From positions 186,001 to 250,000 of the forward strand of contig FOBR01000004.1 in NCBI GenBank assembly GCA_900109895.1: a DNA stretch of 64,000 nt, read 5' to 3'. A program made the translations under genes and the position numbers. The notes beneath the pieces were generated by a model, which saw nothing but the letters and a program-made list of their open reading frames with translations, was not told the DNA's origin and searched no databases. Positions 1 through 64,000 of this stretch are shown here, in pieces (within the stretch, counting starts at the first letter, position 1; the number at the start of each line of letters is the position of its first letter). The DNA is from a bacterium A37T11. Lineage in GTDB: Bacteria; Bacteroidota; Bacteroidia; Sphingobacteriales; Sphingobacteriaceae.

Positions 1-2
1 CC

Positions 3-1826
3 AATAATAAAGGTTGGTTTTCCATTGAGTATAAGCATTTCCGAAGGGCACGTATTCTTAATAAGAATGGGTATGATATAGCCGATGTAGTAATTCCGCT
101 ATATGTAGATGGTGCTGATCAGGAAAAATTGGTAACCCTAAAAGGGAATACCTATAATTTAGTAAATGGAAAGGTTGAAACTACTAAATTTGAAAAAGAC
201 CAGCTTTTTACGGATAAACAAGGCAAACATCACGTGATCAAAAAGTTTACACTTGCTAGTGTGAAGGAGGGTAGCATCATTGAATACGAATATAAAACAA
301 CCTCCGACTTTTTGTTCAACCTGCCTTCCTGGTCGTTTCAGGGATCCCTGCCGCGCTTATGGAGCGAATATACTACCCGGATTCCCCAGTTCTTTCAATA
401 TGTATTTCTTTCCCAGGGTTACCAACCGTTCTTGGTCAAAGAGAACCGCAATTCCATGGTTAGTTATACTGTCCGTGATCAAACCGGTATCCAAACCGAC
501 CAAAATGCGGTTTCTATTACTGCCAATTTATCTATAAACCACTGGGTCATGAAAGACGTTCCACCATTAAAGGAGGAACCTTATACGAGTACGCTGGCTA
601 ATCACTTATCATCTATCCAGTTTCAACTGTCTGGATATGCCGATCCGCTGGTGCCAAAGAAAATCATGAACAGTTGGCCTGAAACCTGCAAACAGCTCCT
701 CCTCGATGAAGATTTTGGTGCCGACCTGGATAAATCCAATGGCTGGATGGATAAATATCTCAGCTCGGTGTTGTCCGCAGGGCAGGATCAGTTGGCCAAA
801 GCCCAAGCGATCTATACACACGTGCGAGATAGCTATTCTTGCACACAACGGGAAGGTTTTTACCTGACGAAGCCGGGCTTAAAAAATGTGGTGGAGGCTA
901 AGGGAGGAAAATCATCCGACATTAACTTGCTGCTGACCGGCTTATTACGTCATGCTGGTCTGGATGCGTGGCCTGCAATCCTCAGTACAACCGATAATGG
1001 CTATGCCCATCCAATCTATCCGTTAATGAATAAGTATAATATTGTTATAGCTACGGCAGCAATTGGCGGGAAAACATATGTGATGGACGCCAGCAATACC
1101 CAACTGCCTTTTGGAAAGCTAAGCCCTGATTGTTACAATGGGGTAGCTCGCAAAATCAATGCGTTGGGCGATCCGATCACCCTTGTCTCTGATTCGTTGA
1201 TGGAGCACAAGGTGGTAAATATCCGCATCGTTCCCAATGAAAAAGGGGAACTAGCCGGACAAATGGACACTTGGCCGGGCGATTATGAGAGTATACGGAT
1301 TAGGACGGCAATTAAAACCAAAGGTCTGAGCGAGTTTAAAAAGAAAGTGATCGGCGATCTGGGCGGAATGTTCACGCTGGATGAGCTAAAAGCAAAAGGT
1401 TATTCTTCGCCAGACAGCAGTGTAAGCCTGACGTATAATTATAGCTTTAACAATAACCAGGAACACATGTTATATATATTGCCCTTGCAACAGGAAGCGA
1501 CGAAAGAGAATCCGTTCAAATCGGCCGTTAGAAATTACCCGGTAGAAATGCCTTACGGATTTGATGAGGTGATTAATGTGTCGTTGATCGTTCCTGAGGG
1601 CTATGCGGTAGAAGAAATACCTAAACCGGTGCAGGTAAGCCTGGATGAAAATCGCAACTGTATGTTTAGGTTCTTGGTGCAGTATGATGGCAACAACATC
1701 CAGCTAAGCTCCAGGATTATTTTTAAGCGGGCTTATTTTGCTCCGGAGGAATACGCTAACCTCCGTGAATTTTTCAATCTCATTGTTAAAAAACAAGGCG
1801 AACAAATTGTGCTAAAAAAGATCTGA
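3..1826 (+). CDS. DUF3857 / degenerate transglutaminase-like protein (5' end missing)
   Basis: The reading frame is open from base 3 with no start codon, so the gene begins before the window; a TTG at 129 is inside the domain and is unlikely to be the start. The N-terminal part reads as a DUF3857 beta-rich domain, followed by a transglutaminase-like domain. Compared with the next gene, the catalytic Cys position (GDCKAL there) reads GKSSDI here and the His position (FNHVI there) reads YNIVI, so both catalytic residues are absent. This points to a non-enzymatic, probably exported or periplasmic protein. It sits 2 bp upstream of a related gene that keeps the residues, so the two are surely co-transcribed. 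Substrate and role are unknown. Confidence 0.85.
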   Translation, partial: NNKGWFSIEYKHFRRARILNKNGYDIADVVIPLYVDGADQEKLVTLKGNTYNLVNGKVETTKFEKDQLFTDKQGKHHVIKKFTLASVKEGSIIEYEYKTTSDFLFNLPSWSFQGSLPRLWSEYTTRIPQFFQYVFLSQGYQPFLVKENRNSMVSYTVRDQTGIQTDQNAVSITANLSINHWVMKDVPPLKEEPYTSTLANHLSSIQFQLSGYADPLVPKKIMNSWPETCKQLLLDEDFGADLDKSNGWMDKYLSSVLSAGQDQLAKAQAIYTHVRDSYSCTQREGFYLTKPGLKNVVEAKGGKSSDINLLLTGLLRHAGLDAWPAILSTTDNGYAHPIYPLMNKYNIVIATAAIGGKTYVMDASNTQLPFGKLSPDCYNGVARKINALGDPITLVSDSLMEHKVVNIRIVPNEKGELAGQMDTWPGDYESIRIRTAIKTKGLSEFKKKVIGDLGGMFTLDELKAKGYSSPDSSVSLTYNYSFNNNQEHMLYILPLQQEATKENPFKSAVRNYPVEMPYGFDEVINVSLIVPEGYAVEEIPKPVQVSLDENRNCMFRFLVQYDGNNIQLSSRIIFKRAYFAPEEYANLREFFNLIVKKQGEQIVLKKI

Positions 1827-1828
1827 TC

Positions 1829-3760
1829 GTGAAGGCTATTACTTTCTTTAAGGGTGTATGCATGCAACTAGCTTGCTCAGTAGCCCTAGTTTCAGTTGCC
1901 AAGGCCCAGGACCTGGCGATCTCCAATATCCCTCAGGCCTTTCGCGATTCGGCGGATGTGGTGAAACGGTTTGAAGATATTCGGTTTGAGGTAAATAGCC
2001 CCGTTAGCACGGTGCTTAAACGGCGCTATGCACTGAGCATTTTAAATGAAAATGGTGCCGAATATGCCAATATTAAGCTATATTTTAGCAAATTATCTGC
2101 TATCAAATCATTATCTGGAATCCTTTACGATGCCAACGGAAAAGAGGTCCGTAAAATAAAGGGACGGGATTTTACCGAGCGAAGTGCGGTTGGTAACGGC
2201 AACCTGATGGATGACAACCGGGTGATCTCGTATAACCTGTTGAACCGCACATATCCGTATACGATTGTTTATACGTATGAGCAGGACGCCAATAACAGTT
2301 TGTTTTATGAGGACTGGATGCCGGTAGAGGGCGATCGCTTTGCGGTACTGCAAAGTAAATTCAGCTTGGTTCACCCCACGGATCAACCCGTTCGCTATAA
2401 AACTTTTAGCTATACGGGTGACCCGGTAAAGACTATGGTAAAAGGCAAAGAGTCGCTCAGCTGGGAAATCAAGAATTTCAGGCCCACTGAGCTGCAGATA
2501 CTGTCGCCACCCCATTATGAATTATTCCCCACGCTTTTCACCGGTCCTGAAACTTTTGCTATTGAAGGGTATACAGGCAATATGCATACTTGGCAGGATT
2601 TTGGCAAATTCGTAGCTTCGCTTACTGCCGGCAGAGATCAATTGCCTGAACGGGTAAAGGGCGATGTGCACCGTCTAACGGATGCACTTCCCAACGATAA
2701 GGACAAAATAAAAGCGCTTTATCAATATCTTCAGCACAATACGCGGTATGTAAGTATTCAGCTGGGGCTGGGAGGCTGGCAGCCTTATGACGCTGCCTAT
2801 GTGGCTGCCAATTCTTACGGCGATTGCAAAGCGCTTGTCAATTATATGTACAGCTTGCTGAGAGAGGCTGGCATTTCATCCCATTACACCTTGGTTCGTG
2901 CCGGGGACCATGCCAGCCCCATCATTACCGATATGCCGTCATCCCAATTCAATCACGTAATCCTTGCTGCTCTGCCAAAAGGATCTCAGGATACTGTTTG
3001 GCTGGAATGTACTAGCCAAACAACGCCTTGCGGCTATCTGGGTTCGTTCACCTGCAACCGGGACGTGTTGCTGATCGATCCTGCCTATGGGGGGAAATTG
3101 ATTCATACACCTTCCTACAAACTAACCGACAACCTGCAAACAAGGCACGTACAAGCCATACTTAAAGAGGATGACCAATTGCAGATGGAGGTAAACACTG
3201 TTTATACCGGGCAACAGCAGGAAAGGGTACACGACCTGATTAGCAACTTGCCGCCCGATAAGGTAAAGGAGCAACTGAACGAAGCGTTTGACCTGTCTAC
3301 GTATGACGTGGCCTCATTTAAACATACTGAAAAAGACTCTTTAGTACCTAAGATAGAGGAAACGCTAAAAATTAATGTACAGAACTATGCCACCATTACA
3401 GGTAAACGGCTTTTTATACAGCCCAATGTCCTGACGAAGGGATATCGCCGCCTGCCAGATGAAATCCGGAGGTTTCCCATTAAAGTTCCCTTTCCGTACT
3501 TAGACACCGATTCTGTGCAGATAAAGCTCCCAGCCGGATATGAATTGGAGGCAATGCCTGAAAATGTGGCCCTCAACAGCAAATTTGGATCTTATGATGC
3601 GCAGTTTAAGGTTTCGGATAACACGATTACCTATTACCGGCGCATAAGCCATTCGGAGGGTGGGTATCCGGCATCAGACTATGCCTCGCTGCGTAAGTTT
3701 TATGACGATATTTATAAAGCAGACCGCAGCCGTATGGTGTTTGTAAAAAAAGCAGAATGA
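1829..3760 (+). CDS. DUF3857 and transglutaminase-like exported protein
   Basis: A 643-residue protein with a GTG start 2 bp after the previous stop and an N-terminal signal peptide ending near VAKAQ (about residue 27). DUF3857 occupies roughly residues 45-210 and a transglutaminase-like core roughly 285-410. Cys333 in GDCKAL and His376 in FNHVI fit the cysteine-protease-fold catalytic pair; the usual Asp after the His is replaced by Glu in WLECT, which to my memory is common in this Bacteroidota family. A C-terminal beta-rich domain follows. It is probably a periplasmic transglutaminase or peptidase-like enzyme. No substrate can be read from the sequence. The preceding gene is a catalytically degenerate paralogue, so the pair may work together. 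Confidence 0.85.
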   Translation: MKAITFFKGVCMQLACSVALVSVAKAQDLAISNIPQAFRDSADVVKRFEDIRFEVNSPVSTVLKRRYALSILNENGAEYANIKLYFSKLSAIKSLSGILYDANGKEVRKIKGRDFTERSAVGNGNLMDDNRVISYNLLNRTYPYTIVYTYEQDANNSLFYEDWMPVEGDRFAVLQSKFSLVHPTDQPVRYKTFSYTGDPVKTMVKGKESLSWEIKNFRPTELQILSPPHYELFPTLFTGPETFAIEGYTGNMHTWQDFGKFVASLTAGRDQLPERVKGDVHRLTDALPNDKDKIKALYQYLQHNTRYVSIQLGLGGWQPYDAAYVAANSYGDCKALVNYMYSLLREAGISSHYTLVRAGDHASPIITDMPSSQFNHVILAALPKGSQDTVWLECTSQTTPCGYLGSFTCNRDVLLIDPAYGGKLIHTPSYKLTDNLQTRHVQAILKEDDQLQMEVNTVYTGQQQERVHDLISNLPPDKVKEQLNEAFDLSTYDVASFKHTEKDSLVPKIEETLKINVQNYATITGKRLFIQPNVLTKGYRRLPDEIRRFPIKVPFPYLDTDSVQIKLPAGYELEAMPENVALNSKFGSYDAQFKVSDNTITYYRRISHSEGGYPASDYASLRKFYDDIYKADRSRMVFVKKAE

Positions 3761-3761
3761 G

Positions 3762-3791
3762 TTTGATATAAATATTTATTTTCTACCTTCG
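3762..3791 (+). promoter_or_regulatory. Bacteroidota-type promoter for the GH78 gene
   Basis: TTTG at 3762-3765 and TACCTTCG at 3784-3791 match the -33 (TTTG) and -7 (TAnnTTTG) boxes of the Bacteroidota primary sigma factor, with an 18-bp spacer and one mismatch in the -7 box. It lies 50 bp before the rhamnosidase start codon. Prediction only. Confidence 0.5.
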
Positions 3792-3841
3792 TATGGTTCA
3801 TAGCTGTCCAAATTGGGCACTTAAATTATAACATACTAAAC

Positions 3842-6502
3842 ATGCGTTCATTTAATATCCTAGTTATTCTTCTTTTAAATCTGTGTGTCCATGCACAGGA
3901 AGTTTCCCCCACCCTGCAGTTGCTACAATGTGAGCATCTAACTAACCCACTTGGCATGGACGATCTACATCCACGGCTGTCCTGGCAAATGGCCGATGGC
4001 CACCAAGGCGCTGCACAGAAAGCTTACCGCCTAACAGTAGGCACCGACTCCCTGGCATTGACCACCGGATCCAGATTATCATGGGACAGCGGCAAACAGG
4101 CCTCAGATACTACATTGGTCACGTATCGGGGTCCTTTGCTTAAACCCTTTAGTCGCTATTATTGGCGTGTAGAGGCCTGGAATGAGCAGGGAAAGCAACT
4201 CGTTTCTCCCGTTCAGTTTTTTGAAACTGGAATGTTGTCGCTGCAGAACTGGGCTGGTTCCTGGATTTCTGATGGGCACGATATAGACCTGAAGCCTGCC
4301 CCTTATTTCCGTAAGGTTTTCTCTGCTTCAAAAAAAGTGAAAAGTGCCCGGGCATATATTGCAGTAGGTGGCCTCTATGAGCTTTACATCAACGGCAACA
4401 AGGTTGGAAATCATCGGCTGGACCCAGCCTACACGCGCTTTGACCGCCGCAATATTTATGTGACCTACGACGTCACTGCCCAATTAAAAGAAGGTAATAA
4501 TGCGATTGGTGTATTGCTGGGCAACGGCTGGTACAACCATCAGTCTGGCGCAGTCTGGGATTTTGACAAGGCTCCCTGGCGCAACCGGCCGGCATTTTGC
4601 CTGGACTTGCGCATTACCTATACAGATGGTACAAGCGAAGTGGTTTCTTCGGGTTTGGATTGGAAGACGAGTTCAGGCCCTCTGGTTTTTAATAGCATTT
4701 ACTCGGGTGAGCGCTATGATGCCCGTTTGGAGCAGGCCGGCTGGAACACCATAAATTTTGATGATAAACATTGGAAAAATGTTAGTTACCGCGCGGCGCC
4801 ATCTACCCATATCGTGGCGCAAGCCATGCCACCCATCCGTAATGTAGAACGTATAGCGGCTAAATCTGTCAAAAAAATCAATGATACGACGTATGTTTTT
4901 GACCTCGGGCGAAACATCGCAGGTGTCAGTGAGCTTACCGTAGCTGGTGAGAGCGGCACGGTGATCACGCTGAAACACGGCGAACGGCTGGCTGCCGATG
5001 GCCACGTAGACCTTTCTAATATTGACGTATATCATCGCCCACATGATCCCTGGGATAAGTTCGGGACGGATGTAGTGATTCTTTCAGGAAAGGGAAAGGA
5101 GTCTTTTATGCCCAAATTCAATTATAAGGGCTTCCAGTATGTGGAGGTGACCAGTAGCCAGCCCCTGCAATTGGGTCAGGATGACCTGTGCGGATATTTT
5201 ATGCACAGTGATGTTTCTCCAGTAGGACACATCAGTTCTTCCAGCCAACTGGTAGACAAGCTATGGTGGGCCAGCAATAACTCGTACCTTTCCAATTTAT
5301 TTGGCTACCCGACTGATTGCCCGCAGCGGGAAAAGAACGGCTGGACCGGTGACGGCCATTTTGCGATAGAAACTGGCCTGAATAATTTTGATGCCATTAC
5401 GGTATATGAAAAGTGGATGGCCGATCATTGGGATGAACAGCAGCCCAATGGAGTATTGCCCGACATTGTCCCTACCAGCGGTTGGGGATATGGCACAGCC
5501 AATGGCACGGATTGGACCAGTACCATCGCCATTATCCCTTGGACGCTGTATGTCTATTATGGGGATAGCCGAATCCTGGAACGTGGCTATGAGCACATCA
5601 AACGGTATGTAGATTATATAGACCGCATCAGTAAGGATGGCTTGACCTCTTTTGGCCGGGGTGACTGGGTACCTGTCAAATCTAATTCATCCCTTGAACT
5701 GACTTCCTCCGTCTATTTTTATGTGGATGCGACGATCCTGGCAAAAGCCGCAAAGTTACTTGGGCGTATTGACGACCAGCAGCATTATGAAGCCTTGGCC
5801 GCCCGTATTAAAAAAGCAATCAATGATAAATACCTGGATGCTGCCAAGGGCATCTATGCCAGTGGCACACAAACGGAGCTCAGTGTACCGCTATATTGGG
5901 GGCTGGTACCAGAGGAGCTAAAGGATAAAGTAGCCCAAAATCTCGCCTCAAAAGTTATGGAAACTAACTTTCACTTGGATGTGGGCGTACTGGGGGCAAA
6001 AGCGATCCTCAATGCATTGAGTGAAAACGGACAGGGCGAGACGGCTTACAAGTTGGCAGCTCAGGATAGCTACCCTTCCTGGGGATGGTGGATCGTGAAC
6101 GGGGCCACTACGCTGTATGAAAACTGGAACATCCAAGCCACACGCGATATTTCGCTTAATCACATGATGTTTGGCGAGATCGGTGGCTGGTTCTTTAAGG
6201 GTCCGGGCGGTATCCGCGCGGATGAACATCATCCCGGCTTTAAACACATACTACTGCAACCTCTGGTTCCTGCCGGCCTGAACCATTTTGAAGCGAGCCA
6301 TGAGGGACCTTATGGCACCATCCGGTCTGCCTGGAAAAAAGTAGGTAAAAAAATCACCTTTGACGTCGTGGTGCCGCCAAACAGCAGTGCTACATTTATA
6401 GCACCCTCAGAAAAAGGGAAAAGCTTGTATGAAAAAGGCAAAAAAAGACCTGTAGGGCCACAGGAATTAACTTCTGGGAGATATTCTTTTGAGCTTAAAT
6501 AA
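3842..6502 (+). CDS. GH78 alpha-L-rhamnosidase, secreted
   Basis: An 886-residue protein with a signal peptide cleaved after about residue 19 (LCVHA-QE). Domain order fits bacterial GH78: an N-terminal fibronectin-like region with the PRLSW motif (residues 45-120), a carbohydrate-binding beta-sandwich (150-320), a concanavalin-like domain (330-430), the six-hairpin catalytic barrel (440-790) and a C-terminal beta-sandwich. The family signature DCPQRE-x-x-GWTGD is present, with the expected acid at about Asp504, and a second acid at Glu760 in TTLYENW. It should hydrolyse terminal alpha-L-rhamnose from plant or bacterial glycans in the periplasm or at the cell surface. It has its own predicted promoter. 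The sugar linkage cannot be told from sequence. Confidence 0.93.
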   Translation: MRSFNILVILLLNLCVHAQEVSPTLQLLQCEHLTNPLGMDDLHPRLSWQMADGHQGAAQKAYRLTVGTDSLALTTGSRLSWDSGKQASDTTLVTYRGPLLKPFSRYYWRVEAWNEQGKQLVSPVQFFETGMLSLQNWAGSWISDGHDIDLKPAPYFRKVFSASKKVKSARAYIAVGGLYELYINGNKVGNHRLDPAYTRFDRRNIYVTYDVTAQLKEGNNAIGVLLGNGWYNHQSGAVWDFDKAPWRNRPAFCLDLRITYTDGTSEVVSSGLDWKTSSGPLVFNSIYSGERYDARLEQAGWNTINFDDKHWKNVSYRAAPSTHIVAQAMPPIRNVERIAAKSVKKINDTTYVFDLGRNIAGVSELTVAGESGTVITLKHGERLAADGHVDLSNIDVYHRPHDPWDKFGTDVVILSGKGKESFMPKFNYKGFQYVEVTSSQPLQLGQDDLCGYFMHSDVSPVGHISSSSQLVDKLWWASNNSYLSNLFGYPTDCPQREKNGWTGDGHFAIETGLNNFDAITVYEKWMADHWDEQQPNGVLPDIVPTSGWGYGTANGTDWTSTIAIIPWTLYVYYGDSRILERGYEHIKRYVDYIDRISKDGLTSFGRGDWVPVKSNSSLELTSSVYFYVDATILAKAAKLLGRIDDQQHYEALAARIKKAINDKYLDAAKGIYASGTQTELSVPLYWGLVPEELKDKVAQNLASKVMETNFHLDVGVLGAKAILNALSENGQGETAYKLAAQDSYPSWGWWIVNGATTLYENWNIQATRDISLNHMMFGEIGGWFFKGPGGIRADEHHPGFKHILLQPLVPAGLNHFEASHEGPYGTIRSAWKKVGKKITFDVVVPPNSSATFIAPSEKGKSLYEKGKKRPVGPQELTSGRYSFELK

Positions 6503-6571
6503 CTAATTTCGTTCAAAAGTGTAACATTTTGTCACGCGTACCGACTAACCATGCAACAGATATAACAAGTT

Positions 6572-9028
6572 ATGCTGCGTATTCGTTTAGCGTTTTTGTT
6601 CCTTTTCGTATCCTCTATTATTACGATCAGTTTGGCCCAGGAGGTTTCATCAACGGGATCCATCAGCGGTTCGGCCGTCGATTCTATTACCGGAAAACCG
6701 ATTGATTTTGCCACCATCAGCATCTTAAAAAGCGGCGATACCAAAGTGGTATCGGGCGGATTGGCCGATGAGTTTGGTAAGTTCCGTATTGATAAACTGG
6801 CTGCCGGCTCTTACCGGGTGGTCATCAGCTCTATGGGATACGCCCCCAAAGTGGTAGACCCTGTCCTTATAAGCAGCGGCAAGCTTAATGCCGTTCTGGA
6901 CAGCCTTCGTCTGGCGCCATCGGCCAATACCTTAAAAGAGGTGGAAGTGATCGGGCGGCCACCCTTAGTAGAGAATAAAATAGACCGACTTATTTACAAT
7001 GCGGAGCAAGACATCACCGTTGCTGGCGGAAATGCGGCGGATGTATTACGTAAAGTACCTTTGCTGTCAGTGGATATGGATGGCAACCCCTCTCTTCGCG
7101 GCGACCAAAATGTACGCATCTTTATCAACGGAAAGCCTTCTGGTGCCATGAGCAATGGTGCGGCAGATGCTTTGCGGATGATCCCGGCAGACCAGATCAA
7201 GAACGTGGAAGTCATTACCAGCCCATCGGCCAAGTACGATGCAGAAGGAAGCTCAGGCATTATTAATATTGTTACCAAGAAGCGGAATATCGCAGGCGTT
7301 AATGGTTCTATTGCCGGTGGTATTGGTATCCGCCAGAACAATACAAACGGTAATATAAACATACGGCAAGGAAAATTGGGCGTTAACGCCAATGTAGGCG
7401 GCTTTTGGAGTTGGCCAGCCAACTCCAATTATATCTTTAACCAAACTGCCACAGATGGTACCCCTACCATAGTGCAACAACGAAAAAGCCGGACCACTTT
7501 TGGGGGCGGAAGAGGCAACATCGGTCTGGATTATGACATGGATGATAAGAATAGCTTATCTACCAATTTTGCCTACAACCTCTTTCATTTTGGCACTGAC
7601 GGTTCTGGCTACAGTGTATATAATGGGCAGCCGCCGCTTAACAGCACCAGCGATAACCAACGGGAGAACAAAGGATTTGACTGGAGTGCTGATTATACCC
7701 ACAAGTTTGACACGGCAGGTAAAGAACTTTCTTTTGCCGGGCAGCTCACCAAGGGTCGCAATAACACCGACTATATCACGCTTTATGATTTGGAAAGCCG
7801 GCAGGATGAATTGGGAAATAACCGTGGCGTCAATAAGGAGGTGACCTTCCAAGCCGACTTTGTTCAGCCCATTAAAAAGGCCAAACTGGAAGTAGGTGGC
7901 AAAGGCATCCTGCGCGATATATCCAGTGATGCCGACATTCGACTGGGTGAAGATGGCCAGTACATTCCAAGCCCGGAACGATCTTACGATTATGGCTACC
8001 AGCAAAATGTAGGGGCAGGGTATGTAAACGTAACGGCCCCTGTTGGTAAAAAGTACGACCTCATGGCAGGGTTAAGGTATGAATACACCCAAATAGAAGG
8101 GGATGCCGTCAGCATGTTCCCCTCCTTCAGGAGTAACTACCACAACTTGTTGCCCAGCCTTATCTTTTCCAGGAAAATCGGTATGATGTCAACCCTCAAA
8201 GTAAGCTACAATCAGCGCATCCAGCGGCCCAGCTTATTCTATCTCAATCCATTCAGAAACCAGGCCGACCCTGTAAACCAAACGGAAGGGAACCCGGAAC
8301 TGAAACCAGAACGCACCCACAACATTGAATTGGGATATTCCGGAATGGTCAAAAAAATAGTATTAAACGCTTCGCTCTATTTTAAGCAGACCAACGACGT
8401 CATCGAATCGGTGTTTCAGAACATTGGTACCGAGACAGAACCCATCGCCCTTCAAAGCTATGATAACATTGGGTCCACCCATTCATTCGGAAGCAATATT
8501 TTTATGCAGTTAAGCCTGCTGAAACCCCTTACGTTGCGTGCCAACGGCAACGTTTATACCTACCAGAACAAAGCTGGTAATGTGTCAAATCTGTTAAGCG
8601 AATTGGCTGGAAAGACCTTTGTGCTGTATGAAGCGTTTATTAGCGGTACCCTCACGTTGCCCCAAGGCTTGACGGCGGAGACGTTCTTTATCCTCAACTC
8701 TCCCAGGCGGACATTTCAGGGTTATAATCCTTCCTTCAATATGTGGAGCTTTGGGGTCAAGAAGGATATATTCAAAAAACAAGCCTCTGTGGGAATCAAT
8801 GTGATCGATCCGTTCAATCCGAACAAACATTTCAAGTCACGGATCGAGAGCAGCGCATACACCCAAATTAGCGACGCGTCGGTGCCTTTCCGTTCGGTGG
8901 GAATTACGTTTAGTTGGAAATTTGGCAAAATGAATGCCGGAGCGCCCAAAAAAGAACGAGGCATCAAGAATGATGATCAGAAAAAGGAAGAAGGGGGTTC
9001 CCCGGGGCAAACACAGGGCGGAATTTAG
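6572..9028 (+). CDS. TonB-receptor-like outer-membrane beta-barrel protein
   Basis: An 818-residue protein with signal peptide (cleavage near SLAQ), then a carboxypeptidase-regulatory-like beta domain (about residues 30-110), a plug-like domain (about 125-225, with [10 protein letters not shown] and [26 protein letters not shown]) and a long beta-barrel of the OMP_b-brl_3 type. This is the non-SusC class of Bacteroidota TonB-dependent receptor, which takes up an unknown ligand. There is no STN domain and no sigma/FecR pair nearby, so regulation by trans-envelope signalling is not expected. It is 69 bp after the rhamnosidase gene on the same strand, so a role in uptake of rhamnose-containing products is possible but unproven. 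The C-terminal tail is Lys/Glu/Gly rich. Confidence 0.88.
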
Positions 9029-9050
9029 TTTTGCCCCATCCTTAATTTAC

Positions 9051-10862
9051 TTATTCTTCGATAATCACGCCAATCTGTCTGAGCAGCATGGAGGCATTAA
9101 AGATGGTACATTCACCGTCTTTGATTTTATAATCAAAAAGCATCTCCCCTTCATGCACTTGAATGTCAAAGTGAAAATTCTGCACGATTCCTGGATTTTC
9201 TTCAGCCAGTTTGGCGAGCTGTAGATCATGGGTAGCGACTATGCCTGTGCCCTGGTCGGCAATTAATTTTTGGATGACCGCTTTTGAGCCGCGGTATTTG
9301 TCGACAGAATTGGTGCCGCGGAGCATCTCATCCAACAGAAAAAAGGCTTCCTTATCACATTCAACTGACTGCAAAATCATCTGCATCCGATCCAGTTCGG
9401 CTTTGAAGGTGGAGGTACTTTCATGAAGGGAGTCGCGGATGCGCATGTAGGTAACCAAATGCACCACCGATACCAGCATGTGTGCTGCACATACCGGGGC
9501 CCCGGCAAAGGCCAGGACCATATTACTGCCTACAGTACGTAGAAATGTACTTTTGCCGGCCATGTTAGAGCCGGTGATCAGGGCGATGCGGTGATTTTCC
9601 ATCCGGTAAGTATTGGCCACTGATTGCAACGCAGGGATCAAGGGATGCTTTAGGTCTATAGCGACCAATGACCGCTGGCCACTATTGGATATTTCAGGTA
9701 AAGACCAATCCGGATGGTTTCGATGCAGCGCAGCCAAACTAATTAAGGCCTCAAAATGCGAGATGGCGTCAAATGCGCCCAAAACATGCCCCTGATGGTC
9801 GCGACGCCATGCCAGCACAGCAAACACCTGTCTAAAATCCCAGAGTAAAAAAATGTTGTACAAACCTCCTATCAACATATTGTTACGGTATTCCAAACGG
9901 GAAATGATGTCAGAAAGGTCTTTTATAGCTGCTGAGACGGGTTGCTTTCCCTCAAAATACAATTGCAATGCTAACCGTTTGTTGAGGGCACTTTGCCAAT
10001 CCTCGGTTTCGACCTGCTTAAAAACTGCTGCGAAAGCTGCCAGCACGTTGCTCATTTTGTCAATACCTGCCGAAACCCTTGTCACGGTGCCTGCATAGCC
10101 GATGGTCATCAATAAATGGATAAGCCCGATCACTACAGCAATTCCGGTAAAAGGTTTAATAAAAAAAGACAATCCTATAGCCAGTAGCAACAACCATGGG
10201 CCAACCTTGACGTATAAACGGAGTGCTTTGCCTGCAAAATTAAGTAGCGGACTGTTTAAATAAGTGGCAAAGCGCCGTTCATAATTGATCTTTTCTTGAC
10301 GATTAAACAGAAGCCCGGCTTGCACTCGTTGTGTCCAATTAAGCTTAGCAGCCAATTCTTTAATAGCCTCCTGCCTTTCAGCAATGGTTGACGGGTCGGC
10401 CGCCTTATCCAGCCAACCTGCCAGGCGAACGATTGCCTCTGGTGTAGAACAGCGGTTTATTAAGGCGTATAGTGAGGCTTCGCCAAATACATCCAAATCA
10501 GACGTATAGGGATGTTTACTATCGAAAAACTCGGCTCCATCGGCATACCCATTGGGTTTTCCAGCCCATATATCCAATTCGTTCTGGTTAACCCATCGCT
10601 CATCTTCAGCTGCTTTTTTTATACGCTCCAGTTTGCTTTGCTTGGAAACCAGCCCCATAAACACCAGCAGAACGAACAATACCGATACCAAGGAGAGCCA
10701 CACAATCTCTGTACGGAAACACTGAAATATAAGGATCGCGCCTCCTACGATTACAAACAGACGAAATAGGGAAACCGCGTTGATCTTTTTATTCAATACG
10801 GTAAGTTCAGCAGATTTGGTGGCTACCCGTTGTTGGTATTCCTGGTTTATTGGTAATTGCAT
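9051..10862 (-). CDS. MutS-like ATPase with N-terminal membrane segments
   Basis: A 603-residue protein. The C-terminal third is a MutS domain V ATPase: Walker A GSNMAGKST (about residue 430), Walker B with FFLLDEMLRGTN, and the ATHD motif. The N-terminal DNA mismatch-binding domain of true MutS is missing. Instead residues about 30-75 carry two hydrophobic segments and there is another pair near 215-265, so the protein may be membrane-anchored. It belongs to the MutS-related family widespread in Bacteroidota, whose function is not established. It is the last gene of the heme gene run, 16 bp after hemL, and is likely co-transcribed. Mismatch repair should not be assumed. Confidence 0.85.
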   Translation of the reverse strand: MQLPINQEYQQRVATKSAELTVLNKKINAVSLFRLFVIVGGAILIFQCFRTEIVWLSLVSVLFVLLVFMGLVSKQSKLERIKKAAEDERWVNQNELDIWAGKPNGYADGAEFFDSKHPYTSDLDVFGEASLYALINRCSTPEAIVRLAGWLDKAADPSTIAERQEAIKELAAKLNWTQRVQAGLLFNRQEKINYERRFATYLNSPLLNFAGKALRLYVKVGPWLLLLAIGLSFFIKPFTGIAVVIGLIHLLMTIGYAGTVTRVSAGIDKMSNVLAAFAAVFKQVETEDWQSALNKRLALQLYFEGKQPVSAAIKDLSDIISRLEYRNNMLIGGLYNIFLLWDFRQVFAVLAWRRDHQGHVLGAFDAISHFEALISLAALHRNHPDWSLPEISNSGQRSLVAIDLKHPLIPALQSVANTYRMENHRIALITGSNMAGKSTFLRTVGSNMVLAFAGAPVCAAHMLVSVVHLVTYMRIRDSLHESTSTFKAELDRMQMILQSVECDKEAFFLLDEMLRGTNSVDKYRGSKAVIQKLIADQGTGIVATHDLQLAKLAEENPGIVQNFHFDIQVHEGEMLFDYKIKDGECTIFNASMLLRQIGVIIEE

Positions 10863-10878
10863 AGGCTATTTGCGTGGG

Positions 10879-12249
10879 TTAATTTTTAAAGACAACTTCC
10901 AGGCTCTCAAAAATAGCGCGTTTTGCACGTTCAAGTTCGGTTTTGCTATGGGCTGCTGAAACAAACCCAACCTCATAGCCAGATGGCCCCAGATAAATGC
11001 CCCTGTTCAACAGTTCACGGTGAAGCACTTTGTATTTTTCCATGCTTTGCGGATCAATTACTGATGCCTGACGGATGGTGTCATGTTCTGTAAAAGCAAA
11101 CCAAAATACCGAGCCTATACTAAATACGTTGAATTTATAATTTTTAGCCGCCACAAACCGTCTTATCGCGTCTGTAAAGTCTTCTGCTTTTTTATTCAAC
11201 TCCTTATAAAAACCAGATTTAACCAATTCAGTAAGCTGGGCAATGCCGGCTGCCATGGCCACAGGATTGCCAGATAAGGTACCTGCCTGATAAACGCCAC
11301 CATCCGGAGAGATGTGGGACATAATTTCTGTCGATGCGCCATAGGCCCCTACCGGCATTCCTCCGCCGATGATCTTTCCGTAAGTAATGATGTCAGGCTT
11401 TACCTGGTAGTATTCAGCCGCCCCTTCAAACCCAAGCCTAAACCCCGTAATTACCTCGTCAAAAATAAGCAGCGCGCCATGGCGCGAAGTGATTTCTCTC
11501 AGAGATCGGATATATGGTTCGGTCTGTACCAACAGCCCATTATTTGCAGGGACCCCTTCAATGATCACAGCAGCCACCTGACCTTCAAATTGAACAAAAG
11601 CTTCTTCTAAGGCCGGTATATTGTCTAATGGCAGCACGATGGTCTGCTCCGCAAAGCTTTTGGGTACTCCGGCTGATGAGGTTTCACCAAAGGTGACCAA
11701 GCCCGATCCGGCCTTAACTAACAACGAGTCCGAATGGCCATGGTAGCATCCTTCAAATTTGATAATCTTATCCCTGCCGGTATATCCCCTGGCCAGCCGG
11801 ATGGCCGACATGACGGCCTCAGTTCCTGAACTCACGAAGCGTAACTTTTCGATATACTTGTTGTGCTTTAGTATAAGTTCGGCTAATTCGTTTTCCAAAG
11901 CAGTAGGTGCGCCAAAACTCAACCCATTCTGCAACGCTTCGGTCACTTTTTCACGTACTTTCGGATGGTTATGACCCAAAATAAGTGGTCCCCAGGAACA
12001 ACAAAAATCAATAAATTGATTGCCATCGGCATCCCATATAAAACACCCGTCACCTTTTTGTATAAACAATGGGGTTCCATAAACCGATTTAAATGCCCGT
12101 ACGGGAGAATTTACCCCTCCTGGAAAATATTTTTTGGCTTTTTCATAGAGCACACCAGACTTTTCCCTGGAAATATCCGGTTTTGCTCCCGAAGGCCGGG
12201 TTTCCGTTTCTTCCGTTCCGGCAAACATTTTTTTGATGGAATCTAACAT
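10879..12249 (-). CDS. hemL: glutamate-1-semialdehyde 2,1-aminomutase
   Basis: A 456-residue PLP-dependent class III aminotransferase-fold enzyme converting glutamate-1-semialdehyde to 5-aminolevulinate, the committed precursor of the C5 route to heme. The motif PGGVNSPVRAF, the conserved SSGTEAVMSAIRLARG segment and the PLP lysine Lys292 in TYGKIIGGG are all present. Compared with the E. coli enzyme it carries roughly 27 extra N-terminal residues, charged and low in complexity, but no later Met is better placed as a start. It follows hemB by 47 bp on the minus strand. The matching glutamyl-tRNA reductase (hemA) is not in the window. Confidence 0.97.
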   Translation of the reverse strand: MLDSIKKMFAGTEETETRPSGAKPDISREKSGVLYEKAKKYFPGGVNSPVRAFKSVYGTPLFIQKGDGCFIWDADGNQFIDFCCSWGPLILGHNHPKVREKVTEALQNGLSFGAPTALENELAELILKHNKYIEKLRFVSSGTEAVMSAIRLARGYTGRDKIIKFEGCYHGHSDSLLVKAGSGLVTFGETSSAGVPKSFAEQTIVLPLDNIPALEEAFVQFEGQVAAVIIEGVPANNGLLVQTEPYIRSLREITSRHGALLIFDEVITGFRLGFEGAAEYYQVKPDIITYGKIIGGGMPVGAYGASTEIMSHISPDGGVYQAGTLSGNPVAMAAGIAQLTELVKSGFYKELNKKAEDFTDAIRRFVAAKNYKFNVFSIGSVFWFAFTEHDTIRQASVIDPQSMEKYKVLHRELLNRGIYLGPSGYEVGFVSAAHSKTELERAKRAIFESLEVVFKN

Positions 12250-12296
12250 ATAGTCAGTCGTTAGTCATTAAAGCAAACATACACAAAATTCAAGGC

Positions 12297-13268
12297 TTAA
12301 AGCCACTTATTCTGCAATACTTCTTTGGCATGGTAGGTTAGTATGGCGCTGGCGCCTGCCCTTTTAAAGCTGGTGAGTACTTCTTTTACGGCTCCCTGCT
12401 CATCAATCCAGCCATTTCTTGCCGCGGCTTTCAGCATCGCATATTCACCACTGATGTTATAAACAGCAATCGGCAGGTCGAAATTGTCTTTCAGGAGTTT
12501 TACCACATCCAAATAAGGCAACCCTGGTTTGACCATCAGAAAATCGGCTCCCTCCTGGGTATCAAGGGTTGCTTCGATCAGCGCTTCACGTTGATTGGCC
12601 GGGTTCATTTGATAAGTTTTCTTATCGCCATGCTTGGGAGCAGAGTTCAAGGCATCCCGGAAAGGACCATAAAAGGCACTGGCATATTTGGCCGTATAAG
12701 ACATAATAGAAACATTGGTAAAGCCGTTTTCATCCAGCAACTGCCTTATATAACCCACCCGGCCATCCATCATATCAGACGGGGCTATTATATCGGCACC
12801 AGCATGGGCATGTGCTAAAGCCATTTTTCCTAATATTTCCAAGGATGCATCATTAACAATATTCCCATTAACCACCAAACCATCGTGTCCATCGCTGCTA
12901 TAGGGGTCCATAGCTACGTCTGTTACAACGCAAGCTTCCGGAAAATGAGATTTAACGGACTGAATAGCCCGGACGTATAAATTCCCCTCCCGGTGACTTT
13001 CCGAGGCATAAGGATCCTTTAAACTTTCATCAATGTTGGGAAACAGATCAAAAGACCTTAAGCCCAATTCCAAGCAACATTCTACTTCTCGCAATAAATT
13101 ATCTATGGAATACCGGTATATACCCGGCATTGAAGAAATTTCTGTTTTTTGGTTTTGCCCCTCTACAATAAATAGCGGGAATATCAAGTTGGCTGCAGAA
13201 ACTTGATTTTCCTGAACCATATCGCGGATTACTGCCGATTTGCGATTTCTTCTCGGACGTATTAACAT
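12297..13268 (-). CDS. hemB: delta-aminolevulinic acid dehydratase (porphobilinogen synthase)
   Basis: A 323-residue enzyme that condenses two 5-aminolevulinate molecules to porphobilinogen in the cytoplasm. The two Schiff-base lysines are Lys194 in YTAKYASAFYGPFR and Lys247 in MVKPGLPYLD, matching the E. coli positions closely. The N-terminal RPRRNRKSAVIRDM arm is typical. The ATG start is clear. It lies between hemCD and hemL on the minus strand. Confidence 0.97.
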   Translation of the reverse strand: MLIRPRRNRKSAVIRDMVQENQVSAANLIFPLFIVEGQNQKTEISSMPGIYRYSIDNLLREVECCLELGLRSFDLFPNIDESLKDPYASESHREGNLYVRAIQSVKSHFPEACVVTDVAMDPYSSDGHDGLVVNGNIVNDASLEILGKMALAHAHAGADIIAPSDMMDGRVGYIRQLLDENGFTNVSIMSYTAKYASAFYGPFRDALNSAPKHGDKKTYQMNPANQREALIEATLDTQEGADFLMVKPGLPYLDVVKLLKDNFDLPIAVYNISGEYAMLKAAARNGWIDEQGAVKEVLTSFKRAGASAILTYHAKEVLQNKWL

Positions 13269-13360
13269 GATTTTGTTGTTTTATTAATTGAGGCAAAAGT
13301 AGTTGTTACCTGCAATGCGCACGTCACCAAGATGTAAGAACTGGAAATGTGATCATCAGA

Positions 13361-14947
13361 CTAAAAATCCAGCCCAAACACCGCTTCGGATAATCCAATC
13401 TCATCTGGTGAATAGGGCAGCGCACCTGTCAATCCATATTCAGACAGCTTACTCGCCGTGGAGTGGCCTATACAGATCACTTTTTGCTGGGGCTCTACCA
13501 GATTGTCTACAAAATAGGCTTCCACATTACTGGGTGAGGTAAATATCAGTACGTCGGCACTCGATTTCTCCACGTGCTCTTCCATGCGGGTTTCATAAAC
13601 CGGTAAATTGATCAATTTGGTATCGGCGGTAAACTGTTTTTGTATTGTTTCAAGAGATCCTTTTGCTCTAGGTAGGAGCACAGTTTTGCCAGCCGCTATT
13701 TTTGAAAACGCCGCCCCAATCTGGTCGAGGTTGATGCCCGAACCCTCCCCGTTAAAATCCGGCACATAGCCAAAGTTGCGCAACGTTTCTTCTGACCCCC
13801 TGCCAATCACTGCAAACTTAACTTTTTTGGGAAGTTTTGGATTCAGGCGAAAGAAATTCTCAATACCATTTTTACTAGCAAAAAATACCCAATCAACGTG
13901 TTTTAGAATAAAGGGATCAAGCCGGTTTATAATCGGGAAAATGCGGATCAGCGAGCGACCTTCTATACGGATGCTGTGTTTGGCCATGGATCTTGCAAAA
14001 TAGCTGCTTTCGGGCACGTCCCTGGTGATAAATACAGACAACGGAAATTTTCGCTGTTTATCATACTTAGCCACCACCTTTTCAGCAATTCCATCCAACG
14101 TTTTGCTGCGTAAGTAAAGCCGATCAGGAAATTCTTCTTCCTCTTCTGATTTAACGGTCCATACCTCATATTCTTTACCGTTTTTACGGCAATAGCAACC
14201 GATCGGCGCATGGCAGCCCCCGTCAAACAGACTAAGCACTTTTCGCTCTACAGCAATCAAATCGGACACCTCCTTATTATTAACTTGTTGTAATAATTGG
14301 AACAGTTCGGCATCGTTTTCCCTGATCTGGACGGCCAACACACCTTGGGCGGGAGCTGGTATGATCTCAGTAGGGGGTAATTCTTCAACATAAAACTCGC
14401 TTAGATCTATGTTCAGGCGCAATACTCCGGCTTTCGCCAACATGATAGCATCGTATTTTTCATCGCGCAACTTTTCAATGCGGGTAATGACATTCCCACG
14501 AAGATCATCGAGTGTTAGGTCAGGTCGCATAGCCAACATTTGAGCTTTACGCCGATTAGAAGATGTGCCTACAGTAGCATTGTGCTTTAGTGAAAGTCGT
14601 TTCTTAAAATCGGTGCAATCTTTCAAAACAATTAGAAGCTCTGCCGGATCTTCCCGCTCAGATACTGCAGCGATCATAAGCCCAGGAGGGTTTTGTGTGG
14701 GTAGGTCTTTGTGCGAATGTACTGCCAAGTCTATACTGCCAGCCAGCAGTTCCTCTTCCAGCTCCTTAGTAAAAAACCCTTTCCCCTCCAATTTGTCTAA
14801 TCGCAGGGTCTGTACAATATCTCCTTGAGTTTTAATAATCTTTAATCCGGCTTCAACACCAACGGCGTTTAATTGATCTTTAATATAATTTGCCTGCCAA
14901 AGGGCTAAATCACTTCCGCGTGTCCCGATAATGAGCTTCCTATTCAC
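13361..14947 (-). CDS. hemCD: HemC-HemD fusion: hydroxymethylbilane synthase and uroporphyrinogen-III synthase
   Basis: A single chain of about 528 residues. Residues 1 to about 295 are porphobilinogen deaminase: GTRGSDLALWQA at the N terminus, the KTQGD and HSHKDLPT motifs, and the cofactor cysteine at about Cys245 in GGCHAPIG that holds the dipyrromethane primer. Residues from about 305 to the end are a uroporphyrinogen-III synthase-like domain, with ITRDVPESSYF, FTSPSNVEAYF and CIGHSTASKL. The fusion would pass unstable hydroxymethylbilane directly to the cyclase. The start chosen is GTG at 14947, giving MNRKLIIGTRGS; a TTG at 14956 would add three residues. It is the first gene of a hemCD-hemB-hemL-mutS-like run. 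Confidence 0.93.
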   Translation of the reverse strand: MNRKLIIGTRGSDLALWQANYIKDQLNAVGVEAGLKIIKTQGDIVQTLRLDKLEGKGFFTKELEEELLAGSIDLAVHSHKDLPTQNPPGLMIAAVSEREDPAELLIVLKDCTDFKKRLSLKHNATVGTSSNRRKAQMLAMRPDLTLDDLRGNVITRIEKLRDEKYDAIMLAKAGVLRLNIDLSEFYVEELPPTEIIPAPAQGVLAVQIRENDAELFQLLQQVNNKEVSDLIAVERKVLSLFDGGCHAPIGCYCRKNGKEYEVWTVKSEEEEEFPDRLYLRSKTLDGIAEKVVAKYDKQRKFPLSVFITRDVPESSYFARSMAKHSIRIEGRSLIRIFPIINRLDPFILKHVDWVFFASKNGIENFFRLNPKLPKKVKFAVIGRGSEETLRNFGYVPDFNGEGSGINLDQIGAAFSKIAAGKTVLLPRAKGSLETIQKQFTADTKLINLPVYETRMEEHVEKSSADVLIFTSPSNVEAYFVDNLVEPQQKVICIGHSTASKLSEYGLTGALPYSPDEIGLSEAVFGLDF

Positions 14948-15080
14948 TTTTTCCAAATTTTCCGTTTTGATAGATTCTATGTAAACAAGTCCAATTCTTC
15001 TTGTGGGTAAAAATACGCTTTAAACAATGAATTCCAAGAATTTTTATCGCGGAATTATATAAGACCGTTTTGGAAAACAC

Positions 15081-15109
15081 AGAAGCCCGGCAATGCTTAC
15101 CGGGCTTCT
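15081..15109 (-). terminator. hairpin terminator after the histone-like gene
   Basis: Perfect 10-bp arms (AGAAGCCCGG at 15081-15090 and its complement at 15100-15109) with a 9-base loop, 27 bp past the stop codon of the histone-like gene. The trailing T-run is weak, so termination strength is uncertain. Confidence 0.6.
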
Positions 15110-15135
15110 ATATGATGAAATTTTTGAAAAAAGGC

Positions 15136-15315
15136 TTATTTATCTCTATTCTTAAGCGCAGTTACTTCATTTCTGATTTCCTGAGAAAGGTTCTTTACAT
15201 CCTGTAAAGCTTTTCTTACCCTGGTACCTGCAGCAGCATTCCCATTTTCATAAAATTTTTGAGCGTCCGCTTCTGTAGCTGCGATCAATTCTTTCAGTTG
15301 TGCAAATTTTGACAT
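15136..15315 (-). CDS. Hc1-type histone H1-like protein
   Basis: A 59-residue protein read from ATG at 15315 to TAA at 15136. It starts MSKFAQLKELIAATEADAQK, then has the FYENGNAAAGTRVRKALQDVK core and a lysine-containing C terminus. This is the pattern of the small Hc1/histone-H1-like proteins of Bacteroidota, which are mostly helical and thought to bind DNA. The size is normal for the short form of the family. It stands alone between the heme genes and an oxygenase gene, followed by a hairpin terminator, which suggests a monocistronic, well-expressed gene. Confidence 0.85.
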   Translation of the reverse strand: MSKFAQLKELIAATEADAQKFYENGNAAAGTRVRKALQDVKNLSQEIRNEVTALKNRDK

Positions 15316-15377
15316 CGTATTTAAATATTAATTAAAGTGCTGCAAGATACATTATTCATGCCAAAATCCAATTTTTT

Positions 15378-16343
15378 CTACAATTTTAAGCCAATTTCCC
15401 GCAACCTTTCGTCCAGGTATTCACCGGCCGTACAGTCCGGATAAATCTTCGGATGAGTATTATCAACACAATTTGGCAAAACCGCCAGACTCGTTTTGGC
15501 CTGCGGATGCAAGAAAAAAGGCACCGAGTACCGGGAGGTTTTCATGAGCGCCAGCGGTGGGTTCACCACCCTATGTGTTGTTGACTTCAGCCGGTTATTC
15601 GTCAGTCTTTGCAACATATCCCCCACATTAACCACAATATCCTCGCCTTGCGCCTTTACGGCATACCAATTGCCTTCGCGGGTCAAAACTTCCAACCCAT
15701 CCGCACTAGCCCCTATAAGCAGTGTGATTAAGTTAATATCTTCGTGTGCCCCAGCCCGCACAGCATCGCCTGGCAAATTTTCGGGATGTTCAATAGGAAA
15801 ATAATGAATGGCCCGTAAAATCGAATTGCCGTTATGGACCATCTCTTCAAAGTAATCTTCTTCAAGCTGTAAATAAACAGCAATCGCTTTCAATAATATA
15901 CGTCCGGCATCCTCCAGCCGCCGGTATACCTCATCCAATACCTCGTTAAAGCGGGTTAATTCGAGTACCGTCACATTTTCCGGATAGTCTTCTTTTACCA
16001 CATCTCCATCTGTCACGGTTTGCCCCTGTTGCCAAAACTCTTTCAAGTCTGGCACTTTGGCATCTTTCGCCTTTTCTTTGCCTTTACTAGTATAACCCCG
16101 TTGGCCAGCCAGGCCTGGAATTTCATATTGTTGTTTTATTTCAGCAGGCAATGAAAAAAAACGTTTCACCAGATTGTACAGCTCTTCAATCAAAAATTTC
16201 TCCAGCCCATGATTGGCAATGGTCACAAAACCTGTTTCTGTAAAGGCGCTGCCTAAAGCATCTGAAAATTGTTTGCGCTCTACAATAGTACCGCGCGTAT
16301 ATTGATACAGGTCAAGCCTGGGGATATTTACCGAAGTTTCCAT
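15378..16343 (-). CDS. 2-oxoglutarate/Fe(II)-dependent oxygenase, isopenicillin-N-synthase family
   Basis: A 321-residue protein. The N-terminal DIOX_N-like part (about residues 5-120) has FTETGFVTIANHG; the C-terminal 2OG-FeII oxygenase part has the iron facial triad His-x-Asp in GAHEDINLITLL (about residue 218) and the distal His in TTHRVVNPP (about 275). The co-substrate-binding Arg and Ser follow in SRYSVPFF. It should hydroxylate or desaturate a small molecule in the cytoplasm. The substrate cannot be inferred: relatives include penicillin, gibberellin and ethylene enzymes, but bacterial members of this plain type are uncharacterised. No biosynthetic partner genes are adjacent. Confidence 0.88.
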   Translation of the reverse strand: METSVNIPRLDLYQYTRGTIVERKQFSDALGSAFTETGFVTIANHGLEKFLIEELYNLVKRFFSLPAEIKQQYEIPGLAGQRGYTSKGKEKAKDAKVPDLKEFWQQGQTVTDGDVVKEDYPENVTVLELTRFNEVLDEVYRRLEDAGRILLKAIAVYLQLEEDYFEEMVHNGNSILRAIHYFPIEHPENLPGDAVRAGAHEDINLITLLIGASADGLEVLTREGNWYAVKAQGEDIVVNVGDMLQRLTNNRLKSTTHRVVNPPLALMKTSRYSVPFFLHPQAKTSLAVLPNCVDNTHPKIYPDCTAGEYLDERLREIGLKL

Positions 16344-16422
16344 GATTACTTAATTTGGCCTAAAGATAGATTTTTAGGGGGAAATCTGAAAGAAGATCAA
16401 CTCCACGCCATCACAAAAATCG

Positions 16423-17112
16423 TCAAGGAATTGTTAATTTGACAACCTCACTATAATTATATTTTTTGTTTGCGTTGTTGGTTCGGGCTGCGACGCGCGC
16501 ATAGTAAACCTTTTCCGAAGTTAAACCGGTTACCTTATCGGTATAATGTGTTACCAAAACCGTTTCATCAGCGGTAGCTGAAAGATCCCTGCTTACGCTG
16601 TATTCATTAATGGTATTTCCTACCGAGGGGTATTCTGAAACAATTATCTTAGCCTCCACAATTTTATCACCTATTTTTTCCCGTGAAAGTTGATAAGAAG
16701 CAGAAATACCTCCTGCCATAGTGCTCAAGGTGGCATCGATTACTAAAAATGGCGTTACTTTAAAGTTCACCTCCGTCTGACCTTTTACATCAACCGTCGC
16801 GGTATCGGCCGGAAAAAAAGCTCCTTCAATGGGCACAACCTTATATTTACCGGCAAAAACATTTGCATTTTCAAAAGTGCCATCAGGTTTTGCCCAAAAG
16901 TCGATAGGAGTAACGTTTGCCCCATAAGACACCTCCAGTAACCTTATTTTCATCCCATTGGGTTGTTCTGTTAGCACAGCGCTTCCTGTGGTATTGTCAA
17001 CGATAGCTCCTGTGATCTCCCCATTGGGGGTAAGGTAGTTGTCATGGGAGCAGGATATAATGAGCATGGGAAAACCAAGCAAACTAAAAAAAAGAAGATT
17101 TTTATATTTCAT
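16423..17112 (-). CDS. DUF3823 surface lipoprotein of a Sus locus
   Basis: A 229-residue protein with a lipoprotein signal peptide (lipobox ending at Cys21, LIISCSHDN). It has an N-terminal carboxypeptidase-regulatory-like beta-domain (about 30-125), then an Ig/fibronectin-like second half. This matches the DUF3823 lipoproteins that are normally the third gene of SusC/SusD operons, where they probably act as accessory surface glycan- or ligand-binding proteins. It begins 23 bp after the susD-like gene. Confidence 0.82.
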   Translation of the reverse strand: MKYKNLLFFSLLGFPMLIISCSHDNYLTPNGEITGAIVDNTTGSAVLTEQPNGMKIRLLEVSYGANVTPIDFWAKPDGTFENANVFAGKYKVVPIEGAFFPADTATVDVKGQTEVNFKVTPFLVIDATLSTMAGGISASYQLSREKIGDKIVEAKIIVSEYPSVGNTINEYSVSRDLSATADETVLVTHYTDKVTGLTSEKVYYARVAARTNNANKKYNYSEVVKLTIP

Positions 17113-17135
17113 GATTGAATAGTTAATTTTGTTTA

Positions 17136-18902
17136 TCAGTAGCCAGGGTTTTGAATCAACTTAGCATTTTTACTGATTTCATTGGGATCAATTCGCTCGT
17201 AATACATATTGGGCGTAAAGGTTTTGGGAAAGCTTATGGGTGCGGTCTTGAAAATATACCCATCCTTGTCCAAATCTAAGTATGGAAGTATGGCTGTATA
17301 CTTTGTATTGTTCATTACCTGATCTGCAATATGCCATCTTCTCATGTCCCAATAACGGAAAGGCTCGAGGGCAAATTCAACCTGTTTTTCATGCCGGATT
17401 CTATTAATGTTGACTTCGCTGGCAGTCAAAGCCCGGATACCTGCCCGATTGCGCACCATGTTAATGGCCGATGTGGCATCGTCTATTTTATTAAGCTCTG
17501 CTGCTGCTTCTGCGTAATTCAACAGTATTTCCGCAAACCTGAAATCAATGAATGCCTGTGCTGATGAACTAACCTTGACCGTCGTCCTATCGTACGCTGG
17601 CTGCAAATATTTACGTACATAATAACCGGTTTGTGAGACTTCTCCGTGACCGCCTATACCATTATGCCCGATTACATGATTTCCTTTATATATATCATTA
17701 TAATTGCCGGAAGTGATAGTTTTACCGCCATCAACTATGCCGGCACGAACCTCTATAGCCGTTCCTTTCCACAAACTAAAGGGATAAAGAACGGTAGCGG
17801 CCAGCCTAGGATCTTTCCCTTTGTAAAGATCCGTTGGATCCTTAAACACAATCGGGTTTCCGGCATTATCAATAAGTTTTAAAGTACCCGGTGTACCGTC
17901 TGTATATTCATAATCAGAAACCAGTTCCAATGTTGGATTGATTCTGCTACCATAACCAATCGATGCCCCTACCACATCATGTGGTAAGGTAAATAAGTCA
18001 TAGGAGTGAGCTTTGTCGGGATATTGAAATTGTTTGATAAAAATATTGCCCGGATTATCAGCATCCAAAAACAAATTGGTGAAGTTCTCTGCTTTATCCG
18101 CTGACTTGTTGTATAAGGAATATTTTCCGGAGGTGATAATGGAATCAGCCGCATCGTAGGCCGCCTGCCAGTATTGATTGGCACTGGCTGGGTCAATACC
18201 TAAAAGGCCATTTAACTGAACCATTCCGTATTTTGATTCAGCTGCTGCATAAACCATAGCCCTAGATTTAAGCGCAAATGCCACATATTTATTGGCCCTG
18301 CCAGTTACACTGGTTTTTCCCAATAGCTTTATCGCATCATCAAGTTCTGTTGCAATAAAGTCATAAACTTCTTTCTCAGTATTGCGAGGCACCATAAGCT
18401 CATCGAGATTATCCCCGGTAAAATTCTGTACTTCAGTAATGAGGGGGATTCCACCGTATCGTTTTACCATGCCAAAGTAATAGTAGGCCCTGATAAATTT
18501 GGCTTCGCCCAACCACCCGCTTTTTATCTCGGCAGGAAAATTAGCCAGGGCAACCTTAGCTATAAAATCATTGACATTTCTGACGCTATTGTAGCCCCAC
18601 CAGCCCAGTGAAGTACCACCACCTATACCAAGATGGTCATCATTTGAGTTGGTCACGGATTCGTTGGTAATATTCGCTGTGCCATAAGCCCCCCTCTGGG
18701 CACCGAAGCCGCCCCCTACCAGGAAGTTGAAGTCTTCAATGGGAAGGGCATCATACATGGAAGCAAAATACGCATTGACTGCAGACTCGTTAGAGAAAAC
18801 CTGATCATCTTGGATTATATTCTGTGGTGCAACATTCAAATCGTTCAGACAAGCGCTGAAAGTCATCAGTATCACAGAAAAAAGGAATATTATTTTTTTC
18901 AT
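17136..18902 (-). CDS. SusD/RagB-family surface lipoprotein
   Basis: A 588-residue protein with a lipoprotein signal (FSACLNDL, lipidated Cys18) and the SusD-like N-terminal and TPR-rich RagB/SusD domains; AKFIRAYYYFGMVKRYGGIPL and the C-terminal ALEPFRYWDMRRW are family landmarks. It sits on top of the SusC barrel as a substrate-capturing lid at the cell surface. Encoded 18 bp downstream of its SusC partner and upstream of a DUF3823 gene. The lack of neighbouring glycoside hydrolases means the ligand could be glycan or peptide. Confidence 0.93.
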   Translation of the reverse strand: MKKIIFLFSVILMTFSACLNDLNVAPQNIIQDDQVFSNESAVNAYFASMYDALPIEDFNFLVGGGFGAQRGAYGTANITNESVTNSNDDHLGIGGGTSLGWWGYNSVRNVNDFIAKVALANFPAEIKSGWLGEAKFIRAYYYFGMVKRYGGIPLITEVQNFTGDNLDELMVPRNTEKEVYDFIATELDDAIKLLGKTSVTGRANKYVAFALKSRAMVYAAAESKYGMVQLNGLLGIDPASANQYWQAAYDAADSIITSGKYSLYNKSADKAENFTNLFLDADNPGNIFIKQFQYPDKAHSYDLFTLPHDVVGASIGYGSRINPTLELVSDYEYTDGTPGTLKLIDNAGNPIVFKDPTDLYKGKDPRLAATVLYPFSLWKGTAIEVRAGIVDGGKTITSGNYNDIYKGNHVIGHNGIGGHGEVSQTGYYVRKYLQPAYDRTTVKVSSSAQAFIDFRFAEILLNYAEAAAELNKIDDATSAINMVRNRAGIRALTASEVNINRIRHEKQVEFALEPFRYWDMRRWHIADQVMNNTKYTAILPYLDLDKDGYIFKTAPISFPKTFTPNMYYERIDPNEISKNAKLIQNPGY

Positions 18903-18920
18903 AATATCAAAACAATTGAG

Positions 18921-21900
18921 TTAAAAAGTAAGGTCAATTCCGAAATTATAACTGGTAATCGTAGGATACTTATTACCATAAGAATCATTGGTGTGTTCCG
19001 GATCAATCAAGCTATTGAGCCCTGACCAGGTGAACAGATCGAATCCATTAATATAGACCCTTAAAGATTTAATGATATCCGTACTTTTGAACATATTAGC
19101 AGGAAAGGTATAACCTATTTGCAGGCTTTTTAACCGGAGATAGGTAGCATCCTTTAACCAGAAGTCAGATGGCTGATAATTCCATTCAGCGCTGGTAGTT
19201 GTTCCGCTCTTTGTTCTTGTCGAAGGATATTTACCGGGAATCCAGGCACTGTTAGGATCAAACAGATCCGCTTTATGCCATCTGTCCATAAATACATCCA
19301 AACCATTGCCACCCCAAGCCAGTGGGCCGTCAAGCGCTACACTGCCCAGGTAAGATACCGTATAATTGGTAGCTCCCTGGAAAAGTGCATTGATATCAAA
19401 CCCTTTCCATTGTACATTCAGGGTCAAACCAAAATTTATTTCCGGTGTATGGCTGTTGCGGCCAACATTTTGCCAGTCGTCACCGTCAATAATACCATCT
19501 TTATTTAGATCTTCATATTTTAAGTCACCAGGCAATACATTCCGGTTTCCGTTGCCATCTTCAATAGGTGAGTTTTTGATTTCATCCATTGATGTAAACT
19601 GACTAATTACTTTTAAGCCAAAGTAATTGTCATTCCATCTATAGGCGTTGTTGTCACGCCAGTTACGATAGGAGTTCTTGGATGCAGCACGTTCGACATA
19701 CAGGTTTTTAGTTCTTGTAAAAGAAACATTCCCTGAGATGTTATAGGCAACCTCTCCAATCTTATTGGAATGGCTCAGTGTTAGTTCAAGGCCCAGGGTC
19801 TGATCACTGTTAAGATTTTCCTGTGGAAGGCCGGCCCCAACAGTACCTGGCAGACTTAGGTTCCTGGTTGCTAACAGGCCAACCCTTTTTTTGCTGAATA
19901 CATCAACCTCTGTGTGCAATTTATTATTAAATAAGTCCGCGTCAAGCCCAACATTAATAAGCGTACTGGTATACCACGTGAGGTTTTGATTCGACATACC
20001 TCTAAATCCCAATCCATTAACCAATGAATTTCCAAAAACATAGTTAGAATTGGGATAATTATAACCCATGAGGTATTGGTAGGTAGAAGATCCGTCATCG
20101 CCTAGTTTACCATAAGAAGCCCTGAGTTTTAAGTTCTGGACAAAACCGAACTTATTTTTGAGGAATGGTTCCTCAGATATCCGCCAGCCCGCAGAAACTG
20201 CAGGGAAGAAGCCCCATTTATGTCCTTCAGCAAACTTGGAAGAACCATCATAGCGAAAACTTCCTTCCAACAGATAGCGGCCACTATAGTCATAATTTAA
20301 TCTTCCTACCAACCCTTCATTGACGTTTGGATCAATATTGCTGGACGTGGTCGATTGGTTAAGCGAATTGCCCGCATATAACTGATCCACTGCATCCAGC
20401 GAAAACTCGCGATGACCATTAAAGCCCGTTCCGTTATATTTTCGCTCCTCTCCTAATAACAAGCCTTTTACATGATGATTTAAATTGAAAGTGTTCTCAT
20501 ATTCCATAGACAACTGCGCAGTTGTGGATGTATTTTCCGAATAGGCCTGGGTAAGATTGGAGGGTGCATTCCTTGTACCGGCAATGGTATAGGCATCTGT
20601 TATGGGATCATAATTATAAACATTGAACGCTTTTTTCCATACCTTATTGATGCCGTAATCATTATCATAGGCAAATAACGCTCTAAGCTTTAACCCCTGC
20701 ACTGCAGGAATCTTATAGTTAAGGGCAAAACTTCCATTGAAAGTTTTCGTTGTACGGTCATCATAGCCTGAAATGTCCGAATTGGTAATAGCCAGCGGAT
20801 GTGCGGCATCGAACGTATTATTGAAATATGCTGGGTTGTCATTGGCAAATACAGAAGTGGTAGGAATCTGCCGCCATAAGGACTGCATAATCGGATATGT
20901 TGTTTCAGACGGTGAGTTTTTGGAATCAATAATACCATTTAGCAGTACCTCCGCTTGTAAATCCTTCGTCAGATTAGCGGTCAAATTCGATCTGAAATTA
21001 TACCTTTTAGCATCCAAATCGCCTGATTTCCACATCCCCTGTTCACCATAATATCCCAGAGACAGAAAGTATTTTACTTTGTCTGTTGACCCACTCGCAC
21101 TGATATTATGCTGCTGCACCGGCGAATATTTGCGGACAACTAAATTATACCAGTCTGTGCTTGGTAATGTGCCGTCTTTATATTTGGCGATATCTTCCTG
21201 AGAAAAGGGCAGATTATTGTTACCCGCATTCAAATAGGATTCATCCGTCAACACGGCATATTGATACGCATCCAAGGTATGTGGGGCATTGGATGGCGTT
21301 GTGGCGCCAAAAGTTGACGACAGGTTGAATTGGGTTTTTCCATTGCCCCCACGTTTGGTTGTAATCAGAATAACGCCATTGCCTCCTTTTACGCCATACA
21401 CTGCCGCAGAAGCATCTTTTAAGACAGAAATACTCTCAATTTCAGCGGGATCAAGCCGATTAAATGTCGATCGGGGCACACCATCCACCACGATCAATGG
21501 AGCACCAAAGCCCCGGATGTCAAAATCGGTTGCGTAATCGCCAGGTTCGCCAGTACGTTGGGTCACTCTCAGGCCTGGCAATTTCCCTGCAAGGTTATTG
21601 ACCACATTACCATTCGTGCTGGTATTGATCTCTTTATTGCTCACGCTAGCTATCGAGCCAGTCACAGTGGCCCTGCTTTGGCTTCCATATCCCACCACCA
21701 CCACTTCATCCAAATTTGAAAGCTCTTCAACCATTACGACGTCAATCATAGGACCGGCTGATGCCACCTTCTCCACAGTTTTATAACCAACCATGGTAAA
21801 CACAAGCACATCTTTCGGAGCACTGAGAGCGATTTCATACGTTCCATTTTCATTGCTTGCTACCGTCTTAGTTGTTCCTTTTATCGTTACTGTTACTCCC

Positions 21901-22358
21901 GCCATTGGTTGCCCTTTCTCATCCGTGATCTTGCCCTTAACCTCCGTCTGTTGTACCGGGACATTGACCACTGAAAATCCTGTTACAACATTTCCTCCCC
22001 GTTTGGCGACCAGGATGGTTTTTTCATTGATATCAAAGCTAAAAGATTGGTCTTTAACTAGCAGCTTTAAAAAATCGTCCAATTCCATATGAGCCACATT
22101 CATACTGACAGGTTTTGCAAATTTCACCACCTGCGAGTTGTATAATACCATATAACCAGTCTGGTCTTCAATTGCAGCAAATACATCCGTAATCGGCATG
22201 TTTTTGGACTGAAGTGTGATCGTCTGCGACAGCGATGCTGCACTTACATGCAGGCATCCTACTAACAGCAGCACCGATGTTATTTTCATAATTAAGAATA
22301 ACTGATGTTTAGCCATAGGCTTTGTTAAGCCCACAGACTGTAATACATATTTTTTCAT
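18921..22358 (-). CDS. SusC/RagA TonB-dependent receptor with STN signalling domain
   Basis: A 1145-residue outer-membrane importer. After a signal peptide (to about residue 45, SAASLSQ) comes the STN domain (about 50-115) that contacts FecR, then a carboxypeptidase-regulatory-like domain (about 138-215), the plug (about 225-345, VVVGYGSQSRATVTGSI and GVILITTKRGG) and the 22-strand barrel. It works with the SusD lipoprotein just downstream. The STN domain and the FecR/sigma genes immediately upstream predict ligand-induced autoregulation by trans-envelope signalling. The gap to fecR is 188 bp and has only a weak CAGGGG/CCCCTG hairpin at 22434-22460. Confidence 0.95.
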   Translation of the reverse strand: MKKYVLQSVGLTKPMAKHQLFLIMKITSVLLLVGCLHVSAASLSQTITLQSKNMPITDVFAAIEDQTGYMVLYNSQVVKFAKPVSMNVAHMELDDFLKLLVKDQSFSFDINEKTILVAKRGGNVVTGFSVVNVPVQQTEVKGKITDEKGQPMAGVTVTIKGTTKTVASNENGTYEIALSAPKDVLVFTMVGYKTVEKVASAGPMIDVVMVEELSNLDEVVVVGYGSQSRATVTGSIASVSNKEINTSTNGNVVNNLAGKLPGLRVTQRTGEPGDYATDFDIRGFGAPLIVVDGVPRSTFNRLDPAEIESISVLKDASAAVYGVKGGNGVILITTKRGGNGKTQFNLSSTFGATTPSNAPHTLDAYQYAVLTDESYLNAGNNNLPFSQEDIAKYKDGTLPSTDWYNLVVRKYSPVQQHNISASGSTDKVKYFLSLGYYGEQGMWKSGDLDAKRYNFRSNLTANLTKDLQAEVLLNGIIDSKNSPSETTYPIMQSLWRQIPTTSVFANDNPAYFNNTFDAAHPLAITNSDISGYDDRTTKTFNGSFALNYKIPAVQGLKLRALFAYDNDYGINKVWKKAFNVYNYDPITDAYTIAGTRNAPSNLTQAYSENTSTTAQLSMEYENTFNLNHHVKGLLLGEERKYNGTGFNGHREFSLDAVDQLYAGNSLNQSTTSSNIDPNVNEGLVGRLNYDYSGRYLLEGSFRYDGSSKFAEGHKWGFFPAVSAGWRISEEPFLKNKFGFVQNLKLRASYGKLGDDGSSTYQYLMGYNYPNSNYVFGNSLVNGLGFRGMSNQNLTWYTSTLINVGLDADLFNNKLHTEVDVFSKKRVGLLATRNLSLPGTVGAGLPQENLNSDQTLGLELTLSHSNKIGEVAYNISGNVSFTRTKNLYVERAASKNSYRNWRDNNAYRWNDNYFGLKVISQFTSMDEIKNSPIEDGNGNRNVLPGDLKYEDLNKDGIIDGDDWQNVGRNSHTPEINFGLTLNVQWKGFDINALFQGATNYTVSYLGSVALDGPLAWGGNGLDVFMDRWHKADLFDPNSAWIPGKYPSTRTKSGTTTSAEWNYQPSDFWLKDATYLRLKSLQIGYTFPANMFKSTDIIKSLRVYINGFDLFTWSGLNSLIDPEHTNDSYGNKYPTITSYNFGIDLTF

Positions 22359-22546
22359 TAACTTTGTTACGTTTGGATAGTTTATAATCCGGTTTTCTCG
22401 ATTGGGTGGATAAATGTTGGTATCCGAACATCTCAGGGGCGTGCAGCAAACACTCCCCTGTTCTGTTATTACATTTGTTGGTCTATCACGCCGTATTCAT
22501 ATTGTTCATAATTTAGTTTATTTACCCCGTTTTTTTAAATTGGTCC

Positions 22547-23701
22547 TTACTTTATGATTAGCTTTCTGCCTTCCATTTTATAGTCAATCCCTGAATTCGC
22601 CAGGAAGGTCAATAAGACGGATAGCTGTACTTTACGGCTCATTTTCCCCGAAAATAACTCATGGGGTATGGTTCCTTGGTAACTGAAATCAATATCATAC
22701 CAGCGTGCTATTTGCGGCAACATATCCTGCAATGGTGTGTCTTTAAAATAGAATATGCCGTTACGCCATGCTGTAGCGGCCATTACGTCTGCTTGCCGCT
22801 TTTTCAGGTCACCGGAAGCTGCCAGCACAGTCTCTTCACCGGGTTTCAGCTCAGCAGATAACTTTCCATTGGTGTTCACGCGTACTTTTCCGTTTACTAG
22901 CGTAGTGATTACATTTGGAGACCCCTCATACGCATTCACATTTAGCTCCGTACCCAACACATAAACCTCCTGCCCGTTAGTCCTTACCACAAATGGAACT
23001 GGGTTACCAGCTGCAGATGGCCGGTTATTCACTATGAAGTATCCTTCTCCCGTCAATTTAACCTCGCGCCTGCCTGTTTTAAAATGGGCAGGATAACTTA
23101 GGGAACTGGCTGCATTTAACCAGACTTTCGTACCATCTGGCAACACAATCTGATACTGCCCACCATTGGGGGTCGTTATTATATTATCACCTTCTTCGGC
23201 CTGTGTCATCTCATTTTTTCCAGGATGAAATACGACAGATCCATCAGCATATTTCACCACATTATGTGCGATAATTATGCCTGCCTGCTGCTGATTAAGG
23301 GCTACCTTTCTTCCGTCAGCCAGGGTGAGCACAGCCTTGTTACCCCCCGGAACGATCGAGGTTTGCAACACCTTATTTGCTCCTGGCTTTGACTTCTGCC
23401 AAGGTTGGTAAAAGTTAGCCGCCACAAGAGAGGTCGTTAGCAATACTGCTGCCGCATAATAAAACCACCTCTTAAAGAAGATTTTTTGAGGTTGACGATC
23501 TATAAATGATAGCAGCCGGCTTTCCATCTCAGCTCTTAACCGCTCTTTTCCATCCGGGCCGAGCTCCGCAAAAGCATCCACACGGCCATCGAGCAGCACA
23601 TCCCAGCTCTCCAGCAACCGGATTTCTTCAGGGGTAGCCTCCCCTGCCAGATACCGATCCAGGATCTTTTTTAACTCGTCGCGATTGTCATAAACGGCCA
23701 T
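22547..23701 (-). CDS. FecR-family anti-sigma factor
   Basis: A 384-residue protein. A cytoplasmic N-terminal part with a conserved helical anti-sigma region (residues 1-75) is followed by one membrane helix (about 82-100), the FecR domain (about 170-265, TPNGGQYQIVLPDGTKVWLNAASS) and a C-terminal DUF4974-like domain (about 310-384) that should receive the signal from the STN domain of SusC. It lies between the ECF sigma gene and the SusC gene, so the three form a sensor circuit. Its length is a useful reference for the second FecR in the window, which carries an insertion. Confidence 0.93.
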   Translation of the reverse strand: MAVYDNRDELKKILDRYLAGEATPEEIRLLESWDVLLDGRVDAFAELGPDGKERLRAEMESRLLSFIDRQPQKIFFKRWFYYAAAVLLTTSLVAANFYQPWQKSKPGANKVLQTSIVPGGNKAVLTLADGRKVALNQQQAGIIIAHNVVKYADGSVVFHPGKNEMTQAEEGDNIITTPNGGQYQIVLPDGTKVWLNAASSLSYPAHFKTGRREVKLTGEGYFIVNNRPSAAGNPVPFVVRTNGQEVYVLGTELNVNAYEGSPNVITTLVNGKVRVNTNGKLSAELKPGEETVLAASGDLKKRQADVMAATAWRNGIFYFKDTPLQDMLPQIARWYDIDFSYQGTIPHELFSGKMSRKVQLSVLLTFLANSGIDYKMEGRKLIIK

Positions 23702-23790
23702 AATTTCCTCTAGTCACAAGCGCGACTAGCACGCCCTCTTATGTATGTGACCAAAGGCTTAAAAAGTCCCAAAAAAATTTTATCTTTTTT

Positions 23791-24381
23791 TTAAGAGATC
23801 CAAGCGGTGAGCAGTGTGAGGATCATTCCGGTTAGCAGGTAGTGCATATATTTCTGCTGCAAATGGGTATAGACCGTGTTTAACTGGTTTTGGACGGTTT
23901 TTCTGGACACGCCCAGACGGGTCGCTATTTCTTCGGTAGACAGGCTTTCTTCATAGTGCAGCAGAAAAACTTTCCGTCGCTTTTCGGGCAGCGCTTCAAT
24001 CCAATGGTCCAACAACTGGCGCAGCTCCTTAGTTAACAGCTGGTCATCGGTAAAAAGTGAAGAGGCAATCGTTTCTTCAAATTCTTGGTAATATCGTGTC
24101 TCCAACGGCATTTTGGCTAAACGCTTATAGGTCATGAAACGCATAGCACTGTGCAGATAGGCCCCCAGGGTGGTTGCTTCCAGACTTTCGCGCCGTTTCC
24201 ATACATCCGTGAACAATTCTTGCACCAAGTCCTGGCATTGTTCGCGATCACGCAGCCGGTTATAGGCCGTAGCATATAACGAAGACCAGTATTGGTTATA
24301 AAGTTGGGTGAATGCGCGTTCATCTCCCCGGCGCAATGCCTGCAAAAGCTCCTGATCGTTGCCGGGTGTGAATGGTGACAT
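23791..24381 (-). CDS. ECF-type RNA polymerase sigma factor
   Basis: A 196-residue protein. Region 2 (about residues 25-95) has DLVQELFTDVWKRRESL, and region 4 (about 125-180) has a sigma-70 helix-turn-helix in LSTEEIATRLGVSRKTVQNQL. A hydrophobic C-terminal tail follows, usual for the Bacteroidota FecI-like group. It is first in the sigma-FecR-SusC-SusD-DUF3823 order. It begins 46 bp after the ABC permease-peptidase gene, so read-through from that gene is possible. Confidence 0.93.
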   Translation of the reverse strand: MSPFTPGNDQELLQALRRGDERAFTQLYNQYWSSLYATAYNRLRDREQCQDLVQELFTDVWKRRESLEATTLGAYLHSAMRFMTYKRLAKMPLETRYYQEFEETIASSLFTDDQLLTKELRQLLDHWIEALPEKRRKVFLLHYEESLSTEEIATRLGVSRKTVQNQLNTVYTHLQQKYMHYLLTGMILTLLTAWIS

Positions 24382-24427
24382 CTGTTTATAATTACGGGGC
24401 TAAAATTAGCAAAGGTTTTTGGCACCG

Positions 24428-27400
24428 TCAAATATCTTTCACATTATCATCGCTTATCCGGTCTATCAGTTTAAGGTAAGGATCAATGCCCACTTTTACA
24501 GGTTGGCCTTTCACCCGAAATTTCAGTTCATGTTCCCCAGCCTGGAGTTTATATTTTTTCAGGAATAACGGATTGGTTTGGCGCCGGCCCGAACTATCCT
24601 GAGTTTCTGCAGCAAAAACTCCAATATCTATATAATCCGCCATATTGCTAGCTGGCTTTTCATTCCCTTTGGCATCGGCATAAAATTTTTTGGTAGAGAC
24701 CTTCAGCGTCACCTCGTACTCGCCCTTGGCCTTTGCCGGAGTTACCCGGACATCCAGGATGCGGTTGTCGTATAAAGTGATCTTTCTCCAGGTATCTTCC
24801 AGGTAGTACGTCAGCGAATCGGGCACATGCCTGGCAATCGCGTCATACAAGTCGTGGCTTCCGGCAAAAGGTGGTTCCTCGCGAAACGCAAATTTTTCCC
24901 TGAATTCGCGCAACGCCTTATTGAGGGTGTCCACGCCAATTAAGTCCTGCAAACCGTATAAAATGAGTGACCCTTTATTGTACCATTGATATGGCCGGTT
25001 ACAATCTATAAACGTATTTTCTTTTTTTGCCTCATTGGCCCTACCTCGCAGATAGTCGTCCAACTCATTTTTTAGAAAACGCTTCATGTTGTCCTTACCA
25101 TATTTTCTTTGAGTCAGGATGAGAGCCGTATATTCGGCAAGCGCCTCAGATATCAGGTTGGATCCACGGGTATAATTGGGTACCACTTGGTGGCCCCACC
25201 ACTGGTGAGCCAGCTCATGGGCCGTTACAAAATAGGCATAGTCAAATTTATCGGGATTCCTGAAGTCTGCTGTAAAGCCAAATGCCTCCGAATAGGAAAC
25301 TGTATTGGGAAAAGACTGCGCAAACATCCGGTACTTCGGGAATTCTAATAGGCGCATCTGGGGAAACTGAAAATCGCCGTACTGCTGCGAATAGTAGGCG
25401 ATACCATCCTTAAATGCAGCAAGGAAGCGATCGAGATTTGCCGTATGCGCCGCATGGTAGTACAACTCCAGGGGTATCTTTTTCCCGGATGGCAACACTG
25501 CATGCCCATATTTGGTCGCGTAGCTAGCAGAGACAACATCAAAAAAGAGATCTACTTTAGGGCTTTTCTGTATGTAGCGATAGTAGTTGCGCCCCTTCTC
25601 TTCCCACTTCTTTTCAAGTTTGCCGGGGGCAATGGCGATTTGGCCTGCCGAAGTCCCTACCGTGATATCCATAGATACCAAATCCGCGTCGTCGTTAAAC
25701 AGCAATGTGCGTATACCTTTCGGGTCGTCAAAAGAAGGGTATTCTTCTTCTTTGGCCGGCAATTTATACTTTTTCCGTTTTTCATCACTATTCAGTTCGT
25801 TTCCGGGGTCATAGCCAATGGTAGGCAGGCCGCCAGCATAAAAAGTACCATTATGCAAAATATCCGTCCCCAGCCCATTATTGCCAAAACCGGTGTAATC
25901 AATGGTTGAATGGATGACCAGTATAGCCGTATCACCCGGAGACATCGGTTTAGCGAGTGTATATATCCGGTATTTACTAGTATCCGCGGCATTTCTTAAG
26001 AAATTGAATTTTCCGCGCTCATAGATTAGCGGGAAGCTGGCAGTCAAAGATTCCCCGTTCCAGGTTATGCTGTATTCAGTTAGCCCGGCCCCATCCAGGT
26101 GCAAAGTCCGGATAACAGAATCGGTCTTATTAACCAATGGAATGCGGGCTTCCAACAGTACCTTTCGCTTTTGTGGGTAAATATCGGCTTTCATCACGAT
26201 CGATATCACCTTCGGTTGTAGCAGGCCTTGGAATTTTTTCAGTTTTTTTTCATATAACGATTGGCGGTAGCTACTCTCGCTACTGGACAAATAGTTATTC
26301 AATACGCTTACATTATAATAGGTATACCCCCCCACTGCCAGAAAACCAATAAGGAATACCACGCACAGCAACGCCATTCTTTCCTTGAATTGCTGCCTGA
26401 ACTGTTTCCATCTGGTTTTCCACCCTTCTGCTACGCCACGCGGATAAGCCGCCGCCGCAAAAACGAGCAATATGCCCCCAAACAACAGCCAATACAGGTT
26501 GTACCAGAAGACACCACTGGCCATGCTGCTGATGCCATCCATGTCTGACCAGGAATACGTAGGCGTGTAGGAGTAGAAAAACAGGTTGTAGTCCATCTCT
26601 CCGTAATTACGAAGCATAAACATTACGATCCAGATCAGTAGCCCTACAGCATGTCCGGCAAATTTATTGTTAACCAATATATGCACTGCAAAAGAAAGGA
26701 TCACAATTTGGAGATATTGTGGGAAACCGATCGCAAACAACTCCAGGAAGTAAACCCTGAAATTGAAATCAAAATACCCTTTTAACACCTGAACAATGAC
26801 CCCTGCCACTAGGGGAATGGCACACAGGAACAAAGCCAGCGCACTTAGCCCCAACAGCTTTGCCCCGTAAACTACCCAATTGGGCGTAGGAAGCGCATCA
26901 TTGATCAGCGAAAATCCACTTCCCTTTTCGCGGTGCACCGCCTCCCCCGTATAAAAAATGATGATGATAAAAATAAAAACCAGATAATTGTAGTTTTTGT
27001 ATTCCATCAGGTTGACCGTAAGCGGGTAGGGAGTCACCCCATAAGTGGTATCCCCAATCCAGAAATCAATAAACAAAAATATCAGTCCGCCACCCAGAAT
27101 TGCCTTAAAATAATTATCACGCCAGATCTGAAGAAACTCCAAGCGGCCCAGGTTCAGCATAATCTTACGATAATAACCCTTACTGAAGGCTATAGAAACA
27201 TCCGGCAGCGCTTTCCGTGATACAGGCGCCGACACCTCATCTGCAACCATCATTTTCTTTGAGCGTGTAGCTCCAAAGAACCGTTCGAAACTAAATCGCC
27301 AGTAAGTCAAACCGATTATCAGTAAGGTCGCACTGAGCCAAATGATCCGGTTCCACAACAAATATCCCTGAATCGGGACAATTACCGAATTTTTCTCTGC

Positions 27401-28078
27401 GGGGGTATAGTACCTAACCGTTAAGGTAAATGAATTAGTAGCAAACGGGTCCAATAGTTTCACCAAATTGTGATTTTCAACATCCCTTACCAGAAAATTG
27501 CCTAGCAGATATCCAATAAACAATAGAATACTGCCCGTATAGATCACCTTCACGTCCCTGAAGGAAGCGACCAATCCAAAAAAGATGGCAGACGATAAAA
27601 ACAAGTTGGAAAGTGTGAGGGTCAGATACGGTTGCACATACGGCCACAGATGATTAGGACCAATGCGTTCAGCCGGTACCCAGTCAAAGAGTGGGCCGAT
27701 CAATGTACCCACAAATAGCCCACTGGAAAGCGAGGTGCCAATAAAGAACACAAACAAGAGGGAACCCAGAAAGCGCCCCCAGAAATATCCGGCTTTGCTA
27801 ATGGGCAGGCTCAAGTACCAGCTTTTGGTTCCATGCTCAATGTCGCGATACAGGGGTACCCCCATCACCGCCGAGCACACCAGCATCATGATCATGCTAA
27901 AATATACGTTAAATTGGGCAATAATTACCGGCGCATTGTGAAATACCTTTTCACTGGCAGGAGAACTACCTGTAGCGGTTACCAGGACCCCTAATATAAA
28001 GAATACCAGAAAATAAATATAGGTCGCCGGCCTGCGGATTCGGTAGGCGATCTCGAAGCGAAAGATTTGCCAAAACAT
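24428..28078 (-). CDS. ABC transporter permease fused to M1-family aminopeptidase
   Basis: A 1216-residue protein with two halves. Residues 1 to about 600 contain about twelve membrane helices arranged as two ABC-2-like permease blocks. From about 600 to the end is an extracytoplasmic M1 peptidase-like region, with zinc motif HELAH at 954-958 and the third ligand Glu in ISEALAEY 19 residues later, as I recall for this family rather than the usual 18. The downstream-in-sequence ABC ATPase gene is 11 bp upstream in the transcript, so the two form one transporter. The fusion suggests peptide processing coupled to export or to membrane remodelling. The transported substrate is unknown. Confidence 0.88.
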   Translation of the reverse strand: MFWQIFRFEIAYRIRRPATYIYFLVFFILGVLVTATGSSPASEKVFHNAPVIIAQFNVYFSMIMMLVCSAVMGVPLYRDIEHGTKSWYLSLPISKAGYFWGRFLGSLLFVFFIGTSLSSGLFVGTLIGPLFDWVPAERIGPNHLWPYVQPYLTLTLSNLFLSSAIFFGLVASFRDVKVIYTGSILLFIGYLLGNFLVRDVENHNLVKLLDPFATNSFTLTVRYYTPAEKNSVIVPIQGYLLWNRIIWLSATLLIIGLTYWRFSFERFFGATRSKKMMVADEVSAPVSRKALPDVSIAFSKGYYRKIMLNLGRLEFLQIWRDNYFKAILGGGLIFLFIDFWIGDTTYGVTPYPLTVNLMEYKNYNYLVFIFIIIIFYTGEAVHREKGSGFSLINDALPTPNWVVYGAKLLGLSALALFLCAIPLVAGVIVQVLKGYFDFNFRVYFLELFAIGFPQYLQIVILSFAVHILVNNKFAGHAVGLLIWIVMFMLRNYGEMDYNLFFYSYTPTYSWSDMDGISSMASGVFWYNLYWLLFGGILLVFAAAAYPRGVAEGWKTRWKQFRQQFKERMALLCVVFLIGFLAVGGYTYYNVSVLNNYLSSSESSYRQSLYEKKLKKFQGLLQPKVISIVMKADIYPQKRKVLLEARIPLVNKTDSVIRTLHLDGAGLTEYSITWNGESLTASFPLIYERGKFNFLRNAADTSKYRIYTLAKPMSPGDTAILVIHSTIDYTGFGNNGLGTDILHNGTFYAGGLPTIGYDPGNELNSDEKRKKYKLPAKEEEYPSFDDPKGIRTLLFNDDADLVSMDITVGTSAGQIAIAPGKLEKKWEEKGRNYYRYIQKSPKVDLFFDVVSASYATKYGHAVLPSGKKIPLELYYHAAHTANLDRFLAAFKDGIAYYSQQYGDFQFPQMRLLEFPKYRMFAQSFPNTVSYSEAFGFTADFRNPDKFDYAYFVTAHELAHQWWGHQVVPNYTRGSNLISEALAEYTALILTQRKYGKDNMKRFLKNELDDYLRGRANEAKKENTFIDCNRPYQWYNKGSLILYGLQDLIGVDTLNKALREFREKFAFREEPPFAGSHDLYDAIARHVPDSLTYYLEDTWRKITLYDNRILDVRVTPAKAKGEYEVTLKVSTKKFYADAKGNEKPASNMADYIDIGVFAAETQDSSGRRQTNPLFLKKYKLQAGEHELKFRVKGQPVKVGIDPYLKLIDRISDDNVKDI

Positions 28079-28088
28079 AGCTCGGGAA

Positions 28089-28976
28089 TTAAAGGGTGAT
28101 CACTTCTGTTCTTTCAGAGATTGTATTAAAGTATACATCCTCCAAACCTGCAGGTACAGACACAAACCCATTATCTGGATGCAGCTCGCTGATGATGCGT
28201 ATGGCCAGTTTCCCTCCTTTGATCTGCGTAGAAATAACTTTATAATTATCCTTATAGGTATCAATCTCTTCCTGTTCGATGACTTTGGTAAAAACCTGGC
28301 CTTCCACCAGTTTTACCGCTTCATCCGGCTGTCCGTGAAAAAGTACCTCTCCATCGCAGATAATGGCAAAATCAGCACACAGTGTTTTCACGTCCTCCAC
28401 AATATGAGTGGACAAAATGACAATTGTCTCCTGCCCTATTTGGCTGAGCAAATTATAAAAACGATTACGTTCGGCTGGATCCAACCCTGCGGTAGGTTCA
28501 TCGACAATGACCAGCCGGGGTTGGCCTATCAGTGCCTGCGCTATGCCAAACCGTTGCTTCATTCCTCCAGAGTAAGTTCCCAAATTTTTTTTGCAGTGTT
28601 TTGTCAGGTTCACCTTCTCAAAAATTGCAGCCAGCAAGGCTTTACGTTCTGCTTTATTATGAATGCCTTTAAGTTGTGCTATATGATCCAGTAACTGTTC
28701 AGCAGATACCTTTGGATACACCCCAAAATCCTGCGGCAGATACCCTAACCACTGCCTTACGGCGGTTTTATCTTTCAGCACATCCACGTTGTCCAACAAA
28801 ATATTTCCGGAATCCGCTTCCTGCAGCGTGGCAATCGTACGCATCAACGATGATTTTCCGGCCCCATTTGGGCCTAACAGGCCAAACATGCCTGGCTTAA
28901 TGTGAAGGGTGATCCCCTTTAAGGCTTGTACCCCGTTTGGATAGGTTTTGGTTAACGCGTCGATGTTTAATTCCAT
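28089..28976 (-). CDS. ABC transporter ATP-binding protein
   Basis: A 295-residue ATPase read from ATG at 28976 (MELNIDALTKTYPNG); an in-frame start 48 bp further up would add residues that do not fit the family. Walker A GPNGAGKSS (about residue 39), Q-loop, ABC signature YSGGMKQRFGIAQAL, Walker B LVIVDEPTAGLDP and the H-loop STHIVED are all intact. A C-terminal extension of about 75 residues follows the nucleotide-binding domain. It is the motor for the permease-peptidase fusion encoded 10 bp downstream. Confidence 0.93.
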   Translation of the reverse strand: MELNIDALTKTYPNGVQALKGITLHIKPGMFGLLGPNGAGKSSLMRTIATLQEADSGNILLDNVDVLKDKTAVRQWLGYLPQDFGVYPKVSAEQLLDHIAQLKGIHNKAERKALLAAIFEKVNLTKHCKKNLGTYSGGMKQRFGIAQALIGQPRLVIVDEPTAGLDPAERNRFYNLLSQIGQETIVILSTHIVEDVKTLCADFAIICDGEVLFHGQPDEAVKLVEGQVFTKVIEQEEIDTYKDNYKVISTQIKGGKLAIRIISELHPDNGFVSVPAGLEDVYFNTISERTEVITL

Positions 28977-29148
28977 AAAATCAATTATTAAGATGAATGA
29001 ATCAGAAACAGTGCAATTTACCAAAATTGTTTGGATATAAACAAGTTTTTATAATGGGCTATTTTGTTATCGAAAATATGATATACCTGTATACCATTAA
29101 CTTTAAATTCCAGCAAGGCATCCTGATGATGGTTTTGTTGCATCAGCT

Positions 29149-29174
29149 AAAAATACCCACAATGGGGTATTTTT
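29149..29174. repeat. 10-bp inverted repeat between divergent ABC and LuxR genes
   Basis: AAAAATACCC at 29149-29158 and its exact complement at 29165-29174 with a 6-base loop. It lies between two divergently transcribed genes and overlaps the predicted -33 area of the LuxR promoter, so an operator or a hairpin are both possible. Confidence 0.6.
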
Positions 29175-29200
29175 ATCGGTTGTGTTATTGAATACCTTTG
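29171..29200 (+). promoter_or_regulatory. predicted promoter of the LuxR-type regulator gene
   Basis: TACCTTTG at 29193-29200 is an exact match to the Bacteroidota -7 box TAnnTTTG, with a T-run in place of a clear TTTG at the -33 position 18 bp upstream. The start codon is 41 bp downstream. Confidence 0.5.
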
Positions 29201-29240
29201 GTCCATGAATTAAATATTTACTTACCTAGATCTCATTAAC

Positions 29241-29525
29241 ATGCTCACTGATCAACAAGCGGCTATTTTACCAGAATATGGTAATAAACGCACCACTCCC
29301 ATCTCAAATGCTTATTCTGTTTTAACCAAAAGGTCAATTTTTTCCAAAAGGGAGACCGAGATTTTATTTTGGATGGCAGAAGGCTTGACTAGTAAGGAAA
29401 TTGCCCTTAAATTGTATGTGAGTGAACATACCATTATCAACCACCGTAAAAATATGCAGGAGAAATCTGGTGTCCCGAATGCTGTTGCACTGGTAAGCTA
29501 TGCCATTAGAAATGGTTTTATTTAA
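29241..29525 (+). CDS. small LuxR/GerE-type DNA-binding regulator
   Basis: A 94-residue protein consisting of about 30 unassigned N-terminal residues and a LuxR-type helix-turn-helix (residues about 32-94): FSKRETEILFWMAEGLTSKE, then the recognition region VSEHTIINHRKNM. There is no receiver or ligand domain, so it is either a stand-alone regulator or one that senses through its short N terminus. It is divergent from the ABC/peptidase genes and preceded by a palindrome that could be its operator. A hairpin follows the gene. Confidence 0.85.
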   Translation: MLTDQQAAILPEYGNKRTTPISNAYSVLTKRSIFSKRETEILFWMAEGLTSKEIALKLYVSEHTIINHRKNMQEKSGVPNAVALVSYAIRNGFI

Positions 29526-29544
29526 TTTTTGTCTTTAGATACTA

Positions 29545-29578
29545 ATTCTTTCCGGGCTGGTCGTGGCCCGGACAGAAT
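29545..29578 (+). terminator. hairpin after the LuxR-type gene
   Basis: Arms TCCGGGC (29551-29557) and GCCCGGA (29566-29572), extended by ATTCT/AGAAT across one mismatch. It starts 20 bp after the stop codon. The T-tract after the stem is poor. Confidence 0.55.
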
Positions 29579-29606
29579 CCATGGTTTAAAAATAATCCAA
29601 CCTTAG

Positions 29607-30110
29607 GATATATTGACGCTTTTTCAGGAAAAAAGATTTAAAGCCCACTGGTTTGCTACCGGTACGCCTACATTTTTGTTAAAGTTGTTAAGGAAAGTAG
29701 ATGATTACTCCGCGGTATTAACCGATTCCATTCAGGTAGATTATGGTTTCGAGACACAACAAACGCTTGAAAATCTAAAATTAGTACCGTTATTATTTCA
29801 AACAGGCTACTTGACGATGAAAGCCGATAATATACAGGAAAGTAAATTTGACCTTCGGATACCTAATGAAGAGGTAAGAAAGGCCCTTCTTGAATACTTA
29901 GTAAACGATTATATTCGTAACGAAGAGAATACCACACTATACAACCTGGCTGCCAACCTAAAAGAAGCTTTCACTAAAGGCGATACAGCCCTTGCCGCGG
30001 AATACCAGAAAGTACTCTATAGCAATGCGGCTTACCATCAAGGAAATGATAACGAAGATTATGCTTTTAACAAGGGTGGTATCGCTTTTGAGGAAGAATT
30101 GTTATCCTAG
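29607..30110 (+). pseudogene. remnant of an AAA-ATPase-like / PD-(D/E)XK-nuclease gene
   Basis: An open stretch of about 168 codons whose sequence (FQEKRFKAHWFATGTPTFLLKLL, then DLRIPNEEVRKALLEYLVNDY) matches from memory the middle of the roughly 520-residue AAA-ATPase_like/PDDEXK_9 proteins common in Bacteroidota. The N-terminal P-loop ATPase half is missing (an in-frame TAG lies at 29604) and the C-terminal nuclease part is cut at the FEEELLS end, just where the catalytic domain would start. No other frame nearby continues it. Only a TTG at 29613 could start translation. It is best read as a decayed fragment rather than a working gene. Confidence 0.75.
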
Positions 30111-30131
30111 AAAATACTTCATAACCCATCA

Positions 30132-30668
30132 TTAAATCAACACATATTTATTCACCTTTCCACCCCATTCTTCTCCCGGGATGGTGCGAACGATTTTGTT
30201 GCGGGGATGCTTACCCAGCAATACTGCTATTTTATTGTGGGGCACTACTACTTCGGCCTTAAGTGCATCGGCTATCTCGGTGAGGGTACGGGGCTTTTTC
30301 AGGAATTTGGTTTTCAGGAGCTCATCCAGGAAGGGGGCCAGTTTGGTACGGGGTTGCTTGGGTAAATCGGCTTTATATTTTTTTATGTTGTCTTTCAAAT
30401 GCCGGATGTGCTCTGGCATTTGTTCAAAAGACGGAATGGTAAAGTTGGGATTTAGAAATTCATAAATTTTTACTCCGAATAACTCGGCATATTTACCAAC
30501 GCTATCAATGCCCAGGTTTACTTCACCGGTTTCTATTTTTATAATATAAGATCCGTCTGTCCCCATAAACTCGCCCAACTTTCTTCTGGACAATTTTGCC
30601 GCCAAACGGTACTTCATCAACTGCTTCCCAAAAAGTACTTTGGCACTTACATCTATCTGATCAACCAA
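30132..30668 (-). CDS. XRE-family helix-turn-helix regulator
   Basis: A 178-residue protein. An XRE/Cro-type helix-turn-helix covers about residues 14-70 (FGKQLMKYRLAAKLSRRKLG, then TDGSYIIKIETGEVNLGID). The C-terminal 90 residues are basic and unassigned, with PHNKIAVLLGKHPRNKIVR near the end. The frame has no ATG before residue 18; TTG at 30668 is the only start that keeps the whole N terminus. It is transcribed away from the non-coding leader and could control it. It lies at the left border of the accessory segment. Confidence 0.8.
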   Translation of the reverse strand: MVDQIDVSAKVLFGKQLMKYRLAAKLSRRKLGEFMGTDGSYIIKIETGEVNLGIDSVGKYAELFGVKIYEFLNPNFTIPSFEQMPEHIRHLKDNIKKYKADLPKQPRTKLAPFLDELLKTKFLKKPRTLTEIADALKAEVVVPHNKIAVLLGKHPRNKIVRTIPGEEWGGKVNKYVLI

Positions 30669-30703
30669 AACAAATGATTAAAATAAATTAATAATTTTTT
30701 TCC

Positions 30704-30732
30704 TTTATTTATATTTTTATTTATTACCTTTG
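30704..30732 (+). promoter_or_regulatory. predicted promoter of the TlpA-SusC-SusD leader
   Basis: TACCTTTG at 30725-30732 exactly matches the TAnnTTTG -7 box; the -33 box is a weak TTTA 17 bp upstream. If used, transcription would start nearly 570 bases before the first start codon. Confidence 0.45.
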
Positions 30733-31303
30733 TCTCATCCTCTCCAAATAAGGAAAGGAGGCAGGGACGGCAGTTGCCGTCTCGTCAAGTTTTTACTTTT
30801 AAACTTTTTAATTATGGCATAAACACATAACTATTAACTATTGGCTGAATTAGTCTGGTTGCTGGCAAGGCATAAACAGCCAAATACATATTAAACCAAG
30901 GTATTGGTATACAAGGTCTCGTTTCTCCCGACTATCCCACGAGAAAGACAGCGAGGCAGCAGGTATACCCCACTCACGTCCTGTACCGGTTATGCCGGAA
31001 TAGGGCTGGGCTGGGTGCTGCTGTTGAACCGTGTCTTAACGTGGGAACATTAAGGGGAACGGGGAGGCAACATCCGGCCCTATTTTTTTGCCTGTGCCGA
31101 ACAGGCCCAGCCTCCCTATACACCTATATTTCCAATACCGTTAAACCCAAACGGTAAAGATGCAAAAAAATTTGAAATTTCTTTGGTTGTTATTGATTTG
31201 TCCACCGGAATGAAGGGGAAAGCTTACGTGCCGTATAAGCTATAAGTTTGCTAGGCCGAATTATCGATTACCATTTAAATATTATTAACTAATTAAAGTT
31301 CAA
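30733..31303 (+). other. non-coding, hairpin-rich leader region
   Basis: About 570 bases without a convincing gene between an XRE regulator and a TlpA-like gene. It has several inverted repeats: GACGGCA/TGCCGTC at about 30765, GCCTGT/ACAGGC at about 31090, and ACCGTT/AACGGT at about 31140. The hairpin spacing and the strong -7 box upstream suggest a transcribed leader or a small RNA. The longest plus-strand open stretch here, about 50 codons, has no start codon with support and no recognisable family. Confidence 0.35.
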
Positions 31304-32524
31304 ATGAATAAAAAACAGTTATTATTCATATGGCCCTTGCTGTGTGTTTATTTCTCAGTTAAGGCCCAGCCCGATGCCATTCTGCCGCTTAAGATCGGCG
31401 ACTCCATCCCGGATATCACGCTCACTGAGGTCTATCATTATTTAGACCAAGAGACCACTTCGTCCCTCCCCCTCCGGGATTTCTGCAAAGGCGTATTGGT
31501 GATCCTGGATTTTGGGGGGTTATATTGCCAACCTTGTATTGCCTCGGCAGAACACCTACAACGGCTAACCAAAACGTTGCCAGGAAAATTTCGGGTCCTG
31601 CCTCTGGTTGCTGGGGATAAAAAACTTGTAAAACTACTGGCTGACCGGCGTAAATGGGCAATGCCTTATGTAGCCGGATCAACGCTACTGGACAGCTACT
31701 TCCCGCATTGGAGCATTCCTCATTTAGTTTGGCTCTATCAAGGAAAGGTACTGGCCATAACTTCAGCTCATGAAGCCACCGAGACGCAAATTGAGGCCGT
31801 CCTCCAAGGCCAAATCCCACATTTTATGGAAAAACGTGATTTGATAGCCAGACCGAAGGATCGGTTGGAAGATTTGATTACTCAACGGCAGGCGGTGTTA
31901 TTGGGCCAGTCAACTTTTACCGGTTACCTCAACGGCCTTGGCGGAAGGGACCCATATATTACCAACACTCATATTCAGTACAATTTTGACAATTTCAGCG
32001 TGCTGGATCTCTATCGCCAAGCCGTCCCGCTGCTTCCCAACCGATTTATCCTCGAAGCCGCAGATAGCCTGCATATCCGAAACGACCTACGGGATACCTC
32101 TTTTGCGTATTGCTACCAACTAATAGGTCCACTTGCTACGGACAAAGCACAAATGCACCAAAAAATGATCAGCGACTTCAATAGCCAGTTTGGCATATAT
32201 GGCCATTATGAAGAACGCGATTTGCCTTGCTATACGATATGCGGAGGAAAATCAATTCTCATATCATCTGATCCGGGACTCACACTCGATGAATTGGTTT
32301 TCTCGCTAAACCAGCCATTTAACCCTTCTATACACACAAAACGGTTTATCAACGAAAGCACCTATCGGGGCCGCATTCCTACGGGCACGCTTGAGCCATT
32401 GGCGCACGATCTTCCCGCTTTGCAAAAAGCATTGGCTCCATTTGGGCTACAGGCCATTCCGGTCACCCGTCGTCTGCGTGTATTTGTAGTTAGCGATACT
32501 AACAACCATTCTATCCATTTTTAG
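31304..32524 (+). CDS. TlpA-type thioredoxin fused to a DUF3738-like domain (module 1)
   Basis: A 406-residue exported protein with signal peptide (cleavage near SVKAQ, residue 22). A thioredoxin-like domain (about 30-165) carries a C-x-x-C pair, Cys75 and Cys78 in YCQPC, and a WSIPH segment where TlpA proteins have the cis-Pro. The rest (about 190-406) resembles DUF3738/TIGR03435: an LYRQAVPL segment, an RDLPCYTI segment and a C terminus with the ALQKALAPFGL pattern. It is the first gene of a plus-strand redoxin-SusC-SusD module. A periplasmic thiol-disulfide role linked to the importer is likely, with no known substrate. Confidence 0.85.
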   Translation: MNKKQLLFIWPLLCVYFSVKAQPDAILPLKIGDSIPDITLTEVYHYLDQETTSSLPLRDFCKGVLVILDFGGLYCQPCIASAEHLQRLTKTLPGKFRVLPLVAGDKKLVKLLADRRKWAMPYVAGSTLLDSYFPHWSIPHLVWLYQGKVLAITSAHEATETQIEAVLQGQIPHFMEKRDLIARPKDRLEDLITQRQAVLLGQSTFTGYLNGLGGRDPYITNTHIQYNFDNFSVLDLYRQAVPLLPNRFILEAADSLHIRNDLRDTSFAYCYQLIGPLATDKAQMHQKMISDFNSQFGIYGHYEERDLPCYTICGGKSILISSDPGLTLDELVFSLNQPFNPSIHTKRFINESTYRGRIPTGTLEPLAHDLPALQKALAPFGLQAIPVTRRLRVFVVSDTNNHSIHF

Positions 32525-32536
32525 CACCTCAGGAAT

Positions 32537-35500
32537 ATGAATTCATTATTATATAAATATTTGTTACCCATTTATTTTCTGACCGCTGGGCAGGAATCTT
32601 GCAAGGGCACGCCCAGCAACAGCTGATTACCGGCGTTATTACCGACCAACATGCCAAAACATTGGCTGGAGTCTCAGTCCTAAACAACCGATTACATAAA
32701 TCGGGCAGCACCAGTGGCAATGGCCACTTCACTATCCTGGCCGCTGTCGGCGATACCTTACTGTTCAGCAGCGTTGGCTATCAGGAGCAGCTTGTTCCTG
32801 TCCAAGACCTTTCCGGTATCCTTCGCGTCCAGTTACAGCTCCGTATCCAGCAGCTGGAGGAAGCGCTTGTTCATACGGGCTACCAGCAGCTCCGGCCAGA
32901 GCAAATGACCGGATCAGTTGACGTAATTGGCCAGGACCAGTTGCGACGCTCTGTTTCACCTGATTTTTTAAGCCGACTGGAAAACTTGTCCCCGGGTTTG
33001 CTGATGAATCATGGAGATGCAGCCACTTCAGACCCGCTGACTATACGTGGCCGCAGTACCCTCAGCGGAGATGCGCGACCGCTCATCGTCGTCGATGATT
33101 TTCCCTACGAGGGAGACCTGGATCTGATCAACCCCAATGATGTTACCTCGGTCAGCGTCCTTAAGGATGCAGCTGCCGCCAGCATCTGGGGAGCCCGTGC
33201 CGCCAACGGTGTCATTGTGCTCTCTACCCGAAAGGGAAGCAACCATGAGCCGCAGCTGGAAGCCGGCAGCACGTTAAGCATGCAGGGCAAACCAGACTTG
33301 TATAACATAAACAGTATTTCTCCCGCTGACCGTGTGGAATGGGAACGGTTTATGTTTATAAATGGCCGCTATAACAGCTATAAAAATCCTGCTTATCTCA
33401 TTTATCAAAGCACGGCCATCCCGCTAGCAGCTGAATTATTAATCGCCAACCCGGCCGATCTGGAAGCGCAGCTGGATGCCCTAAAAAAACATGACGTACG
33501 CGATGACCTGAGCCGCTATTTTTATAAGCAGGCCCTCAGGCAGCAATACAGCCTCGGCATCAGCGGTGGCGAACAAAAGCTACATTACCAACTTTCTACC
33601 GGTTATGACCACAATCGATCAAACCTTGTGGCGCAACAGGACCAGCGTTTCACCCTACGGAGCAACAACCGCTATCAGTTTAATGAACGTATAAGTGCTG
33701 AAGCCGGTATCAGCTATGTAAAAAGCCAGCAACGGGAAGGCCAAAACGACGGGCTCACTTCCGGCTATGACCGCAACGGACTTAGCCCTTATGCCCGTTT
33801 TGCCGATGACCAGGGCCGCGCCATCCCCTATTACCCACTGTACCGGCCCGGCTTTTTAGATACCGTGGGCCAGGGACAATTGTTTGACTGGAACCTACGG
33901 CCGCTGGATGAAATATACCTCCGGGATAACCGTACCGGGATCCAAAACACGACCATCCAGCTTGGCCTGAATTACACGCCGCTAAAGGGTCTTCAGGTCA
34001 ATATCAAATACCAGTACCAGGAGGAACAAACCACGCACCGTGACCTGTACAAGCAAAACTCGTTTTACGCGCGAGATCTGGTCAACCGCTTTACCCAGCT
34101 TTCTCCCTTTGGTGGTGCCAATACATATCCGGTACCTCCAGGCGGCATCCTCATGGCCCATGACCAGTCTATCCAAGCGCACTCAGGTCGTATTCAGGCC
34201 CATTATAACATCCGCCTGGGTACACAGCACGAGCTTGATCTGCTGGGCGGCTATGAAATCAGGAGCAGCAGCACAGCCGGCAATGACTATCAGTATTATG
34301 GCTATCAGGATACATATCGATCTGTAGCTTCCAATATGGATTTCGTCAATCCACTGCCCGTTCTTTCTGGAGAAGAGTATAATTACATCACCAATTACAA
34401 TTATGCCACCCAGCTGGATGATCATTTCCTTTCCTACTATTTTAACGGCTTGTACACGTATCATAAACGATATATTCTTTCGGCAAGCTTCCGGAAAGAT
34501 GAGGCCAACCTGTTTGGTGTACAGTCCAACCAAAAAGGTACTCCGCTTTGGTCAGCCGGGGGCCATTGGAAAGTTGATCAGGAAACCTTCTATCATTGGG
34601 ACATGGTACCCCAGCTCAGCCTGCGCGCTACCTACGGAGTCAACGGCAATATTTCACGTGCCGCCACAGCCATGCCCACCGCGCTGGCTACGTCACAAGG
34701 CGTGTCACACAACTTGCCAGCATTACAATTACTGACCCCTGCCAACCAAAACCTACGATGGGAACGAGTGGGCATGCTCAACCTGGGATTGGACTTTTCA
34801 CTCAAAAACCAGTTCCTTCATGGTTCAATAGAATATTACCGGAAAAATGCCCATGACCTGCTGGCACCCACATCTATCGACCCTACCCTAGGCTTTCTAT
34901 CTGCTTATACCAATACCGCCAATATGGCTGACCGCGGTTTCGACATCAAGCTCAGCAGCCAAAATCTAAAAGGGCCACTTAGCTGGCAAACCGATGTTAA
35001 TTACAGCATCAGCCACAACCAGGTCACCAAATACCTCATGCCCGTCAGCAGTTCAAGTTTCACCTACGTGCAAAGTACCACCAGCATCAATCCCATTGTT
35101 GGCCAGCCACTTTATGCCGTCTATAGCTACCCCTGGGCTGGACTAGATCCGTTGAATGGTGACCCGCAAGCTTTTCTGCACGGTCAGGTCAGTAAAGATT
35201 ATGCTGCAATTTATGACACACCGCTTGGTGAACTGAACTATGATGGATCTGCTCAGCCTACCCAGTTTGGGTCCCTGCGCAACACTTTTGCCTTTGGGCC
35301 CTTCTCCCTGTCGTTTACCATCAGTGGCAAATTTGGCTACTACTTCCGTCGCCCCACGGTTAGTAACAGTATGCTGCGCAGCAATTGGGACGGCAACGGC
35401 GACTACGCCCTGCGTTGGCAAAAACCCGGAGATGAACAACACACCCATGTGCCTTCTATATTATATACACCCGATTACTACCGGGATCTGGTTTATACCT

Positions 35501-35733
35501 ATGCCTCCATCCACATTCTCAGGGCCGATCACATTCGCCTGGAAGACCTGCAGGCACAGTATACACTACCTACCCATACGTTTCATCAAGCATTCAGGCA
35601 AATCCGGATATTTCTGTATGCTTCTAACCTAGGGATCTTATGGCAAAAGAATGCCTACCAAATTGACCCTTATTACAACAATATTCCCAAAACAGCCGCT
35701 AGTTATTCGCTCGGTCTTAACCTCACACTTTAA
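32537..35733 (+). CDS. SusC/RagA TonB-dependent receptor without STN domain; signal peptide out of frame
   Basis: From about 32599 on, an uninterrupted 1044-codon frame encodes a carboxypeptidase-like domain (ITGVITDQHAKTLAGVSVLN), plug (SVDVIGQDQL, LKDAAAASIWGARAANG) and full barrel ending at a TAA. That frame has no usable start upstream and would yield a protein with no signal peptide. A good ATG and hydrophobic leader (MNSLLYKYLLPIYFLTAG) lie at 32537 but in a different frame, with stop soon after. A one-base loss between about 32560 and 32600 would explain this. The barrel otherwise looks intact. There is no STN domain, consistent with no FecR or sigma gene in this module. Confidence 0.75.
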
Positions 35734-35746
35734 ACATCTTTATAAC

Positions 35747-37126
35747 ATGAAAAGAACCCTACTTGGCCATATATTCCTGTTTATAGCAGGACTGGTTTTC
35801 ATAGCATGCAGCAAAACTAAATTTCTGGACACGCCACCAAACCGCTCCCTGGTTGTCCCGCAGAGCCTGGCAGACTTGCAGGGAATCTTAGACCAAGACG
35901 GCGTTATGAATGCCGCGGGTTATAATAACGGCGGCCCTGTCCCTTTTGCGGGCGAAGCCTCATCCGATGATTATTTCCTAACTGATGCCAGCTATAACAG
36001 TATGCTCAGCGTGCCATTCCAGCATTATTATACCTGGTCGGACGGATTGGAAACCGATGGCGCGGTGACCAACTGGAATTCCGCATTTCAAACAGTTTTA
36101 TATGCCAATACTGCATTGGATGAGGTAAAAAAGATGAGTAGAACTTCAGATAATGCGGTTACGTATGACCGCGTGATGGGAGGGGCCATATTTTTCCGTG
36201 CTCACGCCTATTATCAACTAGCGCAGGTTTATGCCCTACCTTATGGTCCTTCCACCCTCAACAGTGCCGGATTGCCCCTTCGCCGTTCGTCGGATATTAC
36301 GGAAAACCTTTACTGGGCAACCTTAACAGAAACTTACCAGTTCATCCTCACAGATCTACTGCAAGCTTTGCCCCTCCTGCCTAAGAGCCCATCCCTTAAA
36401 ACGCGACCATCCCAACAGGCAGCCTACGCCCTATTAGCCCGTACTTACCTGGTCATGGGAAACTATGAAAGGGCCCTCAGTTTTGCAGACTCCTGTTTAT
36501 CACTTCCCCACCAATTAAGTGATTTTAATCAATTGGATCCTTCCGCTAGCTTTCCCTTTGAGTTTGGTAGCCATCATCATCCGGAAGTGATCTTCTCCTG
36601 CAATATGTCAGGCTATAACTCCAATTATCCCATGTCGCCGTTCTTTGCACTAGCAGACAGCAACCTATATCGTTCATTTGCCAATTCAGATTTAAGGAAG
36701 ACCCTGTTCTTCATGCCGGCAACCGATGGGCAACAATTTAAAGGCAGTTATGAAGGCAGCGGCGTCTTTTTTGCAGGGATCGCTATTGACGAGATCTACC
36801 TGATCAAAGCGGAGTGCCTGGCCCGGTTAGGTGAAGCCGAACCTGCGTTGCATACCGTTAATAGTTTGCTGGTGATGAGGTACCAAGCTGGTTCGTACAT
36901 TAACTATATGGGTTTGAGTGCCGAGCAGACCCTGTCCCTTATCCTTAGTGAACGCCGTAAAGAATTATTGTTTAGGGGGCTGCGCTGGACGGATCTCCGG
37001 CGATACCTTTCTGAAGACAAAGGCCTTACCTTGTTACGCAACATCAATGGAAAACTATACAGCCTGAAGCCATCGGACGCAAGGTACACGTTACCCATTC
37101 CTGATGCCGTTAAAGCCTTTCATTAA
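35747..37126 (+). CDS. SusD/RagB-family surface lipoprotein (module 1)
   Basis: A 459-residue protein read from ATG at 35747, where it begins MKRTLLGHIFLFIAGLVFIAC with lipidated Cys21. An earlier in-frame start overlaps the SusC gene by 83 bp and adds no signal. SusD-type features follow: LDTPPNRSLVVPQSLADLQG, the GAIFFRAHAYYQLAQVYALP helix and the C-terminal LSERRKELLFRGLRWTDLRR block. It starts 13 bp after the susC-like gene and is followed by a strong bidirectional terminator. It should form the lid of the module-1 importer. Confidence 0.92.
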   Translation: MKRTLLGHIFLFIAGLVFIACSKTKFLDTPPNRSLVVPQSLADLQGILDQDGVMNAAGYNNGGPVPFAGEASSDDYFLTDASYNSMLSVPFQHYYTWSDGLETDGAVTNWNSAFQTVLYANTALDEVKKMSRTSDNAVTYDRVMGGAIFFRAHAYYQLAQVYALPYGPSTLNSAGLPLRRSSDITENLYWATLTETYQFILTDLLQALPLLPKSPSLKTRPSQQAAYALLARTYLVMGNYERALSFADSCLSLPHQLSDFNQLDPSASFPFEFGSHHHPEVIFSCNMSGYNSNYPMSPFFALADSNLYRSFANSDLRKTLFFMPATDGQQFKGSYEGSGVFFAGIAIDEIYLIKAECLARLGEAEPALHTVNSLLVMRYQAGSYINYMGLSAEQTLSLILSERRKELLFRGLRWTDLRRYLSEDKGLTLLRNINGKLYSLKPSDARYTLPIPDAVKAFH

Positions 37127-37128
37127 CC

Positions 37129-37166
37129 AAAAAAGGGGGGAGTACCATGACTCACCCCCTTTTTTT
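37129..37166. terminator. strong bidirectional intrinsic terminator
   Basis: A-rich tract, stem GGGGGAGT against its complement ACTCACCCCC (one mispair), loop about 6 bases, then T-rich tract. It serves the plus-strand SusD gene and the minus-strand small gene that converge here. Confidence 0.85.
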
Positions 37167-37190
37167 GAGCGGATTAGATTGATTGGGTGA

Positions 37191-37535
37191 TTACTCGGGT
37201 TTATAGCGCCGATAATTGGCTCCTGCCGCGACCATATCATTCACTGTTCCCGGGTTGCTGTTAAAACCTACCGCACATAACACAGTACCAGTAGTCAATG
37301 GACATAAGGTGGTGGGGGCTGTGCTAGTGCCGGTCCCAATCAACGTATAGTTGTTAGGTCCATTATATCGGTACCAGTAAGCTGTCTGAAAATTGGTTTT
37401 TTTACCAATTTCCACTTTACAACCTTTGTTTACCGGTTCACTTCCCTTAAAACTATTTAATCCAAGATACCCAACTACCACTAAGCCCAGGATACCCAAT
37501 GCACTGATTATTTTGTTTACGATCTTTTTATTCAC
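37191..37535 (-). CDS. small Cys-containing membrane-anchored or secreted protein (DUF6520-like in style)
   Basis: A 114-residue protein from GTG at 37535; the frame is open further upstream to a TTG at 37622 but those residues look untranslated. The N terminus (NKKIVNKIISALGILGLVVV) is a positively charged hydrophobic segment and may be a signal anchor. The mature part has aromatic YWYRYN and a two-cysteine C-terminal patch (TTLCPLTTGTVLC). The layout resembles DUF6520-type small exported proteins of Bacteroidota, but I cannot confirm this without a search. It lies beside the redoxin-SusC-SusD module, which would fit a disulfide-bonded cargo or ligand. Confidence 0.55.
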   Translation of the reverse strand: MNKKIVNKIISALGILGLVVVGYLGLNSFKGSEPVNKGCKVEIGKKTNFQTAYWYRYNGPNNYTLIGTGTSTAPTTLCPLTTGTVLCAVGFNSNPGTVNDMVAAGANYRRYKPE

Positions 37536-37739
37536 TTGATGAGCTTTTATTTCGCATTTGGAAAAAAAGCATCCCAAAAAAAGGTTTATGTTTAAAAAAA
37601 CTAACACTAACAATTGGTTCAACCACCGGTTTCCGGTTCATTTTCACTTCATTTTTAAGGCCCCATTTTTACCTTCCTTTCCTTTTATGCTAGTTGGACA
37701 TCCAACAAAACAAAGGTAGGGTACTGCTATAGGCTGACT

Positions 37740-37755
37740 TGTGAAGTAGTTCACA
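37740..37755. promoter_or_regulatory. CRP-like palindrome
   Basis: A 16-bp site that matches TGTGA-N6-TCACA exactly. It lies between the fibronectin-type gene and the small Cys-containing gene, 205 bp before the GTG start of the latter. Two Crp/Fnr-type regulators are encoded 2 kb away. Confidence 0.5.
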
Positions 37756-37810
37756 GAAACCGGTTTATTTGTGTGAATTTATCCGGGTGCAAAGGGCATC
37801 CTGCCACATC

Positions 37811-38446
37811 TTACCTGGCGATAATGCTTTCTGCGGTGGTCCAGTCGCTCATGCCCATACCGTTTCTGGCCCGTACACGTACAAAGTAACGGTTACCCAC
37901 CGTGAGCGGGGCCAGTACATTGGTGTTGCTGCGGGTGGTAGTGAGGGATTCCTGCGGCCAGTAAGGCAAGGCGGTTTCATCCAGGGCATCAGTAAACTGA
38001 TACTCATACATCCAGGCCTCCTTTACCGGGTCAAAGTCCAGGCGGGCCTGGCCGCTTTGCAGCCAGTCGGTGAGGCGCACCCGTGTGGGCTTTTCTGGCG
38101 GCATTGACCTGGTGGGTAACGCCATTACCCTAAAACCGCTGCTCAGAATGACTGACAGCGACCCATTAGCTACCGTGTTGACGTAAAAGGCCAGCTGTTT
38201 CAGTACTTCGATCAGTACATCCCGGCTGTCATTCTTCAGACTGATATCCAGCGGGCTACCCTTGCGGTTGGCCACTTCCATTTTGTCCCTGAAATCTTCT
38301 AACGCCGTTTCCAGCACTGTTAACCCGGGGTTCGGGGTCGTAAAATAAGGATTGCCCGTTACTGCGGTCAGCACCGTGCCGCCAAAGGTGAGCAATTCCT
38401 GGTCTTTAAGGTGTTTAAAGCCACTTCTGGCTGTTCGTTTGTTCAT
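37811..38446 (-). CDS. fibronectin type III domain protein of unknown function
   Basis: A 211-residue protein with no signal peptide. The N-terminal half (residues 1-115) is mostly helical and contains KNDSRDVLIEVLKQLAFYVN; the C-terminal half (about 118-211) reads as a fibronectin-type-III fold with PTRVRLTDWLQSGQARLDFD, VGNRYFVRVRARN and DWT near the end. I have seen this architecture in other Bacteroidota, where it has no known role. An ATG start at 38446 is preceded by an A/T-rich stretch. It could bind partner proteins or structural parts of an unrecognised assembly. Confidence 0.75.
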   Translation of the reverse strand: MNKRTARSGFKHLKDQELLTFGGTVLTAVTGNPYFTTPNPGLTVLETALEDFRDKMEVANRKGSPLDISLKNDSRDVLIEVLKQLAFYVNTVANGSLSVILSSGFRVMALPTRSMPPEKPTRVRLTDWLQSGQARLDFDPVKEAWMYEYQFTDALDETALPYWPQESLTTTRSNTNVLAPLTVGNRYFVRVRARNGMGMSDWTTAESIIAR

Positions 38447-38590
38447 TTTAAAATAAAATTAAAAAGTTAAAAAATTAAATATATTTACCTGATGCAAGAA
38501 TACCCACAAGTTTATGAAGCTAAAAATCAGCGAACCAAGTGTATTGAAAACTGAACCATATGAACAGGATGCGGTTCATTTTCCCGGGTT

Positions 38591-38695
38591 TTTCCGGCAC
38601 ACTTGGCAAAATTTCCGGATCACTTGACCGGATTTCCGATTCAACTCATCGGATTTCCGATCCAAACTTTTGGATTTCCGGTCGGTTAACGGATC
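38591..38695. repeat. five tandem 21-bp repeats, several units self-complementary
   Basis: Units start at 38591, 38612, 38633, 38654 and 38675, each beginning TTTCCG and spaced exactly 21 bp. Units 2 and 3 have matching inverted arms (TCCGG/CCGGA and TCCGA/TCGGA), so paired bases changed together. The surrounding 38447-38990 segment otherwise holds no convincing gene; two short open frames in it are discussed under rejected items. Confidence 0.85.
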
Positions 38696-38903
38696 AGGTG
38701 GGCCGGGAATGGGCTAAGGTTATTCGAGAAATCATCAGGTAAGGAGCACTTATTTCATTACCTTGCCCAGGCTCTGGCGGGAACGGTGGTTCCGGCACCA
38801 TTCCCGGCCCATTCAATAAATAGGAAGTCCGGGAAAGCTTGCAAGTGTTTCGGTGAATGCCTGGGGATGACCGGTGATACCCTCTACAAGAACCACGATC
38901 CAT

Positions 38904-38936
38904 AAAAAACGGCCGGTAACGCGGGGTTACCGGCCG
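38904..38936 (-). terminator. intrinsic terminator of the excisionase-like gene
   Basis: Arms CGGCCGGTAAC (38910-38920) and GTTACCGGCCG (38926-38936) with a 5-base loop, followed on the minus strand by a run of T. It begins 55 bp after the stop codon at 38991. Confidence 0.8.
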
Positions 38937-38990
38937 GATGAGGCAACGGATAGGCCGGAAATATGGCCAAGTGGTTCGTAGAAATGGGCG

Positions 38991-39329
38991 TTAGGCCGAT
39001 TTTTTGGTTTCTTCCACCGCTGGAAGTGGCTGCATGTGCCGATAAGATTTCCGCTCCTCCAGGTGGCGGCGGTACAGATTCCGCACTTCTTGCAGGTTAA
39101 AATAATCACTGTTGCCCTGGCGGTCTACTGCTTTTAGCAGACGGCCCTTTACATGGACAAAAAAGGTGGTGCGGCCAATGTGCAGTTCCCGATGTGCCCA
39201 GGCCACATCGACATGCTCAGGTTCCATCCTGACTTCCTTGCCGGCCGGCCGGATATAAATCTCCAGCAACTGGGCGGCTCTTCTGTTTTCCTCGTAAATC
39301 TTCTCGAGTAATTCATGAATCTGTTTCAT
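38991..39329 (-). CDS. small excisionase-like helix-turn-helix protein
   Basis: A 112-residue protein. A helical N terminus (LLEKIYEENRRAAQLLEIYI) is followed by what looks like a winged HTH of the MerR/excisionase sort: VDVAWAHRELHIGRTTFFVH, then GRLLKAVDRQGNSDYFNLQE and VRNLYRRHL. It may be a DNA-binding factor of a mobile element, but no integrase or other element gene was found nearby. The call rests on pattern only. It has a good terminator of its own and a CRP-like palindrome 59 bp before the start codon. Confidence 0.5.
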   Translation of the reverse strand: MKQIHELLEKIYEENRRAAQLLEIYIRPAGKEVRMEPEHVDVAWAHRELHIGRTTFFVHVKGRLLKAVDRQGNSDYFNLQEVRNLYRRHLEERKSYRHMQPLPAVEETKKSA

Positions 39330-39387
39330 CGTTTTTTTAATTTAAGTGAACGAATGTTCAAAACTAAAAGAAGGATAACCTTTTTAC

Positions 39388-39403
39388 CGTGAACTTGTTC
39401 ACA
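39388..39403. promoter_or_regulatory. CRP-like palindrome before the excisionase-like gene
   Basis: A 16-bp site with one mismatch to TGTGA-N6-TCACA. A second, weaker inverted repeat TGAAC/GTTCA is at 39347-39360, between it and the start codon at 39329. Confidence 0.5.
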
Positions 39404-39425
39404 AAAACGAATGAACAGATGTGAA

Positions 39426-40094
39426 TTATTTCCGGTTTTTGTTTTTCAGGAAGATTTCCATTACGCCCTGTATGTTTTTGCTGATCCATTCCCGGCTCGT
39501 ATCCAGGTAACTGGCCAGCAAGAGGGGGTTAAATGTTTCAAAACAGTCTTCCCATTTTTCCACTAGCCAAAGCATCCGGTAGAAGACTGTGCGCGCTACT
39601 CGCATGGCCATCTTGTGTGCATGCTCCTGCTCCACGAACGTCTCCAGCCACGCCGTGTACCAGTCTTTGGCTTCTTCAAACTGGTCGGCCAGCTGAAAAT
39701 ACTGGTCTATAGAAAGGGAGAGCAGAATGCTTTCCTCTTCTACGACCAGGGTAGCAGGGCTTTTACCCCGGCTCAGCAGCTTTGTGGGAAACACAAAAGA
39801 CCCGCTCCGCAAAATCCAGGAAACCTCCTGCCCTTCTGTCGTGGCGCAGGTAGCTACCACACTGCCCTTGACGATAAAGTAAATGCGCTGCGGCCGGTTG
39901 CCTTCCTCCACCAAAATACAATGCGCCGGCAGTTCCTGCTGCTGCAGCAATAGCCGCAACAGGTCCAGGAATGCGAAGGAGGGAATTTTGCGGAGAGGCT
40001 CAAAAAGTTCTTTGAACGCCGATTCCAACATTTTGAGTTCTGCTGCCAGCGGATCGCGGTAAGCAAAAGCATGTGGGTAGAATCTTTTTTTCAT
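39426..40094 (-). CDS. Crp/Fnr-type transcription regulator (a)
   Basis: A 222-residue protein. A cyclic-nucleotide-binding-like domain covers about residues 35-145 (GNRPQRIYFIVKGSVVATCA, SWILRSGSFVFP); the Arg/Thr signature that binds cAMP in E. coli CRP is not obvious. The C-terminal part is a short helix-turn-helix-like stretch (NPLLLASYLDTSREWISKNI, about 188-207). A regulator that senses something other than cAMP is likely. It is encoded 107 bp downstream of a second Crp/Fnr-type gene and next to CRP-like palindromes. Confidence 0.85.
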   Translation of the reverse strand: MKKRFYPHAFAYRDPLAAELKMLESAFKELFEPLRKIPSFAFLDLLRLLLQQQELPAHCILVEEGNRPQRIYFIVKGSVVATCATTEGQEVSWILRSGSFVFPTKLLSRGKSPATLVVEEESILLSLSIDQYFQLADQFEEAKDWYTAWLETFVEQEHAHKMAMRVARTVFYRMLWLVEKWEDCFETFNPLLLASYLDTSREWISKNIQGVMEIFLKNKNRK

Positions 40095-40201
40095 ATTTGA
40101 GAAATGACATTAATATCCTAACTATCCGGGTGTCAAGGTCGTCATTTCCGGCGAAATATAACCTCCCGTTCAGGAGGTTAACGGGCTTTTGTTAACACTA
40201 T

Positions 40202-40792
40202 TTAACACCGGTGTTCGCGCAGCCGGCTTTCGCTCATGTGCAGGTAGGAAGCGATGTCGGCATCCAGCACGATCTCGCCGGGTTTACGGAGTTCGGGGTA
40301 AACCGTATAAAATTCCTGTACTTTATCTGCTCCTCCTTGGTTCAGCAGGGTATTCCGCTCCAGTTCTTCCAGCTCACGCGCAGCTACTAATAACCGGGCC
40401 AGCTCCTCTGTCCCGGCAAAGTCTTTATAGATCGCATCCATTTCACCGGCAGTCAGCGAGAGCAGGTAGCTGCCCTTGCAGGCCTGCAGGTAATACGGGG
40501 AAGCCATTTTTAGCATAAAACTGGCCCCTGCAATGATGGATCCGGGCCGGTAAATACGCATCACCTGCTTTTTGCCTTTCAGATCGATGTAGTAAAGGAG
40601 CACAAAGCCGCTGCTTACATAGAGGGCCTTATTAATCACCTCCCCCTGTTCAAATAATATCGCTGACATTGGGTAATGACCGGGCTGCATGATCTCGGTG
40701 AGGCGGATATATAACCCTGGGTCTTGTTTTTTGATGCTTTCCAGTTTTTTGAAAAGGTTGTTTAAGACGGGTTGGTGTTTTTTTTCTTGCAT
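40202..40792 (-). CDS. Crp/Fnr-type transcription regulator (b)
   Basis: A 196-residue protein with a cNMP-binding-like domain at about residues 30-140 (EQGEVINKALYVSSGFVLLY, VMRIYRPGSIIAG). The C-terminal helix-turn-helix (ADIASYLHMSESRLREHR) is very close to the C terminus. It starts with ATG at 40792 and is preceded by a 7-bp inverted repeat (GTAGCAT/ATGCTAC at 40820-40841) that may be its operator. It pairs with the Crp/Fnr-type gene 107 bp downstream. Ligand unknown. Confidence 0.85.
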   Translation of the reverse strand: MQEKKHQPVLNNLFKKLESIKKQDPGLYIRLTEIMQPGHYPMSAILFEQGEVINKALYVSSGFVLLYYIDLKGKKQVMRIYRPGSIIAGASFMLKMASPYYLQACKGSYLLSLTAGEMDAIYKDFAGTEELARLLVAARELEELERNTLLNQGGADKVQEFYTVYPELRKPGEIVLDADIASYLHMSESRLREHRC

Positions 40793-40819
40793 AGTTGTTT
40801 GGTTATGTGTGTTATTTAG

Positions 40820-40841
40820 GTAGCATGATTTATTATGCTAC
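40820..40841. promoter_or_regulatory. inverted repeat upstream of Crp/Fnr-type gene b
   Basis: GTAGCAT at 40820-40826 and its complement ATGCTAC at 40835-40841, 28 bp upstream of the start codon. Placement fits an operator; function not shown. Confidence 0.4.
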
Positions 40842-40929
40842 TCCTTGAAGTAAAGCGAAGTTCCGAAATTTCGGGAAGGGGGGTGCAGTTCAATTATCGC
40901 CCCCCTGCCTTAAGGTTTAGCTACTTTCA

Positions 40930-42249
40930 CTACTTCGGAGCTTTATAATCAGGTTCAGAAATTACAATAAATGAAAATGTACGCTCGCCAGGAACAAGAT
41001 TAAGGCCATACTTGTTTAGAAGGGATTTTACCGCCTTGTAGTCATTCACGTCTAGATTCGAAACGTCTAAATTTGTCCTGCCCGTGAACCCGGATTCATC
41101 TACATAGATTGCCGTTTCATAATTCGCGCCCAGATTGAATTCATTGGCTATTGATGTTACAGCAATACCTGCATACCGTTTCTCTTTGGAATGTCCGTCA
41201 TTTATTGGATTATGTAGCACTTGCGACGAATCACCATTTAATAAGGTAATGCCCCATGTCTTGACCGTTCTCTTATTCCTTCTGCCATTCAGGTTGAAAT
41301 AATAATTGAGATCCTGCCGCATTTTTTCCTGCATTTGTTCTTTTGTCGTGCTCAACGGAGCAGTCGCTTCATAGCTGTGTGCATATTTCCTGAACCACTC
41401 TGAACGGTAAGCCGTCGTAGCATCCAAACCGGCAGTTCCGGTATGATATTTATAATCTAAAATGCTTTTATCCTTAACTTCCAGTATAAATCTTTTGCCG
41501 GGTGCCTCCCCGTCTTGCATAGGTAAAGCAAAACTGTAAAGATCCAGTATACTAGCGCGCAGAAAAAATAATCTGATAGTTTTAGAAAGACTATCCTTTT
41601 GAAACCCCATTTGTACATTAGCCGTACCGGGAAGCGCCCCAACCACGCAACTATAATATTTAAGGGTATTTAACGGCACGGTGTTACTGGAGAATTCCAA
41701 TAGGGACTTTTCTCTTACATTCAATGCTATTTCGTCTTTGGAAGACCAGTTGGGCAACATCTTTTGTTGAACGATCTTTGATACATTGTCATCATTAACC
41801 ATTTCAGCGGCAGTTATGGCGATTACCTTATTATTCCGAATCCATACTTCGTGCGGGTCAACTTCGTGCGGAAACAGTTTTTTCAATTGCGTATCACTGG
41901 TTATAGTCGGAACCGATAATCCCTTTAATAGTTCATTTTTGTTAAAAAGTTTCAACACAGGAGGGACGGCTTCATACGTTGTCCAAAAAAACTGAAATTG
42001 GTGGTTATACTTTTTCTGTAAAGTCATCATTTCCGGTAAATTTTGGATACATCCCGAACATCCCGTAAAACCGAAGTCAATAATTAACAGCTTATCTTTG
42101 AAATCATGCAGCTTTACTTGCGGTGTCTTATAGTTGATGATATTAGTTATCATCAAATCCGGTACGTCATCGCCGATTTTCAATGGTGATTGAGCAAAAC
42201 TCCTCAATGAAATGATGAACAGGCTTAATATAGCTAATATTCTATCCAT
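40930..42249 (-). CDS. TlpA-type thioredoxin fused to a DUF3738-like domain (module 2)
   Basis: A 439-residue exported protein. ATG at 42249 gives a clear signal peptide (MDRILAILSLFIISLRSFAQ); an earlier in-frame start adds residues and overlaps the SusD gene. The thioredoxin-like domain (about 22-160) carries Cys64 and Cys67 in GCSGC, and WIRNNKVIAITAAE follows as in module 1. The remainder (about 180-439) is DUF3738/TIGR03435-like, with IYVDESGFTGRTNLDV and LLNKYGLNLVPGERTF near the end. It lies 61 bp after the SusD gene in the same transcript. The reversed gene order compared with module 1 is notable. Confidence 0.85.
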   Translation of the reverse strand: MDRILAILSLFIISLRSFAQSPLKIGDDVPDLMITNIINYKTPQVKLHDFKDKLLIIDFGFTGCSGCIQNLPEMMTLQKKYNHQFQFFWTTYEAVPPVLKLFNKNELLKGLSVPTITSDTQLKKLFPHEVDPHEVWIRNNKVIAITAAEMVNDDNVSKIVQQKMLPNWSSKDEIALNVREKSLLEFSSNTVPLNTLKYYSCVVGALPGTANVQMGFQKDSLSKTIRLFFLRASILDLYSFALPMQDGEAPGKRFILEVKDKSILDYKYHTGTAGLDATTAYRSEWFRKYAHSYEATAPLSTTKEQMQEKMRQDLNYYFNLNGRRNKRTVKTWGITLLNGDSSQVLHNPINDGHSKEKRYAGIAVTSIANEFNLGANYETAIYVDESGFTGRTNLDVSNLDVNDYKAVKSLLNKYGLNLVPGERTFSFIVISEPDYKAPK

Positions 42250-42310
42250 AATTGGCTTATTGTTTATTGTCTGAAATATGCATGCGATTTCAATTATAAC
42301 TTTCCTTCTT

Positions 42311-43663
42311 CTATCTCGCATTCTGTTCAATACCAGATAACTGAATTACACTTGTCGGAATCAAAAAGGCGTATCTAAGATCATTGGGTGCCAGGGTAAA
42401 TGTTTGACCCGAAATTACACGTGTAATAGTTTGAGAAAATCTAGGATCGGAATTGAGCCTTCTTAAATCAATCCATCGTAAACCATTTCTAAAAGCTAGT
42501 TCTTTTGTTCTTTCTGCGATAATCAATCTTAACGCACCTTCCGAATCGGTTGCTGTAAAGGGTATAAATGACTTTTTACTATATCTATTTTTTAGCAGTT
42601 TATTTAAAATGTCAATGGCAGTAGCGGTATTGTTTAGTCTGGCTTCGCATTCAGCTTTTATTAAATACATCTCATCTATTGCAAATCCACTGAAAAATGT
42701 AGCAGAAGATATATTGCCATCATAACCACCCTTAAAATAGTAGCTTTTATCCGTATTCTTTTTATAAAATACGCCTCGTCTTAGATCATTTGGTGCATAA
42801 GACTGATAAAGAATAGTATCTACTTTACTATAGCTTTTGGAAAAATTATTACATGCCGCAGACTCATTTTGCAGATATACCTCCTTGTTGTATATCATAA
42901 TTGGCTTTAAGAAATTTGAATCCAATGTATTAAAATCAATCAAACTATCATCAAATAATAGGCAAGAGTCCGCGTAATCCCTAGAATCTTGATAATTTCC
43001 CATTATAAGATTTGTTCTCGCCAAAGCTGCAAATGCAGCTTTTCTATTTGCTCTGGTTAACGGCATGGATTCGATTGGTAATAACTGGGCTGATTTTTTA
43101 AAGTCGTTGATAATTTGAGAAAAAGTCTCCCTAAGGTTCGCTCTAACCGTAGGCGAATTAATATCCGAAGATAATTTAATTGGTAATCCTAATGTTTTAT
43201 CAGCATCCATTTCGCTATAAGGCAACGTAAATATCTGTGAGAGGTTTAATAGATTAAATGCCCGCATGAAATAAGCTTGGCCTTTTATAAATTCCCTCTC
43301 GTTCTGAGTATTAGCTGTGACCTTATCGATGTATTCAAGAATCAAGTTTATATTTTGGATATTCCTATAATTCCCAGACCAATCATTTTCGAATGTTCCT
43401 GGTTCTCCCCATATATAAAGATTTCTGTAGGTTATATTTAACGAATTAAAATTGGCGTCGTTTATATAATAATTATCGGAGGCTGCTTGTCCACTAACAG
43501 GCGAATTTGAATACATAAGCGGTCCGTCTAATAAACCTTGTAGATCATTGGTGGTTTCTGGAATGACTAGGGTTTTATCAGGCTTAAGGTCAAGATATTT
43601 CTTGCAAGCTGATCCCACCATTAACACTATTGAAATCAGTATATATATAAATTTGTTTTTCAT
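42311..43663 (-). CDS. SusD/RagB-family surface lipoprotein (module 2)
   Basis: A 450-residue protein with lipobox VGSAC (Cys20) and the family landmarks LDLKPDKTLVIPETTNDLQG, the GQAYFMRAFNLLNLSQIFTL helix, and LIIAERTKELAFRNGLRWID at the C terminus. It is clearly the homologue of the module 1 SusD. The gap to the upstream SusC gene is unusually long (218 bp, against 13 bp in module 1). Confidence 0.93.
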   Translation of the reverse strand: MKNKFIYILISIVLMVGSACKKYLDLKPDKTLVIPETTNDLQGLLDGPLMYSNSPVSGQAASDNYYINDANFNSLNITYRNLYIWGEPGTFENDWSGNYRNIQNINLILEYIDKVTANTQNEREFIKGQAYFMRAFNLLNLSQIFTLPYSEMDADKTLGLPIKLSSDINSPTVRANLRETFSQIINDFKKSAQLLPIESMPLTRANRKAAFAALARTNLIMGNYQDSRDYADSCLLFDDSLIDFNTLDSNFLKPIMIYNKEVYLQNESAACNNFSKSYSKVDTILYQSYAPNDLRRGVFYKKNTDKSYYFKGGYDGNISSATFFSGFAIDEMYLIKAECEARLNNTATAIDILNKLLKNRYSKKSFIPFTATDSEGALRLIIAERTKELAFRNGLRWIDLRRLNSDPRFSQTITRVISGQTFTLAPNDLRYAFLIPTSVIQLSGIEQNAR

Positions 43664-43689
43664 TTTATCTACTTTTTCGTACTAATAAT

Positions 43690-43880
43690 TTTTCATATTC
43701 AATAAGGTATGCACTCCCTTTGGATTCTCTACCGCTGCTACCGTCCCCCTTGTGGCCTCTGTATCTGGGGAAGTCAAGCCGTTGCCGTGCTTTCTGACTG
43801 GCAACCCCTGATAATGGTGCGGGGCCTACCGTCGCTTGCCACGAACCTTCCGGAGATCTCGTTAGGACAGACGATGGTAA
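43690..43880. repeat. probable dispersed repeat inserted between susC and susD of module 2
   Basis: About 190 bp with higher GC than the flanking genes and several self-complementary words (GTTGCC/GGCAAC at about 43780-43804). It interrupts a junction that is 13-18 bp in the other two Sus loci. Its minus-strand frame is open for 95 codons (43665-43952) but runs into the SusC gene and looks like chance. Whether it occurs elsewhere in the genome cannot be seen here. Confidence 0.45.
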
Positions 43881-43881
43881 A

Positions 43882-46800
43882 CTAAAATTCAACTTTTGCT
43901 CCAATGGCATAATTTTTGGAAAGTGGAATACCTCCTGGCGAATCAGGATCAAGCCCCACTTTATTTGCCTTCCAGATAATTCCTAAATCCGATGCGTAAC
44001 CGTAAAAACTAATGCCATAATTAGCATACTTACTATTCTTCCAGGGATAAATGGTATAAGACAGATTTATGTCCTTTAACCTAATATTATCTCCCTTTTC
44101 AATGGTAGCATGGGAGTATTGATAAAACCCATCTCTGTTGCTGTCATCTGGATAAACCATAGAAGGGACGTTAGTTCTTGACTCATCGCCAGGATGCTGC
44201 CATCTTTGTGAAAATTCGTTATTGCCAACGCCCCCATAGTAAAGCGAATTATAGTTTAGGCTACTCCGCCTAAAATAATATCCGAATTTATAATTGACGG
44301 TTACTGACAAAGACATGTTTTTATAAGAAATAAAATTTCTAAATACACCGAATGAAGTTGGCAGACTGGATCCTTCCTTTACGAGGTCGTCCCAAATAGA
44401 GCTACTCATTATAGATGCATAATCCTTGCTTGGTTTTCCATTTAAAATACCTTGGGGATCTCCAGTTACTGGATCAAGACCGGCCCATTTATAGGATATT
44501 AAATTATATGGTGAAGATCCCTCAATGGGGTTTAAAAATCCCGATGAACCAACATATACAGCAGCGCTATTGATGCTACCTAAATACTTCTTTACTATAG
44601 TCTTATTATTCGAGAATAAAATAGAGGTTGACCACTTAAAAGTCCTATCTATAACTTTTAAATTTATTGTTAAATCAATTCCATGTCCTTTTAATGCCGC
44701 ACTATTTTTTACAATAATGGAGGTGCCATTTGTAATATCCAAAGGTACTGGACCGATCACGTCTGATGAAAGCTTATTATAAATATCAATTGATCCAGAC
44801 AAAATATTGCGCTTCGTAGAGAAATCCAATCCAATGTTTCCAGTCTTTATTTTCTCCCAACGTAATTCTGGATTCGGATAATTCACAAGGGATGTATAGG
44901 GAAGACCAGTGATACTATTGCTTGCTGGAGATCTATTTTCAAGAGTGGGTAATGCTGACAATGAATTATTGACGTTGCCACTGGTACCATAAGTAGCCCG
45001 TAGTTTTAGTTGTTCAATGACAGGCACATTAAAAAAATCTTCATTGGAAATATTCCATGCTGCTCCTACTGAGAATAAAGGGACTCCTTTTTGATTCGAC
45101 TTAACACCAAAGAGATTTGATTCATCTTTCCGAACACTTGCCGTTGCGGTGTATCTATGATCATACGTATAGGATGCATTTGAAAAGAAGGAAACGAATC
45201 TATTGGTGATATCTGAGAATGCAACTGGATTAGGTACCGTCTGATAAAAACTCAAATTATCGACATATGTATAAGGTGTGGCAAAGTCAACATCGTTTGC
45301 ATGAGTAAGAATGTTATCATTGTACCCGTATGTCCTGTATGAATTTAGAGCAGAATGTGATTGTTGAATTTCGGAGCCTATTAAAAAGACGAAATCATGT
45401 TTTTCATCCCAAGTTTTTGTGTAATCAATTTGCCCGCGAACAGAATTCGCCACCAGTTGCGAATTAGCGAGATCAAAAATACCACCCAATGGCACCGGAT
45501 AAGTAATGGTATTTCCGTTAATCTGGGAAAATAAATTGATCAGATTGCGAGTGAAATAAGTTTCCTGACTATAATAATTCCTTCCCTGATTTTGTTGGTC
45601 TTCCCGTTGAAACCGAACTTGTGCGGATAAATTATTAAGGATATTATATTTGAAAGAAAAAGCGATCAATGCATCTTTAATCCTGGATGTATTATCAGCG
45701 TATTTCAACTCATTGAGCGGATTGTATCCCCAGTCCAGTAAATGTCCGTTACCTGCTGTGTCTAAAAAGGAACTGATGTAAGGCTGGAATGAAACAGGAT
45801 TGCCGTTGTTATCTGTCAATCTGGCATAAGGATAGATCTGACGATGGAATTGGTCTGAGCCAATACTTATATCCCCACCCATTCCGTTGTTCTGGGTATT
45901 CGTTTGTGTTAAAATAATACTGCTGGTGATTTCCAGTTTGTCAATTGGCCTGTAAACCGTCTGCGAATTGATATTGACACGCTGATATTGATCCCCAATG
46001 CTATTGTTAAGGTCTTTGTTATACGCTAACGAGATCCTGTAATTTAATTTATCGCTTCCTCCCGTCAAAGCGGCATTATATTGTTGATTAGCAGCGGTAC
46101 GGTAGAAATATTTTAAGTAATCCGCCCGGATGTCATTCTTTCTCAAGAGATCGATCTGGGCATTGGCATCCTGATCAGAAATGGTTCCCAATTTTGCCTG
46201 ATTGAGTAAGTCCACCACGGGTGATATAATGGGATAGTTATAAACATTGGTTAAATCGCCATCGTAAAAACCATTCGCGAATAGAAACTTTTCTACGTCT
46301 ATATAGTCGGAGGGATCTATTTGACGGTTGGCCATTAAATCAGGCTTAGTGGTAAAACTGATACTACTGTTGGCGGAAAGATGGGAGCGTTGATTAAATT
46401 TGGCCTTTTTGGTGGTGATGACGATCACCCCATTACCTGCACGGGCGCCCCAAATAGAGGCGGCAGCAGCGTCTTTAAGTATCGTAATTTCCTGAATATC
46501 ATTTGGATTTATATTTTTTATATCTCCCTGATATTGGAAATTGTCAAGAATAATAAGCGGAGACATCGTTTCTCCCTCAGTCAATGTACTGACTCCCCGT
46601 ATGTTCATTCCTACACCATATCGTTTATCAACTGACAGCGCGGCGAAATTATCTTCAATACGAGAAGTTATATCTGTCGATACAATCCGGTTGATTAATG
46701 TACTATCTATTTTTTCAAAAGAGCCGGTAGTTCGTTCCTTCGAAATACTTTGATAACCATTGCTTACCACATCCACTTGTTCCAGCGAGGCCTCCGCGCG

Positions 46801-47415
46801 TTGGAGTACAATGGTGCTGAAGTGATCGGATACGTATATTTCACGCGTGATAAAACCGAGATAGGAAATTTGAAGGGTGGCGTTGTCTTCGACGCCTATT
46901 AATGTGAATTCCCCATTTTTGTTGGTGAACGTGGCACGCGAGGTTCCTTTAACGCGCACGGTGGCGTTTTCTAAGGGCGTGCCCAGTGAGTCAGTGACGC
47001 GGCCTCTTATCGTTTCCTGCTGGGAAGACCCATTCGACTCCGTTTCACTCCGCTCAGAGTGACGGCTTGGGAGGATCACGTCCAAAATAGATTTCTCCTT
47101 CTCCTTAATCACAATCTCCTTCTCATCCAGCACAAATTCCAGCCCCTGCCCTGCCAGGATCTGTTTCATGGCATCGGCCAGGGATGCCCGGTGCAAGTGG
47201 ATACTGACGGGCCGGGCTTTTTCCAGCTGCTCGCTCTGGTAAACTACCTGATAACCGGTTTGCCGGGTGATCTCGGTAAAGATTTCCTGCAGGCTGGCAT
47301 GCTTTACCGAGAGGCTCACTTGCTGTGCCACACTCGCAGCGCTAAGCTGCAGGAAACCGAAAATTAGTAAAATGGGTACGAGTTTCATGACCCTCCATAG
47401 TAATTTTTTATACAT
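43882..47415 (-). CDS. SusC/RagA TonB-dependent receptor with STN domain (module 2)
   Basis: A 1177-residue protein. ATG at 47415 gives a good signal peptide (MYKKLLWRVMKLVPILLIFG, cleavage near VAQQ); a 21-codon upstream extension has no signal. The STN domain is at about 35-100, then an unusual linker (about 115-135, SRHSERSETESNGSSQQ), a carboxypeptidase-like domain (about 135-215), the plug (LKDAAAASIWGARAGNGVIV) and the barrel. The linker corresponds to a repeat insertion at 47024-47063. STN plus FecR and sigma genes upstream predict autoregulation by trans-envelope signalling. Confidence 0.93.
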   Translation of the reverse strand: MYKKLLWRVMKLVPILLIFGFLQLSAASVAQQVSLSVKHASLQEIFTEITRQTGYQVVYQSEQLEKARPVSIHLHRASLADAMKQILAGQGLEFVLDEKEIVIKEKEKSILDVILPSRHSERSETESNGSSQQETIRGRVTDSLGTPLENATVRVKGTSRATFTNKNGEFTLIGVEDNATLQISYLGFITREIYVSDHFSTIVLQRAEASLEQVDVVSNGYQSISKERTTGSFEKIDSTLINRIVSTDITSRIEDNFAALSVDKRYGVGMNIRGVSTLTEGETMSPLIILDNFQYQGDIKNINPNDIQEITILKDAAAASIWGARAGNGVIVITTKKAKFNQRSHLSANSSISFTTKPDLMANRQIDPSDYIDVEKFLFANGFYDGDLTNVYNYPIISPVVDLLNQAKLGTISDQDANAQIDLLRKNDIRADYLKYFYRTAANQQYNAALTGGSDKLNYRISLAYNKDLNNSIGDQYQRVNINSQTVYRPIDKLEITSSIILTQTNTQNNGMGGDISIGSDQFHRQIYPYARLTDNNGNPVSFQPYISSFLDTAGNGHLLDWGYNPLNELKYADNTSRIKDALIAFSFKYNILNNLSAQVRFQREDQQNQGRNYYSQETYFTRNLINLFSQINGNTITYPVPLGGIFDLANSQLVANSVRGQIDYTKTWDEKHDFVFLIGSEIQQSHSALNSYRTYGYNDNILTHANDVDFATPYTYVDNLSFYQTVPNPVAFSDITNRFVSFFSNASYTYDHRYTATASVRKDESNLFGVKSNQKGVPLFSVGAAWNISNEDFFNVPVIEQLKLRATYGTSGNVNNSLSALPTLENRSPASNSITGLPYTSLVNYPNPELRWEKIKTGNIGLDFSTKRNILSGSIDIYNKLSSDVIGPVPLDITNGTSIIVKNSAALKGHGIDLTINLKVIDRTFKWSTSILFSNNKTIVKKYLGSINSAAVYVGSSGFLNPIEGSSPYNLISYKWAGLDPVTGDPQGILNGKPSKDYASIMSSSIWDDLVKEGSSLPTSFGVFRNFISYKNMSLSVTVNYKFGYYFRRSSLNYNSLYYGGVGNNEFSQRWQHPGDESRTNVPSMVYPDDSNRDGFYQYSHATIEKGDNIRLKDINLSYTIYPWKNSKYANYGISFYGYASDLGIIWKANKVGLDPDSPGGIPLSKNYAIGAKVEF
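47024..47063 (-). repeat. half-copy of an inverted-repeat element inside the SusC gene
   Basis: Read on the minus strand it starts GTCACTCTGAGCGGAGTG and continues to GGAGTCGAATGGGTCT. It shares the GTCA-CTGAGCGG end and the GGAGTCGAA core with the element at 48219-48341. It lies in the linker between the STN and carboxypeptidase-like domains and keeps the reading frame. Confidence 0.65.
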
Positions 47416-47546
47416 TTGCAATTCGTTTTGATAATTGATGATGCCGTACCGGAAACGTCGAAATTTGTGGTATAGCAAGTTTAATCACACATTGTTTTCA
47501 GAACTTTACCGGATCCTGTTTCCGCAGGTCCGGTATTTTTTTTGGC

Positions 47547-48830
47547 TTAGGGTTTTACGAAGATCTGCCTCCCTTCTATGTTAAAGTGTACACCTCCGGT
47601 TAATGCTAATTTGCGCAGCACCTGGCTTACGTTTGCATAGCGGGACACGTTGCCACCGAAACGCTTGCTTTTATCGGCGCCCTGGTATATAATGTCTACG
47701 TTATACCAGCGCGCTATTTTCTTCATAATGGTCTCGAGTGGTTCGTTGTTGAAGCTGATGAGGCCATTGCGCCAAGCGAGCTCGTTGTTTACGTCCACAT
47801 GGGCTTTGGATATTTTTCCGTCCTTTTGGATCAATGATTGTTCTCCGGGGACGAGCTTTAGGGCATAAGGGCCTATCTCACTGGCTACATTACTTGCAAC
47901 CTTTATGGCTCCCGAAATTAACGTTGTCCTTGCAGTCAGTTCTTCCGCGTAGGCCGTGACATTGAAACTCGTGCCCAAGACTAAAATTTCTTGGTTTTTG
48001 CTTTTAACGATGAAGGGTCCGCACGACACGCGCGAACCAGCGGATGCTTTATTGTTAACCTCAAAATATCCTTCTCCTTCCAAAAACACTTCTCTCTTAT
48101 CACCGGTAAATTTGCTGGGGTACTTTAACGTACTGGCTGCATTGAGCCAAACTTTGGTGCCGTCGGATAAGATGATTTGGTATTGACCCCCTTTAGGGGT
48201 ACTAAGCGCTAATAGAACGTCACCCTGAGCGGATCCCGATATATCGGGAGGAGTCGAACGGGTCTCTGCCCCATTCTTCCCGGCAGGCAGAGATCCTTCG
48301 GCTCCCCCTTTCTCTTTCCCACCCTCCCCGCTCAGGATGACGCCCGGGAGCGATGCACCGCTTTGGTATTTTATATGCTCATTTCCAATTATAATCCCGC
48401 TTTGCGCGGAGTCTAACGTTATTTTTGTGCCGTCGGCTAAGGTGAGGGTGGCTTGGTTGTAGCCCGGGGGAATGTCAACGGTGCTTTTGTTGATATAAAA
48501 ATATAGGCTAATGCTTAGCATAACGAGTACTGCGGCGGCGGCTATGGAAAGCGGCTTTTTCCAGTGGGGTCGGCGGACGGAAATGGTATGGGCTGGCTGC
48601 GTGAGTTGCCGGATATAGCCGTCGGTCTGGGCGGTGATCTGGTCAATGCGTTGGGTGGTAGCCTCGTCAAAGGTTTCTGGTGCTGCCAGGTAGGTTTCAA
48701 TTTTCTGTTTTAACGCGCTGCTGTCTGTTGCCTCATCGAAGTAAGCCAGCAGCTCCCCGAGCTCGTCAGGGCTGTAGGCCCCTTCGAGGTATTGCTGAAA
48801 GCGTTGCAGGCGTTCTTCGTGTGTGTCCAT
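47547..48830 (-). CDS. FecR-family anti-sigma factor with a 41-codon insertion
   Basis: A 427-residue protein. N-terminal anti-sigma region (1-95), one membrane helix (about 96-112), the FecR domain (STPKGGQYQIILSDGTKVWL and onward, about 210-300) and a C-terminal DUF4974-like domain (about 345-427, IARWYNVDIIYQG). Between the transmembrane stretch and the FecR core lies an extra segment (about 165-205, GVILSGEGGKEKGGAEG and beyond) that is rich in Gly, Ser and Glu. It is the translation of a repeat element at 48219-48341. Without it the length (386) is nearly that of the other FecR (384). Confidence 0.92.
   Translation of the reverse strand: MDTHEERLQRFQQYLEGAYSPDELGELLAYFDEATDSSALKQKIETYLAAPETFDEATTQRIDQITAQTDGYIRQLTQPAHTISVRRPHWKKPLSIAAAAVLVMLSISLYFYINKSTVDIPPGYNQATLTLADGTKITLDSAQSGIIIGNEHIKYQSGASLPGVILSGEGGKEKGGAEGSLPAGKNGAETRSTPPDISGSAQGDVLLALSTPKGGQYQIILSDGTKVWLNAASTLKYPSKFTGDKREVFLEGEGYFEVNNKASAGSRVSCGPFIVKSKNQEILVLGTSFNVTAYAEELTARTTLISGAIKVASNVASEIGPYALKLVPGEQSLIQKDGKISKAHVDVNNELAWRNGLISFNNEPLETIMKKIARWYNVDIIYQGADKSKRFGGNVSRYANVSQVLRKLALTGGVHFNIEGRQIFVKP
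48219..48341 (-). repeat. 123-bp inverted-repeat (MITE-like) element inside the fecR gene
   Basis: Ends are GTCACCCTGAGCGG (48219-48232) and the near-exact complement of GTCATCCTGAGCGG (48328-48341). Inner arms are also complementary (GGAGTCGAA/TTCGGCTCC and CTCTGCC/GGCAGAG), plus a perfect TCCCGATA palindrome at 48234-48249. Its length is 41 codons and it has no stop in the fecR frame. No obvious target-site duplication is visible. Confidence 0.8.
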
Positions 48831-48939
48831 TTTCCTCTGTGGTATGTCCGTTTATAGATAGTACGCTCGAACACGAAAAAGTACCACAGGGAAAATGAAA
48901 TTTTTTTAGGATTTTCGTACACACTTCAGAAAGATGTTT

Positions 48940-48963
48940 AATTGCTATATGTATATAGCAATT
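48940..48963. repeat. palindrome AATTGCTATAT-type, left 1
   Basis: Perfect 11-bp arms (AATTGCTATAT) around a 2-base centre. It belongs to a set of similar palindromes that flank the AAA-DUF4143 gene. Confidence 0.85.
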
Positions 48964-48971
48964 TACCCGTA

Positions 48972-48997
48972 AAAATGCTATATAAATATAGCATTTT
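48972..48997. repeat. palindrome AAAATGCTATAT-type, left 2
   Basis: Perfect 12-bp arms (AAAATGCTATAT) around AA, 8 bp from the previous palindrome. It lies 78 bp beyond the 3' end of the ATPase gene. Confidence 0.85.
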
Positions 48998-49075
48998 ACT
49001 CCTGGATTATATAGATAAAGCCAAATTGAATACTTTCCCTACGCTTAAACTAATATAAGAATTACTATTATTTTT

Positions 49076-50272
49076 TTAGTACAAGAATCCAAATAACCAT
49101 AGCGGGATCTTATTGCCCACGCCGGCTTCCAGTTCGTCAGCTGCGACAAATGAGTTGGGTATGCCGGCTATCTGCTTGTAGCCTTTTTGGCGACCACCAA
49201 CTTCAAAAATAAATTGTTTGTCTACCTCAAAATCGCCCTTTATGGGCAGTGATAAGTGATGCCCGGCATTAATGAGCTGCCCGGCAAAAAACGATTCACG
49301 AATACTGCCCTTGTCTGGGTTTACCATGGCTAATGCTTCAAATAGGTTGGCATTTTCCAGCAGTACTTTCCCGGGCTTTTCCAGCTTACCATAGCCTTTG
49401 CCCGATTGATAAAGATTATTGATGAGACGGGCTTTATCCAGATAATGCAGGTATTCAATGAGGGTGTTTCTGCCCATAGACAACTTTTTGCTTAGATCTG
49501 AGATATTGGGGGTAAAAGGTACGTTTTCTGCCAGGATGGCCATCAGTTCCAATATTTTCCGGATATTCTGGTAGTCGATGTGCTCTACAAAGGCCAGGTC
49601 ATACTCAATCACTAGTTTCACCACCTGCTCTAACCGGCTTGGATAGGTGTTGATGTTCTCTTTAAAAAATGGATAGTAGCCATAGGCCAGGTATTCATTA
49701 AAATACTTGAGCGGAGTAATGTCTTTTATGACAGTTTGTACCAGTTTTTCATGGTTTTTAAGCAAATCGCCCAAGGCGATTATTTCATATCGGATGCCTT
49801 TCGCATATTGCAAGAACTCCCGGAATGATAGGCCGGATAAGTGATAAATAATGGCTCGCCGGCTTAGATCAACAGGAAGCTTTAACATGTCAATGATGGA
49901 TGAGCCGGTAAAGAAGAGAGTAATTTCCCGCTTAAAATCATAGATGTTCTTAATCTCCCGGTGCCAGTCCGGATATTTATGCACTTCGTCCAAAAACAGG
50001 TATCTGCCGCCGTTAATCCGAAAAGTTTCGGCTACATCGATGAGGCTGTTTCGTGTAAAGTAGATATCATCCAAAGAAACATACAATGCTTCTGACCCGG
50101 AAAGCCCCATTTCCTTGATACGCTGCAGTAATATCGTGGTTTTCCCCGCCCCACGAGGGCCCATCAGACCAATGAGACGATTGCTCCAATCAATCTCTTC
50201 ATACAGCGTCCGCTTAAAATCAAGCGATTGTTCTGCGACGAGTTTGTTTGATTTTAGAATGAGTTCCTCCAT
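49076..50272 (-). CDS. AAA-family ATPase with C-terminal DUF4143 domain
   Basis: A 398-residue protein. An AAA_14-type P-loop core is in the first third: Walker A GPRGAGKTTILL at about residue 37, Walker B GGRYLFLDEVHKYPDWHRE at about 88, sensor FFTGSSI at about 120. The C-terminal part (about 200-398) is DUF4143, with an HTH-like DLSKKLSMGRNTLIEYL and FEVGGRQKGYKQI near the end. The family is widespread in Bacteroidota and uncharacterised; some members sit in defence or mobile contexts. Here it splits the fecR-sigma pair and is bounded by AATTGCTAT palindromes. Confidence 0.9.
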   Translation of the reverse strand: MEELILKSNKLVAEQSLDFKRTLYEEIDWSNRLIGLMGPRGAGKTTILLQRIKEMGLSGSEALYVSLDDIYFTRNSLIDVAETFRINGGRYLFLDEVHKYPDWHREIKNIYDFKREITLFFTGSSIIDMLKLPVDLSRRAIIYHLSGLSFREFLQYAKGIRYEIIALGDLLKNHEKLVQTVIKDITPLKYFNEYLAYGYYPFFKENINTYPSRLEQVVKLVIEYDLAFVEHIDYQNIRKILELMAILAENVPFTPNISDLSKKLSMGRNTLIEYLHYLDKARLINNLYQSGKGYGKLEKPGKVLLENANLFEALAMVNPDKGSIRESFFAGQLINAGHHLSLPIKGDFEVDKQFIFEVGGRQKGYKQIAGIPNSFVAADELEAGVGNKIPLWLFGFLY

Positions 50273-50276
50273 ATTG

Positions 50277-50310
50277 AATTGCTAAAATGCTCTGCAAATA
50301 TAGCATATTT
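50277..50310. repeat. imperfect TTGCTA/TAGCA palindrome at the ATPase start
   Basis: AATTGCTA and TATAGCA arms with a long spacer that also contains ATGCT. It begins 5 bp upstream of the ATPase start codon, a position that would suit autoregulation. Confidence 0.6.
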
Positions 50311-50317
50311 ATCACAA

Positions 50318-50341
50318 AATTGCTATTTGAATATAGCAATT
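50318..50341. repeat. palindrome AATTGCTAT-type, right, overlapping the sigma stop codon
   Basis: 9-bp arms (AATTGCTAT/ATAGCAATT) around 6 bases. The right arm overlaps the first two bases of the sigma gene's stop codon at 50340-50342, so the flanking repeat reaches exactly to the end of that gene. Confidence 0.8.
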
Positions 50342-50936
50342 AGGTAGCAATCAACGATGCTGATAGCAGGGCCAGCAGAATAAGCAAGCCCGGATTAAGG
50401 AGCTTGATTAAGGTTTGGGTGGCGCGGTACACGTGATTGTTAATGGCGGAGGGGCTAATACCGAGCTCCTCGCTGATCTCTTTGTAGCTTTTACCTTCCA
50501 GCTTGTGCTTCACAAACACTTCGCGTTGCCGGGGCGGAAGTTGCTGTAGGGCTTGCTGCACGATGGCGATGTTTTCTTTGCTTACCAAAGTTTCTTCAAT
50601 GTGGCTGTAATCGATCTGTGCGCCCAACAACAGATGCTCCCGCAGCTGCTCATCACGGCCAGCCCTGCGGTAAAGGTCAGTGACGAGGTTTTGGGCCATT
50701 TTATAGAGCAGGGCACCAAAAGCCTGCTCCGGGTTGATCTGCTCACGCATTTCCCATATTTTGGTGAACAGGTCCTGCAGGGCGTCTTGCGCCAGCTCAT
50801 CTGACTTGAGTAATCGAAGAAATTTTCCGGTAAGGGGCTTTTTATAATGGTGGTATAGTGCTTCGAAGGCCCGGTGGTCTCCGTTTTTGAGCTGGGCTAA
50901 CCAAACTTTCTCGTTTTCTGAACGGATAAGTTCCAT
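50340..50936 (-). CDS. ECF-type RNA polymerase sigma factor (module 2)
   Basis: A 198-residue protein. Region 2 (about residues 25-95) contains LAQDALQDLFTKIWEMREQI, region 4 (about 125-180) contains the HTH segment LEGKSYKEISEELGISPSAI. A hydrophobic C-terminal tail (LLNPGLLILLALLSASLIAT) follows. It should be controlled by the FecR of module 2 although the two genes are now separated by the ATPase gene. A predicted promoter lies just upstream. Confidence 0.92.
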   Translation of the reverse strand: MELIRSENEKVWLAQLKNGDHRAFEALYHHYKKPLTGKFLRLLKSDELAQDALQDLFTKIWEMREQINPEQAFGALLYKMAQNLVTDLYRRAGRDEQLREHLLLGAQIDYSHIEETLVSKENIAIVQQALQQLPPRQREVFVKHKLEGKSYKEISEELGISPSAINNHVYRATQTLIKLLNPGLLILLALLSASLIAT

Positions 50937-50964
50937 CGTGTTTTAAGTTATCAGGTATCGACAA

Positions 50965-50992
50965 CGAAGGTAATTTTTTTTGCCATCAAAAA
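50965..50992 (-). promoter_or_regulatory. predicted promoter of the module 2 sigma gene
   Basis: On the minus strand TTTTTG (50987-50992) and TACCTTCG (50965-50972) resemble the -33 and -7 boxes. The 14-bp spacer is shorter than the usual 18-21, so only the -7 box is convincing. Confidence 0.35.
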
Positions 50993-51058
50993 GAAATTAA
51001 TTTGCAAAAACTCGATTCGCACTACAATAAGGGGATAGTTACGTGGATTTACTTTGCC

Positions 51059-52165
51059 TTAAGGGGTTATTACCTGCATCAAGGCCGGGATACCACTGGC
51101 GTCATAACAAGAAATAGCTTCATTTGCCGGGCATTTGATTTGATAGTTTTTGGTGGTCAGCCCACGCGCTTTATCCCGGTTATTCCAGCCACAGGCTATA
51201 TTCCGGCGAAGCCAGGGCAAATATTCCGGCTTATTGCCGTCTTCTATAAGCCGGATCATGTATTGGGCCAGGATGGCGGTATAAACTCCCTGTTCTTCGC
51301 CGCCCTCAAATGGAAGGATAGATGAAGGGGCCGACAGGGTGTTCATGGTATAGTTTGCTGCAAGCACCGCATCGTCCAGGTATGCTTGCTGCCCCGTGGC
51401 CTTATATAATAGCACTGCCGACCCGATACAGGTGGCCTGGTTGTAAACGTGCGCACCCCAATCGGGGTTACCGCTCCCGTGTTTAGAGTCGGCCACCCTG
51501 CCGCTACGATTGTCAAATAAATTGTCGTGCGACCACTGGTAGATCTCTTTGGCCTTATTAAGATAGTCTTTGTCTTTGGTGATGTTATATAAGGTGGCGG
51601 CAGCTACAACGGTAGGATAATTGATACAGGACATTTTCCCCGTATTTCGCCCTTCGTGCCAATCCCAAAACATCCCCCCGCCTTTTGGGTCATAAGAACC
51701 CTGGTCGATTCCAGGCGCTCCGTACCATACCCGGTGGAAACCAGCAATGGAATGATCTAAATATTTCCTTTCACCAGTGGTTTCATAGGCATGTGCCATC
51801 GCGATGACCCACCACATAATGTCATCATAAATGAACCAAACATCCGGTTTACTGTTCCAATCGTAGTTGGCGTAATGTTTGCCACAGCCTTCATATATGT
51901 CTTCTATCAGTTGTTTATTTGCCTCGCTCTTTGTACGCTTGTAAGCATTCATGGCCATATCCCAATAGATTGCCTGGGTCCAAATGGCCCCCACAGCCTC
52001 CGGTTTGTCAGAATCCCGGTAGTAGAGCTTCCGTACCGGGTCAAATAGCTGTTTGTTGAAAGCGGCAAAAGCTTTATCGGCATCGGCCGCCGTAATAGAT
52101 GGCTGTATGCTGTCATTGCAATGGGATAGCACAAGAGACAGTGAGGTCAATAAGATGTTTAACAT
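51059..52165 (-). CDS. GH76 alpha-1,6-mannanase-like glycoside hydrolase
   Basis: A 368-residue protein. ATG at 52165 is preferred over a TTG two codons earlier. An N-terminal hydrophobic stretch (MLNILLTSLSLVLSHC) with a cysteine may be a lipoprotein signal, but the lipobox is imperfect. The rest is an alpha/alpha barrel of the GH76 type: IWTQAIYWDMAMNAYKRTKS, the two catalytic Asp residues (Asp114-Asp115 in YDDIMWW), WDWHEGRNTGKMSCINYPTV. GH76 enzymes cut alpha-1,6-mannan backbones such as those of fungi. It stands alone on its strand, 122 bp from the sigma gene, so it is not clearly part of the Sus module. Confidence 0.9.
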   Translation of the reverse strand: MLNILLTSLSLVLSHCNDSIQPSITAADADKAFAAFNKQLFDPVRKLYYRDSDKPEAVGAIWTQAIYWDMAMNAYKRTKSEANKQLIEDIYEGCGKHYANYDWNSKPDVWFIYDDIMWWVIAMAHAYETTGERKYLDHSIAGFHRVWYGAPGIDQGSYDPKGGGMFWDWHEGRNTGKMSCINYPTVVAAATLYNITKDKDYLNKAKEIYQWSHDNLFDNRSGRVADSKHGSGNPDWGAHVYNQATCIGSAVLLYKATGQQAYLDDAVLAANYTMNTLSAPSSILPFEGGEEQGVYTAILAQYMIRLIEDGNKPEYLPWLRRNIACGWNNRDKARGLTTKNYQIKCPANEAISCYDASGIPALMQVITP

Positions 52166-52348
52166 GTACAATTTATTTTTTTTTACGACAACCTCTAATT
52201 AATGGGTTTTTCTGGTTAAATCCAAATTGTATTTAAACTTCTTAGCCAGCAGCATAAAAAATTTTAATAGACATAACAAAAAAATTGGCTATAGTATCAG
52301 GATATATAAGATATTTTTACTTTTTTTGATGTTTATATAGACAAAAAA

Positions 52349-54532
52349 ATGCTTCAAAAGAAATTCATCCGTAAATGCCTCTGCACATTTACGCTTTTTC
52401 TCATTATAACGATAGCAGCAAAAGCCCAATTCGGGCAAAAGCCACAGTGGTCGGCTGATGGCAATGCACTGATGCTTATCCGCCAAGGGGAACTGGTGAG
52501 ACAAGACCTGCTTCAGGCCGGACACACAGAAGTAATCCTATCCAAAGCCAGCCTAACCCCCTTGGGGGCTACAGCTCCCTTATCACCCAGGCGGTTCAGC
52601 ATCTCTGCCGATGGACAAAAAATTCTGCTCAACACCAATACGAAACGTGTTTGGCGCTACGACACACGGGGAGATTATTGGATCTACTATATTCCGGACA
52701 AAACGTTAAAACAATTAGGAAAAGGCCTGCCTACCTCTTCGCTTATGTTTGCCAAGTTTTCTCCTGATGGCAGTAAAGCCGCTTATATAAGCGGGCACAA
52801 TTTGTATGTGGAGGATCTACGTACCGGCCTCATTACACCATTGACCAAAGATGGCACTGACCGGCTTATCCACGGTACTTTTGACTGGGCTTATGAAGAA
52901 GAGTTTGGTTGCCGTGATGGATTCAGATGGTCTCCGGACGGCAGTAAAATAGCATACTGGACTATTGACGCCCACAGCATCCGAAATTTCCTGATGATCG
53001 ACAATACCGATTCCACCTATTCCTTTACCGTTCCGGTGGAGTACCCCAAGGCTGGTGAAAACCCAAGTGCAGCCTATTTATCGGTGGTAGACCTGACGGG
53101 AAAAGCCGTAAAAATGAATATTCCCGGCGATCCTGTCCAACATTATATCCCGCGTATGGAATGGGCAGCCAATGCCAAAGAACTCATCGTGCAGCAGCTA
53201 AACCGCAAACAAAATGAAAGTAAGCTCTTTTTGGCCCAGGCGGCAAACGGAACGGCCAAAGAGATCTACAGCGAACGGGATAGTGCCTGGATCGATATCA
53301 AAGCCCGTTGGAACGACGATGATCCCAGTGGCTGGGAATGGATCGAACAAGGAAAAGCTTTTGTATGGGTTAGTGAAAAGGATGGCTGGCGCCATCTGTA
53401 CCGGATTGACCGAAACGGACATGAAAAACTCTTGACACCCGGAAACTATGATGTCATTGACCTGGCCCTGATTGATGAAAAAGGCGGTAACATATATTTT
53501 TCCGCTTCGCCAGACAATGCCACCCAAAAATACCTTTACAGTGTCAAGCTTTCGGGCGGATCTGCTAAAAAGATCAGTCCCGCCAACGAAACAGGTACAC
53601 ATGACTACACCATCTCTCCCAATGGAGCGATTGCCATGCATAGTTTCAGCAATAGCAGTGCTTTTCTTGCTGGTGAGTTGGTGAGTCTTCCCGGGCACAA
53701 GACTTTGGCTGAAGGACGTAGTAGTGCAGCAAAAGCTGGCGAACCACGTGCCGAATTCTTCAAGGTCAAGACCTCAGATAGTATTGAGATGGACGGTTGG
53801 ATGGTAAAACCCACCCATTTTGATCCGCTTAAAAAATACCCGGTGGTGTTTTATGTTTATGGCGAACCAGCCGGGCAAACCGTTACCAACACTTATGGCG
53901 TAGGGAACAACGGCCTATATAAAGGTAACATGGCCGATGACGGTTACATTTACATCTCGGTTGAAAACCGGGGAGCACCTGCCCCAAAAGGGAGTAAATG
54001 GCGCAAATCCATTTACCGTAATATTGGTACCCTCAACATACGTGACCAAGCCATGGCGGCCAAGGAAATCCTGAAATGGCCTTTTATCGACAGCAGCCGT
54101 GTGGCGGTTTGGGGATGGAGCGGGGGTGGGTCATCTACCCTCAACCTGTTGTTTCAATATCCCGATATCTATAAAACCGGTATCGCCATCGCTGCGGTGG
54201 GCAATCAACTGATGTATGACAACATTTATCAGGAACGTTACATGGGCGTGCCGCCTGAAACCACCGCAGACTTTTTACGCGGATCTCCTGTTACCCATGC
54301 GCAAGGCCTTCGCGGAAATTTGCTTTATATTCATGGCACTGGCGATGACAACGTTCATTACCAAAACGCTGAACTGCTGCTTAACGAGCTGATCAAGTAC
54401 AATAAGCAATTTCAGTTTATGGCTTACCCTAACCGAACCCATAGCATTAGTGAAGGAGCGGGAACCAGCGAACATCTTTCTACCTTATATACAAACTATT
54501 TAAAAACCCATTGCCCTCCGGGAGGAAGATAG
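52349..54532 (+). CDS. S9-family (dipeptidyl-peptidase IV-like) serine peptidase
   Basis: A 727-residue exported protein with signal peptide (ITIAAKAQ, cleavage near residue 26). A DPP-IV-type N-terminal beta-propeller (about 30-470) with FGCRDGFRWSPDGSKIAYW is followed by the alpha/beta-hydrolase domain. Catalytic Ser591 is in GWSGGG; the acid lies in GTGDDNVHY and the base is His698 in NRTHSI. It should release N-terminal dipeptides, probably Xaa-Pro. The double-Glu motif for the substrate amino group appears as YEEEFG. It is immediately followed, 5 bp on, by an M1 peptidase gene, forming a peptide-degrading pair. Confidence 0.94.
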   Translation: MLQKKFIRKCLCTFTLFLIITIAAKAQFGQKPQWSADGNALMLIRQGELVRQDLLQAGHTEVILSKASLTPLGATAPLSPRRFSISADGQKILLNTNTKRVWRYDTRGDYWIYYIPDKTLKQLGKGLPTSSLMFAKFSPDGSKAAYISGHNLYVEDLRTGLITPLTKDGTDRLIHGTFDWAYEEEFGCRDGFRWSPDGSKIAYWTIDAHSIRNFLMIDNTDSTYSFTVPVEYPKAGENPSAAYLSVVDLTGKAVKMNIPGDPVQHYIPRMEWAANAKELIVQQLNRKQNESKLFLAQAANGTAKEIYSERDSAWIDIKARWNDDDPSGWEWIEQGKAFVWVSEKDGWRHLYRIDRNGHEKLLTPGNYDVIDLALIDEKGGNIYFSASPDNATQKYLYSVKLSGGSAKKISPANETGTHDYTISPNGAIAMHSFSNSSAFLAGELVSLPGHKTLAEGRSSAAKAGEPRAEFFKVKTSDSIEMDGWMVKPTHFDPLKKYPVVFYVYGEPAGQTVTNTYGVGNNGLYKGNMADDGYIYISVENRGAPAPKGSKWRKSIYRNIGTLNIRDQAMAAKEILKWPFIDSSRVAVWGWSGGGSSTLNLLFQYPDIYKTGIAIAAVGNQLMYDNIYQERYMGVPPETTADFLRGSPVTHAQGLRGNLLYIHGTGDDNVHYQNAELLLNELIKYNKQFQFMAYPNRTHSISEGAGTSEHLSTLYTNYLKTHCPPGGR

Positions 54533-54537
54533 GGATC

Positions 54538-56196
54538 ATGAACAGAATCACCATCGCCATCAGTTTTTGGCTGCTCACGTTTCAGGGTTATGCTCAATTG
54601 CTGCAGCACAAAGAACCTGTGCTTAATAAAGCAGATACACTACGTGGTTCATTAACCTCTCCCATGCGCACTTGTTACGACATCGGCTATTACCATCTCG
54701 ACGTTAAACTGGATATCGCAAAACAAGCCATCCGCGGATCCAACCTTTTCCAATTCATGGCTGTTACTACTTTTGATAGCCTCCAATTCGACCTTTTTAA
54801 AAACTTGCAGATTGACAGCATCATCTATGATGGCAGTAAGCTGACTTACACCCGGCAATATAACGCTGTATTTATTCGTTTTCCGGAAACTATCCAAAAG
54901 GGCCAGGTCGATTCCTTCCTAGTCTACTACTCAGGGCGCCCTGTGGTTGCCAAGCGCGCACCATGGGATGGGGGCATTGTCTATTCAAAAGACAGCCATG
55001 GCAAACCCTGGGTGGCTACTGCCTGCCAGGGGCTTGGGGCCAGCGCATGGTTCCCCAACAAGGACCAGCAGGCCGACGAGGTTGACAGTGCGCTGATCAG
55101 CATTAGTGTACCAACCGGCCTCACTGACGTATCCAATGGACGCCTGCGCAGTAAAACAAATCTTAAAAACGGCTATACCCGCTTTGACTGGTTTGTAAAA
55201 AACCCGATCAGTAGTTATTGCATTTCCATGAACGTGGGTGATTATGTCAATTTTAAAGATACTTATGCTGGGGAAAAAGGACCACTTGATTTAAGCTTTT
55301 GGGTACTAAAAGAAAACCTCGAGAAAGCAAAGGCCTATTTCCCTGCCAATGTGAAATCCATGCTCAAAGCTTTTGAACATTGGTTTGGCCCCTACCCTTT
55401 TTACGAAGATAGCTACAAACTGGTGGATGCCCCTTATTTGGGCATGGAACATCAAAGTGCGGTTACCTATGGCAACCACTATGGGTTTGGCTATCTCGGA
55501 GGCGATGGTTCGGGCACCGGATGGGGTATGAAGTGGGATTTTATCATTGTTCATGAAAGCGGCCATGAATGGTTTGGCAATAACATAACCTCCAAAGACC
55601 TGGCCGATATGTGGATTCATGAAAGCTTTACCAACTATTCTGAAGCGCTCTATATTGAAAGTTATTTTGGGAAAAAGGCATCTCAGGAATACATTCACGG
55701 AAATAGGGACGGCATTTTAAACGACCAGGCAATTCAAGGACCTTTTGGTGTCAACAAGGAAGGCTCGGGTGATATGTATAATAAAGGTGGGGTTCTGCTC
55801 AACATGGTGCGCACCATGATTAATAATGACGAAAAGTGGCGGGATATCCTCCGTGGACTCAATAAAACCTTCTATCATCAAACCGTGGGTTATGATGACG
55901 TGATCAAATACATCAACCAGCAATCAGGTATGGATTTTTCGGCTGTATTTTCGCAATACCTACGCTATCCAAATATTCCCACGCTTGAAATGCGCTTGAC
56001 AGCAGGAAAGTTCCAGGCCCGATGGATAGCCGACGTCCCTAACTTTGAAATGCCGGTGAGGATCAAGGCAGGAACAGGCCCTTATCAAGTTATTAAACCT
56101 ACCTGCAAGTGGCAATCTTTTGAAATACCAGGTGCCACTAATGAAAACCTGCAGGTGGATACCTTTAATTTTTATATTGGGCTACTATTGGAATAA
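54538..56196 (+). CDS. M1-family zinc aminopeptidase
   Basis: A 552-residue protein from ATG at 54538 with signal peptide (FQGYAQ, cleavage near residue 20). An earlier in-frame start overlaps the S9 gene. It has the M1 N-terminal beta-domain (about 40-245), the substrate-binding GMEHQSAVTYG motif (about residue 302) and the zinc motif HESGH at 339-343 with the third ligand Glu 19 residues later in WIHESF. The usual HELAH alanine is replaced by Gly, as in several Bacteroidota members. It should be secreted to the periplasm. It starts 5 bp after the S9 peptidase gene. Confidence 0.93.
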   Translation: MNRITIAISFWLLTFQGYAQLLQHKEPVLNKADTLRGSLTSPMRTCYDIGYYHLDVKLDIAKQAIRGSNLFQFMAVTTFDSLQFDLFKNLQIDSIIYDGSKLTYTRQYNAVFIRFPETIQKGQVDSFLVYYSGRPVVAKRAPWDGGIVYSKDSHGKPWVATACQGLGASAWFPNKDQQADEVDSALISISVPTGLTDVSNGRLRSKTNLKNGYTRFDWFVKNPISSYCISMNVGDYVNFKDTYAGEKGPLDLSFWVLKENLEKAKAYFPANVKSMLKAFEHWFGPYPFYEDSYKLVDAPYLGMEHQSAVTYGNHYGFGYLGGDGSGTGWGMKWDFIIVHESGHEWFGNNITSKDLADMWIHESFTNYSEALYIESYFGKKASQEYIHGNRDGILNDQAIQGPFGVNKEGSGDMYNKGGVLLNMVRTMINNDEKWRDILRGLNKTFYHQTVGYDDVIKYINQQSGMDFSAVFSQYLRYPNIPTLEMRLTAGKFQARWIADVPNFEMPVRIKAGTGPYQVIKPTCKWQSFEIPGATNENLQVDTFNFYIGLLLE

Positions 56197-56229
56197 ATCA
56201 CCATTGCCCTAATTCAAATTTACACCATC

Positions 56230-58482
56230 CTACTTCATCAACTCATCCACCGTAAAGGGGTTTTTCCGGCCTTTATATTTCTCCCTGATCTTTGCCACTT
56301 GTTCTTTGCTAATCGGCGCACCCTGATTGCTCCAGGAATGACGGATAAAATTGAGTATTTGCGCAATATCTTCATCGCCATATTCATCGTTCTGACCAAT
56401 GCCAGGCATCTCGCCGGAAACTTCAGGCACCTTATACATTTTTCCTCCTACTTCCACAGGCCCAACGAGTCCGTAAAGTACAATGGGAATGAGTTTATCC
56501 GGATCGCCCTGTACCCACTGCGAGCCGTTAAATGGCGGTGCAAGCGATTTGACCCCATTTCCGTCAGCCCCATGGCATGCTGAACAGACCGAAGTAAAGA
56601 TTGCTTCACCTTTCGGATAATTCTTTTTTGCTTGTAAGGTGTTCTTTTCGCTTCCGGCAGCCTTGATCTGTGCTACCAGTGCACTCAGGCGCTTGTAAAA
56701 CGCAGAAGCCGTATCAGGATGCTTCTCTTCGAGTTTCTTCAAGTAAACAGACTCCCTGTCATGCAGGTTGCTCAATACAGCATCCAGCACATAGCGGTTG
56801 CCCGGATAATTATCTTGCAGTGTTTGGATCATCCTGTCTGCTCGCTGCGCATCGTATGGCCGCACATTATTGGCCAAATATCCAATAACCGGTGCATACA
56901 GACTGTCTTTGGCAGCCAGAATGCTATCCAAAATACTGCTAAAAGCCTGATGGTTTTCTTTACCGATCAGAGAAGGGATAACCTGAAGGGCCTGCATCCG
57001 GATATGCGTGTCACTAAGTCTGAGTAGTGGCAATACATCCCCTGCCTGTAATACATGCAGCCCCTCGAGCGTCCATAAAGCATGGATAAGCTTTAAATCA
57101 TTCGATGGATGCTGCAGCGCCTGCCGCAAAAGAGGTGTAGCAGCAGTCATTTTCCCATCGATCAGCAACTGTTGGGCTTTATCCCTTACCCACCCGTTAG
57201 CATGGCCCAACAAATCCACCAATTTAACTGCATCATGCGGCAGGGTGGTCAATGTGGGCTTTGAATCCTTGGGGAGAATGCGGTATATGCGGCCACAGGA
57301 TACCGGGTTATTCAAGTCGCGTGCTTTTATTTCTTTCTTCAGATAATCGGTCAGATAGGTTTTATGCTGAATAATGCCGTGATACATATCTACCACATAA
57401 ATGGCGCCATCCGGACCACTGTATACACTTACCGGCCTGAACCGCTCATCTGTACTACGCAGAAATTCACGCCCGGCATAAGCTTGTTTTCCTTCTACTC
57501 TGTAGCCCTTTTCTGAAAGTATATTGCGTTTGATCAAGTTGGCGGCTGGTTCTGGCGTAAAGGCATTAAATGCATAACCCTTATCAAAGAGGTCGCCGCG
57601 ATAGATTGCCGGTGCACTGGCTGCGGTAAAATTTACCAAACGAAGGCTATCGTCCAGGGTGCCCTTTACATATCCACGGTTCACGCCCGTGTTGGGCCTT
57701 GATGCATATAATCGGTTGTCGGGCACGATCTTTTCATCGTAGCCTGCCACCCGCTGTTGATGCAGGTTTTCTGCCCCCAAACCAGGCCCGAAATAGTCAC
57801 CCAATAAATTCTCTGAATTGTTGTTATAATAAAGGCGGCCATAGTTATCCTGCGTAATGCCCCACTGCCCCCTAAAATGATTTTCTTCTATCAGCCACTT
57901 ATCACCCTCTTTGCGGTATCTTTTGGATGACTTAGCATTATAGATCCAGTTATCCATCGCACGAAGCAAGCCATTAGGCTGATGCTCCACATTCCCACCT
58001 TCCGCATAGGCTGAATCAACCAATATTTTCTTTCCAGCCTTGTCGCCCGCATTATCCACATACCACAACTTAGGCGGTTCGGCAACTAGCACCCCGTTTT
58101 CAATCAGGCAAAGGGCCCTCGGCAACACCAATGAATCCAGAAAGATCTTACGGTTATCATACACGCCATCGCCATTCTTATCCTCCAGGATCACCACCTT
58201 CCCAGTGGGAGCATCCTCTCCTGTGCCTACCGTATCAGGCATGTAGCTTTGCATCTCCAGCATCCAAATGCGGCCTTTTTCGTCAAAGGTCATCGCAATG
58301 GGCGTGTTCACTAAAGGTTCAGCAGCCACCAGTTCAACTTTCAGGCCCTTTTCAACTTCCATTTTTTTCATGGACTCGCTGGCCGAAAGCACCGGCGATT
58401 CTGAAAAATCGGGTTTGGACTGACAGGAGATTACCATAACCAGACAAAACCAAAAAAAATATTTCACACAAAATTTCATCAT
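56230..58482 (-). CDS. PVC-type beta-propeller dehydrogenase with C-terminal cytochrome c
   Basis: A 750-residue lipoprotein (lipobox MVISC, Cys20). The N-terminal half (about 40-390) is the PVC-type membrane-bound dehydrogenase propeller, with LVNTPIAMTFDEKGRIWMLE and YVVDMYHGIIQHKTYL. HEAT-like helical repeats (about 410-570) follow, then a cytochrome c domain (about 620-740) with the heme motif CSACH near residue 635 and a distal Met region (SGEMPGIGQ). The sole cytochrome domain should pass electrons from an oxidised sugar or alcohol to a periplasmic acceptor. The substrate is unknown. It is convergent with the M1 peptidase gene. Confidence 0.9.
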   Translation of the reverse strand: MMKFCVKYFFWFCLVMVISCQSKPDFSESPVLSASESMKKMEVEKGLKVELVAAEPLVNTPIAMTFDEKGRIWMLEMQSYMPDTVGTGEDAPTGKVVILEDKNGDGVYDNRKIFLDSLVLPRALCLIENGVLVAEPPKLWYVDNAGDKAGKKILVDSAYAEGGNVEHQPNGLLRAMDNWIYNAKSSKRYRKEGDKWLIEENHFRGQWGITQDNYGRLYYNNNSENLLGDYFGPGLGAENLHQQRVAGYDEKIVPDNRLYASRPNTGVNRGYVKGTLDDSLRLVNFTAASAPAIYRGDLFDKGYAFNAFTPEPAANLIKRNILSEKGYRVEGKQAYAGREFLRSTDERFRPVSVYSGPDGAIYVVDMYHGIIQHKTYLTDYLKKEIKARDLNNPVSCGRIYRILPKDSKPTLTTLPHDAVKLVDLLGHANGWVRDKAQQLLIDGKMTAATPLLRQALQHPSNDLKLIHALWTLEGLHVLQAGDVLPLLRLSDTHIRMQALQVIPSLIGKENHQAFSSILDSILAAKDSLYAPVIGYLANNVRPYDAQRADRMIQTLQDNYPGNRYVLDAVLSNLHDRESVYLKKLEEKHPDTASAFYKRLSALVAQIKAAGSEKNTLQAKKNYPKGEAIFTSVCSACHGADGNGVKSLAPPFNGSQWVQGDPDKLIPIVLYGLVGPVEVGGKMYKVPEVSGEMPGIGQNDEYGDEDIAQILNFIRHSWSNQGAPISKEQVAKIREKYKGRKNPFTVDELMK

Positions 58483-58692
58483 ATTAGCGATGGCTGAATG
58501 TTTTTATATCAACGGTAAATGTACAAATTTGAAAAATAGTTGCAACTTGAATCCCTGTTATTTCAGTAACGAACTCGATACTTTAACAATACCGGCTGAT
58601 GAAATTTTATTTATAGCAGCCTTGGCATTATTCTGGTTCTGCAAAAAGAGATGTATATTGCCCAAACTCACACCTACTAACAGATCGTATTG

Positions 58693-60225
58693 ATGCAAGA
58701 CCAAGTCAGGCGAATTTTTTCAGGTTCTGTATGGGGCATATTGGCTAAATTGCTGGATGCGCTCGCCAAATTTGTTACCATCCCGATGCTGGTGGGCTTC
58801 TATGGTAAAGCAGACTATGGGCTTATTGCCCTCGCATTTTCGCTAAATGCCTACTTGCGCCTTATGGACCTGGGCTTTAATGTTGGAGCCGTGCGGTTCT
58901 TCTCGATGTGGACCGAAGAACGCCAGTGGGATAAAATAGGCGACGTATCACGATCAAGCATGGTCTTCTACGGGGCTATAGGACTCATTAATGCGGGCAT
59001 TTTTGCCTGCATGGCCGGGTACGGTCATGACCTATTTAACCTTCCGGATGTGCAGTTGCCCCTATTCCGTCAAATGATGTATATTTTGGCCCTGTCGGCC
59101 GTCTTTAACTGGCTTTCAAACGTCGTTATCCAGTTATTAAGCGCCAAGGACGAGTTGGGTTACGTAAACCGGGCCACCGTTATCAGCAGCGTGCTCAATT
59201 TTGTGGTGACTTTTATCGCCATCCGACTTCAATGGCCGCTGATCACCTATTTTATTTTCTACACATTGTCGACTCTTGTCCCCATCCCGCTTTACATTTA
59301 TCGTTTGCGGGTCTTTCCCATGCCCGTGCTCAAACTCATCCTGCCCCAGTGGAACGGAAAAGCCTTCAAGGTGATCTTAAATTATAGCCTGGCTATCTTT
59401 ATGATGGGCATTTTTCAGCTAACGGCCAACAATCTCCGGCCCTTGCTGCTGGGCAAATACGCCACAGATATTGGCGTGCTTACAGACTACCGGGTCATCC
59501 AGACCATTGCCAGCCTCATCCTGGCTTTTGGAGGTGTATTTATGCAAGTATTACTCCCCTCCTCTTCAAAGATCCATGCAGAGGGCAATCCGCAAAAAAC
59601 GGCCCGCATGATTTTTGAAGCCACCAAATATATTTCCATTTTTTTGGGTTTTATGGTGTTCATATTAATCCTCAATGCTGGGCCCATCCTGCTGCTATAT
59701 ATGGGCAAAGGCTATGAAAACCTGTCCCTATGGCTCATCCTATGGCTGGTTACCGTTTTGCTCAACATGCACAATACACCCGTTGCCAGTTTAGTACTAT
59801 CTACTGGCAAGACCCGTTTTTTGGTCTATTCATCGGGCATAGCATGTATTGTATCGCTACCTATTACCGTTATTTTCGCCAAACAATTGCAAGTAGGTGC
59901 GGCCGTGGTGGGTTATATGGTCTATATGCTACTGCAGATTATCGCCTTTTATAGTTATTACATCCCAAAAGTGCTTAAGCTTGATAGCGGTGCCATTTTT
60001 TTCCGGGCCTTTTTTCCCTCGGTTATCGTTGGCATACTGGCTTGGCAAGGCGCTCATTATGCCGGCCTATGGTTGCATGCGGCACCCAACCTTTGGGGCA
60101 TTATCCTCCGCTCGGCCATCTTTAGTGTCATTTTTGGAGCGCTTCTGTTTATATTTGTCATCAAAAAAGCCGATATTCAGTATCTCAAACAAAAATTAAT
60201 GCCGAAAGGAAGTACCCATGCTTAA
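58693..60225 (+). CDS. Wzx-like polysaccharide flippase / lipopolysaccharide biosynthesis protein
   Basis: A 510-residue integral membrane protein from ATG at 58693 (a TTG three bases earlier is less likely). It has about twelve hydrophobic helices spread over the length and no soluble domain, as in the MOP/MATE-superfamily flippases that move lipid-linked glycan units across the inner membrane. It is the first gene of a plus-strand run with three glycosyltransferases and a Wzy/ligase-like protein, so a surface polysaccharide or O-antigen is the likely product. Its last 8 bases overlap the next gene. Confidence 0.9.
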   Translation: MQDQVRRIFSGSVWGILAKLLDALAKFVTIPMLVGFYGKADYGLIALAFSLNAYLRLMDLGFNVGAVRFFSMWTEERQWDKIGDVSRSSMVFYGAIGLINAGIFACMAGYGHDLFNLPDVQLPLFRQMMYILALSAVFNWLSNVVIQLLSAKDELGYVNRATVISSVLNFVVTFIAIRLQWPLITYFIFYTLSTLVPIPLYIYRLRVFPMPVLKLILPQWNGKAFKVILNYSLAIFMMGIFQLTANNLRPLLLGKYATDIGVLTDYRVIQTIASLILAFGGVFMQVLLPSSSKIHAEGNPQKTARMIFEATKYISIFLGFMVFILILNAGPILLLYMGKGYENLSLWLILWLVTVLLNMHNTPVASLVLSTGKTRFLVYSSGIACIVSLPITVIFAKQLQVGAAVVGYMVYMLLQIIAFYSYYIPKVLKLDSGAIFFRAFFPSVIVGILAWQGAHYAGLWLHAAPNLWGIILRSAIFSVIFGALLFIFVIKKADIQYLKQKLMPKGSTHA

Positions 60226-61156
60226 GTATTCCGTTTGTATACCCGCTTTTAAAGCCCGGTTTTTGGAGGCATGCATTCAAAGCATCCTGGAACAGCACGT
60301 GGTTAATTTTGAGCTGATCATTCTCAATGACTGCTCTCCAGAACCGGTAGCAGACATTGTAAACCGCTTTTCAGATCCGCGCATCCGCTATTTTGAAAAC
60401 GAGAAAAACACGGGGGCCGTTCGGCTGACAGATAATTGGAACAAATGCCTGGAACTGGCGAATGGAGAATTTATTGTCATTATGGGCGACGACGACCGCT
60501 TGGAGCCCGATTTTCTGGCCGAATTTGACCGATTAACTGAAAAGCAGCCAGGCCTCGACGTTTACCATTGCCGTAGCCTGGTCATCGACGATTTGGGGCA
60601 GCCGTTGATGCTGACCCCTTCATGCCCGGAGTTTGAGTACGTATGCGATCATATCTGGCACCGGTTGCAACAGTGGCGCTCACAGTATATTTCAGACTTT
60701 GTATACCGCACGGACAGTCTCCGCGAGCGTGGCGGCTTCTACTATTTTCCGCTGGCCTGGGGTTCTGATGATGTGACTGCCTATATGGCCATGGCCGAAA
60801 AGGGCATAGCTCATACCCAAAAGCCCGTCTTCAACTATCGCAGCAATGGTTTTTCTATAACCTCTACAGGCAATGACTTAGAGAAAATGAATGCAAACCT
60901 CGCCTATGGAGATTGGCTCAGAAAATTTCTGGTGCAATACCAGCCTAAAGAAGGAGAAAAGGTAATGCACGCCTACTTGCTTAAACATCTCAACGCCTAT
61001 ATTCAACAGCGCAAAAATTATACGATGGCCCTCTCGATGCGCAATAAACCTTTTCAGAAGGCACGCATGTGGGCCAATCATCGCAAGGAATTTGACATTA
61101 GCCTACGGCAAATTCTATTAGCAGCCTTCAAAGGCCGGAACCTCAAACACCGTTAA
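60218..61156 (+). CDS. GT2-family glycosyltransferase
   Basis: A 312-residue GT-A-fold enzyme. The N terminus YSVCIPAFKARFLEACIQSI is typical of GT2, and the nucleotide-sugar motif is DDD in IVIMGDDDRLEPDF near residue 90. A possible acid region follows in WGSDDVTAYM. It should add one sugar to a lipid-linked glycan on the cytoplasmic side of the membrane. It overlaps the flippase gene by 8 bp, which implies translational coupling. The donor sugar cannot be inferred. Confidence 0.92.
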   Translation: MLKYSVCIPAFKARFLEACIQSILEQHVVNFELIILNDCSPEPVADIVNRFSDPRIRYFENEKNTGAVRLTDNWNKCLELANGEFIVIMGDDDRLEPDFLAEFDRLTEKQPGLDVYHCRSLVIDDLGQPLMLTPSCPEFEYVCDHIWHRLQQWRSQYISDFVYRTDSLRERGGFYYFPLAWGSDDVTAYMAMAEKGIAHTQKPVFNYRSNGFSITSTGNDLEKMNANLAYGDWLRKFLVQYQPKEGEKVMHAYLLKHLNAYIQQRKNYTMALSMRNKPFQKARMWANHRKEFDISLRQILLAAFKGRNLKHR

Positions 61157-61175
61157 ATTAGGGTAAGGAAAGATT

Positions 61176-62246
61176 ATGGACATCATTTTTAACCCCCCCG
61201 AAAATAGCGAAAACCAATATATACGCATTCTGGTGGACCAATTGCGCGAGCGCGGCTATCAGATACATTCATTGGATAATTTGCTGTCTGCGGGCCGCAC
61301 GCATTTTCGTTCCATCAGGCTTGTACACCTCAACTGGTTTGAAAATGTAGATGATAGCAGTTTCCTCGTGGCATTGCGCAGTTTCATGCGAAAAATGGTG
61401 GTCTTGACCGTCATCCGATTTAGTGGCAAAAAGCTGGTTTGGACAATGCACAACAGGGCATCTCATGAAAAGAAACTCAGCTTTTTCAGCCGTACCCTTA
61501 CTTGGTTTTTGATACGCTGGTCAGACCGTATCATCATCCACAGCCGCCAAACGGAATACTTGATCAGGGCTCAATACCCCTCAGCTACACAAAAGATGGT
61601 ATACTACCCCCACCCTCATTTTATCGGAGCATACCAACAACCTGAGAGCAAGTCGGGGGAAAATGGCACCACCTTGTCGCTCTTGTTCACAGGGATGGTC
61701 AAACCTTACAAAAACCTGGAACTACTTATCCGGGTAGTCAGTGAATTTAAAGATACGGTGCACCTAACCATTGCAGGCCGGGCAGTAAATCCTAGCTACG
61801 AGCAAGAGTTGCGCTGGTTAGGGTCTGCGGCATCCAACATTAGCTTGGTGCTAAAATTTGTTCCCGACGAAGAGCTTTTGGAGCTCATCAGTGCATGTGA
61901 TGCGCTAGTGTTGCCTTATGATATGGCCAGCAGCCTCAACTCAGGCACGGTAATCCTGGCTTTCTCCTGCAAAAAAACGGTCATATGCCCCGAGATCGGA
62001 ACCATTACAGATCTGGGCGAAAGACAGGACTTGACCTTTCATTACCGCTACAAAAATCCGGAAGAGCATGCTAATGCCCTTCGGCAACAAATAAAAAAGG
62101 CCGTCAGGCTTAAACAAGAAAACCCAAATACATTTACCAGATTAGGGCAGCAGCTATACAATTATGTACAGGCCGAAAATAGCCCGGAAAAAGCCGGAGA
62201 CTTGCTGGATGGCACTTATCGTTTACTTACGGAAAGCAAGAAATGA
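61176..62246 (+). CDS. GT4-like glycosyltransferase
   Basis: A 356-residue protein of GT-B type. The C-terminal half (about 165-350) has LLFTGMVKPYKNLELLIRVV and the donor-binding DALVLPYDMASSLNSGTVIL. The usual second Glu of the EX7E motif is not obvious. The N-terminal half has a KLVWTMHN segment typical of the acceptor domain. It should transfer a sugar to the same polysaccharide as its neighbours. It starts 19 bp after the GT2 gene and overlaps the next gene by 4 bp. Confidence 0.85.
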   Translation: MDIIFNPPENSENQYIRILVDQLRERGYQIHSLDNLLSAGRTHFRSIRLVHLNWFENVDDSSFLVALRSFMRKMVVLTVIRFSGKKLVWTMHNRASHEKKLSFFSRTLTWFLIRWSDRIIIHSRQTEYLIRAQYPSATQKMVYYPHPHFIGAYQQPESKSGENGTTLSLLFTGMVKPYKNLELLIRVVSEFKDTVHLTIAGRAVNPSYEQELRWLGSAASNISLVLKFVPDEELLELISACDALVLPYDMASSLNSGTVILAFSCKKTVICPEIGTITDLGERQDLTFHYRYKNPEEHANALRQQIKKAVRLKQENPNTFTRLGQQLYNYVQAENSPEKAGDLLDGTYRLLTESKK

Positions 62247-63439
62247 GAATCTTATATATAAATGCCTTATATAGCCCTTATATTGCCGGAGGTGCAGAGA
62301 TATCCCTAAAATTGTTAGTGGAGGGCATGCAGGCGCAGGGCCATACGGTTTCTGTACTTAGCATGGTACCAGATGGGCCACTTTTACAAGAGGAGGTGGA
62401 TGGCGTGAAAGTGTATCGCGCCGGACTGCAAAATGCCTACTGGCCCTTTGACAAAAACCACCATGGCGCACTTCAACGGATGACATGGCATGTACGTGAC
62501 CGCTATAACAAAGCCATGAAGGGCATCGTAAAGCAGGTTCTGGATGCTGAAAAGCCAGATGTGGTTTCTTGCCACAACTTGGTAGGCTGGTCGGTGTCGG
62601 TTTGGGACGCTATTAAAGAGGCTGGCATCCCCATCATTCAGGTGCTGCATGACTTATACCTTTTATGCCCAAACAGCAACATGTTTAAAAATGACAGCCC
62701 CTGCCGCGGTCAGTGCACTTCTTGCAAGATCTTGCGTTTTGGATACCGCGATCGATCGGCGATTGTTGACGCGGTGGTTGGCATAAGCCAGAATATTTTG
62801 GGCCGTTTCCTCAATTATGGCTATTTTGAAAAAGCACAATCTGCAGTTGTCCACAATGCCCGACATATACCTGATAGGGGGATGCCACCTTTGCCTATAA
62901 CAGGGGTAAACCTACATATAGGCTATATAGGCACGCTTTCCAAGATAAAAGGCCTCGAATGGCTCATCGGCGAATTCAAGAAGCTAGATGGTCCTGTAAG
63001 CTTGGTCCTGGCAGGAAAAGGCAAGGAAGATTATGAACATTTTCTGCGACAACTGGCACAGGATGACCCGCGGATACAGTTTGCAGGATATCTCCCATCT
63101 GCCGATTTTTATAGGCAAATAGACTTGCTTGTTGTACCTTCGCTCTGGCAGGAACCATTGGGTATGGTAGCCATTGAAGGTTTGGCAAATCATTTGCCGG
63201 TAATAGCCAGTCGTATGGGCGGGTTAACTGAAATCGTTAAGCATGGTGTTAATGGCATCCTTTGTGATCCAGAACAACCTTCATCGCTGGGAGAAGCGAT
63301 GCGCCTGTTGAGTTCGGATGCCCGACTGTATGAACAATATGCACTGGCAGCAAGGTCTTCAGTCGCGCCAATGCTCAGCACGAAGCGCATGGTTAAGGAA
63401 TATGAACAAGTCATTCAAAAAATAACGTCACCCAAGTAG
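62243..63439 (+). CDS. GT4-family glycosyltransferase
   Basis: A 398-residue GT-B-fold enzyme with the GT4 N-terminal motif SPYIAGGAEISLKLLVEGMQ and the C-terminal EX7E-type signature, LWQEPLGMVAIEGLANHLPV near residue 305. Four cysteines in CPNSNMFKNDSPCRGQCTSC resemble a metal-binding insertion seen in some GT4 enzymes. The start overlaps the previous stop by 4 bp, so translational coupling is likely. The donor sugar is unknown. Confidence 0.93.
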   Translation: MRILYINALYSPYIAGGAEISLKLLVEGMQAQGHTVSVLSMVPDGPLLQEEVDGVKVYRAGLQNAYWPFDKNHHGALQRMTWHVRDRYNKAMKGIVKQVLDAEKPDVVSCHNLVGWSVSVWDAIKEAGIPIIQVLHDLYLLCPNSNMFKNDSPCRGQCTSCKILRFGYRDRSAIVDAVVGISQNILGRFLNYGYFEKAQSAVVHNARHIPDRGMPPLPITGVNLHIGYIGTLSKIKGLEWLIGEFKKLDGPVSLVLAGKGKEDYEHFLRQLAQDDPRIQFAGYLPSADFYRQIDLLVVPSLWQEPLGMVAIEGLANHLPVIASRMGGLTEIVKHGVNGILCDPEQPSSLGEAMRLLSSDARLYEQYALAARSSVAPMLSTKRMVKEYEQVIQKITSPK

Positions 63440-63444
63440 TCTTT

Positions 63445-64000
63445 ATGCCTGATACAGCATATCCTTATAAAAGAATAGCTGCAGAACTACTGTTCTGCCT
63501 GAGTGTGCTGGCCATTTTTCTACCCATTAAGGTATATCCAATGTTTTTTTTGGTTAGTTGCCTATTTTCCTATCTCGAAAAACCACGTCTATCTTTTCCT
63601 GCTTGGGCTTTGTTTCTTTTTATTTTTACGGGTTATGCCAGTCTTATTTTTCTCGTCCATCTGCCAGAAGACCGTTTGGACCTGGGCAACTTTATTAAAC
63701 TGCCGCTCAACTTCCTGTTTCTATACATCAGTGTAAACTGGCTTAGGCAGCGCAATAATGAAGCGCTGTTGCGTTGGCTGGATATCACGCTGCACATCGT
63801 CTTTGCGTTAACGCTCGTCCAATTATTGTATTATCACCAGGCCGCCCACTTCACCCTGATTAGTGGCAGTCCATCCTCGGCAAAGGCCAGCGCTCTATAC
63901 CGTCCAGCGCGGTACTTTTGGGGCCTGCCAGACAAAAACATGTTTGGTGCGCGTATAGCGCTGCTGGGCTTTGCATACATCCTGCTTCCTCTTGCCAAAA
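63445..64000 (+). CDS. O-antigen polymerase/ligase-like membrane protein (3' end missing)
   Basis: The frame opens with ATG at 63445, 5 bp after the GT4 stop, and stays open to the window edge (185 codons). Read from the sequence, it has about four hydrophobic helices, for example AAELLFCLSVLAIFLPIKVY and WALFLFIFTGYASLIFLV, then a polar stretch (SGSPSSAKASALYRPARYFW) and GLPDKNMFGARIAL. The pattern fits Wzy polymerases or WaaL ligases. The signature loop lies beyond the window, so ligase and polymerase cannot be told apart. Confidence 0.7.
   Translation, partial: MPDTAYPYKRIAAELLFCLSVLAIFLPIKVYPMFFLVSCLFSYLEKPRLSFPAWALFLFIFTGYASLIFLVHLPEDRLDLGNFIKLPLNFLFLYISVNWLRQRNNEALLRWLDITLHIVFALTLVQLLYYHQAAHFTLISGSPSSAKASALYRPARYFWGLPDKNMFGARIALLGFAYILLPLAK

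What the first reader, a model, noticed from the sequence alone, without database searches (positions are those of the whole stretch)
48940..50341. AAA-DUF4143 ATPase gene bracketed by TTGCTAT palindromes and inserted between fecR and its sigma gene
ECF sigma and FecR genes of Sus loci are normally adjacent, as at 22547-24381. Here an ATPase gene of the AAA_14/DUF4143 type separates them, and near-identical palindromes (AATTGCTATAT and AAAATGCTATAT arms on the left, AATTGCTAT arms on the right) stand on both sides; the right one reaches into the stop codon of the sigma gene. Two readings are open: an unrecognised mobile ATPase cassette whose ends are these palindromes, or an autoregulated gene whose product or partner binds them. 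No transposase is present.
Basis: partly seen in the sequence, partly recalled or inferred. Interest (0 to 1): 0.68.

Follow-up and report, generated by a model that had tools for sequence, protein, structure and literature searches.

The report
Self-repressing ATPase gene that moves alone
A bacterial gene for an ATPase with a nuclease-like end sits between two regulatory genes; the palindromes before it are most likely the switch its own protein binds, and relatives of the gene appear to hop between genomes as a one-gene unit, which matters because this family is a common, little-tested candidate for defence against phages.

Summary
A 398-aa AAA_14/DUF4143-type gene (49076-50272, -) separates an ECF sigma gene from fecR. 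Each side carries two palindromes 33 bp apart; together they form a 60-nt inverted repeat whose core occurs nowhere else in the genome with 0-1 mismatch. 170 loci (169 homologues plus the focal one) separate the two readings. (1) Operator: 104 of 132 anchored loci have tandem palindromes over the promoter just before the ATG, 32-33 bp apart in 97 of the 104. The half-site (mostly TTG+N5) differs between subgroups and co-varies with the recognition helix of the protein's own winged helix (residues 259-272 rank 1st of 385 windows; 0 of 200 controls). The protein most likely represses itself. The focal gene's geometry differs slightly and misses that score. (2) Mobility: homologues are patchy (81 of 399 genomes). 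24 of 155 loci have direct flanking repeats, against 1 of 204 control ORFs; one precise empty site shows a 1,407-bp unit inserted with a 143-bp target duplication. The palindromes lie inside the unit, so they are not its ends. The focal inverted downstream pair is exceptional (1 of 167 clear). By profile the protein resembles PADLOC candidate PDC-S01. Binding, repression, nuclease activity and movement are untested at the bench.

The parts
49076..50272 (-). ATPase gene, 398 aa: AAA_14 domain (res. 31-154), winged helix-turn-helix (helices 257-264 and 268-280, strand 284-287), C-terminal region with invariant E326, D347, E357, K363 (nuclease-like by literature for PDC-S01)
   Evidence: PADLOC PDC-S01 E 5.4e-27
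50284..50309 (.). proximal operator palindrome (AAAATGCTCTGCAAATATAGCATATT); the coding strand carries TATATTTG (-7-type box) in its centre, 30 bp before the ATG
   Evidence: homologues
50317..50342 (.). distal operator palindrome (AAATTGCTATTTGAATATAGCAATTA), overlapping the sigma stop codon
48972..48997 (.). downstream palindrome, near-perfect, part of the inverted copy of the upstream arrangement; no TAnnTTTG box seen in either direction (by eye)
48939..48964 (.). downstream outer palindrome (TAATTGCTATATGTATATAGCAATTT)
50340..50936 (-). ECF sigma factor gene (198 aa), upstream neighbour
47547..48830 (-). fecR anti-sigma gene (427 aa), downstream neighbour; 108 bp separate its start from the left palindrome
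48939..50342 (-). inferred extent of the inserted unit at this locus (operators + gene + downstream inverted pair); edges not proven here
   Evidence: inference

Best explanation
The gene is a one-gene, horizontally moving unit that encodes its own repressor. The ATPase carries a winged helix whose recognition helix (R268, N269, L271, I272) binds the tandem palindromes in its own promoter: one lies over the -7 box and the start of transcription, the other about 33 bp (three helical turns) upstream over the -33 region. Binding keeps expression low until some signal, perhaps invading DNA or loss of the gene copy, releases it. The ATPase and C-terminal nuclease-like domain then act on DNA, most plausibly as a defence or selfish-maintenance enzyme, as proposed for candidate family PDC-S01. 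As a family, operators and gene are inserted together at gene ends or intergenic sites, often with long direct duplications of the target, as described for restriction-modification genes. Shown by computation: operator architecture, helix-operator covariation, patchiness, flanking repeats, one precise empty site with duplication. Inferred: binding, repression, the signal, nuclease activity, what drives insertion.
For: Tandem palindromes before the ATG: 104 of 132 anchored loci exceed the 95th percentile of a shuffled null; spacing 33 in 52 and 32 in 45 of the 104. Complementary bases co-vary across 69 loci at two centres exactly 33 bp apart, +14.5 and -18.5 from the -7 box. TAnnTTTG within 60 bp of the ATG in 83 of 90 loci and 54 of 77. 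Recognition: of the 10 protein columns best correlated with the variable operator bases (protein distance removed, 102 proteins), 5 lie in residues 262-272; window 259-272 ranks 1st of 385 and 0 of 200 pseudo-operators from neighbouring DNA match it. N269 goes with TTGC: 43 of 55 N proteins versus 9 of 47 others. The focal gene and L031-L033, outside that set, carry N269 and TGCT half-sites. The AlphaFold2 model (mean pLDDT 91.9) puts R268 and N269 at the start of the recognition helix. Mobility: 81 of 399 family genomes, its own included, have a homologue; direct flanking repeats in 24 of 155 loci versus 1 of 204 control ORFs (Fisher 9e-9); L109 against the empty sites L215 and L217 gives a 143-bp target duplication. 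The own genome holds a 25-residue remnant of a second copy.
Against: No experiment. 28 of 132 anchored loci do not pass the operator score, the focal gene and its nearest relatives L031 and L032 among them (25, 26 and 22 against a threshold of 27); there the inner palindrome is centred on the -7 box instead of starting at it, so the general geometry is not the focal one. 35 of 167 loci with enough upstream DNA had no anchor. After clustering at 60% identity the N269-C link is P = 0.011, at 50% 0.19; on a tree built without the HTH columns 4 of 16 base changes coincide with residue changes (P = 0.016). Some flanking repeats are dispersed or array repeats (L139, L108, and L110 outside the 24). 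One clear empty site (L080) shows no duplication but 38 bp of the empty allele replaced. At the focal locus no direct duplication exists and no close relative gives an empty site.
Confidence: 0.73

Rival explanations
1. The palindromes are terminal inverted repeats of a small transposable unit whose own product cuts at them.
For: The focal unit is bounded by a 60-nt inverted repeat and one end abuts the sigma stop codon; the family is described as ATPase plus PD-(D/E)XK-type domain (PMC12988326, passages).
Against: A clear inverted downstream arm exists at 1 of 167 loci; four others (L141, L184, L035, L149) show minus-strand matches only 1-2 above the best of 12 shuffles. At the two loci with empty sites matched on both flanks, the inserted unit starts 141 and 143 bp before the ATG and ends 75 and 86 bp after the stop, so the operators are internal. 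Flanking repeats are long and variable.
Confidence: 0.08
2. The operators are bound by another regulator (for example a host repressor), not by the ATPase itself.
For: No binding experiment; repeated promoter sites are known for separate repressors such as RptR of a defence island (PMC12255303, abstract and outline seen).
Against: Half-site sequence co-varies with residues of the ATPase's own recognition helix more than with any other window of the protein, and subgroups carry different half-sites. Whether a separate regulator gene travels along was not searched; only sigma, fecR, susC and GH76 relatives were looked for among the neighbours.
Confidence: 0.13
3. The gene moves only passively: flanks recombine by host homologous recombination after transfer of DNA fragments, and the direct repeats are diverged donor and recipient alleles.
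For: Repeat copies are 81-97% identical rather than identical (24 loci, L191 with 74% apart), and in L193 nearly all differences are synonymous (read by eye); in some loci one copy lies in a long open frame and the other in a short one.
Against: In L109 a whole unit with one 143-bp duplication fits simple insertion and the copies are 97% identical. Insertion without duplication also occurs. Does not explain how a new site is first chosen.
Confidence: 0.4
4. The downstream inverted pair of the focal locus lets the protein loop the DNA or also control fecR.
For: Near-perfect palindromes with the same 33-bp spacing 108 bp before fecR.
Against: No promoter box next to them (by eye); the clear inverted arm is particular to this locus. 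May equally be the relic of a second, inverted copy: extra operator arms occur at L128, L161, L191.
Confidence: 0.2

Closest known systems
PDC-S01, PADLOC candidate phage-defence family
   Same: Best PADLOC profile hit of the protein (E 5.4e-27); described as ATPase domain fused to a member of the PD-(D/E)XK superfamily, fourth most common defence across prokaryotes, transferred across domains, validation pending for most such candidates (PMC12988326, passages); abundant in rumen genomes (PMC13356809, passages).
   Different: The passages I read say nothing of autoregulation, operators or insertion mode; of the three papers found for the name, two were seen in passages and one in the listing only.
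Restriction-modification genes inserted with long, variable target duplication (Nobusato et al. 2000 and the reference numbered 13, as cited in PMC3031569; neither read)
   Same: Direct flanking duplications of variable length, empty allele with one copy, patchy distribution, a tandem copy (PMC3031569, passages).
   Different: One gene only, no methyltransferase seen, and operators that the product probably binds travel inside the unit.
RptR-type repression of defence islands (PMC12255303, abstract and outline)
   Same: Repeated sites in the promoter with a palindromic core, repressing a defence locus.
   Different: RptR is a separate small repressor; here the regulator would be the effector-like ATPase itself.
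AAA+ DNA motors and initiators (RuvB, DnaA, ORC)
   Same: Nearest solved folds by Foldseek (best E 1.9e-7); that they pair AAA+ with DNA-binding domains is recalled.
   Different: Low TM-scores (about 0.2-0.35 on the query); the listed rows name no nuclease.

Membership tests
AAA_14 / DUF4143 ATPases (Pfam) | AAA_14 domain above Pfam cut-off | tested here: met
   96.9 bits, cut-off 27
AAA_14 / DUF4143 ATPases (Pfam) | DUF4143 domain above Pfam cut-off | tested here: not met
   25.3 bits, cut-off 28.1; match covers 231-339. A divergent member of that kind at most
PDC-S01 candidate defence system | match to PADLOC profiles | tested here: met
   five PDC-S01 profiles at E 2.5e-5 or better, a sixth at 5.6e-5; PADLOC's own thresholds were not applied
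PDC-S01 candidate defence system | anti-phage activity | not testable with these tools
   no experiment; validation pending for most PDCs per PMC12988326
PD-(D/E)XK nucleases | catalytic acidic residues and lysine conserved | tested here: inconclusive
   E326, D347, E357, K363 invariant in 34 and in 51 aligned proteins; which of them are catalytic is recalled from the motif; the listed Foldseek rows show no nuclease
Genes inserted with long target duplication (RM-type) | empty allele holds one copy of the repeat that flanks the insertion | tested here: met
   L109 vs L215 and L217: 143 bp; vs L216 the right match is short and weak. L095 vs L209-L213: one copy, but the left flank is not shared. 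L080 vs L221-L223: no duplication
Genes inserted with long target duplication (RM-type) | same signature at the focal locus | tested here: not met
   no flanking direct repeat there other than operators
Transposon with terminal inverted repeats | inverted ends at most copies | tested here: not met
   clear at 1 of 167 loci

The most novel reading that the evidence does not exclude
The ATPase-nuclease moves its own gene: it is a self-contained single-gene mobile element that recognises its operator array, makes the staggered cuts or strand exchange that leave long target duplications, and limits its own activity by binding the same array. Each lineage has changed its recognition helix and operator together, so that copies do not silence one another.
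Probability: 0.2. Interest if true: 0.92.

Novelty: new variant of a known kind. Interest (0 to 1): 0.7.

Why it matters
PDC-S01 is reported as the fourth most common defence candidate of prokaryotes (PMC12988326, passage), and I found nothing on how it is controlled or spread. A predicted operator and a recognition rule (R268 with TTG, N269 with C) give an immediate handle: reporters and gel shifts with matched and mismatched operators would show whether the protein represses itself. The insertion signature ties this family to the open question of how restriction-modification genes insert with long target duplications.

Tried and rejected
Tested and rejected: (a) palindromes as transposon ends (clear downstream arm at 1 of 167 loci). 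(b) Association with ECF sigma/FecR loci as a rule: a sigma relative near the gene in 7, a fecR relative in 9 of 170 loci, flanks of up to about 4 kb as held. Only at the focal locus does the gene lie directly between them; at L094 a fecR piece and a sigma gene lie on opposite sides but more than 2 kb away and in opposite orientation. A 25-residue C-terminal remnant beside another sigma-fecR pair of the same genome (L004) stays an anecdote. (c) Precise empty site for the focal locus: nearest sigma relatives 46-55% identical; at the four places L201-L204 a fecR relative follows sigma without this gene, which fits insertion but gives no edges. (d) A first palindrome score without gaps was too blunt (48 of 90 loci at P <= 0.05 upstream, 16 of 90 downstream) and was replaced. 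A fixed-spacing extraction kept only 62 of 127 proteins. (e) L034 and L056 gave no usable empty alleles; L110 proved to lie in a repeated array. (f) The search for AAA_14 returned 570 papers, the 20 listed unrelated. Searches for DUF4143 (1 paper, listing only), PDC-S01 (3), guilt-by-embedding (4) and two multi-term searches showed no report of this operator or insertion mode; the library lacks most subscription papers and all bioRxiv preprints. (g) The confidence of the best explanation was lowered from 0.75 to 0.73, and that of the other-regulator rival raised from 0.12 to 0.13, after one search showed that the focal gene itself misses the operator score.

Full report
What is there. Between an ECF sigma gene (50340-50936, -) and its fecR (47547-48830, -) lies an ATPase gene (49076-50272, -; 398 aa). 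Two palindromes stand on each side of the ATPase gene, 33 bp apart; together they are a 60-nt inverted repeat of 77% complementarity. The four places are the only 0-1 mismatch matches of the core pattern in the 5.1-Mb genome, and the window holds more matches than any of 100 shuffles. The downstream pair is nearly perfect but shows no promoter box; the upstream pair is less perfect and its inner member carries TATATTTG on the coding strand, 30 bp before the ATG. TAnnTTTG as the Bacteroidota -7 box is recalled, not from a call.

Homologues. 81 of 399 genomes of the family, its own included, have a match at E <= 1e-20, several with up to four listed matches, fragments among them (the search scored only about four candidates a genome, so copy numbers are lower bounds). 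Relatives on plasmids (24 of 72,556 records at E <= 1e-30) and viral contigs (4 found) are few. Equal contig lengths link Pedobacter insulae, Parapedobacter koreensis and Sphingobacterium endophyticum with searched genomes, so the window's family is theirs (inference). I worked with 170 loci: 90, the focal one included, and 80 (count).

The palindromes are an operator. The flanks printed show tandem palindromes directly before the ATG in many homologues, with different half-sites: TTGCTAT, TTGTTTA, TTGCACA, TTGACTTG, CGTATCG and others. In 69 loci aligned on the -7 box, complementary bases co-vary at two fixed centres, +14.5 and -18.5, exactly 33 bp apart. With flexible spacing, 132 of the 167 loci with enough upstream DNA could be anchored on a -7-type box, and 104 of these exceed the 95th percentile of shuffled flanks; spacing is 33 in 52, 32 in 45, 31 in 4 and 34 in 3. 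The consensus half-site begins with TTG in 86 of the 102 with intact proteins. The focal gene, L031 and L032 are among the 28 anchored loci that miss the threshold (25, 26, 22 against 27) and L033 has no anchor: in this small group the inner palindrome is centred on the -7 box rather than beginning at it. Their own palindromes are evident by eye and, for the focal gene. One locus, L149, has an array of about nine copies (by eye). Cognate copies downstream of the gene are rare: within 1 kb four of 90 loci exceeded their nulls, only L001 (focal) and L089 clearly. With the whole two-palindrome arm, L191 (a tandem second gene copy) and L001 stand out of 167, L089 and L161 follow, and only L001 has a clear inverted arm; weak minus-strand matches occur at L141, L184, L035 and L149. 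Six of the 167 had less than 500 bp downstream.

The protein most likely reads it. In pairs of 102 proteins, after removing overall protein distance, the columns that best follow the variable operator bases are 269, 329, 271, 262, 67, 84, 318, 272, 331 and 265: five of ten lie in residues 262-272. The stretch 259-272 ranks first of 385 windows, and none of 200 pseudo-operators taken from neighbouring DNA reaches its value (I noticed the stretch first and tested it afterwards). The AlphaFold2 model (mean pLDDT 91.9) has a helix-turn-helix there, helices 257-264 and 268-280 followed by a short strand. R268 is invariant in both alignments. N269 goes with C as the next base in 43 of 55 proteins, other residues in 9 of 47 (P 3e-9). 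With clusters of 80, 70, 60 and 50% identity P is 8e-7, 1e-4, 0.011 and 0.19; at 70% N269 is the best of 903 residue tests, not significant after full Bonferroni correction. On a tree made without residues 250-290, 4 of 16 base changes fall on branches with a residue change, all concordant (P 0.016). So the link is strong in level but moderate once relatedness is strictly removed. The focal gene and L031-L033, which were not in the set, carry N269 and TGCT half-sites as the rule predicts (by eye); being close relatives of one another they count as about one test.

The unit moves. In 156 loci left after dropping seven repeated records and those with too short flanks, 25 have a direct repeat between the 400 bp before the ATG and the 300 bp after the stop; one is the focal locus, where the repeat is the operators themselves, leaving 24 of 155, against 1 of 204 control ORFs of about 200 aa or more from the same loci (mechanical ORFs, not curated genes; Fisher 9e-9). 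In one search, 12 of the 24 have one matching stretch only (L034, L053, L056, L095, L109, L125, L130, L152, L177, L187, L193, L195) and four more one main pair (L121, L126, L161, L171); the rest include tandem, dispersed or array repeats. In the 20 repeats printed the edge before the gene is at least 77 bp from the ATG, outside the operator pair; the repeat of L161 itself holds further operator-like palindromes. In L109, L193, L034 and L161 one copy lies in an open frame of 265, 447, 369 and 194 codons and reaches its end (15 loci were examined so). L109 gives a precise empty site: in L215 (89% identical, no ATPase at this site) the left match ends 142 bp before the ATG and the right match starts 75 bp after the stop, overlapping by 143 bp; L217 gives the same, while L216 matches the right side only weakly. 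The inserted unit is therefore about 1,407 bp: operators, gene, short tail. For L095 the loci L209-L213 hold one copy of the 233-bp repeat, but the left flank is not shared. L080 shows the other outcome: a unit from -143 to +86 with no duplication and 38 bp of the empty allele replaced in L221 and L222 (59 bp in L223, where the left match ends earlier), between the two arms of a terminator-like hairpin by eye.

What it works like and what it is. By profile the protein resembles the PDC-S01 candidate defence family; the passages describe it as an ATPase fused to a PD-(D/E)XK-type domain, very common, with validation pending for most such candidates (PMC12988326). The insertion signature resembles the long, variable target duplication reported for restriction-modification genes (PMC3031569, passages; the original papers were not read). 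My best model: a self-repressed, one-gene, mobile defence or selfish unit. Steps shown by computation are the operator architecture, its covariation with the recognition helix, the patchy distribution, the flanking repeats and one precise empty site with duplication. Binding, repression, inducing signal, nuclease activity and the agent of movement are inference.

The focal locus. It has the family's upstream tandem operators with a shifted -7 box, no direct duplication, and the inverted downstream pair. The pair could be the relic of a second inverted copy, a loop anchor, or chance inheritance; the data do not decide. The ATPase separates a sigma gene from its anti-sigma gene, which may alter the output of that Sus-type locus; this was not tested.

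Noticed in passing
L004:2969-3043 (own genome, contig C15): 25-residue C-terminal remnant of a second ATPase of this family (68% identical) directly upstream of another ECF sigma-fecR pair.
   Followed up: partly
L005:1906-3075 (own genome, contig C10): A distant second ATPase of this kind (31% identical over 122 residues); its upstream DNA was printed but not analysed.
   Followed up: no
L149, about 330 bp before the ATG: Array of about nine tandem operator-like palindromes before the ATPase of a Tannerella MAG.
   Followed up: no
L191: Tandem second copy of the ATPase with its 715-bp upstream stretch (93% identical) in a Bacteroidales MAG.
   Followed up: partly
L089: ATPase lies between a shortened and a longer copy of a Fic-like gene (name recalled from its sequence, not scanned), with operator-like palindromes (CGTATCG...CGATACG) also next to those copies.
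   Followed up: partly
L110: The ATPase sits in a long repeated array whose pieces recur many times across the searched genomes of its genus; L106 and L107 share parts of it.
   Followed up: no
window 48829-48897: The fecR start lies in an inverted repeat (CATTTTCCTCTGTGGTA ... TACCACAGGGAAAATG), possibly a leader hairpin.
   Followed up: no
L031, within 140 bp before the ATG: In the nearest homologue two palindromes merge into a perfect 22-bp hairpin with a 7-nt loop (by eye).
   Followed up: no
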